DNA of 64,000 bases from Tubulanus polymorphus (Eukaryota; Nemertea; Palaeonemertea; Tubulaniformes; Tubulanidae): contig NC_134029.1 of assembly GCF_964204645.1 (NCBI RefSeq), positions 5,775,001-5,839,000 of the forward strand. Direction: 5' to 3'. The notes under the pieces are model-generated. The model ran no database searches and was not told the DNA's origin. It saw only the letters and a program-made list of their open reading frames with translations. The position numbers and the translations under genes are program-made. Below, piece by piece: positions 1 to 64,000 of the stretch. The stretch's first letter is position 1. The number at the start of each line of letters is the position of its first letter.

Positions 1-150
1 GAAGACCAAGGCGTACCCGCCAGTTTTGGGTGGCTTCACGAAACCTGTTCTAGTTTTTCATGTCAGGTGAACATTACGACGAAACCTATGAAAAAAGTAT
101 CATTAATCGTCGTGATGGATCGTGCTTGTACACCGGCACGGAAATTATGA

Positions 151-285
151 CCAGGGTCCGGTTTCATGAAAAAGTTTAAGCTTAAATCAGTTAAGTTTGA
201 ATTGTCCTCATTGAAAACACGAAGTAACCAATGGCGATTACACTAAAAAATTGAGTTAAACTTTCTCGTGAAACTGGATCCAGGG
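151..285 (-). mobile_element. 135-bp palindromic MITE, copy 1
   Basis: Short non-autonomous element with imperfect terminal inverted repeats. The ends read roughly CCAGGGTCCGGTTTCATGAA and, inverted, CTCGTGAAACTGGATCCAGG. Its reverse complement aligns along its whole length with the element at 10792-10926, which is also 135 bp, including a shared interior around TTGGTTACTTC and GTTTTCAATGA. No coding capacity. Two equal-length copies in opposite orientation support a mobile family; the superfamily is not determined. Confidence 0.8.
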
Positions 286-885
286 CGGATAACGGGCAAG
301 GCAGGCCGTAATTCTTTGAATAATCATTTCTTCAAGGTTACTGTAAAGTAAGTTCTCTGGTGTGTATGACGCTTTTACAGTAAACCGACGAACTGTAAAT
401 CTCGTCTACGGGGAATTTAAAAAAATAGTCTATGTACTTTAGCCGCGGATTTAAGCGGTGGTGCACTTGACACCAGAACTACAAGAGTATTAGTTCGCTT
501 ACCTTGGAGCCTTATCGTCAACATTCGCAAAGAAACTTTAAGCCATAGAAAAAAAATCACCAACATGTTTCACGTATTCATACCACTAAATCTTCCATTT
601 GCAAGAAAACCGCGATTAGAAAACGAATTTGAAAAGGAAAACCTTTACAAAGGTATGGATGACGTAGTATATTTTACATTCAAATCAGTGATGACAATTA
701 AAAAACGAAGCTGAATCTAGCACAATATCGACTTCTGACAACCCGAACCAAACAATTCAAATGTGATTAACAGAGGAAAAGCATTTTCGTTTACGAAAGA
801 ACTTGAAAGACAATGTCATTTTTCTTTAAAACACCAATTGCGCGAAAATTCCAGGGTTAAGGACAATAATATCCGACAAACTTGA

Positions 886-2986
886 TTAAAGCGTCTTTCT
901 CGAAAGGACCTCTCCAAATTTCTTGCAACTTTTGAGCATGTGCTTTAGATTGCCGGCTATTTTATCTTCGTAGAGTTTGATGAATGCCCACGGCGAATTC
1001 ATACTATAGTCGATTGTTACGATCGTTCCTGAATATCCTTGCTTAACGATACTGGTGAAACTCCAAGAACTGTTAACTGAAATGAACACGAACAACACGA
1101 TATCATATCGTTAATCATGGATATCACACATTCAAGTATGCCTACCCGGATATAAACCTATATGATAATCTAACAAAACTGAACCTAACTGGCCCCTACA
1201 ATTTAACAAGTCTCAATTGCTGTCGTACAATAAATGAAGATTTTTAGTTGATCCAATTAGATCTGGGGAGGCAGTTCAGCGGCGCAGACCGTTAAGTAAA
1301 ATGATTCATTAATTGACTTAATACGTACATTGTATCAGACCCCACAGAAGCGGCTCCGACGAAGACGACGTGCGCAGTTTTTTCGGATCCTGGACTGTGT
1401 TCGTGAGATACGTGACGTTTCCTAGGAGAGCCACTGCTTCCCTAATAGACAGAGCCAAGTGACTAATGCCTTGCGAGTCGACCGTTTCCTTCTCGATCAA
1501 AACGGTATGCCTAGAAAATATAGAGAAACGTGAAGACGATATTTTTCCCGTACGCGTTAATCTATTGCGTTTATTTTCGAAATAAGCACCTTGCGCTGAA
1601 AACAACGAACGGCCAGTGGCATGTTAATTAAATATAGCGACGTACACCTGCAGGGGATCCCATCGGGAAGTGCATTTCCCCTTTGGGATAATGAATAAAA
1701 ATACACCTCTCACTAGAGTTAATGAAGGCAATTAGCCGAGATAAATTTTCTGGATGCACCTCTAACGCATACACAAAAACAATAAAACATCTCAAGTAGA
1801 TATACGTTGAACGTGATAGCCCGAAACATTACGTATAAACATATACCCCCAGATTGAATCACGTTTGAAAATAAATTTCATGATTCACGTTCTTCATTCT
1901 ACCCGATCGGCCGTCGATCGTAAATTAAGGCGTATTTTGCGCACAATCTGGCAGTAATATTCGACTTTTTTTTGAACGAGGTATACGGAATTTTTTGCTC
2001 GCTTGATAAAGAGGATAAGCTATATTTACAACCACCAGAGTGTCTTGGTTTATACATTCCAGCTCAACGCGCGCACTGAGCGGTTCACTTACCGAAACAT
2101 CGAAACCGGTAGTAAGTTTATACTGATACTTTATCATTTATAACATTCGCGGTGATGTAAGATAATCGTATATCACCTGGGCAAACGTACTGAACTTACA
2201 AAATCCTACAAACGAGCGTCTAGAATAAGAACTACACGAAAAATCAGTGAAAAAAATCGAAAAAATGATATCGTAGCGATGAAAGTTGTACAGGATGCCT
2301 CAGAAGATTCTGGCGCTTAGTATCGATTCAAAAACTTTCAAAGAAAAAAACTTCGATAACCTTTTCCTGTACGATTTTTTGTTAGAAATTTGATCTAAGG
2401 TTGGCTCACAGAATTAACTTTCCGCCTATTCGTCTGAAAACATTCGTTTTATTCTATCTTATTAATCAGAGCTAATGGTAAGAATGCATTTATGCGTCTG
2501 TGTATGAGTTTTACCAGTATTTATGCAGCCAAGTGCTGTTCTTGTAAACAACGATATTTTGGAACAACAACAAAGTCACGCATAGTACGAAACACCGTTC
2601 TGGATCGAAGATACACCGAAATGCTCCCACGAAGATAAGGACACAGGTTTATATTCAGTTACAAGAAAGAAGTTTGTGTGAAAATATATGATATCATATA
2701 GAAATTCATTTCGATGTTAACAATGGCACTATTGGCCAACGTCGAAATACGTCGAAAACTAAAAACAATATCTCGCGTTGGTATTTATAGAAACAGAAAA
2801 GTATACTTACACTTGGCGCGCTAACTTTGGCAATATCCTCGGATTTCGTAAAATCGTGAAAACATCTCGCGGCTCGGCCTGCACGAAAATGGACTGTTTC
2901 AGAGTCAGATGATCCGGTTGCATGAGGAGAAAAATCGAAACTGCAAGCAGTGGGACTCCGATCACCAGTCCATACGGTACACCCAT
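886..2986 (-). CDS. Membrane-anchored SRPBCC (START-like/polyketide cyclase-like) protein, exon model incomplete
   Basis: Two exons are supported. The first (2986-2811) starts at ATG 2986 and encodes MGVPYGLVIGVPLLAVSIFL, an N-terminal hydrophobic segment expected to be a membrane anchor. It continues SIFVQAEPRDVFTILRNP and LPKLAR, the opening strand and helix of an SRPBCC domain, and ends at a consensus donor (CAAGT|GTAAGT, phase 2). The last exon (1076-886) follows a good acceptor (ATTTCAG) and encodes WSFTSIVKQGYSGTIVTIDY, then a helix ending KSCKKFGEV before a TAA stop. That is the typical final strands and long C-terminal helix of the fold. SRPBCC domains are lipid or small-ligand binding pockets; no ligand can be inferred here. 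I estimate about 60 middle residues are unassigned. Open stretches near 2000-2110 and 1378-1610 were considered but do not join in phase convincingly. The fold call is fairly secure, the gene model is not. Confidence 0.6.
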
Positions 2987-3013
2987 CTTGCCTCCAGTCA
3001 ACCTCCAACGCAC

Positions 3014-6000
3014 GATGGTATAACGGGTGCTATTTGTATGTGTGTTGCAGTGTATAGAGTTTCCTACCGCATTCTAAACAGTTATGTTGAAGGTATTCTG
3101 TCAAGACTTTTTCACCACGTACTCTCGAAGATCATTTCTATCGTGAAAAAGTTAGCGGTAATATAAAGAAATTATACAAATCGCCTTTGGTGTCATAGGC
3201 AAAGCTAGCGAGAAGCGATCGGGACACTTCGCTGTATCTTTCATAACGGCCTAGGAGAACACTATAATGATACAATAACAAGCTTTCTTTCTTATATTAT
3301 CGTATTCATACTTTATTTTCATTATTCAAATATTTTACACCGGATCGCAGAAGAGATAACAAAGCTAGAAATATAAATCAAAAGGTTTTCTCGTATATTC
3401 TTTAAGAGAAACGACGGGACAAAAGTAAGGTGTTTTTGAGGATTTCGAAAAAAAATTCTCCAGAAAACGATGCAATCATTCGGTTTCAGTTCCGTGTTGG
3501 TTTGTGGGTTAGGTTAATACTAAAACAAAAATAAAATATTCCAATATCTAACCAAATAAAAAGCGTTAATCTATACGCAGAACTGACTAAAAGATTAATG
3601 GCCAACATAGGCAATTTTGCGTGTTTTGATGTTACCATGTGAAAACATAAAATCAAGTGGTTGTTTCGCAATTCTTAAATTGACCAATCCTCGAATATAA
3701 TCTCGCAAGAAATTTTCTACAATAAACTGTCAACCTTGGCTGTCTACTTACACTCTTTGATACATAATGATATGTTTATCAAGGTTTTGGAATGTAGGAG
3801 CAGAGAAACACACACGTATATCATTACGATCACTAATTTTACACATAATTTTCAGGTCTTTTTCATATACGATGATGGTAAATATCTTACAGAACAATAC
3901 TTTTTGGATCAACATCTAGTAATCTATGATACAAATGTTCCTAATCTACAAAGTCTTTTCAGATGCGTTTACGTAATTTTAGTACGAAAATAGTCCCTTC
4001 TTGTGTCGCATGCTGCAGATCTATACGACAATCAATGTACATATACAAACATTTTACAAAAGGTCGACACGGTTAGATAAATATAATCTTTTACCGAAAA
4101 CGTATCGTGATTTTTCGTATAGTCAAAGTAGTTGCAAAAATTCGAGTCAACGGATAATTGATTCGCGTAGTGTAAAAACAGATAAACGATACGGAATGGG
4201 ACTTAATTTCGCCGAAGTGAAAGTGACATCCGAATCTTTCGGTGAAAACATAATTTTGTATATCTGAATAGCTATCCGCCGTAGGCCCGCTACGGACGTC
4301 GGATCAAGAAAAACATTAATAGAATGGCTTTACTTTAACAACTTTACTTACGGAAATTGCTTTCTATTACTGAAAAAGTACGCTTTACCAGCATTGGGTG
4401 GACGAGGGCTTATCGCAGGTGCTGGACAGAGGATGTCCTTAAAGGAAAGCATTAGTCTAAGAGAAATAGAGTGTGGATATTACAATGAAACAACGCAGTT
4501 AAGCGTATCTAATATGCGGTTCTAGAGACTAAGATTTCCAACTACTCATGTATACTAAAAGCATTTCTTGATACGACTAAAGTGGTTGGATTCAGTTCTG
4601 CATAGGCCGTGGGGAAAACCAGGAACGAAAAGCCCACCGTAATCGCTATGCAGTATTTTTGCGAGTACGTAGGTCTTGGATGGGATTCTCTAAACTCAAA
4701 TTCTAGCCTCTAAACCAAATCATCTATATATCCTTAGCATTAAACCAAAATGCAGCGAAATCTAAACATTTAACTATAAAATAGCACATCTACGTCTATA
4801 TTGTAATTAACGTTTATATGGCAAGGATACTACAGAAGTTTTTTAGGCAGACGAAAATCCGAAAAACCCATCTAAACCTCTCTACATACCTCGAATATCA
4901 ACAACACAAAATATCTATTACATCAAACATGTAACAGTAAGGTACCGTATCACGACTAATGTATGTACACATTCTTTTCTACGAAATAAATGAACTTGAA
5001 CTTGACATCCCCACGGATATCTTCTTCCAGAAATGTGTTTATTTCTTCTATTGACACTATATCTTCGTACGTGGATTTTTCAGAGAATTCGAGATTTCTG
5101 CTCTTACGGGAGACGGTGGTGCTCAATAATGTATTCAAACACGTAATGATTTTCAGTTGTTATAAATTTTTTCAATCGTATTGATCCGATGTAAACTTTT
5201 TTTTCAGAAATGGCGGGACATCCCACGTAATATGCCGACATTACTGTTCCTATCTGATGCCGCGTAATACACGACGGGAACAAATATATTTCGGTAAAAC
5301 CGATATTTTCAGATGCTGCGTAACGAGTGTTGTCGAAACAGAAAAACGATTAGACCTTCTCCGGAGGTTTCCGTTGATTTATCAAATATCAATATTTTCT
5401 CAGTTGTCCCTATGGGAATGAGCATTGAATATACGACACAATCAAACTAACTCCTCTGTTCTTCGACAAAAATAATCACCGTAATGATTATAATGATAGT
5501 ACAGTATATAACAAATTAATAAACAGCTAACATACTTTATAAACTAAACTAGAAACTTAACAATGATATAAGCGCCCTCCATCTTTCTCTCCCTTAACGA
5601 TAACGTTATCTATCACAAAATCATCCCGTAACGAGACGATCCAAACAGCACTAATAGTCAACATTTTCGAGGATAATATTTTGGCGAGTTATCTCTATTT
5701 TGTTGGTCAACGTAAGCATTCGATTTGTTTGGTTTCTGCCAGATTTTAGATCGACGAATTCTGAGATCAAAAATGACGGCCTCCGAGACCCTTGTGTCTT
5801 TGTAACCGAAAAAGAGGTACCAGATAACTGTGATTTTATCTATAACTCATAATCATATGATAAACTCTAAATTTATCCAACTGAAACTTTTCACTAATAG
5901 TGCACTTTCAACAATCATTGCTATATCACTATTGCTTTGACTTTTTAACAAGAAACATCATAAACGACAGTGAATAAATTACATATAATCATATACAATA

Positions 6001-6560
6001 GATTTTAGAATAATCTTCTGATAAAGCCATAAGTTCTACAATATAATATGTTAATTAATATGTTTATGTATATAATATAGTGTGTATGATATTGTTCTTT
6101 AAATAGGATTTTTACAGTTTTACTTATATCACATCCGGGTTAAATCCGGTTAATACTTTGACACAGTTATTTTTTCCTACACGCTCTTTCCGATCACAGA
6201 TCAACACAGTTCAATCTGACATAACGAATACTCTGATCACGTTATGAATCACAGACGTTACAATACTTTCTTCCAACACGGTTCTTCTACAATTCAGTAA
6301 CCGTCAAAATCTTAATACACTTGCGAATCCGCGTGTGAGTAAACTACAATCCGCGCTGATTGTCTGAATCAGGGGCCGGAAGTGCTTGTCTTTTGGCCGT
6401 GAGCGAGACTCAACGGCGCGGATGATTTTAACATTCGCCAGCACGCAACTTCATTCGGTCAACATCAACTTTCTAAATGTTCATCGGTACATGCTACTGT
6501 GGTTCGGTCTAACAAGCCCGATTCTGTGAAGTTTTTCCGGTTCTGATGAACTGTGGCGTT
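3014..6560. other. Gene-poor AT-rich stretch
   Basis: No open frame here has recognisable protein motifs together with splice signals. The open frames are short, AT-rich and lack domain signatures. The stretch from about 6490 to 6600 could hold an extra last exon of KSR on the minus strand (see the KSR entry). No RNA gene or repeat array was recognised. Confidence 0.5.
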
Positions 6561-6704
6561 TATGGAGCGCACCCTTAAAAATGAAGTAATCGTTGTCAAT
6601 TTATAACCGGCGACGCCTTTCAGGCTTTTTAATAATACTTCATGTGGATTTTTGACAGCATAAACTAGATTTGAATTAAAATGGCATGATCAAGGTGTCA
6701 TATT

Positions 6705-14851
<8,147 letters not shown>

Positions 14852-17693
14852 CTGAAAGAAGAAAACAACAGACACGTGAAGAAAAATTATCAACTTTAAT
14901 AAACCTTGGCGGAAATTATATAACTTCCGTATTCACGTAGTTGAATTATTTGGTAGATTAGCCACGGAATGTTTTTCTAAAGATATTTGAAAAATTGAAA
15001 ATCATAACAAATCTCTCGTCTCCAGTCAAAAAATCTAACTGAGAAGTATTCGTTTCATGCAGTGTTCATAGAATTTCATCTTTAATAATATGCAATCTAC
15101 TTCCATCTATGTTGAAGACTTATAAGACAAATAATCTTTTGTATTGTCTCATTAATTTACACCCGGTTATAATGGCGTCGATGACCGACGAGTCATGTAG
15201 CGCGAGTAAGACCTTATTGATTCAAAACCGCAACCCGCAAAGTTCATCTCATGTCAATAGCCTTAACAAAGTGTTTGTGACTAAAAATCAATGGCTTCAT
15301 ACGAGATTTTGTGTTGGAAATCTCGCATTGTTCACATGTTTATAATGTACGCATCCAAATATTTGGCCAACCCACGTAGACAAAACTGAGACACAATAAG
15401 ATAGATACAAGGCCATCAGTGGATAAAATCTACATTCTCCGTTAGAATATTTTCTCAAGTTGTGGATTTTGTGGTTACGTTTAACACTAGCTATCATTTA
15501 CCATTATCTTATATATATATGAATTTGAATTGGAACCTTTGATCCTCGTGTTGATGCATCTCTATTTGAAAACTTTTAGACGTAAACAGAACTGATGATT
15601 TGAAATATTCGAAAAAGGTGGCAGAGAATGAATGTTTGACGTCATCGCATTATCTTCGCTGTATGACGTAGCGCATTAATATTCCGAATTCAGGCTCGAC
15701 AGCATATGCAAAATACTATTCAATATTAATCTATTATGAACCATAGACTGTAAAATTTGAATATAATTCGCCAAACCGGCTGTTTCCGTAAAGTGTGCTA
15801 AAATTTACCTGATCACTTCGTCTAATCGATAGTATATTGTTCAAAATGGCTTCTATACGTTGTCAAAATAGAGGCGTTAAAGCAGATATAATGAGGACTT
15901 ATTTGACGTGCCTTTTATTCATTTATGCGGTGATTATCTAAACAATTTTCCATTCTTCATAATCCCCTTTTAATACATTATCGTCGAATTCAATTTGAAA
16001 ACTTTTTTGTAACAATAATCGATATTCAAAATTTTTTTGGATAAATATCGAATCGGGAAATCATAGCATAAAGAAACAAATAGGACGAGCAAATTTGATC
16101 CATAAAGTTAAGTTGAGTTGTGATTATCCCCTGGGGTAATTAATTGCGTTACTGCGTATTAATTAAGCGGTTAAATTTTCAATATATACATTTGTAAAAT
16201 TGTGAAACCGTATCATGAAAATAATATATATGTGTGTCACTCAATTCATTCCAGTAAAAACCGAAAAATTGATATGCATCCTTCAGTTGATATGAACAAG
16301 GCAGTTTTGTATTAATTAACTAATCGATCGAATGATTGCCTTCATCATGTATTTGGGCCATTGGACGGCGACGCGAATATTCAGCCGTACTATGCATAGT
16401 GTGACAACAGATTAAAATCGACCAAAGAACGACAGCTGTTTCCATCGCTCGCTTCCATGACGTCATACCATCGTCAAAATCCCGATACCAATACGTCAGT
16501 AGTATATAGGCCTACATTTGTTTTCAAACATACCTCCTTAATTTCATAACGACGATGATGGTGACCCCAGTGAATACAAATAAGCCGAACGAAAACACAA
16601 TAATAACGAAACTCTATCATCATAATTAGGAAATCGTTTTGGAAAAATTTATTAGACAAACATATTTTCCACCGCCTACAAATGCGTATAAATTGATGCC
16701 ATTTTGGTAGATTACATTCGTATTATGATAAATACAACACAACAAAATCGTTAAATAGAGAATTAATCATTAAAAAAAACCTTTGACATTTCTGGGAATT
16801 GGAAAGGAGATTTTAGGAGCATTTTTATAAATATATATACACCTTCCATATTCAAATAGATAGATATGAAATGATTTGTACATTTGGTAAGTTACATGTA
16901 CTAGTGTTTCTACGTATTTGTTTATTCTTATCTTTCAACAAACGCTTTCAAAATACGATTCACAATAAACAACTGGAGGCGACAGTTACGTACAAATCGT
17001 ATTATCGATTGTACGAAAAAAAAAAACGTATTTGTTATCGAGCTCTATCTCTACTACACTGACTTTTATGGGATTGAAATAAGCGTTTCATGTACGTACA
17101 CGCGTGGCCTTGACTTTCAAAAACTAAGAAAGATGTGACTAAACTGTGTGGTAACATAATTTCCAACGTGAGAATACTGAGTCATTTTGTGTATAGAGAA
17201 ACTCTACTTGCTGGTGTTATTTAAACAAAGTTGGATCGGCAATTGCATAGTACGCCCACTCTTAGATATTTGTGTATTTGACATAACTTTTTTATCCTTT
17301 ATCGTAAATAAGATTTTTATGGTAAATATGGGGAAAATCCCAAACTGAAGATTATAGAACGAATCAGTTGAAACTATGAAACTCATACGTGGTCGAAAAT
17401 GTGCCAGTCTATGTTAATTATTTCATCCAATTAATTATCGTGGGTCAACTTACCAACTTTCTCTAGGATTTATTCATCATAGGACAACAAAAAGGTTAAA
17501 GCTTCGTCGATTGTGCTGTTACAAGTTGAAGTCGGCCGTGAAACTGGTTTTGTTATGCGCAATAAAATGACATGTTTATCACATGACGGTGCGTCAACTT
17601 TTTCAAAAATATTACTCAATTCAGTTCCCGTCTGAATTCAATCTTATAACAATACTATCTGGTATATATTGACATTAATCACGTAATAAACGA

Positions 17694-17812
17694 GAGAAAT
17701 CCCACAATAATTCAGCCAAGTTCTCGAATAGAAGTGTAGCCGAAACGTTGCCCAAAGATACACTTCCCTTCAAGAACTTTACATCTTCGGTTGGATTATT
17801 GTGGGATTTCTC
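17694..17812. repeat. Short inverted-repeat element with GAAACGTTG core
   Basis: Perfect 18-bp inverted arms, GAGAAATCCCACAATAAT at 17694-17711 and its complement at 17795-17812. They enclose about 80 bp with GAAGTGTAGCCGAAACGTTG and a partner TACACTTCCCTTC. No coding potential. The GAAACGTTG core resembles the GAAACGTYG motif of the palindromic family at 7, 34 and 48 kb. Confidence 0.75.
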
Positions 17813-20800
17813 TGCCTTACTTGGATATTGTTTATCTTCTCGACGCACTAGTACAAAACGTACTTTACGTCATTGGTTAGTCGGGTATTTTTTCAAAAAT
17901 AGATTCTATATAATCTATCAGTGTGTGATATCTTATCGATGTTTATGCTTTTATCCAATACACTGATAGATTTCAACGTACTTATAATATTATCATCACG
18001 AGCTCCTTGGTTTACACCTCTAAAGAGATCAGTATCAATAGTCGCTACATAATGGAAGACGATCAACACATGACCGACATGTATTAGACACTTGCAAACC
18101 GTAACGACGCTTCAACATTTGTTTGCGAATGAATTTCCGTCGAAATGAAATTTAAACGAAACAAGATTTAATAGCCGCGAAGACAAGTCGACTATTGGTG
18201 ATCGTTTCTCCGTACAATAGCCGATGTTATCAAATTAAGACTGATCACCTAAGCGTGGTTAATGAATCGTGAACCCATCGAGCATGAAGCTACGTACTCG
18301 AGCGCGAAATATTGCTTTAAATACGAATCCGGTATTTCTTATCGAGCTCAGCGGCGAAACAGTGTCTCATCAACCGATCAAATTTAAGATTTCAAGCCCA
18401 TCCGAAGGACTAAACATAGTTGATTAATTTTTTTTACCTTAACGTAAATCTTCTTGTTTCATTTTCATACGATCTAATTGATTGTTGGCTAAAACGTATT
18501 AAATGAAACTAATCCACAAAATTTGCCATATTTCATTAGTCGAAGGGATACCTTGATTGCATTGATTGAAATGAAAAAGGAGCTTTAGTGGTCATCAAAT
18601 AGTTACCACGGCTAGAAAAACAGATGATTTCAGAAATATTTCGACCTTTGTCTTTACCAAAACAGTAAGTGGTTAATCGAAAAGTAGCCACTTATGTTAT
18701 ATATATTAGTAAACAGTTAAAGAGATATCAGTATAAGATATATTGTAAAGACAATGGACTTCGACTTAACAACCATGAACACAATTGATCTAAATCGTAA
18801 TCATCTTAGATAGAAATATACTTATATCCCTGGGAATACTTCACGAGTATAGAATCTAAAACGATGCCTAGAAAAATATTGTGATCTTTTGACGAGGGAG
18901 AAAAAGTTTAAAATCTCGCTCGCATGTACATATACATTATTCGACATACCACGTGATCTCATCGTGAAGAAAATGGCGATTTGATGATAACAATTAAAGA
19001 GAGACAAACCTGTCTTCGAAACTCGAATATAACTCCTCGAGGGTTGTCGACATAGTTCCATCCGTAAAACGGGAATAATCCCGGAAATAAATAGAATAAA
19101 ATCCAGTTTTGTTTGATACGGTGTCCGTCCTAATGGAAGAAAACCACCATATTTGATTTGAACACTGAGTGCACGGAACGGCAACAGCTGACAACCTGAA
19201 CGCTACAGTACAGGCCTATGGAAATGAAAAACTAGATAACTGTTCCGGGGTGTGAAGCAGTTGCAAATATCTCGCAAAAGCGAAAGATTCCTGTCAAATG
19301 AATTCGCATCGATACGAGACTACCTTGAAAATATACTTAATCTAAGATTTCCTTGAATTTCACGGTTTAAATCATGAGATTTCGGATGGTTGAATAACGC
19401 CGACCTGATCTGCCATCCCTCCGATGACAATTATGCGTTTTCCAGCTCTGTGCAGGGTTTACGATGTATAGACACAGGGACAGCTGTTTCGTTCCGATAT
19501 AGCTTGCCTGGTTAATATTGAATTATTTGAAATCATATATCTATAGACGGGGACAGCAGCAATTTTGTTTTAAAAGTCAAAGAAAAAAAAATGAAAATGT
19601 TCTGTTAGCCACATCCTTTCCGTTGCATGTACTAGGATGAGCATTATTTTTACCAGGATGCTTGGGTCGCCCAGATGTGGGTGCAGTTGTTATAAGTATA
19701 TATTTCTCATTGAGATAGTATTTGCATAGTCTTTTTCGGAAATCAGAAAAAAATAATAGAATACTCTAGGAATCGCCCGGGAGGTCGGTTTAAATATTGT
19801 GGGCGAGTGTTCGCGTACATGCATGCGGGATGCAAACCTTTCGGCAGATGTACTAAGGTACATACAAGTTCAAGCTCATATGAATAATTCCTGTCCATCG
19901 ATATCAGGAAGGTTGATTCGATTAATACTGAAATTACGTCTGAAATGGAAGACGGGCGCCCATAGATTTCGGATACAGTTACATAGAAACTGAATCCGGC
20001 AGGAATCAGTTGCCCACCAGAGTTACAGGTCGTCGCTGCAGCTGGTGACAGTTGCAAAAGATCTACTCGATATAAAGATGATTGAGGAGTCGCGGTGCCC
20101 CGGTCAACGCGACACATTTACTCTGTAAACTAATGTCACCCGACACAAAACGATCGTCAACTCTCGGTGAACCTCGGTACTGTCGAAGATGTGTGCGTAG
20201 ATTCGTGCGCCGACGTCTTCGCGGCAAACGACCTTGACATTGTATTTTTTAGCACCAAAAAAAGATACGCGCACTTGCGTCCTTGTTAGATTCACTAAAC
20301 ACACATACATATTCCTTGACATTAAACACGGAAATTGTTGGTTGGTATTTGAACTTGAATTGTCTGAACGATTGAACAGGTGATTAGAAAAAAATGTTAA
20401 AAAAATTATCGCATACATATAGACACTTTTTGCATGAAGCTCGTAGCAAACAATAATTCAGCCTTGCATGTATTTTACAGTTGGAAAAATAAGAACATGT
20501 CACCCTTTTTTCAAATTTGACCGTGGTATTGATAGAGAAATGAAATTCAAAAATAAAAAACAATCAATTAATCACCATGAGTTTGATGTTTTCGTAAGGA
20601 TCTATGATTCATGACAATCATTTATTATCACCATAATATTTAATTCGATGAAATATAATGAAGCAATTGAAGTCGTATAAAAAACCGTACGAGCAAATGC
20701 TGCACATTCGTCGGCAAAAGTAAATCGACAGTTTCGCAAACAATTCTTAGGGGTATAATTATTGTTCCGTCATTTGATTTTAATTGCAATTTAGGTTGTC

Positions 20801-21050
20801 ATGACGACAGCTAGGTTTATCGAGGTGCTAAGAACTGCCGAAAATTATCGAATCATAATTAGTTTTGCCGGTGATAATAACCAATTTGTAGAACGTATAC
20901 TAAGGACGAGGGGCGTTGAGTTTCAAGATACGTCATTTTGAAATCTACGAAATTCCAATCCTCTAAATTCTAAGAGAATACGAGAGGACCGTTTTGCGCT
21001 GTTATATGAATAGAATCTGACCGGGGTGTAATGGATCAGCTTTTCCTGGC

Positions 21051-21312
21051 CAGGGGTGGATCAAGCAGGAGGTCTGAATAGGAGGACCTCGAAAAATCCA
21101 AGGCCTAACACGTCTTGGCAAAAGAACGCGAGCCAAAGACAATTTCGAAAAATGGATCATTTTCAGAGCATCTAAGTGTAGAGTGATTCTAGAACAAAAT
21201 CACTGGCAATGATTTGCCACTCTAAGCGTAACTTTCTTAAGCCAGGTTGTAAACATGTTATTATCGGAAATTGGGGGGGGGGGCTGCTTAGGCCCCCTTG
21301 GATCCGTGCTGA
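21051..21312 (+). mobile_element. Non-autonomous element with CAGGGGYGGATC ends, copy 1
   Basis: Starts CAGGGGTGGATCAAG and ends CCTTGGATCCGTGCTG, a decayed inverted copy of the start. The interior aligns with the element at 42658-42936. Shared segments include GAACAAAATCACTGGCAATG, ATTTGCCACT and TTAAGCCAGG, plus the G-rich run before the 3' end. Noncoding. Confidence 0.75.
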
Positions 21313-21952
21313 CCACCTCGCTCCAGAGACATTTCAAATTTTCCAATATATTTGTAAATTGGCCGACGATACGTACACCAAGTCAGTTCATATAATGAAT
21401 GCTAAAATAAATTCAAACTGTCGTATTTACGACGGCTACTTCCAATTTCGTGTTTCATTTTTTATGAGCCCGATGAACTTTCCCGATCCGTTGCGGCGTG
21501 CGTGAGTGTGAGTGCTTCGTGTGTCGATGGATGGATTAATGTTGTGAGTTCAGATCGATCGGATCCAGGGCAGGTAATAACTATCCGCACATGTACGACA
21601 GTAATACTCTGTACTATAACACACGTAAATTGCAATATCCTCCTCCCAGTACCGAACAGAAAGCCCAACTCCGTGCATTGGGCTCGAAAATCTCAGAAAG
21701 CTGTTCCCTCGATCACGCACAAGTCACGGGAGTACAAATTGTCCATAAACGTGCGACATGACATCTGCTTTTTGAAATCAGATGATTATAGCTGTAGATG
21801 TATATATATACATATAAGTCTATGAAATAAATTTGATGTACGCTTTCGTGTCAGAAGTCGTTCGTTATTCAGGCATCGTACCACCGACAGAAATGTCAAC
21901 GAATTCATTTCATCTAGAAACAATATAGGCCTAACAATTTCCATTCCTAATG

Positions 21953-21954
<2 letters not shown>

Positions 21955-22001
<47 letters not shown>
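21955..22001. repeat. (TA)n microsatellite
   Basis: About 23 uninterrupted AT units in noncoding DNA. Confidence 0.97.
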
Positions 22002-22002
<1 letters not shown>

Positions 22003-25000
22003 GTCGTTTTACTTCACATATTGTGCATAGTACTTTGTTATTTCATAAATGTTCGTATGTGACTCTTCGTTATATGTATATGATTTGATAATTTTCTAAT
22101 CAACGAAATTGATTATGTGCTTGTGCGCGCATTTTGTTATTTTCATACCGATTAAGGGGCCACCTACGCTCCAGAGAGGCAATTCAACGAAACATTTGAC
22201 ATCACCAGTTGCAACGTTCTTCAGAATGGCCGTTATATATTGGTAATTAGTGTATTCTAGGGATAATGTGTAGGAGGAGCAAGAGCCCAATTTCGTCAGA
22301 TTTAGTTTTCGTGAATTACGGCCTCGATCCGTAATTACTGGTCCGACAGACGACTATGATAACAGGCAGATGACGCACTTCGAAATCCAACATTTCGATC
22401 CGCCTCCCGTATTTGTAGCTGTGGCAATCGGGGATTCATCTTATGGCAAGTGAAGATCCACCAGGTTCGCTAGTAGTTAGATCGGTAATTATCCCACCAT
22501 TGAAAATCGAATATCAACGAAAATTATACCAAACACGGAATGAATAACGAAATCTTATATCATTTTGGTGGCTCGTATGTATATGAAATCTTAACTTTGT
22601 TACTATCTGGTCGTCCTTGATCGTAGCAAAATATAAGTTTTATGAGCAAACCTATTCGTCGTCAAATCATACCAAATCATACATCAAATCATGTTGATGG
22701 GAAAATGAGTTTCTCTCCCACGGTATTGGATCGATACATGCTAAAAGTGAAATCACAATAAATACATCGATGAGTGTGCACTTGATTCACGAACATCATT
22801 TCAATAAACAAAGGCCGTGCGTGGCGCACTGCAAGCATCATTATAGTGTAATAGATTTCGTGAGTTCCTTTAAAAAGAAAATATCCTCTCGCAGTACTTT
22901 TTCTGTTGGATATAAAATACACGACAATAATAGGGATCAGGTGGTATGTGTATTGGAAGTGCGACCATGTCTGTCACGAACGACTTCCATGCTAAGTGAT
23001 GCCGGCTTCATATTCGTACTCCGTCAACATGACTAATTAAACCAACTGCACCACGGCAGCGACAGCCTCGGGAAAAATTACGCAAAATTGCAATCTTCAT
23101 CTTTCATGCGCGGGACTGTCTTATTTTTACCTTAATGGTTGATTTTATGTACTTATAATAGAAATTCTCCATCATGCAATGAAACAAAAGACTCTGGATT
23201 ATTTCGTGAATTTCTTTGACTTTCATGAATTTTCGGGAATATACGAATCAGGGTTTGATTATACAAGGCCTTGAATAACTAAACAAGCTGACGGCATTTC
23301 AAATACGAATTACCGAGAGCAACCTTCCCTTCTTCGCCGTCATATTCATATTCACTGCTCTACTTTAATAAGTCTCTTCTTTTGTGAAAAGATTTAATCG
23401 TAAAATTGATGCGTATAGTCCCCGAGCTGCGCTCTAGACGTTTTTGTAAATTGAAAAAAAGCCTAAATCATAAGTTTCGTCGGCGGCGTCTTATGATGCG
23501 TCGTCTGTTGACTTATAATCCGTTTCACCTGGACAATGTCAACATCAGTCGCTAGTCATAAAATGGAATTTTCCTCGCAAGAATCTTTATTGCAGTGTCT
23601 CGCACAGGACGCGGGCGAATATCATCTCAGCGGAAGATTTTCCGACAACAAAAAACCGACGCTGTTGAACATTTCTCGACCAGCCCGGCGAAGAAATCGC
23701 AATCTCTGCAACCAGTCATATAGCGAATCGCATTTAACGCACATGATATAGAAAAAAAGTAAAACATAGCGCTGCAATTTGAAATTTTAATGCATCCACC
23801 ACAAAAATAGTCGACATTTCAATAAATTTGCTTTATTACAACGTAATTGTCTCAAATTGAACCGGACCCATTGAACTCGAGTACTGTGTGCAACTAGGTA
23901 CGTACGTGAACCTATTAACTCGTCCCAAGCGAACGTATGCATGTCGTCCCTTTTCTTGGGGGTTGTAAACTTCTGCTATGGATTACGATTAGTTTGACGT
24001 CCCGGGAAAAATGCAAAATTAGATGAAATCATTTTTATCGCGTTATCGTGCGGTGAAATACGGCTATCCTTAATTGGGATTTTTAAGTTGAGATTTCGCA
24101 CGGTTTCTTAAGGAGATAAGCCTATTGCGGGTAATTCGAATGAAAAATCAAACGATTTTCCGAAGATGAACGACAGTAATAAAAAAATAACGGTCGTTAT
24201 GATAACACATGTATTAACGACAAAAAGCTCTTACCATCTGGATAAAGCATGCACAATGCGCCTCCATATATGCGCACAAGAGGTCGGCCTATTCATGGCA
24301 CGAAAAAGCATCCATGTTGCATAACATACGTCCACATTATCGACGAGACGGATTCAGTGGGCAAGTGAGTTCTGGTCATCGGTAGCCATTATTCGAAGAA
24401 AACGTGTATAAAACGTATCCGGTCTTTCTCTCAGAAGTCCGCGGTTGATTGGTGTAAGGTTAATTGAAAGTCGTAAATTACGATGCCGGATCTTCACAAT
24501 GTATAGTTCCTTAGTCTGTGGAACGTGTTTGGCACAAATGCAACTTCGCTTTTCGTAGTATCCATGATGTTTTTCTTATGCAGACAATGCCGACAAAGAA
24601 TCCGTTATATTTGAATTTTTATGCACGAATGATAAGAACTGCCCATTGACCAAGGACAATGTTCGCCGAGACTGCCTTTTGGATGAAGATGTGGGAGGTT
24701 TTTTCGTAATTAGCCGTTCCTTCCTGGCGTCTTGCAGCTTCTTTAGCGTGGTACTGATAATGCAATCTGACGTTTCTATACGCACCATACCACGCCATAC
24801 GTCACTACTAGTGAAATGTCGATTATTGCTAGCTTACGAACGCCGTATAGTAAAGCGAATTCTTCATCGATCTATTGTACCCAACCAGTAGGCCTACTCT
24901 TGGTATATGACAAAACTGTTGCAGCAACATCACTGATAAGCTACGAGACACGCCGCCCGATTCTGCTGCAAAACACTTTGTAGAAAGAACATCCCACTCG

Positions 25001-27494
25001 TTGTTGCAACGCCGGGCGTACCGCTATACACGTGGTGGTCTCTTGGCTTACAGACGTGCAATTTTAGTTTCAGTTTGAAAGTCTAAGGCGATGCACTTTT
25101 AAGCCAACTCTCGTCTCGGGGTTGAAAAACACCACGCAGATATTTTCAGACGCTAGAATATGACTTCGAGACGTTGGTTGACTTTTACGGCGTTGACACC
25201 CACGACAGAGAGGGAGAGAGAGATTACGTCTCCCGCAAGAACAGCGCACGTTATTTCAGTGGAACTGAGTAGTGTGTCTGATGTACGACGACGGCCGCGA
25301 TGCAATTTCTTTTTCATCAACAACTAACATCTTTACACTCGACGGAAGAGCTTGGCTCGAGTTATTACTCACACTATGCCAAGAAACTGCACCGGTTACT
25401 CACGGATACCGGCATAAAATCAGCTGCATTTTGGCTTCGAGCCAGTATCACGCAAAACTCACGGTCAAATATATATACTATGGTGATATTGCGCGCCATG
25501 GATCAAAAGGCTTTTTTATAGAATAATCACATCAGGTTATTGGGCCGAACGTTTTGATCATTCGCAAGTTCCCGATCGTTAAAAACCTTTTCATAATTCT
25601 CACCCGAGGATTAGCGAAATCCAAATCCGGCCTCAGACTGTCAGAATCGTCTGTCGTTTGCTCTCTTCGACGACAGCCGGCAGCAATTTCCTCCTTGATT
25701 TAAAAAGAACTACGAGACAAAAAGGCACACTCCGGCGAAAAGACTTATCCATGTGTGGAGGTCATTCGAGTCAACCTACATTATATTGGGTATAGTTTAT
25801 TTCGAACTGGGAGATGGGAGAGAATTAAGCGTTATTCTTAAACTACCAATATTTTTGTCAGTTTTATATAACTTTTCTTTTCCGTAAGTAAATAAGTAAA
25901 AGCATTTGGTAACGTAAGCCCCTTTCTGTCCGACGACCAAAGGTTTTGACGTACGGTACACATGAAGTCTTTGCTATCTGTAAAAGTGTCACTTGACTAA
26001 ATGAAAATAAAGATTTGTAAATCTCAGAGATGCGTTATGGCTGACGCAGTGATGTCTCCCTCAAAATGAGAATTACTCTCGCAATGACGTAGCAAAATGA
26101 TGTAGCATCTACGCTGACCGTATCGCAATCTCTTCACTTCCTTCGGTCTACCGGCAGTGAGTCCAGTTCCGGGGTACTCGTATATACAATTTCTGATTAT
26201 TTTGGTTTGAAGGCCAGGGGCTCCTGTTCAGTTGCATATTTTCGTTTTCATAAACGTTTATAAGAGTGAAGAAAACTGGCCTTTCGGAATGTTCTGGTGT
26301 TTGCAAATATTACGAATGCATAAGTTTATCCTTCTTTCAATTTATAAATCCAAATATGTTGGGGCTGTCGGTTTTACACCTAGCTGTTTTGATTTCAATT
26401 TGTTGCCAAAAGACCAACCTAACTATACCACTGCCTACGTACGTACGTACGCTCTCTTCTCGCAAATTCTAAGAAACAAATACATGTGCCACGAGAGTTT
26501 TGTTGTTTTTTAGGTTGGCAAATTGCGGCCACAACCAACCGCAGACATGAATAATCTATTTATCTCGCCTAGAGGCCAGACGATCGATACGCGTCCCTGG
26601 GGAGGTGGCGAACCCCTATGAAGATCATTGCACAAGCTCGTTAACCATTTGCCATCGCATTGCCGAACCTTATCGTGGGGTGGTTTTGTCGATGTTTTGC
26701 TCATCTTTAGATCCGAAATTCATTAGTTTTCGATTCCCTAATTATAACGCATTATTCAAAGTATAGACATTTTTCGATTTGTGGGCAGCAAAAATAGCAT
26801 CACAATTATGGCAGCCGGGGTCGTCTGCAGTATTAGTTGGATTGTATGGGATTTCTGTCGATATATCGATTTGAATGCGACCCGGCGGAATTAAAGACAC
26901 CCACGCTTGATACTATATGGCGAGAAAGGTCGTCAACTGATCCCGTTTAATAGAATACACTTTAGATTTAATTGAATCTAAATTCAAAATCTAAACTGCA
27001 AACCAAACGATCCAATACAAGTAATTTTGGGATTCGACCGTACAAGCACCGTAGAGCAAGCGCAGCTAATGCTCCCGAACTAAACGTGGCGATCTCTACG
27101 CCGACTGCGCCATCTGCCGATCAGACAACAAATTGAAATACCAGATGGAAAAATTCACTAAAACATATTTTAAATCAAAAAACCAAATTTGTATTTATTT
27201 TTTCTATCATTCGTTTGCCGATAGTTGTATAAAGAAATTTATTCGAAAATGAAAAAGCACAGCCAAAGCAAACCTGAATCGTTGAGTGAAGTTCATTTGT
27301 TTTTCGTCATTGAAATGAAAAACCACTCATTACTTATTAAATTTGAACTCACAATGATACAAAACGATGCAACAGGATTATTAACGGATAGCACACAATT
27401 TCAACGGCTTAAATTCAGTTCACAGAAAAGTACGAATGTATGTTTGTTCCAAGAGCTCCGAATGACTTGTTGATATGATAATACGGTTAGTGCT

Positions 27495-30400
27495 CTAAAC
27501 CTCAGCAGCACCTGCTCCTGGAGCTGAGCCGCCACCGCTTTCATCTCCCTTCTTTTTCAGTCCAGAGACGATATCGTCAATTCTCAACAAAAGAATCGCA
27601 GTCTACAAGAAAATAATGAGAATTTTTTTGTATCTATAATACCGAAACGTACGGAGGTGTATGTGATGTATATGTGAAGCTACCTCGATAGCTGTCTTGT
27701 ACGTTTGTGCCTTGACGGAATAAGGTTCCCAAATTCCAAATTCTTTCATGTCCACGATGTTACCAGTTTCGCCATCGATACCCCAGGAGAGATTGCCTTC
27801 TGTGGCATGTTTAGCCTGAAATCATAAGACACAAAATATCAATTCATTTAAATGCTCAAAGTATTTAAATATCGAAGCACACAGATACTACATAAAACCT
27901 TAAGATAACTGACTTAAGATATGACCAATACGAGAGCAACCAATATCAGTTTCATACTAGATGATTTTGGTTATGACAGTTTTGAATTCCCTCATATTGT
28001 TCATATCTTGAGTCAGTTATCTCAAGGTTTTCTGTAGTACATGTAAAATAAATCTATAAAATAAAAGTAAATATTTACTATTCAAGACTCTGATGTACAC
28101 GATGAAATATCAAACATACTATAGACTGTAGCTGCACTGGATATGAGATGCAGGAAAGCCAGCAGTTCCCTGGTTTAATCAAAAGTCAACGTGCTAGACT
28201 TCACAATTAGGAAATTAAATATATCTTGTTGACATACCCGTAAAGCAGTAATGGTTCTGATCGTGTTAGCACCGCAATTCTGGATGAGAGTTCTCGGTAT
28301 AACCTCCAGGGCTTTACATACGCTGCGATACGGCCATTGATGAACTCCGGTTATACCCTTAGCTCGTTCATTTAACAACTGAAAATAAACAGAATTTGCC
28401 TTTATAATCATCTAAGCCAAATTATCAAACTTGAACATAAATTACAGAACCATAGCAGTAGAATATCAATCAAATCTACAGTGACTATCTCAAATTTTCA
28501 CTTAATTCGAATGATACTCAGTGGACCCAATTGATTGAGTTTGGTGGTGTCTATAATTCTAAGTGTTCATATTTAGGGTTTGCTGACCTCCGTCAGGGTT
28601 AGGGTACACATTTCTATTCTTAGATTGGTGAGTGTCGGAACCATGAGATAGGTCCTGCTCAAATAGCAAGGATTCAGTGAGTCACACACTTCATAACACG
28701 AAGACTGGCGTATGTTATGAAGTTTTCAAATTCGATACTCACATGTGCTACTTCCATTTCTACCGCACCGCCGCCGGGTACGAGTCTCGCGTCGAGCATT
28801 ACGTTACGCGCTACGTTCATAGCGTCCTGGAGATTCCTATCGACCTCGTTCAATATGTCTTTACTCGCTCCTCGCAACAAGATCGTACAAGCCTTCGGGT
28901 TCTTACACTGAGTCAGGAATGTAAAGTACCTGAAAGGAAAGTTGCCATTCTGTAACTGAGTCACTACTCAAAGACAGCTACCATATCCTTCTTTAAGAGC
29001 AAAAATTACCATTTCTTTATGAGCTAAAATTACTGAATCAAGCCAAATTCAGATGTTCATTCATCAAGTATTTACACAATATTTTGCTGATACTACACAA
29101 TTTTTTTAAGCATTGTGTACAGGAGTAGACATTTTTGACTTCCTCTCCATGGATAAGTTTTACACAACAATATGTATTTAATGGACCCCGCCTCACAATT
29201 CACTCACGACTTGTACTTACTCATCCCCGATTTTCTTGATCTCAAAAAGTCCGCATTCAGTTCCGATATCTTCTTCCTTCAATTCGTCAGTTCTGTTAAC
29301 TATTTGAGCGCCAACAGCCCTGTAAATATAAACATTCAACTTCAGATTTAGAACGACAGGAGACGCGGAGGCGACTTCACACTTTTTCTACAATTCACAC
29401 AGTGCTCGTCCACTACTTACCGAGCGATACGGTTGTTGTCACTCTTTCTAACACGGCGAATAGCAGTAATTCCGGCTTTAACCAAATAATGTTGCGCGAG
29501 ATCTGAAACGCCTTTCTCGGTGATTAACAGATCGGGTTTCAACGCGATGATATCCGAACACATCGTTTGGATGTATTCTTCCTCGAGCAGGAGAATTTTT
29601 CTGAAAATATAATTACATGAATGAACGCAATTTTAAATCTATACATCACGGACCAGTTCCGCAACCATTCAGTCAAAATCTGTCAATCATCTCCCTCCTG
29701 AGTCAAACCGAACATCACTAGAAGTGGATTCAGAGGCCCGTTTCGATAACATTTATTACATCAATTTCCATCAATTTGCGAATTATTTCATAAATCTTAA
29801 TAACTGACCTCTTATTTTATTGTAAGATATTGAGAATTAGAAAAATGTCAAAAATCAAGATCATAACTGAACAACCATAATATCAATTCAAACAAGTCAT
29901 TGTTTTTTCTTACATTTCGGAGTTAATTCAGATTTCTCTTCATGATATTCATCAAAACAATAAATAGACTCAACTATTCACAACCATTCACTTACTGGAA
30001 ATCGGTCTCATTGGTGATTTCTATGTTGGTTTGACTTTCTCCTTTTTTATACTCCAAGTTACAGTCGAGCAAAACGATTCGAGGATTTTCGATTCTTCGC
30101 TTCATTTTCGAATGCACGACATCCTTGTTGATCATGACGCCGTTGAGAACCTCTGAATCCTCGATGGCACCGCCGGGAACCTGTATGAAATGAAAGAAAG
30201 CAATTTTAGTTAACATTTCCATTCACTAGTGAGAACTTGACTGGATGGAACTTTTTATTTTCATGTGGAAATATCCCCCCTTCTTTTTGTCCCATTACAT
30301 TTTACATCGCTAAATATAGAACTAATATCAAGAATAAACTTCAGTCGATGTTTAATAGGCCCATAACTGTTTTGACTCATAAAAGTTAAATCATTGGAAA

Positions 30401-32626
30401 AAAACTTATTTTCGATTTTTGTTGGAGGTTTTCTTTTAAAAAGCAAGCAATACTTACCTTTTCTACTTTAGCATATCTTTTGATGTCTATTTCCTTACGA
30501 CCACCCTCTTCTAGTGACACGGTGGACACAGCTTTTAAAGCTATAGAACATATTAGATCAGACCTGAAAACAGATAACAACAATTAACACTATTTGAGAT
30601 TCTCTTTTCATATAATATGAAAGCTGTGCTATTTCTTATCACAATTCGCCCAGTTTCTTTCAGTAGAGTCAGATATCGCAAAATTGCCAAGAAATTCAAC
30701 TTACCATTTATTAACAAATTTAGTGCCAATACAGCTGCGAACAATTTTCATCATTTCGTCTTTGTTGTTGATATCAATCGGAACGCTGCAATGAATCACC
30801 ATAATTCGATTGCAAAAGGTTTAAGGTTAAAGATAAACTTTGGATGTAGAAAATACACCAGGCACGTACCTAGCTTTTTGTTTCAGTATGTCTAGAAGGT
30901 CTTCCAGCGCTTGCTTCAAAGCGCTAATTATAACCGTCGGGTGCATCTGTTGACCGAGGAATGGACCAGCAATAGACAACATTTCACCAGCTACAAAAAC
31001 AACCCATTTAAGCAAGATACAGGTATCATTCAGATATGGTGGTGTAGATATGTATGTGGCCCGATACTGAAGGAGGTGTAATAGTTTCAGGTACATTTTC
31101 AAAGGAATAACCAGCAACCGCAGACATTGTGAGGCAAACATCTTCCACAATCAATTTTCTAAAGTTAAATAGCAAACAAACTATCAGTAGGCCGGTAATT
31201 TGGCTGCACCCAGCAACTCAAATTTCATGTCCGTTCTTGGTGGTATAGGGCCTATGTGACATATGGGCCTTTCAAAATTTTCATTGCTCGCAAAAGGTAC
31301 CGGGGACCCATGGCCTACATGCCTTGTGTCCCCTGACAATGCTTTAAAGATCTGAATCTTTTTTTTTCAACCATAAAACCTACCTAAAATAATAACTGAG
31401 GTGGTTCCATCACCAACTTCTTCATCTTGTGTACGAGCGATTTCAATCATAGATTTAGCTGCTGGATGCTCTACTGTTATCTATTATCAAGTAAAACCAA
31501 AACCGTCATTAACTCCCAACAAATAATTTCATTTTGAAAACACATATTCCCTAGATCAAGTAAGTTACTTACCTCTCTCAAAATGGCATTTCCATCATTT
31601 GTCATTACGATACCTCCCATAGGGTCCATCAACATCTGAATGATTCAAGCAAGAATTCAGTTAAATTGAGTACAGGTGTAATAGAAAAACGATTTGAGAA
31701 AATATCTGTAATACGCTTCAGTACCTTTAACATAGCTCTTGGACCGAGACATGTTCTTATGACATCGGCAATAGTCTGAAAAACATACATAGAAAGCAGT
31801 CAATCAAAGGTATTACTTTTTTATTAGGCCTCTACATTGGCCTACCCTATACTAGTCCAGTTATCTACAAACCCGAAGCCTAGTATCTACAAGTAGTTCA
31901 CACAGTTGAATAACAGAATTATCTAGAATTACTTAGAATCATCAGTCCTTCCATACACAACTTTACCCCCAGTAGACTACGAAATTTATTGATTCAAAAA
32001 TTAATTTTTTCAAAATTATCAAATGGTCTGTGTGTAAGCCTCGACTTATCTTAGGATTGGGGCTGTGCATGGTTATACTTAATTCTTGGATAAGGGATAT
32101 TGTTTATATCAGGACATGAGGGTTAGGAGCCTGTGCAGCCATGTATGGCCTCTGTTAGGTTGGGGGTGGCAATACCAGTCCTCTGATGTGTCGTGACTCG
32201 GACATCTGCGGTGGTCTGGTGGTGTGGTCATGGAAACTGCAGTACCAATTGCCAATTGGCATTATGGATTTTGATTAGAATTAACTATGAACTATTTCAC
32301 TTTCTTCTTTAATGAAAAACCCCAAAACTCAAAAACTATTGTGAACTTCGAAAATTACATTTCGACTTCACGAAATATTCTCTCGGATTTTCTAGAATAA
32401 TCCATCATGACAGAACTTGTGAAAAACAACATGGCGCCGCCCATGAGAGCATACCTTAGCCGCATTAACATTGCCTAGCTGAACCTTTCTACCATGTTCA
32501 CGCTTCGTGTTTTGATCTGAAACAGAAGTTTAGTTGCAGTTTTACGTATCTAACTTGTTTTTGTCGGGAATTTAACGGATAAAATAACCTACTGAGCACA
32601 ATAATCGGCGAACCGCCTTGCATCAT
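27495..32626 (-). CDS. CCT3: T-complex protein 1 subunit gamma (CCT3), complete, 15 exons
   Basis: Subunit of the cytosolic group II chaperonin TRiC/CCT, which folds actin, tubulin and other proteins using ATP. Exons: 32626-32593, 32516-32455, 31775-31725, 31635-31573, 31480-31384, 30990-30870, 30785-30705, 30563-30458, 30180-29996, 29600-29421, 29319-29221, 28929-28743, 28378-28238, 27815-27684, 27602-27495. Together they give 548 residues, all in phase; the human protein is 545. Seen in order: [51 protein letters not shown], the ATPase motif [120 protein letters not shown] and [15 protein letters not shown]. Two adjacent ATGs (32626 and 32623) give MMQGG. Candidate poly(A) signals lie at 27238-27243 and near 27193 (minus strand). 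Intron 1 contains an ATGGCGCCGCC element at 32432. Confidence 0.98.
27888..28037. repeat. Palindromic element in CCT3 intron
   Basis: Inverted arms at 27888-27923 and 28002-28037 share CCTTAAGATAACTGACTTAA and CCTTGAGATAACTGACTCAA (reverse complement), with only a few mismatches. They flank about 78 bp. It lies between the exons ending at 28238 and starting at 27815. Probably a small MITE-like insertion. Confidence 0.75.
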
Positions 32627-32739
32627 CGTGAGTGCGAGTGTTGAGCCGGAAGAATGTGGGTTAACACGAAAATCAGGAAACGGTCTGTAGAGCGAGACGA
32701 CCCGGAGTCACCCGTACATCACACATAGTTTTTTCGTGT

Positions 32740-35080
32740 GGTGGCCCGTGGGGTTTTTGAGACACGAAATAACTATGTGGATATCAAATCAATCGATCAA
32801 ATAGTGGGAATATCATTTTTAAGTTACCACTTCTCTACTAAAATTTGTATTTGACGCTGAGAGAAATTGTCTGGCGTTTGCTTCTGGCACGGCCCGTGCC
32901 ACAAATTGCCTCCCCCGGCGCCTCGTCGAATTTCAGTGCAGGTCTAACCAAGGTTTTTTTTACGAGGTCCGGCTTGAAACCTAAAGTTTCGATCGAATCT
33001 TAAGTTTGGTCCAGCAATTGCCAGGCTGAGAAATCTTGCCAATCGGCGTAAACTATCATAATAGACTAATTCTAACTAGTTACTAAAATAACAAATGTTA
33101 CTAATACGACAGGTGCCTCTGGCGACTCATTGTAGGGCAAAATTCTAATTCGCTACGTAGCGCTGGTCTGATTAAGTTGTTATGGCAATGTATTCGAGGA
33201 TTTGGCGGACCTCCGGGGTATTTTGTGTCTGTCGTTGGCTTATTGACGAGAGGTGTAAATGGAACGGGATTTTCGTTCGTAACGCGGGGGACATTGTGTA
33301 TCAGATGGCCACTACAGCTGGAAAACGGTAAAATAAAGCGGTACACTGACGCCTCATTCACAGCCCGCAACAATAGTCAGTTAATCCTAATTGGAAAAGC
33401 CGATGTTTAATTCGTGGACACAAGAATTTATTGTCACCCGGATTAAAGATATTGCGAGACCCAAGTGAAGAAAAATCTGTACTTATTGCGTTCAATTAGA
33501 TCATTGATTAAAGGCGTCAAACGTCTGATCATTGGTGGCTTAATAAGTCAACTGATGATTGGTCAAATTATTCATTATCGTCATTTTTCAAAAATGTTTT
33601 CTAATCGCAGATATTGAATGGAAGAATATACCTTAAAACCATATTAAGTGCTGCAGACAATTCCATCTTCAAATTCGGTCATATTCGTTTTTTCTTTAAT
33701 ATAAGGTTGAAATTACTAATTGGTACTACCAAACAGAAACTTCTTCTGTAAATAGACAAAGGGATTGATAGTATAGTTCGGGTTGCTTAATCATACCTAA
33801 TGTCGCCTTTATACATAATTTGGTATAATCCCCTTAAAATTAACCGTTGTATAAACAGAGTCCACAGAAACAGCAAGCCAATTATGACTCATTATTTCTC
33901 ATTGCAGGTATATTGTCGATTACAAGTTTTATTGGCTTCAGAATTCCATACATCATTATGATCTCTAAACATAGAAGTCCCACAATTCAAATTTTTTATA
34001 CGGTTTAATCTATTGAAACGAAACCACAACAGAATAGAACGATAACCACACTCAAACGTGGTGAACGGATAATAAGATAAAAACCCACTATCTACAGATT
34101 AAAAGAATTTAAAAACGATAATATATTTATTCAATCTAAAATATATAGAATACACGACGTTTTGATCTCACCCTAGAGATCATCGTCAGTTGTTTTAGGC
34201 TGTTGACTAACAGCCACCATCAGGTGGAAGTCGACTGCTGAAACGTTGTGGTTTCGTTTTTATAAATACATCGTATGAAATTCGAATAGTGGGCTTCTTC
34301 GATTATCTACAATGCACACGGATTAGAGTGTTTCATTCGACTACTATTATGATATTAATTTTCATACTGAAGTTTAAAACTATCAAGAGTCAATGAGTCT
34401 AAAATATGCTTACTACAGTTTAGAGAATTCCTGAAGCAAACATATAATTTTCTTTATCTTGAAACTAAAGCTGATAATAGAGAATGATCATTTTCTCTTT
34501 GTGCCTCTACACGTACAAACATACATCCCGTTTATTCCTATTGAATTTAAGAGTTACATTCATTCTCTTCTCAAAGCTGCACTTTTTATTGCCGCCTATT
34601 TTTTAAAAACAATTTTTCATGCATGTACCATATTTTATCTAATTCAATCCAGAAAAGAAGTTTTTAAAAAGAAATTTTTAACTGCGATTTATTAGAATCG
34701 ATACCTATTGTTTGATCAACAGTTGCATTCATAACATCCAAAACCGCACGCACGTGACGGTCTGAAAAGTTTCATATTCATTGTTTATGGTTTCACTGTA
34801 AAAATCATTATTAATTTTGCGTAATATATTCATGTAACACCGTATTATTTCAGGTTCTGTAAATAGAAAGAGCAATATGACTTTTGACGGTTTTAACGGC
34901 CCCATATTGCGTCACTTAAATATGTCACATTGGCCAACTATTATATGGACAATTGGTCTCCCTGAATTTATTAGTTCAATTACAAAGCGCGCACAATTAC
35001 CGACGTATCTACATAATAGATCCATTTTCACCTGATATTTTCGTGTGCTAATGATCCGGCCATGCAGCCGACTGTAGTGG
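32740..35080. other. Intergenic stretch between CCT3 and the forkhead gene
   Basis: Intergenic DNA between the divergent CCT3 (minus) and forkhead (plus) genes. A weak two-exon minus-strand open frame at 33666-33101 is discussed as a finding. A palindromic dispersed element occupies about 34036-34320. Nothing else was recognised. Confidence 0.5.
34036..34320 (-). repeat. Palindromic dispersed element, copy 2
   Basis: The left part reads AACGATAACCACACTCAAAC, then GGATAATAAGATAAAAACCC and ACTATCTACAGATTAAAAGA. This is the reverse complement of the right end of the 48 kb copy. The middle carries ACGACGTTTTGATCTCACCC and TAGAGATCATCGTCAG, and later GACTGCTGAAACGTTGTGG. The right end (GAATAGTGGGCTTCTTCGAT) is a decayed inverted copy of the left. 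Noncoding. Confidence 0.8.
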
Positions 35081-35113
35081 GTGGGGCATCGTGCCGTTAA
35101 TTAACCTGTCCAG

Positions 35114-35236
35114 CCAATCGCGTTAGCCGAAAAGTAACGGTAAAAGAGAGTACTTTAGCCCTCAGCGAAAGTATTAGCAAATATTGACTTGGTCAAATCT
35201 CGTGTTTGTTGGATTTACAAAATTATAAACAAACAT
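35114..35236 (+). promoter_or_regulatory. Putative forkhead gene promoter with CCAAT and forkhead-type motifs
   Basis: About 150-270 bp upstream of the chosen ATG: a CCAAT motif (AGCCAATCGCG near 35113), a TGTTTGT motif at about 35203 and ATAAACAAACA at about 35225. The last two match the core bound by forkhead proteins (RYAAAYA or its complement), which would allow autoregulation. TATAAAC at 35224 could alternatively be a TATA-type box. This is inferred from motifs only. Confidence 0.35.
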
Positions 35237-35380
35237 TTTTACTATCGAGAAAAATAGACGTGTAGACTGAACTTTGTGTATGTTTGCTTTGTCACATTTT
35301 TCGGGAAAACTTGGAATTCGTTTGAAATATCTCAGGAAAAACTTAGTGACTTAAATTTTTCTCGATCGAATAAGGATATC

Positions 35381-36367
35381 ATGGATGAATTGGTGAATCA
35401 ACTACCAAACGAATTAGTGGACGACTCGGACTCGCTCAACAAAAACCCATCATGTGTTTTGGGATCGCAAACTTTTACACGGAATCTAGAATCAAACTCT
35501 GCGACAAGTTCTTTCAGCGATATTTCTGCTCTGGAGTCAGGTAACGATGCCGGTGCTGTGGACGACGAATTCGACGATGATGACGACCTTATGGACGAAA
35601 TCACGTCAGTAGGAAAACATAGACAAACGTCTTCGCAGCAAGGCCGACAATTCGCAGACGTGAAGCCGCCATATTCTTACATCGCGTTGATAACCATGGC
35701 TCTGGAGAGCTCGAATATCGGTATGATGACTTTGAACGATATCTACGCTTATATCATGGAACGATTCCCATATTTTCGCGATAACCAACAGAGATGGCAA
35801 AATTCCATACGACATAACCTATCGCTTAATGACTGTTTCGTTAAAGTACCGCGCGCTCCCGGGCGACCGGGCAAAGGTAACTACTGGGCCTTGCACCCGG
35901 CTTGCGGCGATATGTTCGCTAACGGAAGCTTCTTGCGCCGAGCGAAAAGATTCAAATCACAGAAACGTCGCCGCAATTTAGCGCTCGGTGGTTCAGCGAA
36001 TTTTTCGCCGCTAAATCAGACCCCATACGGACAATTTAGTATGTACGGAACAGCTCAGAATCTGAACACTTTTATGAATGGCTACAGCAGCCCGTTTCCA
36101 CAGCTCAGTTACTCTCCGCCGTTCGGAAATTCGAATAGAGATTGGAACAATTCTTCGTTGTCCAGTTGTAGTTTTACCCCGGCAGTTAATCCGGCATTCG
36201 GCTCGGCATATTTCAATTCGGTTTCTCAGATTCCCAGTTTTCCGTCATCAAACTCGGCATGTTCTGGATCGACAACTAGTTCGTACAAAATCCAACAGCA
36301 GACGCCTTACAATATGGGACAACATTATCCGTATCAAAACAATTTACGATTAGCATCAATTCAATAA
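35381..36367 (+). CDS. Forkhead-box transcription factor, FoxAB-like, single exon
   Basis: DNA-binding regulator, 328 residues from ATG 35381. An in-frame extension upstream lacks a good start and is not family-like, so this ATG ([10 protein letters not shown]) is preferred. An acidic region ([10 protein letters not shown], residues 61-70) precedes the winged-helix domain at about residues 95-191: [85 protein letters not shown]. The HPACGDMF segment recalls FoxB and the rest recalls FoxA/E. This mixture is typical of FoxAB, a class I recall from lophotrochozoans, echinoderms and amphioxus but not vertebrates. The C-terminal half is Ser/Asn/Gln/Tyr-rich and no EH1 repressor motif is clear. A poly(A) signal AATAAA lies near 36521. 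The forkhead family is certain; the subclass is a judgement from memory. Confidence 0.95.
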
Positions 36368-37109
36368 GAACTCACGAGTGTCACACGCTAGAGACTCGTG
36401 CATTTAGCGCGAATTTGGTCTGTAAATAAACATTATATAGAAGCCATTTATGTGTATATAATTACTAATGTTCCGAGCGAATATATATGAAAAAAATAGA
36501 TTTATAGAATAGATTCTGAAATAAATAGATAATGTTATCTCAACGGAAGATTTTGGTTGCAGTCATTCCTTTTTTGATCTTTCTTTCGAAAGTGCGCAAG
36601 AGCTGGAGAACGTATATCGGCTGAGTACCTATAGGCCTACGGCTCGGATCACAGATAGCATATTTGAAGGCGTTTTGAATAACCGTTATTTTCCAGTTAG
36701 AATGCGGCGATGATCGGGTCCAGTCACGGCTTTTGACGATCGAATCTGTGGAATCATCAGAACGCCCTTAGCGGCTGAAGCGACAATTGAATGGAGTAAT
36801 CTACACTCCAACCGTGACTGGTATGTGGAGAAAAAAAGTATTACGATCAAAACGGAAATTAAAAAGCATTTCAAAACATTACAAACGTTATTCATAGTAC
36901 ATCTTTACTATTTTAAATAGTCAAAAATACTATCATGAATACATCCGTATGCACTTTGACAATACGGTATAGAGGCCTACTATGGAGGGATCTATACACA
37001 TTCATCCCTGATAAATTCATCCCTGATAAATTTGCACCAGTTATAAAGTTCCTAAACGTATCCAGGAAGAAAGCCACTAAATATTTGGATGGATATATGA
37101 AAGCTGTGG

Positions 37110-37953
37110 CAGGGGCGGATCCAGACCGTATTAGCCGTATTGCCCAATACGGTCTAGAATTTTTAAGTGCCCTTCGAAATTTCACCGGCAATATTTTTGA
37201 CAGCATTATTTCAGCAACCGCTAATTCCGTGTCCGTAATCCGAGAAATTATAAAATTAATCGGTGATATATACTGCTGCCGAGAAAGTGAGGAGAGATAA
37301 TCATATTTGTAAAGCCTTTAATCATGATAAATTAAAACGGGCACTTTCCTTTTGCAAGGGGCACTCATGCTTTAGATGAGGGCACCTTGTCCTTGCCTTT
37401 TCAGGGAGGGCTAAAGGGGCACTCGTACTTTAGAAGAGGGCACTATACGCGGAAAATGTTGAAGAAAAGGGCACTTTTTTGCCTAATTTTTAAAATTTTA
37501 GGGGCACTTTTGGTTTGGAAGATGGCACACGACATAAGGATAAATGTGAAGAAGAGGCAATTTTTGCCGATTGTAAACAATGAAGGGGCACTTAGCCGTA
37601 TTCTGTATAATTGTTAAGGGGCACTTTTAAAGATTATAGGGGCACTAGGCGAAGTTGGCGACAACCATTCTTTCATGGGTTCGCCAGCTTCATTTTTTAT
37701 CCGCATCTGTTGAAATCTTGTCTCGAATTCGTTTATTCTGGATTGCTCTGCTAGCCTCTAGAAGCCCTCTAAAAGCCTTTAAATGGTACCATATTTTCAA
37801 AATTTTCTGAAAAAAGACCCCCAGACCCCCCTCTAAGGACTTCGCGCCTTCGGCGCTCGCATTGACCTGGATACTGGGTGTGCCCTAAGATCAGAAAGGT
37901 GCCCTTAAATTTCCTTCCAATACTGTCTACCCATCCCCCTGGATCCGCCCCTG
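37110..37953 (+). mobile_element. 844-bp non-autonomous DNA transposon with CAGGGGCGGATCCAG ends
   Basis: Starts CAGGGGCGGATCCAGACC at 37110 and ends CCCCTGGATCCGCCCCTG at 37953, clear terminal inverted repeats. It is flanked by TGTGG on both sides (37105-37109 and 37954-37958), a possible 5-bp target-site duplication. The interior lacks a transposase. It holds an array of GGGGCAC-led segments (37335-37650) and a stretch with AGACCCCCAGACCCCCCTCT and GCGCCTTCGGCGC. A 121-codon open frame (36935-37300) straddles the left end and is not considered a gene. Confidence 0.8.
37335..37650 (+). repeat. Spaced GGGGCAC/GGGCAC array inside the transposon
   Basis: At least nine copies of (G)GGGCACTYNT at irregular spacing, several followed by TTTA(A)GAGAAG-like text such as CACTCGTACTTTAGAAGAG. 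The pattern is a decayed minisatellite rather than a precise tandem array. Confidence 0.6.
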
Positions 37954-38545
37954 TGTGGGTACTGGAGTGTGTAATGGGTAGTGTAGTGTGATCTGTGTGC
38001 ATTTGTGGCCAGCACACAGATCACATTGTTCATTGGGGTTTAGTCCAGGACTCGCTAGATTTTCAACAACACGGAAGTAACGTGTAATAAATGATGACTT
38101 GAAATGCATGACTACCTACCTCCCCTCATTATTGTTGGAAAAGTAAACGTTCCGCACTGACTAAAAATTAGTAATAATAATTAATAACATTTTAGAAATG
38201 GCCAGAATTTTAACTTAGGTTCTATCTCATTTTTATTTTACAATTGCGATTGGTATAATTTTTTTTTAAACGGCCGTTAAGGCTTCATGTTTCGTCTGCA
38301 ATTCACTGCAAATAATTACGCAACTACGCACATTTCAGTGTTTTTGGCAGCTGTACACTCAATCGGCACCGTTCGCGACTAGCTCTACTGCGGAATTATC
38401 ATTAATTAACATCGCCATATCACATCATCAACTTATATTGTGCCTTAAAACCCTAGCAGTCGAAATAATTGAAATGCACACACGATTTCTATCATTGAAA
38501 ATTGAGAGAGTGGCCGTGTTTGTGTTCTGCTGCTTCGCATAAATC

Positions 38546-38688
38546 CCGCGCGGTGGCGCCACCGCGCGGAGTGGGGCCGATACGTCTAGGTTTGATCAAC
38601 GGGTAAAGATAAGCCACAATCCAGAATTGAATGGCCACCAAACCGTCTATAAATACCGGTATAGTTTTCATTCCAGTTGGTGGCGCCA
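38546..38688. promoter_or_regulatory. GC-rich perfect palindrome and second TGGCGCCA site upstream of the RWDD2-like gene
   Basis: A perfect 24-bp palindrome at 38546-38569 (CCGCGCGGTGGC followed by its complement) lies about 230 bp before the start codon. Its central ten bases, GGTGGCGCCA, recur at 38679-38688, about 115 bp before the ATG. The surroundings are AT-rich, so the GC island stands out. Likely core promoter; the bound factor is unknown. Confidence 0.45.
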
Positions 38689-38800
38689 TCTCAGATCTAA
38701 AAACGACTCGTACGGGCTTCCGTAAGTTAGCGTGTTATTTTGTTACAACCGAAGCCAAGAAATTTGTTAATTTTAAATACAATTCAATAAAATAGCAGAA

Positions 38801-40640
38801 ATGGAATCTGAAGATACCGAGGATGGTAAAATCGATGATTGCACAGCCAAAGAAATGCTCAAAATACAACTTCAGGAATTAGAAATGTTGGAGAGCATGT
38901 TTCCTGACGAATTTACCATGGAGGATCCCGCTGCTAAAATCTATGTCAACAATTTCGTCATTGGAAATATCCCATACGATTCAATAAAGGACGTCAGACT
39001 CGCTCTAACTATGAAAATCGAAGAATGTGGGGAAATAAAGGTAGACTGCTGGACGTATATCTCTGTTTCAAAGTATGAATTGATAAAAAAAGTTTTGCCA
39101 AGAGGGAATCTATTAATTGAGAATGATGATAGAATTCTCGAATTTTCTTTAGGCCGGCATCCGGGTTCGTTCATAACTTCTCAATTTGTGAGTTGAAAAG
39201 TATGGCACGTGCATCTTATTTTGGAAAATTGAGGCGGCCTCTGATCCCTGGGAATGTTGATATTTTTAATAAAGTAAACATTGTAACTTTTTTTTCATTT
39301 CCCAAAAGATGGAGTTGATATTTCACTTCTTCCAAAAACTTATCTTAGTTTTACTCAAAGACACTCTTACCTTTTCATGCATCTACTTGAAATCTGATAT
39401 CTGAAACCACCAAACTATATTCATCAATTATCTTGTCATCCTAGTCTTATGTAATTTATCTATGCACAACTGTTAATCTGATATCATGATGAAATCACGA
39501 AATCAAAGAATGTACAGAGATAAGATAAGAAGGACCTAGACTGTCAGGTTTAATAGCGCTCCTCGAAAGTCCTTTAAAGTCCTGAAATGGAAATGGGTTA
39601 ATTCAAACCTTGAATATCATGGAATATGCTCTAAAATCATAGTCCTTGAATGGCATAGCCTTACCACGAGATTACAATTTTAAGCTTTATCATCTATGCC
39701 GTAAGGTCATCACGGTTATTGCTAGGTCTAGATCACTAGTCTAATGGATGGACCCAATGTAAATTGGAAATATTATGACCATTAAAAAGCCCTGAAATCG
39801 GGATTTAAAAAAGTGTTTGAATCAGAGGCAAAAAGTAATTGAAGGTCCATATATTGAAATTGGTCATGGGGACTATGAACCCTGGACTATCAACTCAATT
39901 TCGAAATATCATAGCGTTAAAGGTTTTAGTTTTGATTTTCATTTCGATGATGTTCTATTCTATTTCAGGGTATCGAATTGGTTTGCCAGTTTCCGCACGA
40001 TTACCCCGCCGTGAAACCGGAATTATTCGTGCGGTCGCCGTTTTCACGAAGCGCTCACATGAACTTCAACGACGACGTTCACGAGCATTTACTCGGGTTC
40101 GAATCGGGCGAAATATGCGTGTATCCTTTGGTCGAGTGGATCCGCGAAAACTGCGAGAAATACAACGCGGACGCAACTGTTTCGCGGCAGACTAGATCCG
40201 ATAACCAAGGGGAAGAAGATTCTACGTTCATCAGGATATGGATTTATAGTCACCATATTTACAGCAAGTTCAAACGAAAAGATATACTCGACTGGGCTAA
40301 AGAGTTAAAATTAACGGGTTTCAGTATGCCAGGGAAACCGGGCGTTATCTGTATAGAGGGTTACAGTCGTAACGTGGATGAGTTTTGGCATAGAATCCGT
40401 CGTTTGAATTGGAAACGGCTAGTAATGCGCGACAGACAAGAAGTTGAACTCGACGATCGATTGTGTATAAACGACGTTCAGAAATTTACGAAATTTGAAG
40501 AAATGGTTTTCGATGCTAGAGCGGGGAAGGGCAGGGAATATCATATGGATTTAGGGCTTTTTTATAAGTTTCTTAAAGAACACGATTGTTCAGAAATATT
40601 TAGTCTTTATTTCGGAGTCGATGGTACATCGGCGGAATAG
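38801..40640 (+). CDS. RWD domain-containing protein 2 (RWDD2A/B-like), two exons
   Basis: Exons 38801-39040 and 39969-40640 give 303 residues; human RWDD2A is 292 and RWDD2B 319. The junction is GAAATAAAG|GTAGAC to TTTCAG|GGTATC, phase 0, giving EIK-GIELVCQFPHDYP. The N-terminal RWD domain (about residues 15-125) has LQELEMLESMFPDEF, MKIEEC, FPHDYPAVKPELFVR and GEICVYPLVEWI. RWD domains are ubiquitin-conjugase-like folds used for protein contacts. The C-terminal DUF1115-type domain has RIWIYSHHIYSKFKRKDILD, LTGFSMPGKPGVICIEGY, VDEFWHRIR, FEEMVFDAR and FYKFLKEH. The biochemical role of the family is poorly known. Without splicing the first exon stays open into the intron to 39196. The poly(A) signal is at 40794. 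Single-copy family; paralogue A or B cannot be assigned. Confidence 0.95.
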
Positions 40641-40799
40641 TACTTAAAAGAGCAGGTCTCGCGGGGTGTTTTTTTCTAACAAATTAATTATTCGTGTTCG
40701 CCAGTATTTTGACGGATATGCATGTGTGTACATCGTATTTGAAATGAAGTTGTTTTTGTGATATTTCTAGTCATTAAGTAAAATGGTTGCGGAAATAAA

Positions 40800-43000
40800 T
40801 ATTCTAACCGTACTTTTCACGTTCTTATCGTCAATTTCTTCTCGTTATTCCATGTCTTGTGACAAAATGCTCGCGCTGGCTTCGACCCGAGCAAATCGGG
40901 TGTAGTAACGAAACATTGATTGTTGAACATGAAAACTGATTCGAATGAATTGTCAAAATACCGGGACATGGGTGCAAAAATCGGTGGTAGACGAGGAACA
41001 GAATTCCTACAATTACAACTCGCCTCTAAATAGGGGTCGATTGACTCACTTGATCTGAAAATATCAATATACGCACGAAGGACTTCAAAACTAGCTTAGG
41101 TAGGTCATGTCTGACTAGGGATACTAGAACGAGCCATTTATATAAGTACTCGCAAGATGCGACGCGTCGTAATACAGTCGCTTGTCGGTGAGACCCGCGG
41201 CGATAGTATTCAACTCCCGCGCGCGCAGCATTTATACGCATAAACGGAACTCTACCTGTCTCCAGCCACAACTCATTACGAACATGTATCATTGGTTCCG
41301 TGATTAAAGTTGTTGTGCTGCCGCTCTTGTTTGTGCAGAGAAAAAATATGTATAAGTGATTGTCGTCTACGCAAGCAACAGCGAGTGACGCTGTTTATCA
41401 CACGATAATGATGAGAAACATCGTGCAAGTTTGAAAATTACGATAGGATTGGAAAAGTGCGGCAGTTGATTAAAAGGTACGTGAGCTTCGCAATGGAATT
41501 TTGATTCACTGTTAATTTTTTTTCATTTGAAATTGTCAGACATTAATTCAAAGTTTATTTAACCACTTTCCTTTCCGCCAAAAAAGTTGAAAGAATATAT
41601 ATATTTCCTTTCGACGCACGTATTATGGAAAAAAGTGTATTAAAATCACTTGCACTTTGGAACCAGAAAAAATAAGCGAAGATCCACCAAATATCGCGAA
41701 ATTTAGTGTTTCAGATCATTAGATAAAAAGTGAATTTAATGCGGGTGTTGGCATTTGAATGGGTGTGAACTACCACACCTTAGTATATTTTCGTTTTGTA
41801 AACCCTAAGAACTCTGTAACCAGTATACCACACAGTCTCCCCTGGGCTTGAAACTTGTTCGTCTGATTTAGGGATCGATTGTATATGATAAACGTTTATA
41901 AGTATCTATATTGATTACCACGAATTATACACGTGATTTGATATAGATTACCTGTTTAGCTGTTTTGGATCTATTATAAACTTCACATTTTACCATTTAC
42001 CTTCGTTGATTAAAAATATATCGTAGCGGCGTGTCTCAAACTCAATCGAACATCCACGCGATTTATACGCGTATATATGTTCGGTTTGTGTGGCTTGTCA
42101 ACATTGTTCGGCCCTGTTTTTAATGACTTTTTGCGATATTCTAACCACATTTCTTATCGAACCTTTATCTATTGTAATATTCAAGATTATGTATTACATA
42201 TAAATGTATTTGCTGAAAATTTGACCCACTGAAGTGATAGAGTCTTTCATTGATTGATGCGCGCGATGCGACGCTGTGTTCACCATGACAGCCGACTCGC
42301 GACTGAGTTCGGACGACTCGCGCGACACGCTACTTATAGTGATCTAAAAATAGCTCGCGATATCGATTTAGACGTATGGAGCGCATCATATGGTAACCAT
42401 TGGAAACCATCAAAAGAACTCGTAAATCCCTTCGAGGGAAATACAATCCTTTGTGCGATATTGTTTCCTGTGTCACGTACAATAAGTATATCATTGCTCC
42501 CATTGTTTTTCAATTACCTCGTCTTTAATCGCGCAAAAACGACGCAGGAAAATTGAAAATAAAACCGTCGTTCGAACAAAGATACCGCATCGGTGCTCCC
42601 AATCGATGCAACAATTCGCCCATTGTGGTTCTCTTCAATAAGGTCAGATGTCATTGGCATGGGCGGATCTTCTTTTGACAATTTTGAATACGGGGCCCAA
42701 GATTCCGAGGCCTTCACGGGCACATGAACGCGAGCGCCGTCGAAGCAGCTTGGAGCCCCAAGGAAATCTTGAAAAAATTGATGATTTTGAGCGTCTAGTG
42801 TGATTTTTGAACAAAACCACCGGCAATAATTTGCCACTGTACGTGTAACCTTTTTAATTAAGCCAGGATGTGAAAATATTGTCTGGGCAAAAATAGGGGA
42901 GCCGGTCCCCTTAGGCCTCCCTTGGATCCGCCCCTGTTGGTTTAAATTTCAAAGCGCCAATACGTTTCCTCAATAAAAAAACGTGCTCTCTCAACAGGAC
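40800..43000. other. Intergenic and probable 5' UTR region of the three-repeat CaaX gene
   Basis: No coding exon recognised. The first coding exon downstream follows a splice acceptor (CTCAACAG at about 42997), so a noncoding first exon is expected upstream. A good donor, TTAAAAG|GTACGTGAG near 41476, marks a candidate. The rest is AT-rich and contains the transposon copy at 42658-42936. Confidence 0.4.
42658..42936 (+). mobile_element. Non-autonomous element with CAGGGGCGGATC ends, copy 2
   Basis: Begins CATGGGCGGATCTTC (a decayed end) and finishes CCCTTGGATCCGCCCCTG. The interior is colinear with the copy at 21051-21312: GAACAAAACCACCGGCAATA, ATTTGCCACT, TTAAGCCAGG, then CCCCTTAGGCCTCCCTTGG. 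TTGG occurs on both sides and could be part of a target duplication. It lies just before the first coding exon of the CaaX gene. Confidence 0.75.
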
Positions 43001-43011
43001 AAGTGACCGTT

Positions 43012-46000
43012 ATGTCCGAGATATCAGTAATCTACGGACCACGGCACATGGATGGAAATATCGAGCAACCCGGTTTGCCACCGCCTCCATACGAAGCGGC
43101 TGTACACCAATCTGATTCACTATGCTACATGGATTTCTGGCCGAAAAGTCTCGATCATCACGATAACATCCGAAATACTAGATTCGAACCGTTTGAGTAA
43201 GTCGGCTGGATTAATGTAGTATAGAGATAACAAATTGAAATTGACATCCTTTGCAAAATAAATACAAGGAAAACGGCGAAATCTTTTTTTTTCAATAGTT
43301 CGTTAATGGACAAGGCAAATGCCTGGCTAGCCGGTACGCCGAATGCTTGCGTTAAGAGCTGTGAAACTATCGAAAAAAAGGTCGACAATTTTGATGATAT
43401 ATATTGCGGCAAAATGAACTACTCGGGTTCCAGCTCGAGAGCGATTTTCATCCAAGGCCTCAGGTAAGTTCCGTTTCCAAGGTGAATGAAGGTTTTTCTG
43501 AGAATTAATTATAATTTGAAAGAATCATATTAGCACCTAAGCGTCGTATATGGTACGTAGACATTATCGCATATGATATGCACTCAGGATCTGTTATCAT
43601 TTCCGGAAAATGCAGGATATGGTTTGCTTTGGAAAACAGAGGCGCTCAAACAACTCAACCAATGGCAAAACGATTGGGTTACATGAACGTCGTCCCTAAA
43701 CGTCTAAGCCACGATGACCATTACGCCGAATTTGAAAGTTTCAATAGCCTCATGTCATCGTTAAATTCCCGTTTGGAACAGAATCCTTTGGAGGGTAAGT
43801 ATGTGGCGATAATCATTTCCATTCGCGTAGCTTCAAAATACTGTGGGATGTTGGTAAAGATGTACTGAGCTATAGGCGATGATAGAACAGCCGAACGGAA
43901 AAATTAACCGCGGAAAATTAAATCAAAAATTAACTACCATATTCAGTTAAATTAAGTGCATAGATCTTTTAACATGTCACTTTTGAGAATATCGGAATGA
44001 TTCCTGAATTAGTTGAGGAAAATTAGTTCGCTGGGAAGTCGTCAAACGGGAACGGCGTGCTCATCTGCTAAAATAAGTCAGTTTAATGTGGAAGTTTATG
44101 CGGCCAGCTAAACGAATCAAAATGGCATTGGTCGCTGCCATGTAATATTATACGTAGCTACCAATTTCGGTGTCAAAATACATAGAATGGATGTACCAGT
44201 TTGTTATCCACATCGGTATTCGAATTACCAATACCCAACTCATCGGCGTGTGCAATGGTAACCCCTGATGGCGGGAACAAAACGTGGTCCAGTTCAGGGC
44301 GTATATTGGGCTTGCTAGGTGGGGTTTGACAACGATTCAGTATAACTTTTCACTTACATCCAAAAATAAACATGCTGCAAATATTTGTTTTAAGAATATG
44401 AAATACAAATATATCACCACGCCCTTAGATCAATCAAATTTCAAGGGATATGCTTCCCAAAAACATTGAACATTTTCGCCAGCAAGATTCTAAATGATTC
44501 AATGATCTAGTAATGTCCAGCATTTGGGTTTTTTGCAGGTCGAATTATTGCAGTTAACACGGTAATAATAAAGGTGACGAAAGAATCAGTCATATGGGAA
44601 GACATAGACATTGATGCTACTAACTGGAAAGCCAAGTACAAAAGCCACGCCTTTTTCTTCCTTCGAATATTCTATGAAATAGGAACGGCAGCCAATGAGT
44701 TAATAGGTAAAAGGAATCGTTAATTGATAAACGTACGTTAAAATAGACGATACTCAATCATTTAAAGTGATCCAATTGATAACCGGGAAAATTTTGAAAA
44801 CACCTTTTATTCTCAACCGGTCAAGTTCGATTACTTTTACGCAAGACGTTGCTTTCGAAAAAAAACTTCGGGTCTAATTTTGAGATATCAAATCAGCTTT
44901 AAAAACGCAGGGATTTCCTTTTTTCAGGATTTGTGGATTTTATACCGGATGTTATGATCGAAGAGCGATCATTGCGAAGTCCCATACCGATATACACGCC
45001 ATTTCAACAAGCTAGCGAGTGGATACGTCAAAATGGCCAGGTAGAATAATGACAATTCAATTCAATTCAATTCAAACATACGTAGAATATTTGACTTCGC
45101 TGAAAACCTTGCTGCCGTTCCGTTGTAACTCGTAGCGTTTCTTTTTGTTTTTGTTTTAGGAGATTCGAGTCACCAACATGCAGACTTTGCCTTATCTCAG
45201 GGGCAGAGGTAAGTGTTAGGACATAAGAATCCCAGCATTACAGCTCATATGAATCCATACTTAAATCTAAGCTGGCCAACTGAAATTTTGAAATGACTTC
45301 GATTCCACGGTCAATTTCATACTGACGATATTGATTATGATATTCTCCATGGTTTCAGATAATTCCCGTGTTAGCACGCGCGCTTCGCTCGTGTACACGA
45401 TGGCTGGTGCCGAAATGTCCGACACGTATTTTCTGCGAGTAGCCTACGTGCGGCCGATCCATGACATCCTGATGAACGCTGTCGTTCCTTACGTAACGTT
45501 TAAAACTTTTGTACCGTCCTATATAAGATTTGATTTTTCAACTGGTGCTGTTTTCGAAACGATGGACGAGGTGATGTACAGAGCTAGAGTTTGGATAAAC
45601 GCGACAGGTGATTAGAGGCAATAACTGTCGTATTCAGCTTCTGTGCCATTATTTCAGTGAATTGCACACATTCTTCCTCGTGTTGCAGGGGCAAAGATTT
45701 TGTTCGCCGAAACTGCTGGACCGGTAGAAGAAAAAGTCGCTTACGAAAAAACGACCGATTCCAGGCTAAGTCCGCATCGATCTCCGACTTGTAGCGGCGG
45801 AAGCGACAGAAAATCTATATACTACGTTTTGTAAGTTTTAAATTGTACGCGGAAGACCGACCTGGTGCCGGATCCTCGCCTGCCATACGTGGAATCCTCG
45901 ATTGCCACAGTAGCGGTGCGGCTACCCCGTTATCGATATCTTCAAATCCAAAATTAATATTGATCCTAATATTATATGAATTGTACATATCATCATATCA

Positions 46001-46320
46001 TACATCGTCATTTATTGTCGGCGATATAACGCAATAAATGTGTTATTTTTCAAGGCGTCAATAAACGTTCAAGTTAAGACGGCACATTGACACATTAAAG
46101 TCTATCTATTTCTACTTGGGACTATTTATTTCTACTTGGAGGTACTTCTAATCTCAAGCATGTTTTAATGTAGTAGTTCTCAATGCATGTTTATTTCAGG
46201 TTGTACCTTGATGGCTACTACCCGGAACCGCCACCACACGTGTTACCACCATTACCCAGCAACGTCCCGGAACCAAACGAAATGGTCGAGGAAGAGGACG
46301 ACTGTTGCATCATCATGTGA
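43012..46320 (+). CDS. Unnamed protein with three divergent repeats, PPPY motif and C-terminal CaaX box
   Basis: Nine exons: 43012-43196, 43299-43463, 43616-43794, 44539-44706, 44928-45040, 45160-45208, 45359-45607, 45689-45830, 46200-46320. Together they give 456 residues with every junction in phase. ATG 43012 follows a splice acceptor, so the 5' UTR is split. GLPPPPYEAA (residues 21-30) contains PPPY, a WW-domain ligand. Three repeats share a Trp helix, a strand with a Thr, and a hydrophobic strand. Repeat 1: ANAWLAGTPNACVKSCETIE then FIQGLRIWFALE. Repeat 2: ASEWIRQNGQEIRVTNMQTL then YFLRVAYVRP. Repeat 3: ARVWINATGAKILFAETAG then YYVLLYLDGYY. A phase-2 intron falls at the equivalent strand in repeats 1 (GLR|IWF) and 3 (VL|LYL). 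The tail is proline-rich (PEPPPHVLPPLP), then acidic and ends CCIIM; CIIM is a valid CaaX prenylation signal, so membrane attachment is likely. Poly(A) signal near 46551. I know of no named family; function unassigned. Confidence 0.9.
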
Positions 46321-47910
46321 TACGGTTCGATGAGTGCCGTGACAGTATTCAAGACGCTGCTGATGTCCTCACCTGCCAGAGTGTGTCAAGAACGAGGAAG
46401 CTAAAACTCCACGATTTCTTTCACAGGTTTTTCGATCCTATCTAGCTAATATGTTGACAAATGATAAATAACTATTATTCAAGCTTCTTTGAAAAAACAT
46501 TTGGTCGGTAGTTATCTGTCTAAAGACAAGTAAGATGTGGGTGACTGAAAAATAAAGGTTTGACAATCTGTCGTATTGAGGATCATCAGGTCCTCTCGAT
46601 AACTAGCTGCATAAACGAATATCAAGACAACTGAAAATAATGATTCAAAGATGACGAACGATGCTCGAAGCCTGCTCGCTAGCTATCTATTTAATGCGTT
46701 GCATTCTTTGATATATAATCGTTGTAAAATTAGTCATTTAAAGCAGCAAGTTTTTGCGCATTTTCCGTAATATTCGAAACTTCGCGGCTTTGATTTCTAT
46801 ATATGTAAATGGCAGGTCCATATTCCCCTTAAGCGATCTATTGTCGGCTGTATAGACGTTATGAACGTCCTCAAATTACGCGAAAAATGAAATCCGTCCC
46901 TCTCTTGGCTTCATGTACAATATTGCATTTAATTATTATTTGTATAATGTGTGATACGAAGTAAGTAGATATATAATCGATATATCAGCGGGATACAAAT
47001 AAGTTTGAGTTTTGTGTAAAACATATCCTGCTGATGAGATTTTCCCAACTGTGTACATAGGATTTGATGTATTGAATGGTGTGTGTGTTCCTGGTCAGTA
47101 AATTTATCGATGTGTTGGGTTTTTGGCCTGTGCGGAAGTTTGTTTTTAAAGAAATGATATGTGGATTTTATCGAGATGCATTTGTACAAATAAAGACGAT
47201 GGCTCATTATGTGAACGATGAGTTGCGTTTTTAGATTTTTATCATTTGAGAGGATGCATTCGGCATAATCTGCACTAGCTTTAATCGAAAGTTGAAGCGT
47301 TAAATAATTTACCAGACTGGTGCATACTCGCAAAAGGAAAACTGACCCAAAGGCTCGACTCAAGGGTATACATTTATGGAACTGTATGTGGCAGTCGAAG
47401 ATTTGGAAGGGTCTTGGGGACGGAAAAGGCGTGGTGGTTTTTGGCGGGTTTTGGAGAGAAGTCACGGAGTTGCTGAGGCTTTGACGCAACGGGATTCCGG
47501 AATACAGTTGATGATTTGGACAGGATTCAGAGTAATTTCAAGAGGGCAATCGGAATGTTTGAATGTGTTTTCGGGGTAGTCTCGGAGGGTTTCCATGAGG
47601 GCAGACAATGGGGTTTTGGACGGGTTTCGATGAAGTCCTCTCGAAAAGTCATTTGAATGGGTTTCGAACATGTTCAAATTATCTTAGTTCAAGTCTCATA
47701 GCTGTTTCAGAGATTCATAGTAGTCAAGGTAAGACAAGGGTGTCGGAATGGGACCGAGTGGTGTATAAGGGTGGGTTGGCATTATTTTTTGCGGTTTTTC
47801 ACGCAACGGGAACCAGAGCGTCAGTGCTCATGTAGACTAAGAATTGTATCCTGAATAAAGAGTCTTCGTAGTCGATTATAGCTCATAAACGGCGTCTTAT
47901 ATATGTACCG

Positions 47911-48045
47911 GGGGCCAGTTGTATAGTTGCACAGCTTAGACCCAAGACCAGTCTTAAAACCAACATAGTTCTATAGCCAATATAACAACCAAAGACCAGT
48001 CTTGTAAGACCACTTTTGAACTGAAGTCGCAACTAGGCCCAGGGT
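47911..48045. repeat. Imperfect inverted-repeat element (possible MITE)
   Basis: Begins GGGGCCAGTTGTATAGTTGC and ends GCAACTAGGCCCAGGGTCC, an imperfect inverse of the start. Two interior copies of AGACCAGTCTT lie about 50 bp apart. Its length of 135 bp equals that of the MITEs at 151 and 10792, whose ends (GGGCCCAGTTTCAC) look related, but the interior differs. Directly followed by short GGATCCAGGCCGA duplications (48055-48112). Confidence 0.5.
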
Positions 48046-48280
48046 CCTGAGGCAGGATCCAGGCCGAGAGGCGATCGCTGGATCCAGGCCGATGAGCGGA
48101 GGCAGGGTCCAGGTTGCAGATTGATCATGCAGTCAGTGTATGTGGTCAGCAGTCATGAACCGACGGATCTACAACAACTAACAGGTGGAAAGTATAAAAG
48201 CATAGATTTTATTGGACAAGACGTATCAGCAAACCAGTTGGACTAAAAACTGGTTTAAAGAAAACTAACTAAAAGAGGTG

Positions 48281-48492
48281 AATAAGATAAAATCCCACTA
48301 TTTACAGATTAAAAGAATTTAAAACGTTTCGATCTCACCCTAGAGATCATCGTCAGGTGAGATCGAAACGTCGTGTCTTTTAAATATTTTAGATTTAATA
48401 AATAAATTCTGGTTTTTAAATTCTTTTAATCTGTAAATAGTGGGATTTTATCTTATTATCCGTTCACCACGTTTGAGTGTGGTCATCGTTCT
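48281..48492 (+). repeat. Palindromic dispersed element, copy 3 (best preserved)
   Basis: Outer arms 48281-48324 (AATAAGATAAAATCCCACTA, then TTTACAGATTAAAAGAATTT) and 48413-48456 are near-perfect inverted copies. A nested perfect 15-bp inverted repeat, CGTTTCGATCTCACC at 48325-48339 and GGTGAGATCGAAACG at 48356-48370, surrounds CTAGAGATCATCGTCA. The right tail (CCGTTCACCACGTTTGAGTG, GGTCATCGTTCT) matches, inverted, the start of the 34 kb copy. Noncoding. Confidence 0.88.
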
Positions 48493-51228
48493 AAAAGAGG
48501 TGGATTGCAAGATAACAAAAAACCACTGACTGGTGAACTAACAAAGTTCAGAGTGGCTAAACAGATAAAGAATTTCAATCATATTTATTTTCATACAGTG
48601 TACAACAATTATACAAAATGCCAGGTTTGTGCTCGAGGAATTATAACGTAAGCTCCTCAAACGTGGACTGTATTTCAAAAACAGTCCAACCATGGACGTA
48701 TAAACTATAAACTAGAGTTTATACATCCATGGTCCATCCATAGACTCTAAAACAGAAACGTCTATGGCCCACAACCATGGACTCTCGAGTCTATGGCTCC
48801 CCGCACTAAAACCAGAGATAAACCTGGCCAAATACTCTGGAAAGCGTAAGATTTAATGAATCAATCTGATTTACATTTTTACTCTTTAAAATTTGACCCG
48901 GCCGGCCACCTATCTACCAAGGTATTACTTTAAAACTTGATCAAGCTAACCATAACAGATCCGACAGATAGAAATTAACTGATTACAAATTTCATTGATT
49001 TATGAAATGACCCGATCGATCAGGAAAAACAAGGCATCATTTTTAGCCTTATAATAATCACTTAGATTATTAAATAATAAGATTACTAGCTTCTAATATC
49101 ACATATCATGCAAGGTATTTCAAGGTTTTTATTCAAATTTCCACTGCAACTGATTCATACAATTTGAATCAATAGGAAAATAACAAAATTACACAAAGAA
49201 TTGTAAACTTTGATCCATAAAACACTGACAATTGGGAGTAGTCTGAATGTCTAAGACTATTATTTTGACATTTCATGATGTCACCGGGCATAAATGACAC
49301 TTGATTATTTCATGAAATATGAAGCATTCTATCATATCAACAATTCAGCAAATGACAATGTAAGAAAGATTTCTGTTTATACAAAAAACTGCAAAACATA
49401 TCTCCAGCATATAAACATTAAAGCTGGACATAAAACCACAAATTCTTTCAAATAATCAATCTCTAATTTCATTTCATTAACATTATTTTTACAAGAAAAC
49501 TGAAATTTTGCAAACTTTGCTTTGTATTCGAGGAATTATCAGTTCTTCGTTAACCAATGGGTGAACTGTTTTTGAAAAAAAAAAACAGTTCAACATAAAA
49601 GCATTAAATCAGAGATAAAACCTAAAGATTAACTCTGGAAAGCTTGAGATTAGCTAATCAAACTTTATTTTCATTTTCATTAAAATTATTTTCCAAGGTT
49701 ACTAGAGTTTTACAAGATAACTAGAGTTTTACAAGATAACTACAGTTTTTCTAACTTTGCCTGAGATTTTCAAACATTATCAGTTCCCTCATTCAATACA
49801 ACGTTATTTCAGGGAAAACATGACAATAATTTTACTATCGATAACTAATCACGTTTATACGGTAGCTGTTTAACATTCTTTCTAAAAAGAGTAAAATGTA
49901 TCTCCCAGATATTATCCCTAAAACAATTAACAGTAACAGCAGTGATAGGGTGATATATAGGTAAATGGATGCATGATCTTTCATCAGTTATTTGAAGCAT
50001 TCTATCGAAACAGATATTCTTTAGTGTGTTTGACTTAGTTAAGGTTTATGGTTATTTGTTTTGTTTATTACTGAGCCCATAGAATGCTTAAAACAACAAC
50101 AGAAAGGATCTCAAGAGGTTGGGAAACACGGAGAAGGTTGTTCTATGAAAGAAGAACCTTTAATAATTGGATTAAGTTGATTAGAAAAAATGCCTGATGA
50201 TGAAGGCCCTATATAGAGTATTTACTAATTGTTTGTTGGTTTTGTTTATTTTTATTACTTATAATTTGATTTGTTTTTTTTTGTTATGTATTTTTTTATT
50301 AATTGTTTTTTTATGTATTTTTCTTAATTATGTTCTATTTATTTTGTACTATTTATTACAATCTACATCATCAGGAATTTTTTATCGGTGAAAATATGGG
50401 CTCACTTAAAGAAAGTGCTACAAATTCACTGCTGCACCTAAATCATAGTTTATTATAAAACACCCCGATTAGTATGAAAGCCACTCAACCTTATGATATG
50501 GATGACAATGAAAGAAGTTAAAACAGCTATAAACAAAATTAAAATCAAGTTCAGGAGTTCAAACTAATAACGTTCCAACATCCTTTATTGCGTTTTGAAG
50601 TTGCAACTGTTTAACTGACTACGCTCTCCCTTTTGAACATTTAGGCAATGAAAATCATTTTCACTCAATAAAATATAAAATGAATCACTATTTCTAATAT
50701 TAATAATCGAATAAAGACTAAGAGAGTAATTCATTCTATGAACTATATGATTATTACAAATTAAGCAAAGCTATGTTTAACTAAAGTATGAAGCTTATCT
50801 GAACTATCCTGTCGATATCATATCTCAATTTACGTGTATTTCAACCGACCTACGATTTAACCGGAGACGCTGAACGTGATCAATACCATGAATTAATGGA
50901 GCGTAAATTTTATGAGACTCCAAGAAGGAACTTTAAGGACTTAAATGACTCATCTGTTTAACAAATCTAAACAGTTTGCCTAATCAGTATAAAGAATCAG
51001 GAGGATGCCATTTTATTGAATATTCAAAAATGAATACTTCCTTCTCAGGCCCACAGCCCAAATTACCTAATTTTAATAATCAACATTTCAACAACTAATC
51101 AACTATTCTTTAGTTTATTCCGCCCCTTCAAATAGACAGTGAATTTTGTAAACTCATGTTACACATCAGACTGATTTGTAAAAAGGTGATACGTAAAATA
51201 AATCAATACTTCACATATTCTACTCTCG

Positions 51229-51690
51229 TTGCTGCTCCTGAATAAGTGTTTATAAGATACGCAATGTCTCTACTGCTCCTGAATAAGTGTTTATAAGATA
51301 CGCATTGTCTCTGCTGCTCCTGAATAAGTGTTTTTATAAGACACGCATTGTCTCTGCTGCTCCTGAATAAGTGTTTATAAGATACGCAATGTCTCTGCTG
51401 CTCCTGAATAAGTGTTTATAAGATACGTATTGTCTCTGCTGCTCCTGAATAAGTGTTTTTATAAGACACGCATTGTCTCTGCTGCTCCTGAATAAGTGTT
51501 TTCATAAGATACGCAATGTCTCTGCTGCTCCTGAATAAGTGTTTATAAGATACGCATCGTCTCTGCTGCTCCTGGATAAGTGTTTATAAGATACGCAATG
51601 TCTCTGCTGCTCCTGAATAAGTGTTTATAAGACACGCATTGTCTCTGCTGCTCCTGAATAATTGTAATGAGAGACGCAATGTCTCTGCTC
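51229..51690 (+). repeat. 41-bp minisatellite, about 11 copies
   Basis: Unit TGCTCCTGAATAAGTGTTTA followed by TAAGATACGCAATGTCTCTGC. Unit starts fall at about 51234, 51275, 51316, 51359, 51400, 51441, 51484, 51527, 51568, 51609 and 51650. Period is 41 bp, or 43 bp where two T/C bases are inserted (TTTTTATAAGA). Units differ by a few substitutions. Contiguous units without unique spacers rule out a CRISPR array. Confidence 0.95.
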
Positions 51691-52356
51691 CACCAATTGT
51701 AGAAGAAATCCATCATTGAGCGATAAACCGATGCTGGCTGAATTTCTCATCTAGACTTCAGCAGTTAAATTCAAGTTGGATTCATTCTGCTGACTGTTTT
51801 AATCAGTAGATTCTAGATGGTTAGTTGATCTTAGTATGGGCTTTTCCTCATAGATGTGATTCAGCTGAAAAGAGTTAAAGACAATATCCTGTATTCACAC
51901 AATATTTCATATAACATTAATCATAATAATTTCCATGTGAATCAACTCACCTTTCAAGATTGCCGAGTATCGGCTAGGATTGTCTTAGTTGGTTCATGAG
52001 TTAAATTCGTTGGACTCTTCCATGGTAGTTGATGAATTCAATTCAAGTTGTACCTTCTATGATTGCTGTTTTCATATCGGATCTCCTAAGTTGGTTGGTT
52101 CTTGAGTTTCATTCGAATCGGCCCCTTCTGTGAGCTGTTCTCTAATCGGCAGATTTCTGATGATTTGTTGACCTCAAGCTCTCGTTTGAGTTGGTGTCCC
52201 TTACAAACCTACCACACCTGCCGGGAGCGAAACGGCGGTTTTTTTCAAAATCGGAAATCGAAGTACAGATATAGTTGCGTGATCGGCGGTCGTTTTGTTT
52301 AAGTCCAAGAAAATAATTGGTAATTCGGTTCCGGTTCATTCAAACAATCTTTTATT

Positions 52357-53020
52357 CTGCCTAATTCTGATTTGCAAATAACTATATTACAAGGTTGAAG
52401 ATAATTTTACAATATTTGGTCTTTTTTTATGTAACTAGTCCGAAAGTTTACAACGTCTAATAATTTCGTCTAACTTCAATTTTTTTGGTCGTTTTCACCG
52501 TTTAAATAGTTGAAGCGCATATTAAGTGACTGATTGAGGTTAACTATTTTCTGCCTAATTCAATACATGGAGATTTTGGAAATAACTATATTTTACAATA
52601 TTTGGTCTTGTTTTTATGTAACTAGTCCGAAAGTTTACAAGGTTGAATAATTTTATCTATTTTTTTCTGCCTAATTTAATACATCGAGATTTTGGGAATA
52701 ACTATATTTTACAATATTTGGTCTTTTTTTCATGTAACTAGTCCGAAAGTTTACAAGGTTGAATAATTTTATCTATTTTTTTTCTGCCTAATTTAATACA
52801 TCGCGATTTTGGAAATAACTATATTTTACAATATTTGGTCTTTTTTTCATGTAACTAGCCCGAAAGTTTACAAGGTTGAATAATTTTATCTATTTTTTTT
52901 CTGCCTAATTTAATACATCGAGATTTTGGAAATAACTATATTTTACAATATTTGGTCTTTTTTCGTGTAACTTGTCCGAAAGTTTACAAGGTGGGAGAAT
53001 TTTGTCTAACTTTAATTTTT
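52357..53020 (+). repeat. About 117-bp tandem repeat, 4 full and 1 diverged copy
   Basis: Units start at CTGCCTAATT: 52357 (diverged, longer), 52551, 52667, 52784 and 52901. Each contains ACTATATTTTACAATATTTG, AACTAGTCCGAAAGTTTACA and GGTTGAATAATTTTATCTA. The array is flanked by similar sequence on both sides (TTCCGGTTCATTCAAAC at about 52328 and 53122), which suggests a larger ancestral duplication. Confidence 0.9.
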
Positions 53021-53289
53021 TTGTCATTTTCACTGTTTAAATTTGTCTAATTTTTAAAAGTTTATTGTAGTTTTTCTCGAGTATGTCTGAAATCGAAGTA
53101 CATAATTGGGAAATTGGATTCCGGTTCATTCAAACTATCTTCCAATCAGTCTGAAACGGCAAGCTGAAGAAAAGAGCAGAACCTTTTGAGCAGAAAATCC
53201 TTTCGAATATCACTGATCATAATTATCATGTCAATTCATATAAAAGATCAGCAATGTGGATCGATACGTAGATTTTAATAATAGTCTTA

Positions 53290-56080
53290 AATGATATTTA
53301 TGAAATTCAACTCATATAGTAATTCATCTATATTCTAAATATCTAAGCAATGGTTGATTATTATAGTTTAAAAACAATTCAACTAAAGCATCTATAGTCA
53401 TCTCTAGGAATACCAGAGTTACAACAAATTTAGTAATGCATAATCAATATTATCAAATCGTTTTTGAACTTTTTTCTCTTCTATCCTCTTGAAATTCTTG
53501 ATGTGTCTTTTATTGAAACCCAGGCCCATCATACAGTGCAAACCTGCTAGTAATATTGGCCTATATATATTTCGATTGTCAGCTAAACCATGTTCGTATT
53601 ATGAAATTTACTTCATCAAACTTAAGAGATGTTTTCTACCCACAGATGGCGACATCTGTACCCAGTGAATGGTATTCTAATCCATTTCATTAATTCTAAA
53701 TATTGCTCCTAATATATACAATGATTTTGTAATTTTGATAATATAACTAACTGAAGAGTGAGTGCGCTGCCAGCATTGAGCACACTGATCCTATAAGTAA
53801 CATGGTTCTACAGATTTAAGAAACCTCGAATCATTCCCACAACTCGACAAATCCAGAATTCTGCAAAGCCTTAAAGATTCAATAAATCCCACAAGAGACA
53901 GAGGTAAAACATACCCAGTATTCTTTATATATCAATCAGTATTAAATTATACAGTTGTCTTATCAACCCCTATGGTTTAGATTTGAGCACTTTTACCTTA
54001 TATGAAGATGCTGAATTAGATACCTAATCAATTAGTTAATTGATAATGTCCTAGCTATAATTGAAATTGTCTCGGACAATATTTTATATGGGGCTTGAAA
54101 TTTCTACACGAGAAGAATTTCAGATCCGGTACGAATTTGAATTAATCACTATTTGAACTGCTAATTTTGCAACAGAGCTTTTGATACCTAGCTTAACTAA
54201 CCCAGAATCCCCCAAAACCTAACTGATTCAACAGATCCCACACACACATGTGGCCAGTTAGACGCAGATGACATTGCGCGATACAGTCGTCTCTTCCACT
54301 GTGCAATTTTGAATAAGTTTCACTTATGTTCATTACATTGAATTAATTTTAATTAAATTCTAGGTATCTAAGCGAACCATTAATTAGTAATCATACTAGC
54401 TATATTTTAATTGTCAATTGAACAATATTTATGGAGCCTGAAAATCTACATGAGTAGAATTTCAGATGTGGTGAATTCGTCACTATTTGAATTCATCAAA
54501 AATTAAAGATAAAAAAGCATATTTCTAGTGGTAAATTAGAAACTTCCTTAGCCGAATGACTATATAATCTTATAATCTTTATTTCCCTATATAGTACACT
54601 GTGTATAAGGACCAAAAGACCTTGTTATGACCGGACCTCCCTGTTGCGGTGCGAGTCATGATGCTAGAAAATAGTTTGAAGGAGAGGGGTTAGTAAAAGA
54701 GAGCTGTTAGCAAAAGGAATAAGACCTAAGTTTAGGATATCCTGTCAGAATAAGGCTTTCAATCTGACATACACAGTGAAATTGAAATATTCCCCCTTCC
54801 AAATCCAGGAATGTATTTGTGCACAGATTCGATCGGAAGTAAATCTGCGTTAAATTATTTTGGAAATATGTATCAAAACTAATACAGCTGTATGAAGACA
54901 CCATAGGTTCACTTAGATACAGATAAATAGATGTGCTCGGATACACATGTATCAGCTACATTTTAAATGTCCATGGAATTAGAAATTTCACATAACAATT
55001 GAATCAACCTTAATCGATCTAAGTAATACGTTAATGAGTAATTCATCTTAGATTCTAATTTTCAGTTAAACTATATCTAATATGTGTCACTTGACACACA
55101 GTATGGCTTTTAGAAATTAATTGAATCAGTTAGGTTTGAGTAAATTTTGCTAATAATGAAAAGCATGGCTAGTCGTCGTAAGCACGGCAGTTGGCGATAC
55201 AGAACTGATCAGTCAATGAGTCACTTATAGATGTGCTCAAATATATTATATATTTCAGCTATATTTCAATAAATATTTATGATATAAAAAGTTTTTGATC
55301 TAACATCAGATATTGGATTCATCTTAATTGTGAATATCTAAGCCATTTTTCCTGGCTGTATGCTAATTGTCAGTCAAACAACAATTATCATGCGTCGCCC
55401 AAAACAAGACGCAGTGTTTCAGGAATGAATTAAATCAACTAAAGCTTTGGTTTATTCTGGATTTATTAAAGTGTTGAGACCAAATCACTGTTTCATAAAG
55501 ACCCGTAGTCCATAGTTTTCCCCATATAACACCAGACCTCGATAGAGCCTTAGACACTATCTTATGAAATTCATTACTGTTATGTGTGAGGCAGCACACA
55601 GTATATACTGTAAAGTATGGCCTCAATCTTTATAAATTTATCAATATATTATTTGTAAAGAAAAATCTATTAAACGACGATAAAGTTTAATTGATATATC
55701 TTTAAGTAAAGCCGGCCTAAATGTATATGAGGCCTTGAAATATCTACATCAAAAGAATGTCTCATCAAACATTACAAGATATTGAATGATTGCTAATTAG
55801 TAAATTGTCCTATCTATATATTGATTGTAAGTTAAACAATAGTCATATGAGGCCTGAAATATCTACGGTACATTCGAATAATTTCAAATGTCACATAAGA
55901 TATTGAATTTACCTTAATTGTACGTACTTACAAAATCTTTTAATCAATAACTGACCAATCTACATTTTGATTATCAGACAAAAGAATATTTAAGGGACCT
56001 CACTCAATCATTTCGTCTGATATTGTAAATATTCAAGCAATCTTTGCCTAGCTATGTTTCAATTTACTACCAGCCACAGA
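53290..56080 (+). repeat. Strongly diverged long tandem repeat, unit roughly 300-400 bp
   Basis: Related blocks recur at about 53340, 54010, 54360, 55020, 55330, 55790 and 55930. Typical words are TCTAAGCAA/AACC near ATTAGTAAT, CTAGCTATATTTTAATTGTC, AACAATATTTATGGAGCCTG and AATCTACATGAGTAGAATTTC. Copies share perhaps two thirds of positions, so the array is old. It ends just before the transposase remnant and could be its long terminal region; that link is inference. Confidence 0.55.
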
Positions 56081-56536
56081 GCTTCGATAAAGTAGTGCGG
56101 AGATGCTGAGCTTGACCAGTGCCTATGCATTCTACCCCAGGTATGAAAAATCAACTTAGCTTTATGTATGTATGTATTCCTGTTGCCATGCAGGATGAGG
56201 TCAAGACTGCCAGGTTCGGTTGCGGCATGTCTTTCGGTGTTTGGTGGTACAATAGGTAATTACAACTTTAGTCAGTTGCCTAAAGTAATTTAATATCTTT
56301 CACTTATTGAAAACTAATTTATGATCATTAGAAGGAGTCACTCACTTACTCCGTAATTGGCGTATCAAAGCAAACGCAACTGAGACTAATTTTTGTTTCA
56401 ATTTCCACAATAACTTGCTTTGATCAAATTATTTACTGAACGACCACAGTTCAATTTTGAATAGGTAATTACAACTTTAGTTGCCTACTGTTAGTAATTA
56501 CACTTTCCGTAATACTATATAAAGTCACAATTTTTA

Positions 56537-59500
56537 GACAGGGCCATCATTCATCGACACAATTACGCATCGAGAAAAATTCAACCCCGTCGTCGTAAGG
56601 TCCGTTGGCCTTGTAGTGTTTGCAGCCTGGAATGTATAGATCATTCGATATATTGTCCCTTCTGTGAAATGTGGAGCCATTCAAGCTGCGAGAAAATATC
56701 AGCAAATATATTGGAAAGTCTTGGTGAACTGCCTGGAAATTATAGCTGCAACTCGTGCCGCCACGAAGAAGACGGTTCATTATCTTATGGCCACGCACTA
56801 AAACGATTGGAAGAGTCTGCGATGAAAGGAATAAAAGGTCTAAAGGATGAAGCAAAAATGCTTACGTTACTTTTCCCTGACCAAGAGTCGAAAATGCAAT
56901 TATCCGAATTAGTTAAAGAGTCAGAACTTCAAGTCGATGGGTACAGCAAACACCTGCTAGATATGATCGGACCATCGAATAAGATTCCAATTCGAGTTCG
57001 AGGAAATGGAAATTGTCTATTTAATTCAGTTTCCGTCGCACTTTCAGGAACAGAAGAATTGGCGACGGAACTGAGAGTACGAACTTGTATGGAAATGGTA
57101 TTGAATTCAACATTCTATAAGAACCATGGTAATTATGCTGACTTCCTAAAGTGTTCTCCTGAATTCGACACAGCATGTCTTGAAGCAACCAAGAACCACT
57201 CATATTCTTCGATATTTACAGTTCAGGCATTGGCAACCGTTTTACAACGGCCAATAATGTCCGTGTACCCAGCAGTCAACGGAATTTTTGATCATTGCGC
57301 TAGAATACTTAATTGCAATTTTAATCCAAGAGACAAAGGTATCGCCAAGAAAAGAAAACGACAAAATCAACAAGAAATCTATTTAATGTGGACTAAGTCG
57401 ACTACAGATGAAAGGCCAAGAACAGATGAAACAGACCAAACCATTTCGTTCCACTATTGGAAAAAGAAAAGGCGATGAAGGAACGAAAGATAGGGCCACC
57501 ACCCGAGCAGAAACGAGTTGAACAACGTAAGAAAAGGAATGTCCATTTTACTCCAACCAAAAGAGAAATGAAATCGACGAAATGGCCGAAAAGCGGAGCC
57601 GAAATATCAGTCCAGTCCGACGACACACATCAACACCAGAAATCAGCAACCAGTTTGAAAAGAAAACCGTTCCAGTCGAAGAGTTCAACCGAAGTGAATT
57701 TTTGACATCATCTCCGATTCTTGATGAATCGTGGGATTTATCACCGAAATCAAGTCTTGAGGAAAAGGATGAATTTCAGGAAACCGATGCACTGAATGCA
57801 AGTCGAAAAGTAAGAGAAATCAGTATGTGTGTGGATGTCGAGGGAACGAATGAATTTTCAGTAATGTCAGAAGAAGTTATAGAAGATACGTCGATCAATT
57901 ACCAACGTCTTCAGAACGGTCGTTTCCTTGATAGCATGGATATACTTGGTATTTGTGAAAACACAAAAAACACACCAAAATTAACTCAAATCCCAACGTT
58001 AAAGAAAATTTGTTTTACGTGCTCGACAATTGCCAGAATGTCGATAGGAGAAAGAAACAATATAAAAGTAATTTTACAGATGATTGCGGCGCTTGGGTAT
58101 CGAGCTCGTCATCCACAAAGAAAGTGCTCCTTTATCCCGAAGGTGATCGCTACAAAGTGACAGAACTAAAAAACAGTCTATATTTTACTAAAATCAAGGG
58201 TGAATGGTTACCATTGAAGCCGCAGCCAAATCGCGATGATATCGTTGATCTTCGTCGTTTCTACGCAACATTAAAACGAAAAAACGACTATAAGAAGCGC
58301 ATTTCTTGGATCGAAAACGGACCAGCTAAATTCAACCAGACAATTTCTGTTGTTGAATACATCGGTGGTTTCCCTACCACTAGAAGCGCTCATGGCCACG
58401 CAAAGCATTCAACAAATGAATACATCCGCACGGCACCAGATAGAATCGAAACGATATGTAGAGAGGTTGAGAATAATAACCCAAGCACAGTATATCGGCA
58501 AATGGCTCAGGCGGATGACTCGATCGATGCTCCACGTAATTTGAAGCAAGTCCAAAATGCGAAATATAAAGTCGACCGCGAGAAACGAGATGCCCAGACC
58601 GCAACAAAATCGAACAGAAAAAATACAGCGGACGATATGCAAACAGTCATGAATATGATGGGAGAAAACAAATTCATAAAGGAGATCGTACAACTAGACG
58701 GCAAACCACCAAATGTCATCCTGTACACCGATGAACAATTGCACGATGTTCGCAAGTTTTGTATTGAGGCCGAGCATCCTGAAGTTTTAGGTGTTGACCG
58801 AACTTTCAATCTCGGTCCGTGTTATCTAACACTTACAGTGCATAAAAATATCAACTTGTTACGCTGTAAAACTAATGAACCTCCAATTATGCTGGGCCCT
58901 ATGTACCTACACTGGGATGGATGATGTATTACTTACCAACGTTTTTTTTCCCATCTTAGAGCGGCACTTGAAGGCGATATAACTACTCAGGTCGGATTTT
59001 CTGAGCTTTTAGTCGGTTCCGACGAAGAAACGGCGCTACTGAAAGCCATCAAACAAAGTTTTCCGAACGCCCAACAGGTATTATGTCATCGACATTTGGA
59101 AGAAAACGTCCGGAGACACCTTCAACACAAGGTCGGGGCGAATGATAAAATAAAACACAATGTGATTAAATCTATATTTGGAAAAAACGGTATTTTAGAT
59201 AGCGAAAGTGAATTTGATTTCGAGAACATGGTAATGAATATAAGAGAGAAGATCACGCGTGTAGTTCCAAATATTCTATCTTATTTTGAGAAACTCGTTC
59301 CAAAACTTAAAAACTATGTATTTGAACCAAAATTAAGAAACCATTGGATTCCTACGAATTGGACAAAATTGCGAGTCATTGAATCACGTTATTAAGATGG
59401 CGATAAACTGGAAAATTCAGAAAGTGCCCGACTTAATTACAAAGTTGCACGAGATCGTACGACTTCAGTATATTGACATGAGGCGAGCTTTACACGGCCA

Positions 59501-59629
59501 AGGAAATTACCAACTCGCCCCGAAATTGAGAAATTTTGCAGTCAGCCATGCAGTATGGGCAACAAAAACTAAAGATGAAATAACAAAACATTTTGAAAAA
59601 TTCATGAAATATAAAACATTTATTTTGTA
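56537..59629 (+). pseudogene. Decayed Mutator-like (MULE) transposase with PHD finger and OTU protease domain
   Basis: Fragments read along the plus strand in changing frames. First a PHD-type finger (CSVCSLECID, CPFCEMWSHSSCEKI, CNSC; about 56605-56760). Then an OTU-like domain with the Cys-box RVRGNGNCLFNSVSVAL (about 56990-57045) and a later HYWKKKRR tail, closed by a stop at 57476. A linker rich in Lys/Ser follows in two other frames (57457-57705 and 57582-58160). The transposase core starts at about 58010: GVDRTFNLGP (first Asp), a stop at 58922 and frame change, SHLRAALEG, VGSDEETALL (second Asp), the CxxH motif LCHRHLEENV, a one-base slip near 59368, then CESLNHVIKMA (Glu) and a stop at 59627. 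DDE plus CxxH and NxxES order are MULE traits. No start codon precedes the PHD part, so 5' sequence is missing. At least three frame breaks make it inactive as read. Confidence 0.8.
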
Positions 59630-59731
59630 GATTGTATTTTGATCGGCTGTCAATAAATTTCAAAATTCGATTCGAGTTTTAATTCTTGATATTTATTCGG
59701 CTTTGGGAATGAAAATCTTCGGTTGGGAGGA

Positions 59732-59827
59732 TTTTGGTCGGTATTGGACGGCTTTTGGTCGGTATCAGGCGGTTTTGGTCGGTATTGGACGGTTTTAGGC
59801 GGTATTGGACGGTTTTGGTCGGTGTTT
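59732..59827 (+). repeat. 20-bp tandem repeat in the LONP1 5' flank
   Basis: Nearly five copies of TTTTGGTCGGTATTGGACGG with exact 20-21 bp spacing (59732, 59753, 59773, 59793, 59813). It ends 27 bp before the LONP1 start codon, so it lies in the 5' UTR or core promoter. It begins about 100 bp after the transposase remnant. Confidence 0.92.
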
Positions 59828-59850
59828 AGGATTACCCACTTATTGCGATT

Positions 59851-59864
59851 CAAAATGGCGGCGC
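59851..59864 (+). promoter_or_regulatory. YY1-type site overlapping the LONP1 start codon
   Basis: CAAAATGGCGGCGC contains AAAATGGCGGC, the classical YY1 consensus, with its ATG serving as the LONP1 initiator. This arrangement is common in animal housekeeping and mitochondrial genes. Binding is inferred from the motif. Confidence 0.5.
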
Positions 59865-62800
59865 TCATTGGCGTTTGCGGCATGAGCAGTAGAAATATAC
59901 CGAAAATAATCCGATTGCGGTCGAAACTGTGCGGATCTACCGTAAGATTAATCAGGCCTGCTAACAATTATTCGACAGGCCGAGTTTCAGCGTTCGGGAA
60001 CGTTTCGCTGCTGAGAAATTGGCAGGCGAAATGTCTTACGCAATCGACCTCCTCGCTTGCCAGCGTGCGCTCGGAAATTCTAGAAAATACCCTATGCAGG
60101 CACGTATCCAGTTTATTTCACGAGGATCGGTATTCGAGAGCGTTATTAAAGAGAAATATTCCCATGCATTCGTCATATGCGTTGATGTGTTCTAGCTCAT
60201 CCAGAAGTGGCGATGATGGAAAAAATCCGTCCTCCGGTGACGATGCAGCATCATCCTCTAGCAGCAGCAGCGGTGATGATGGATCCGATAATGATGACGA
60301 TGCTGAAGTAATACATGACGCGACTGCTGCAGCTAAGAACACTCCTCAACAGTTTGTGAACCCGTCTCTAATGGCTCTGGCGACTATGACCGTGCCGGAT
60401 ATATTTCCCGTCGTTCCTGTTATCGCTATTTCCAGGAATCCTGTGTTTCCGAGATTCATAAAAATAATCGAGGTGCGTGAGAATTATTCTAATTATTTAT
60501 CGCTGTAGCGTATTCGAAACCTCCCCCCTCTCAATAACTTTGCCTCAGCTAACCTTTTCAATGCCATATAAATCTCTTATCTTTTTAGGTATCAGACCCC
60601 GGATTGATGGATATTTTAAGACGTAAAGTCGGACTCAATCAGCCCTACGCCGGTGTTTTCCTCAAGAAAGACGATGGGTAAGACGATGAAATGGAAATTT
60701 TAAATCCAATGATTTGCCAATAAGAACTAGGCCCTAATAAGAACTTGTTTTTCTAAAAAAGTGAATTCAATAAGGTAATACCTCCTCTTCCTAGTAATCA
60801 TCCAGAGGTTATGTGGATCGAATTATGTAAAACTTATTTCTGGGAAAAAGATATGATAATCTTTGTAATGTACATATGATTCATGTGAGAACTATGATAC
60901 ATTTGATATCTATAACATTTTGATGTGTGATATCCAACTAGCTCATCAAAAAAACAAGTCATGTCATGGTTATTGAAAATGCTAGATCAAATGTTCACTC
61001 ATTGGAAACATCCCTGACCTTAATGCAGAAGCAGAAGTTGATATAACTATTCCGAGACATGGAATTGGACTTTGGGTTTCAATATAACAATAGGTGCAAT
61101 GAGTTCATCATAAATTGATAACCATTTCAATATGATTTATATGTAGGAATGAAGCTGAAGTTGTGAGCACTTTGGATGATATTCACAATGTCGGAACGTT
61201 CGTACAAATTCATGAACTGCAAGATCTCGGCGATAAGCTAAGAATGATCGTAATGGGCCACCGCAGGTACGTATGTTTTATTCCGGTTTTCGGGTTGAGT
61301 AGAAAGATCTTTCTTTCTCAATTTTTATGGATACTATTATGGACTGTTGTTCTTGCTAACTATAGGCCTTTGATAAACAACTCTTAATCATTTGATTTTC
61401 TTTTTAAAATTATCTTTAATTCTAATTTGTTCTAATTGGTGCCAGTAAAATGTGTGCATTGTAATTGTATATAAATCTTGCTATTGATGATGGCTATTAT
61501 TTTTCTGTAAACTTGTTTCAGAATTTCAATAAAAGGACTTTTACCGGCTGATGCTGCGGCCTCGGTAACCGAAGAAAAGGCTGAAGAAAAAGGTATCTTA
61601 ATGAGTCATTCATGGAGGTAGTGGCACACACCAGATGGTGCAACAATACACTGGGATTCGTTCATTTTCAGTGAAATTTAAACTGAATTTCTAGGCTCCC
61701 GAATCCAAGTATTATCAATCAAGTCATCAGACGAATTGATATAACATTCACTCAAGTTTAAATAATGGATTTCCCTGAAAATCGATTTACTAATGAGAAA
61801 AGTTCTATTTGAATTTAACTGAAGTATAGAAGCAATTTAAGCACAGTAACCCAGTAATTACTAGCTAACCTAAATACTCACTTGCCACGGTAGCATTGCC
61901 GTTACCTCATTGGATAAACTCTTTGCATGGATATTTTTTGTCCCAGACTGAGAAAAATTCCGGGTTGAAAATTGATTCGCGTTGGTTCTGCAATATAACC
62001 CAGTCGGGGCTCGATGTCTTTTTGTTTTTATTACAAACTATAGTTGATAGAAGAGGCCGTAGAAAACGTTCAACATTAGCAATTTCTCTTTCCAAAGATT
62101 CGAAAACGACGGCGACCGGGAGACGGAGGATCGGTCGGAAAACTCCGCCCGTGGACGGCGAAACCGGGGAGGATGTTGTTGAAGAAGATGCTACGGATGA
62201 AGTTACCGAACCTCCTCTGCCTGTCATTGATAAAGTTTTGATGGCCGATACAGAAAATGTTGCTCATCTATCGTTTAAAAATACAGAAGAAGTGAAGGTA
62301 TTAAGATGGACGCAGGCTGTAAAGCAGCCCTAATTTTCCTTTCCAAAGAGTGTTTTTCCTTGTAATTCCTAATTTCGGTGTAAGTTCTGGAACTGTCACC
62401 TATTAAGTAATTGATACCAATAACTGGAAATGCAACTAATTTTGAACATGAAGTATCAGAAAATGATACCTGAGGAGGATGTTGGAGGATGTTGTGAATC
62501 CAGCCATAGAAAATCCCTACTTTAAACCCTGCTGAGAATGAATTCGATCCCTACTTCCCCCTACTGTTTAACGGACCACTTGACAGCCTGTTAATAAGAC
62601 TACATGTTTACTGTCAACTAGTGGCAATAGTTTCTCTAATGCTATTTCCAGTTGAATCTCATGGCCAATCTTTCATATTTCACTCTCAAAATGAAAATTT
62701 AATTTTTTCAGGCATTGACCGGTGAAGTAGTGAAGACCATTCGCGATATCATTCAAATGAATCCTCTCTACAGAGAGTCTGTTGCTCAAATGATACAAGG

Positions 62801-63807
62801 AGGTCAAAGAGTTATTGACAATCCTGTTTATCTTAGTGATTTAGGTAAATAAACTGAACAACACTTAGCTTATTGAATGCCTCAAGACAAAATATGGTTT
62901 TTAATAAGTTTACTTGTACTTAGCTTCATTTATGCATAGATACTTTATAATTTGTTGTCAGGAGCTGCTTTGACGAGTGGTGAATCTCATGAACTTCAAG
63001 CTGTCCTAGAAGAAATTAATGTAAGCACCCTGAATAACGGCCAAAACTTTGTTTGAAATATCAGGATAAGTGAAATTATTCGTTGGCATCTTTTTCAGAT
63101 TCCGAAAAGGTTGATGCTTGCTTTGTCACTTTTAAAAAAGGAATATGAACTCAGTCGTTTGCAGCAGAAAATTGGAAAAGAAGTAAGCGATTGCATTTTG
63201 TTCTTGTATCGTCCATTTCCAAATAAGATAGATATCTACATGTATGACTTACAATATTTCAGGTTGAAGAAAAAGTAAAGCAACAACACAGAAAATACAT
63301 GTTACAAGAACAATTGAAAGTGATCAAAAGAGAACTAGGTCTGGAAAAAGATGACAAAGACTCAATACAGGAAAAATTCAAAGAACGACTAAAGGTCAGA
63401 AATGAGCCCTAAACCCATTATCCATTCCAGGTCTGCCTTGAAATAATAAACAATTTTTTTATGTTATAGGAGTTGACAGTGCCTGAAGCAGTTATGGAAG
63501 TCATCGAAGAAGAACTAAATAAGTTATCATTCCTCGATAATCATTCGTCTGAATTCAAGTAAGTGTCGGTAAATCTAATAGATTTGATTTATTACATACC
63601 TCTAGTATACTGCATAAATGACTCAAAAGTCTGAATATCGGACTATATATCTGAATTGATGTTTTTAGTGTCACTCGGAACTATTTGGATTGGCTGACGA
63701 GTTTACCGTGGGGTAAATATAGCGAGGAGAATTTAGAAATCAAACGCGCTAAAGAAGTCCTAGAAGAGGATCACTATGGAATGGACGACGTGAAAAATCG
63801 AATTCTC
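59855..63807 (+). CDS. LONP1: Lon protease homologue, mitochondrial (LONP1), 5' part
   Basis: ATP-dependent AAA+ serine protease of the mitochondrial matrix, degrading damaged and regulatory proteins. Eleven exons in the window: 59855-60472, 60589-60677, 61147-61266, 61522-61592, 62044-62297, 62712-62844, 62962-63020, 63099-63182, 63263-63394, 63470-63558, 63669-63807. All are in phase, giving 596 residues; the gene runs off the right edge before the Walker A and protease parts (human LONP1 is 959). The start [20 protein letters not shown] is Arg-rich with few acids, a likely mitochondrial presequence. A Ser/Asp-rich insert (about residues 110-150) precedes the Lon N-domain: [67 protein letters not shown]. 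Then come [29 protein letters not shown], the coiled-coil [19 protein letters not shown], and [30 protein letters not shown] at the entry to the ATPase. The Lys/Arg-rich segment in exon 5 ([11 protein letters not shown]) is a variable linker. Confidence 0.96.
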
Positions 63808-64000
63808 GTGAGTTCACTTTTCATATCTAACAGGATCCCTACAATTCCTTGATTCCTTGAAAACTCCTTCTAAACCAAAAACGCTTTTCAAGGTCCTTGA
63901 ATATCCTTGAATTCGAGCAAAACGCCAGAAAATCCTTGAAGACTTGAAAGTTTTTCGGTTTTAGGCCTAGTTATTATACACACAGATTCCACTGAATTAA

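Follow-up and report, generated by a model that had tools for sequence, protein, structure and literature searches.

The window gene (the window being the whole stretch of 64,000 nucleotides of Tubulanus polymorphus DNA that was analysed) encodes a protein that opens with a tail carrying a single PPxY motif, continues with four repeated modules and ends in a putative CaaX box. Both end signals recur in three intact paralogs of the same genome. In our reading the protein is a prenylated cytosolic adaptor by which a partner with WW domains, most likely a Nedd4-type ligase, would be recruited to a membrane; we put the probability of this reading at about 0.45.

The gene is located at positions 43012-46320 of the window on the plus strand, on contig C5 of a genome of 268 million bases. 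A splice check of the proposed exons yielded nine exons with 456 codons and a stop, and all eight introns were of the GT-AG type (Table 1). The complete nine-exon gene of 456 residues that the earlier note had proposed stands, and three paralogs have the same layout. Exon 2 has a length of 165 bases in the window gene as well as in paralogs A and C and of 162 bases in paralog B. Exon 6 comprises 49 bases in the window gene and 67, 58 and 52 bases in paralogs A, B and C, respectively. Within intron 3 the stretch 44000-44151 has partial copies with 80-86% identity at seven other sites of the genome and probably is an interspersed repeat, judged by these copies.

Table 1. Exons and modules (M1 to M4) of the window gene, its paralogs, and genome loci matched by the window protein. 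Exon positions are those of the window.
Feature	Position	Strand	Content	Basis
Exon 1	43012..43196	+	N-terminal tail with PPPY (residues 24-27), first strand of M1	splice model; PPxY kept in paralogs
Exon 2	43299..43463	+	helix, Thr strand and beginning of last strand of M1	splice model
Exon 3	43616..43794	+	end of M1; first strand and helix of M2	splice model
Exon 4	44539..44706	+	remainder of M2	splice model
Exon 5	44928..45040	+	beginning of M3 (first strand, helix)	splice model
Exon 6	45160..45208	+	Thr strand of M3	splice model
Exon 7	45359..45607	+	last strand of M3; first strand and helix of M4	splice model
Exon 8	45689..45830	+	Thr strand and variable loop of M4	splice model
Exon 9	46200..46320	+	last strand of M4, proline-rich/acidic tail, CIIM, stop 46318-46320	splice model; Cys at -4 in 4/4 intact paralogs
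M1	residues ~36-132
M2	residues ~133-229
M3	residues ~230-326
M4	residues ~327-426
Paralogs A and B	C2:9352282-9367351	minus	tandem pair, ~3.7 kb between; ends CKVS (A) and CTIL (B)	spliced alignment
Paralog C	C2	plus	436 aa, terminal CDIL	spliced alignment
Copy D	C5:22650000-22659900		probable pseudogene
Window gene locus	C5		9 of 24 matches	six-frame search
Matched locus	C2:5.57 Mb		3 of 24 matches	six-frame search
Matched locus	C2:9.35-9.37 Mb		9 of 24 matches	six-frame search
Matched locus	C5:22.65 Mb		2 of 24 matches, E 0.01 and 0.03	six-frame search
Matched locus	C3:4.04 Mb		1 of 24 matches, E 0.007, residues 418-440 only (end of M4 and proline-rich tail)	six-frame search

The window protein, searched against all six frames of the genome, gave 24 matches up to an E of 10. 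Spliced alignment recovered three intact paralog genes, A with 475, B with 464 and C with 436 amino acids. The aligner was blind to the intron positions of the window gene; its runs disagreed in the first and last exons as well as in those of M3, and the borders adopted for the paralogs were partly chosen by hand. All four intact nine-exon genes share the intron phases 2,2,1,1,0,1,1,2 at pairwise protein identities of 33-40%. The seventh intron of paralog B apparently is GC-AG. In six of six pairs of intact genes codon position 2 was the least and position 3 the most divergent, a pattern that fits the expectation for constrained reading frames. The last model of copy D, in contrast to the intact genes, is interrupted by three in-frame stops, one of them within a poorly modelled stretch. 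They fall in the first exon and in M2, so D is probably a pseudogene by its sequence, although a PPAY and a terminal CHIL are still readable. The number of five copies in the genome is a lower bound, coming from a single protein search. Within the 64-kb window tblastn detected no second copy. Furthermore, an HMM of all 16 modules, run in six frames over the window and the paralog regions, gave no hits below E 0.01 beyond the five gene copies; thus neither a fifth module nor an additional gene is indicated in these regions.

The PPPY motif and the C-terminal CIIM, both pointed out in the earlier note, are present in the window protein. Each intact protein contains exactly one PPxY, which is situated ahead of M1 at position 24, 38, 22 or 14; degenerate PY forms are outside this count. 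The motif lies outside the folded modules, and the variable tail around it suggests that it is accessible. At the other end a Cys at position -4 was found in four of four intact proteins (CIIM, CKVS, CTIL and CDIL). It is the sole invariant column of the last 12 residues, and in each case it is combined with a C-terminal residue that is accepted by FTase or GGTase-I, as in a CaaX box. The first aliphatic place is occupied by Lys in CKVS of paralog A and by Asp in CDIL of paralog C. The residue X is M or S in two copies and L in three, D included. As a general rule X = M or S suits farnesyltransferase and X = L geranylgeranyltransferase. Across the four proteins no 19-residue window has a Kyte-Doolittle mean of 1.6 or above, as for a transmembrane segment, and anchoring to the membrane would accordingly be by the lipid. 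With PPxY, modules and CaaX box kept in all four intact genes, the architecture described earlier is no chance find of one gene, and its repeat count alone needs correction. As far as sequence can tell, the conserved ends speak for prenylation and for a motif that binds WW domains; the Nedd4-type partner suggested in the earlier note is plausible.

The repeat count had been three. These repeats are real and correspond to M1, M3 and M4, but count and strand list were incomplete: M2, which had been overlooked, is the best match of M1, and an opening strand (YMDFWP, YMNVVP, FVDFIP and TFKTFVP) was missing from the description of the module. Four modules of about 97 residues each result. Their borders were tried without the opening strand at first and were redrawn after self-alignment and tblastn; a MAFFT alignment of the modules with a poorly placed M4 was left out. 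The alignment of 16 modules displays the apparent order strand, aromatic-rich turn, helix, strand, long variable loop and last strand. The terminal Pro of the first strand is invariant throughout, a Trp is present at one site of the helix in 10 of the 16 modules and a Thr at one site of the second strand in 14. An Arg of the last strand is found in 15, the exception being M4 of the window gene itself.

Self-alignment of the whole window protein scored 73, while the maximum across 600 shuffles was 58. The Smith-Waterman score of 72 for M1 and M2 was reached by 0 of 5000 shuffles and that of M1 and M4 by 4 of 5000. The remaining pairs were not significant in these shuffles (M1-M3 669, M2-M3 1499, M2-M4 3381 and M3-M4 1872 of 5000). 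HMMs built from the other three modules recovered M1, M2 and M4 with 0 of 2000 shuffles each and M3 with 2 of 2000, results somewhat favoured by the fact that the alignment had contained the tested module. An HMM of M1 and M2 alone recovered M4 (0/2000 shuffles) and placed M3 at 54/2000. Comparison of the family profiles by hhalign yielded probabilities of 95.8 for M1-M2, 85.9 for M1-M3, 77.7 for M2-M4, 74.7 for M1-M4, 30.4 for M2-M3 and 4.9 for M3-M4. Self-alignments of single paralogs were weaker than that of the window protein, being reached by 12 of 300 shuffles for A and 3 of 300 for C. For B none of 300 shuffles reached the score, but the alignment ends in acidic stretches and thus is no evidence for modules. 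A crude propensity profile is consistent with the order strand, helix, strand, strand for M1, M2 and M4, and to a lesser degree for M3; part of the second strand of M1 was read as helix. A structure prediction of M2 alone, run without an alignment, is unreliable, with a mean pLDDT of 48.6 and with helices at the end where the sequence suggests a strand. Taken together M1, M2 and M4 are firm as modules at the level of sequence comparison. For M3 the profiles, its position and the layout point to a module.

The positions of the introns were compared between modules. The shared phase-2 intron noticed previously is located in the last strand of M1 and M4, at the same aligned codon in four of four proteins. 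In all four genes M2 and M4 each have a phase-1 intron between helix and second strand, their positions differing by one column, and a phase-0 intron of M3 is at the column of M4's intron. Random placement of the eight introns of the window gene did as well in 979 of 20000 trials when column and phase had to match exactly, in 144 of 20000 with a slack of one column and in 369 of 20000 with two. The coincidence of introns between modules is supportive but modest.

The earlier note could not place the protein in a named family, and no significant matches were found in Pfam, NCBIfam, PHROGs and PDB sequences. Pfam had none for the window protein, none up to E 10 for any of the four paralogs and none for five consensus modules; two of the four window modules gave marginal hits, to CDC24_OB2 (E 0.19) and DUF7400 (E 0.24), which fall far short of the cut-off. 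Up to E 1 the window protein was unmatched in NCBIfam, where one of the four paralogs had a marginal hit to a V-ATPase model (E 0.088). PHROGs gave only touches at E 0.06-0.19, and searches of PDB sequences ended either without a hit or with marginal ones between E 0.028 and 1.6. The module profile had a touch of E 0.028 with the NFACT protein NEMF, covering 50 positions of the first strand and helix, and one of E 0.33 with an FbpA over a different stretch. No NFACT domain was matched in Pfam, and both touches were taken as chance. Viral contigs, scanned with the window protein, with the alignment of the family and with that of M2, returned 2, 97 and 79 pattern stretches, respectively, and genome contigs returned 150, none of which was confirmed; such scans detect relatives that retain a short peptide pattern only. 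Among phages paralog B had no match up to E 1 and the window protein had one at E 2. This hit to Aeromonas phage AVP1 (31%) was discarded, as it extends from one annotated gene into the next. Paralog B had no match up to E 1 among plasmids either. The collections searched were viral, phage, plasmid, prokaryote and family libraries and PDB sequences, with no animal proteome set among them, and databases may well contain orthologs that are labelled as uncharacterised. Among the papers listed by PMC searches for the motif pair, motif strings and family none appeared to concern a protein like that of the window.

The surroundings of the gene were inspected as well. Upstream on the same strand an open frame at 39951-40640 has RWD and Prp3_C matches, while the open frame at 38777-39196 had no Pfam match. 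A 369-residue open frame at 35258-36367 (+) contains a Forkhead domain (Pfam Forkhead, E 1.4e-37), which resembles the FoxAB class. A protein kinase fragment (Pfam PK_Tyr_Ser-Thr, E 1.7e-5) is encoded at 8992-9312 on the minus strand, where a long open frame at 12035-12862 is also found; this kinase region presumably is KSR/Raf-like. The stretch 56513-59392 (+) has a match to an OTU-type cysteine protease (E 1.6e-7) followed by Transposase_mut above and MULE just below the cut-off, and by these matches looks like an OTU-carrying Mutator-like element. A chaperonin match in Pfam is also within the window; like the Forkhead and RWD/Prp3_C matches it is in keeping with the genome of a eukaryote, probably an animal. 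Rfam had nothing in the window at the gathering threshold, and no tandem pairs of seven telomere motifs were present in the first or last 3 kb of two contigs.

We infer prenylation, WW binding, recruitment of a ligase, the identity of the partner and a role of the modules in cargo binding or otherwise as follows. Four homologous modules would make up a cytosolic adaptor, and prenylation of the C-terminal CaaX box would hold it at the membrane. The N-terminal PPxY would dock a WW-domain protein, most likely a HECT ubiquitin ligase of the Nedd4 type. The modules in turn may bind cargo or oligomerise, whereby cargo and ligase would meet at the membrane. The adaptor reading is supported by the retention of both end signals in all four intact genes despite their low identity and by the related motifs of copy D. 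It is weakened by the charged residues at the first aliphatic place in two of the CaaX boxes and by the density of invariant positions, which amount to 69 of 389 in the modules, 6 of 35 in the N-terminal tail and 2 of 29 in the C-terminal tail and thus are no denser in the one tail and sparser in the other than in the modules.

These numbers also bear on an alternative in which four domains form a core that binds a ligand or lipid, the prenylation is real and the PPxY is a minor site controlling the turnover of the protein itself, as PPxY motifs also mark substrates of ligases. By number the modules do hold most of the invariant residues, but the N-terminal tail is conserved as densely, its invariants being largely the PPxY while the rest of the tail varies in length and sequence; we consider this explanation unlikely. 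A further weakness of the adaptor reading is that many WW proteins besides the Nedd4-type ligases are bound by PPxY, which is equally a ligand for the WW domains of YAP-type co-activators. A membrane-bound signalling protein could hold such a non-ligase partner outside the nucleus, and the PPxY kept in all four intact paralogs would suit it. Yet no feature of the sequence favours a partner of this kind, and the explanation appears quite improbable. Least probable is a scaffold held by its lipid anchor, in which the PPxY would act like a late domain and serve vesicle budding or sorting via Nedd4-type ligases and ESCRT, while the modules would drive assembly: membrane signal, PPxY and repeated module follow the same logic as in ARRDC1 and Gag proteins, the known parallels for PPxY/ESCRT budding, but no Gag or arrestin family was matched in Pfam.

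Known soluble proteins with one or the other signal differ from the window protein. Alpha-arrestins (ARRDC/ART) are soluble PPxY adaptors taking Nedd4-type ligases to membrane cargo; the window protein, by contrast, has its PPxY at the N-terminus and a CaaX box, and Pfam searches of the four sequences up to E 10 detected neither arrestin N nor arrestin C domains. RTL8/CXX1 is a small Gag-like cellular protein with a terminal CaaX box, whereas the window protein has four modules, introns and a PPxY, and no Gag or capsid domain was matched by Pfam in the four sequences.

The favoured adaptor reading has its closest counterparts among the PY-motif adaptors that recruit Nedd4-type ligases, as described in passages of PMC12720080, where membrane tethering and clustering contribute to activation of the ligase. 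The adaptors in these passages are mostly transmembrane, as are NDFIP2 with three PY motifs, TMEM127 and SUSD6 (PMC12720080). The window protein would be like them a membrane-held protein whose PY motif recruits a Nedd4-type ligase; yet it has one PPxY, a CaaX box, four modules and no predicted transmembrane segment. The transmembrane segments and several PY motifs of a canonical Ndfip protein were found in none of the four intact proteins. The single PPxY counts both for and against the adaptor reading: TMEM127 binds WWP2 and requires its one PPxY for this, but it activates the ligase with SUSD6 and not alone (PMC12720080, passages on TMEM127). Dvl2 is cytoplasmic with one PPxY, as the window protein would be, and its DEP domain and polymerisation are also needed (PMC12720080, passages on Dvl2). 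The window protein has no Pfam match and hence no recognisable DEP domain, and it carries a CaaX box, while prenylation of Dvl2 is unmentioned in those passages. A lipid anchor with one PPxY and four modules for cargo contact or clustering would fit the adaptor pattern by analogy.

Beyond the single protein, it is conceivable though doubtful that the genes belong to an undescribed animal family of a four-module fold, whose several members would be soluble, lipid-anchored adaptors of Nedd4 ligases with differing CaaX types and membranes. If this were true, farnesylated (M/S) and geranylgeranylated (L) paralogs would possibly act at different membranes. Adaptors of Nedd4-type ligases determine which proteins get marked, and where. 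Soluble adaptors tied to the membrane by a lipid would, if they exist, be regulated differently and be open to prenyltransferase inhibitors. Finally, the module, for which the search of Pfam-A gave no match, could be the starting point of a new family model, with which several genes of this genome would be annotated together.
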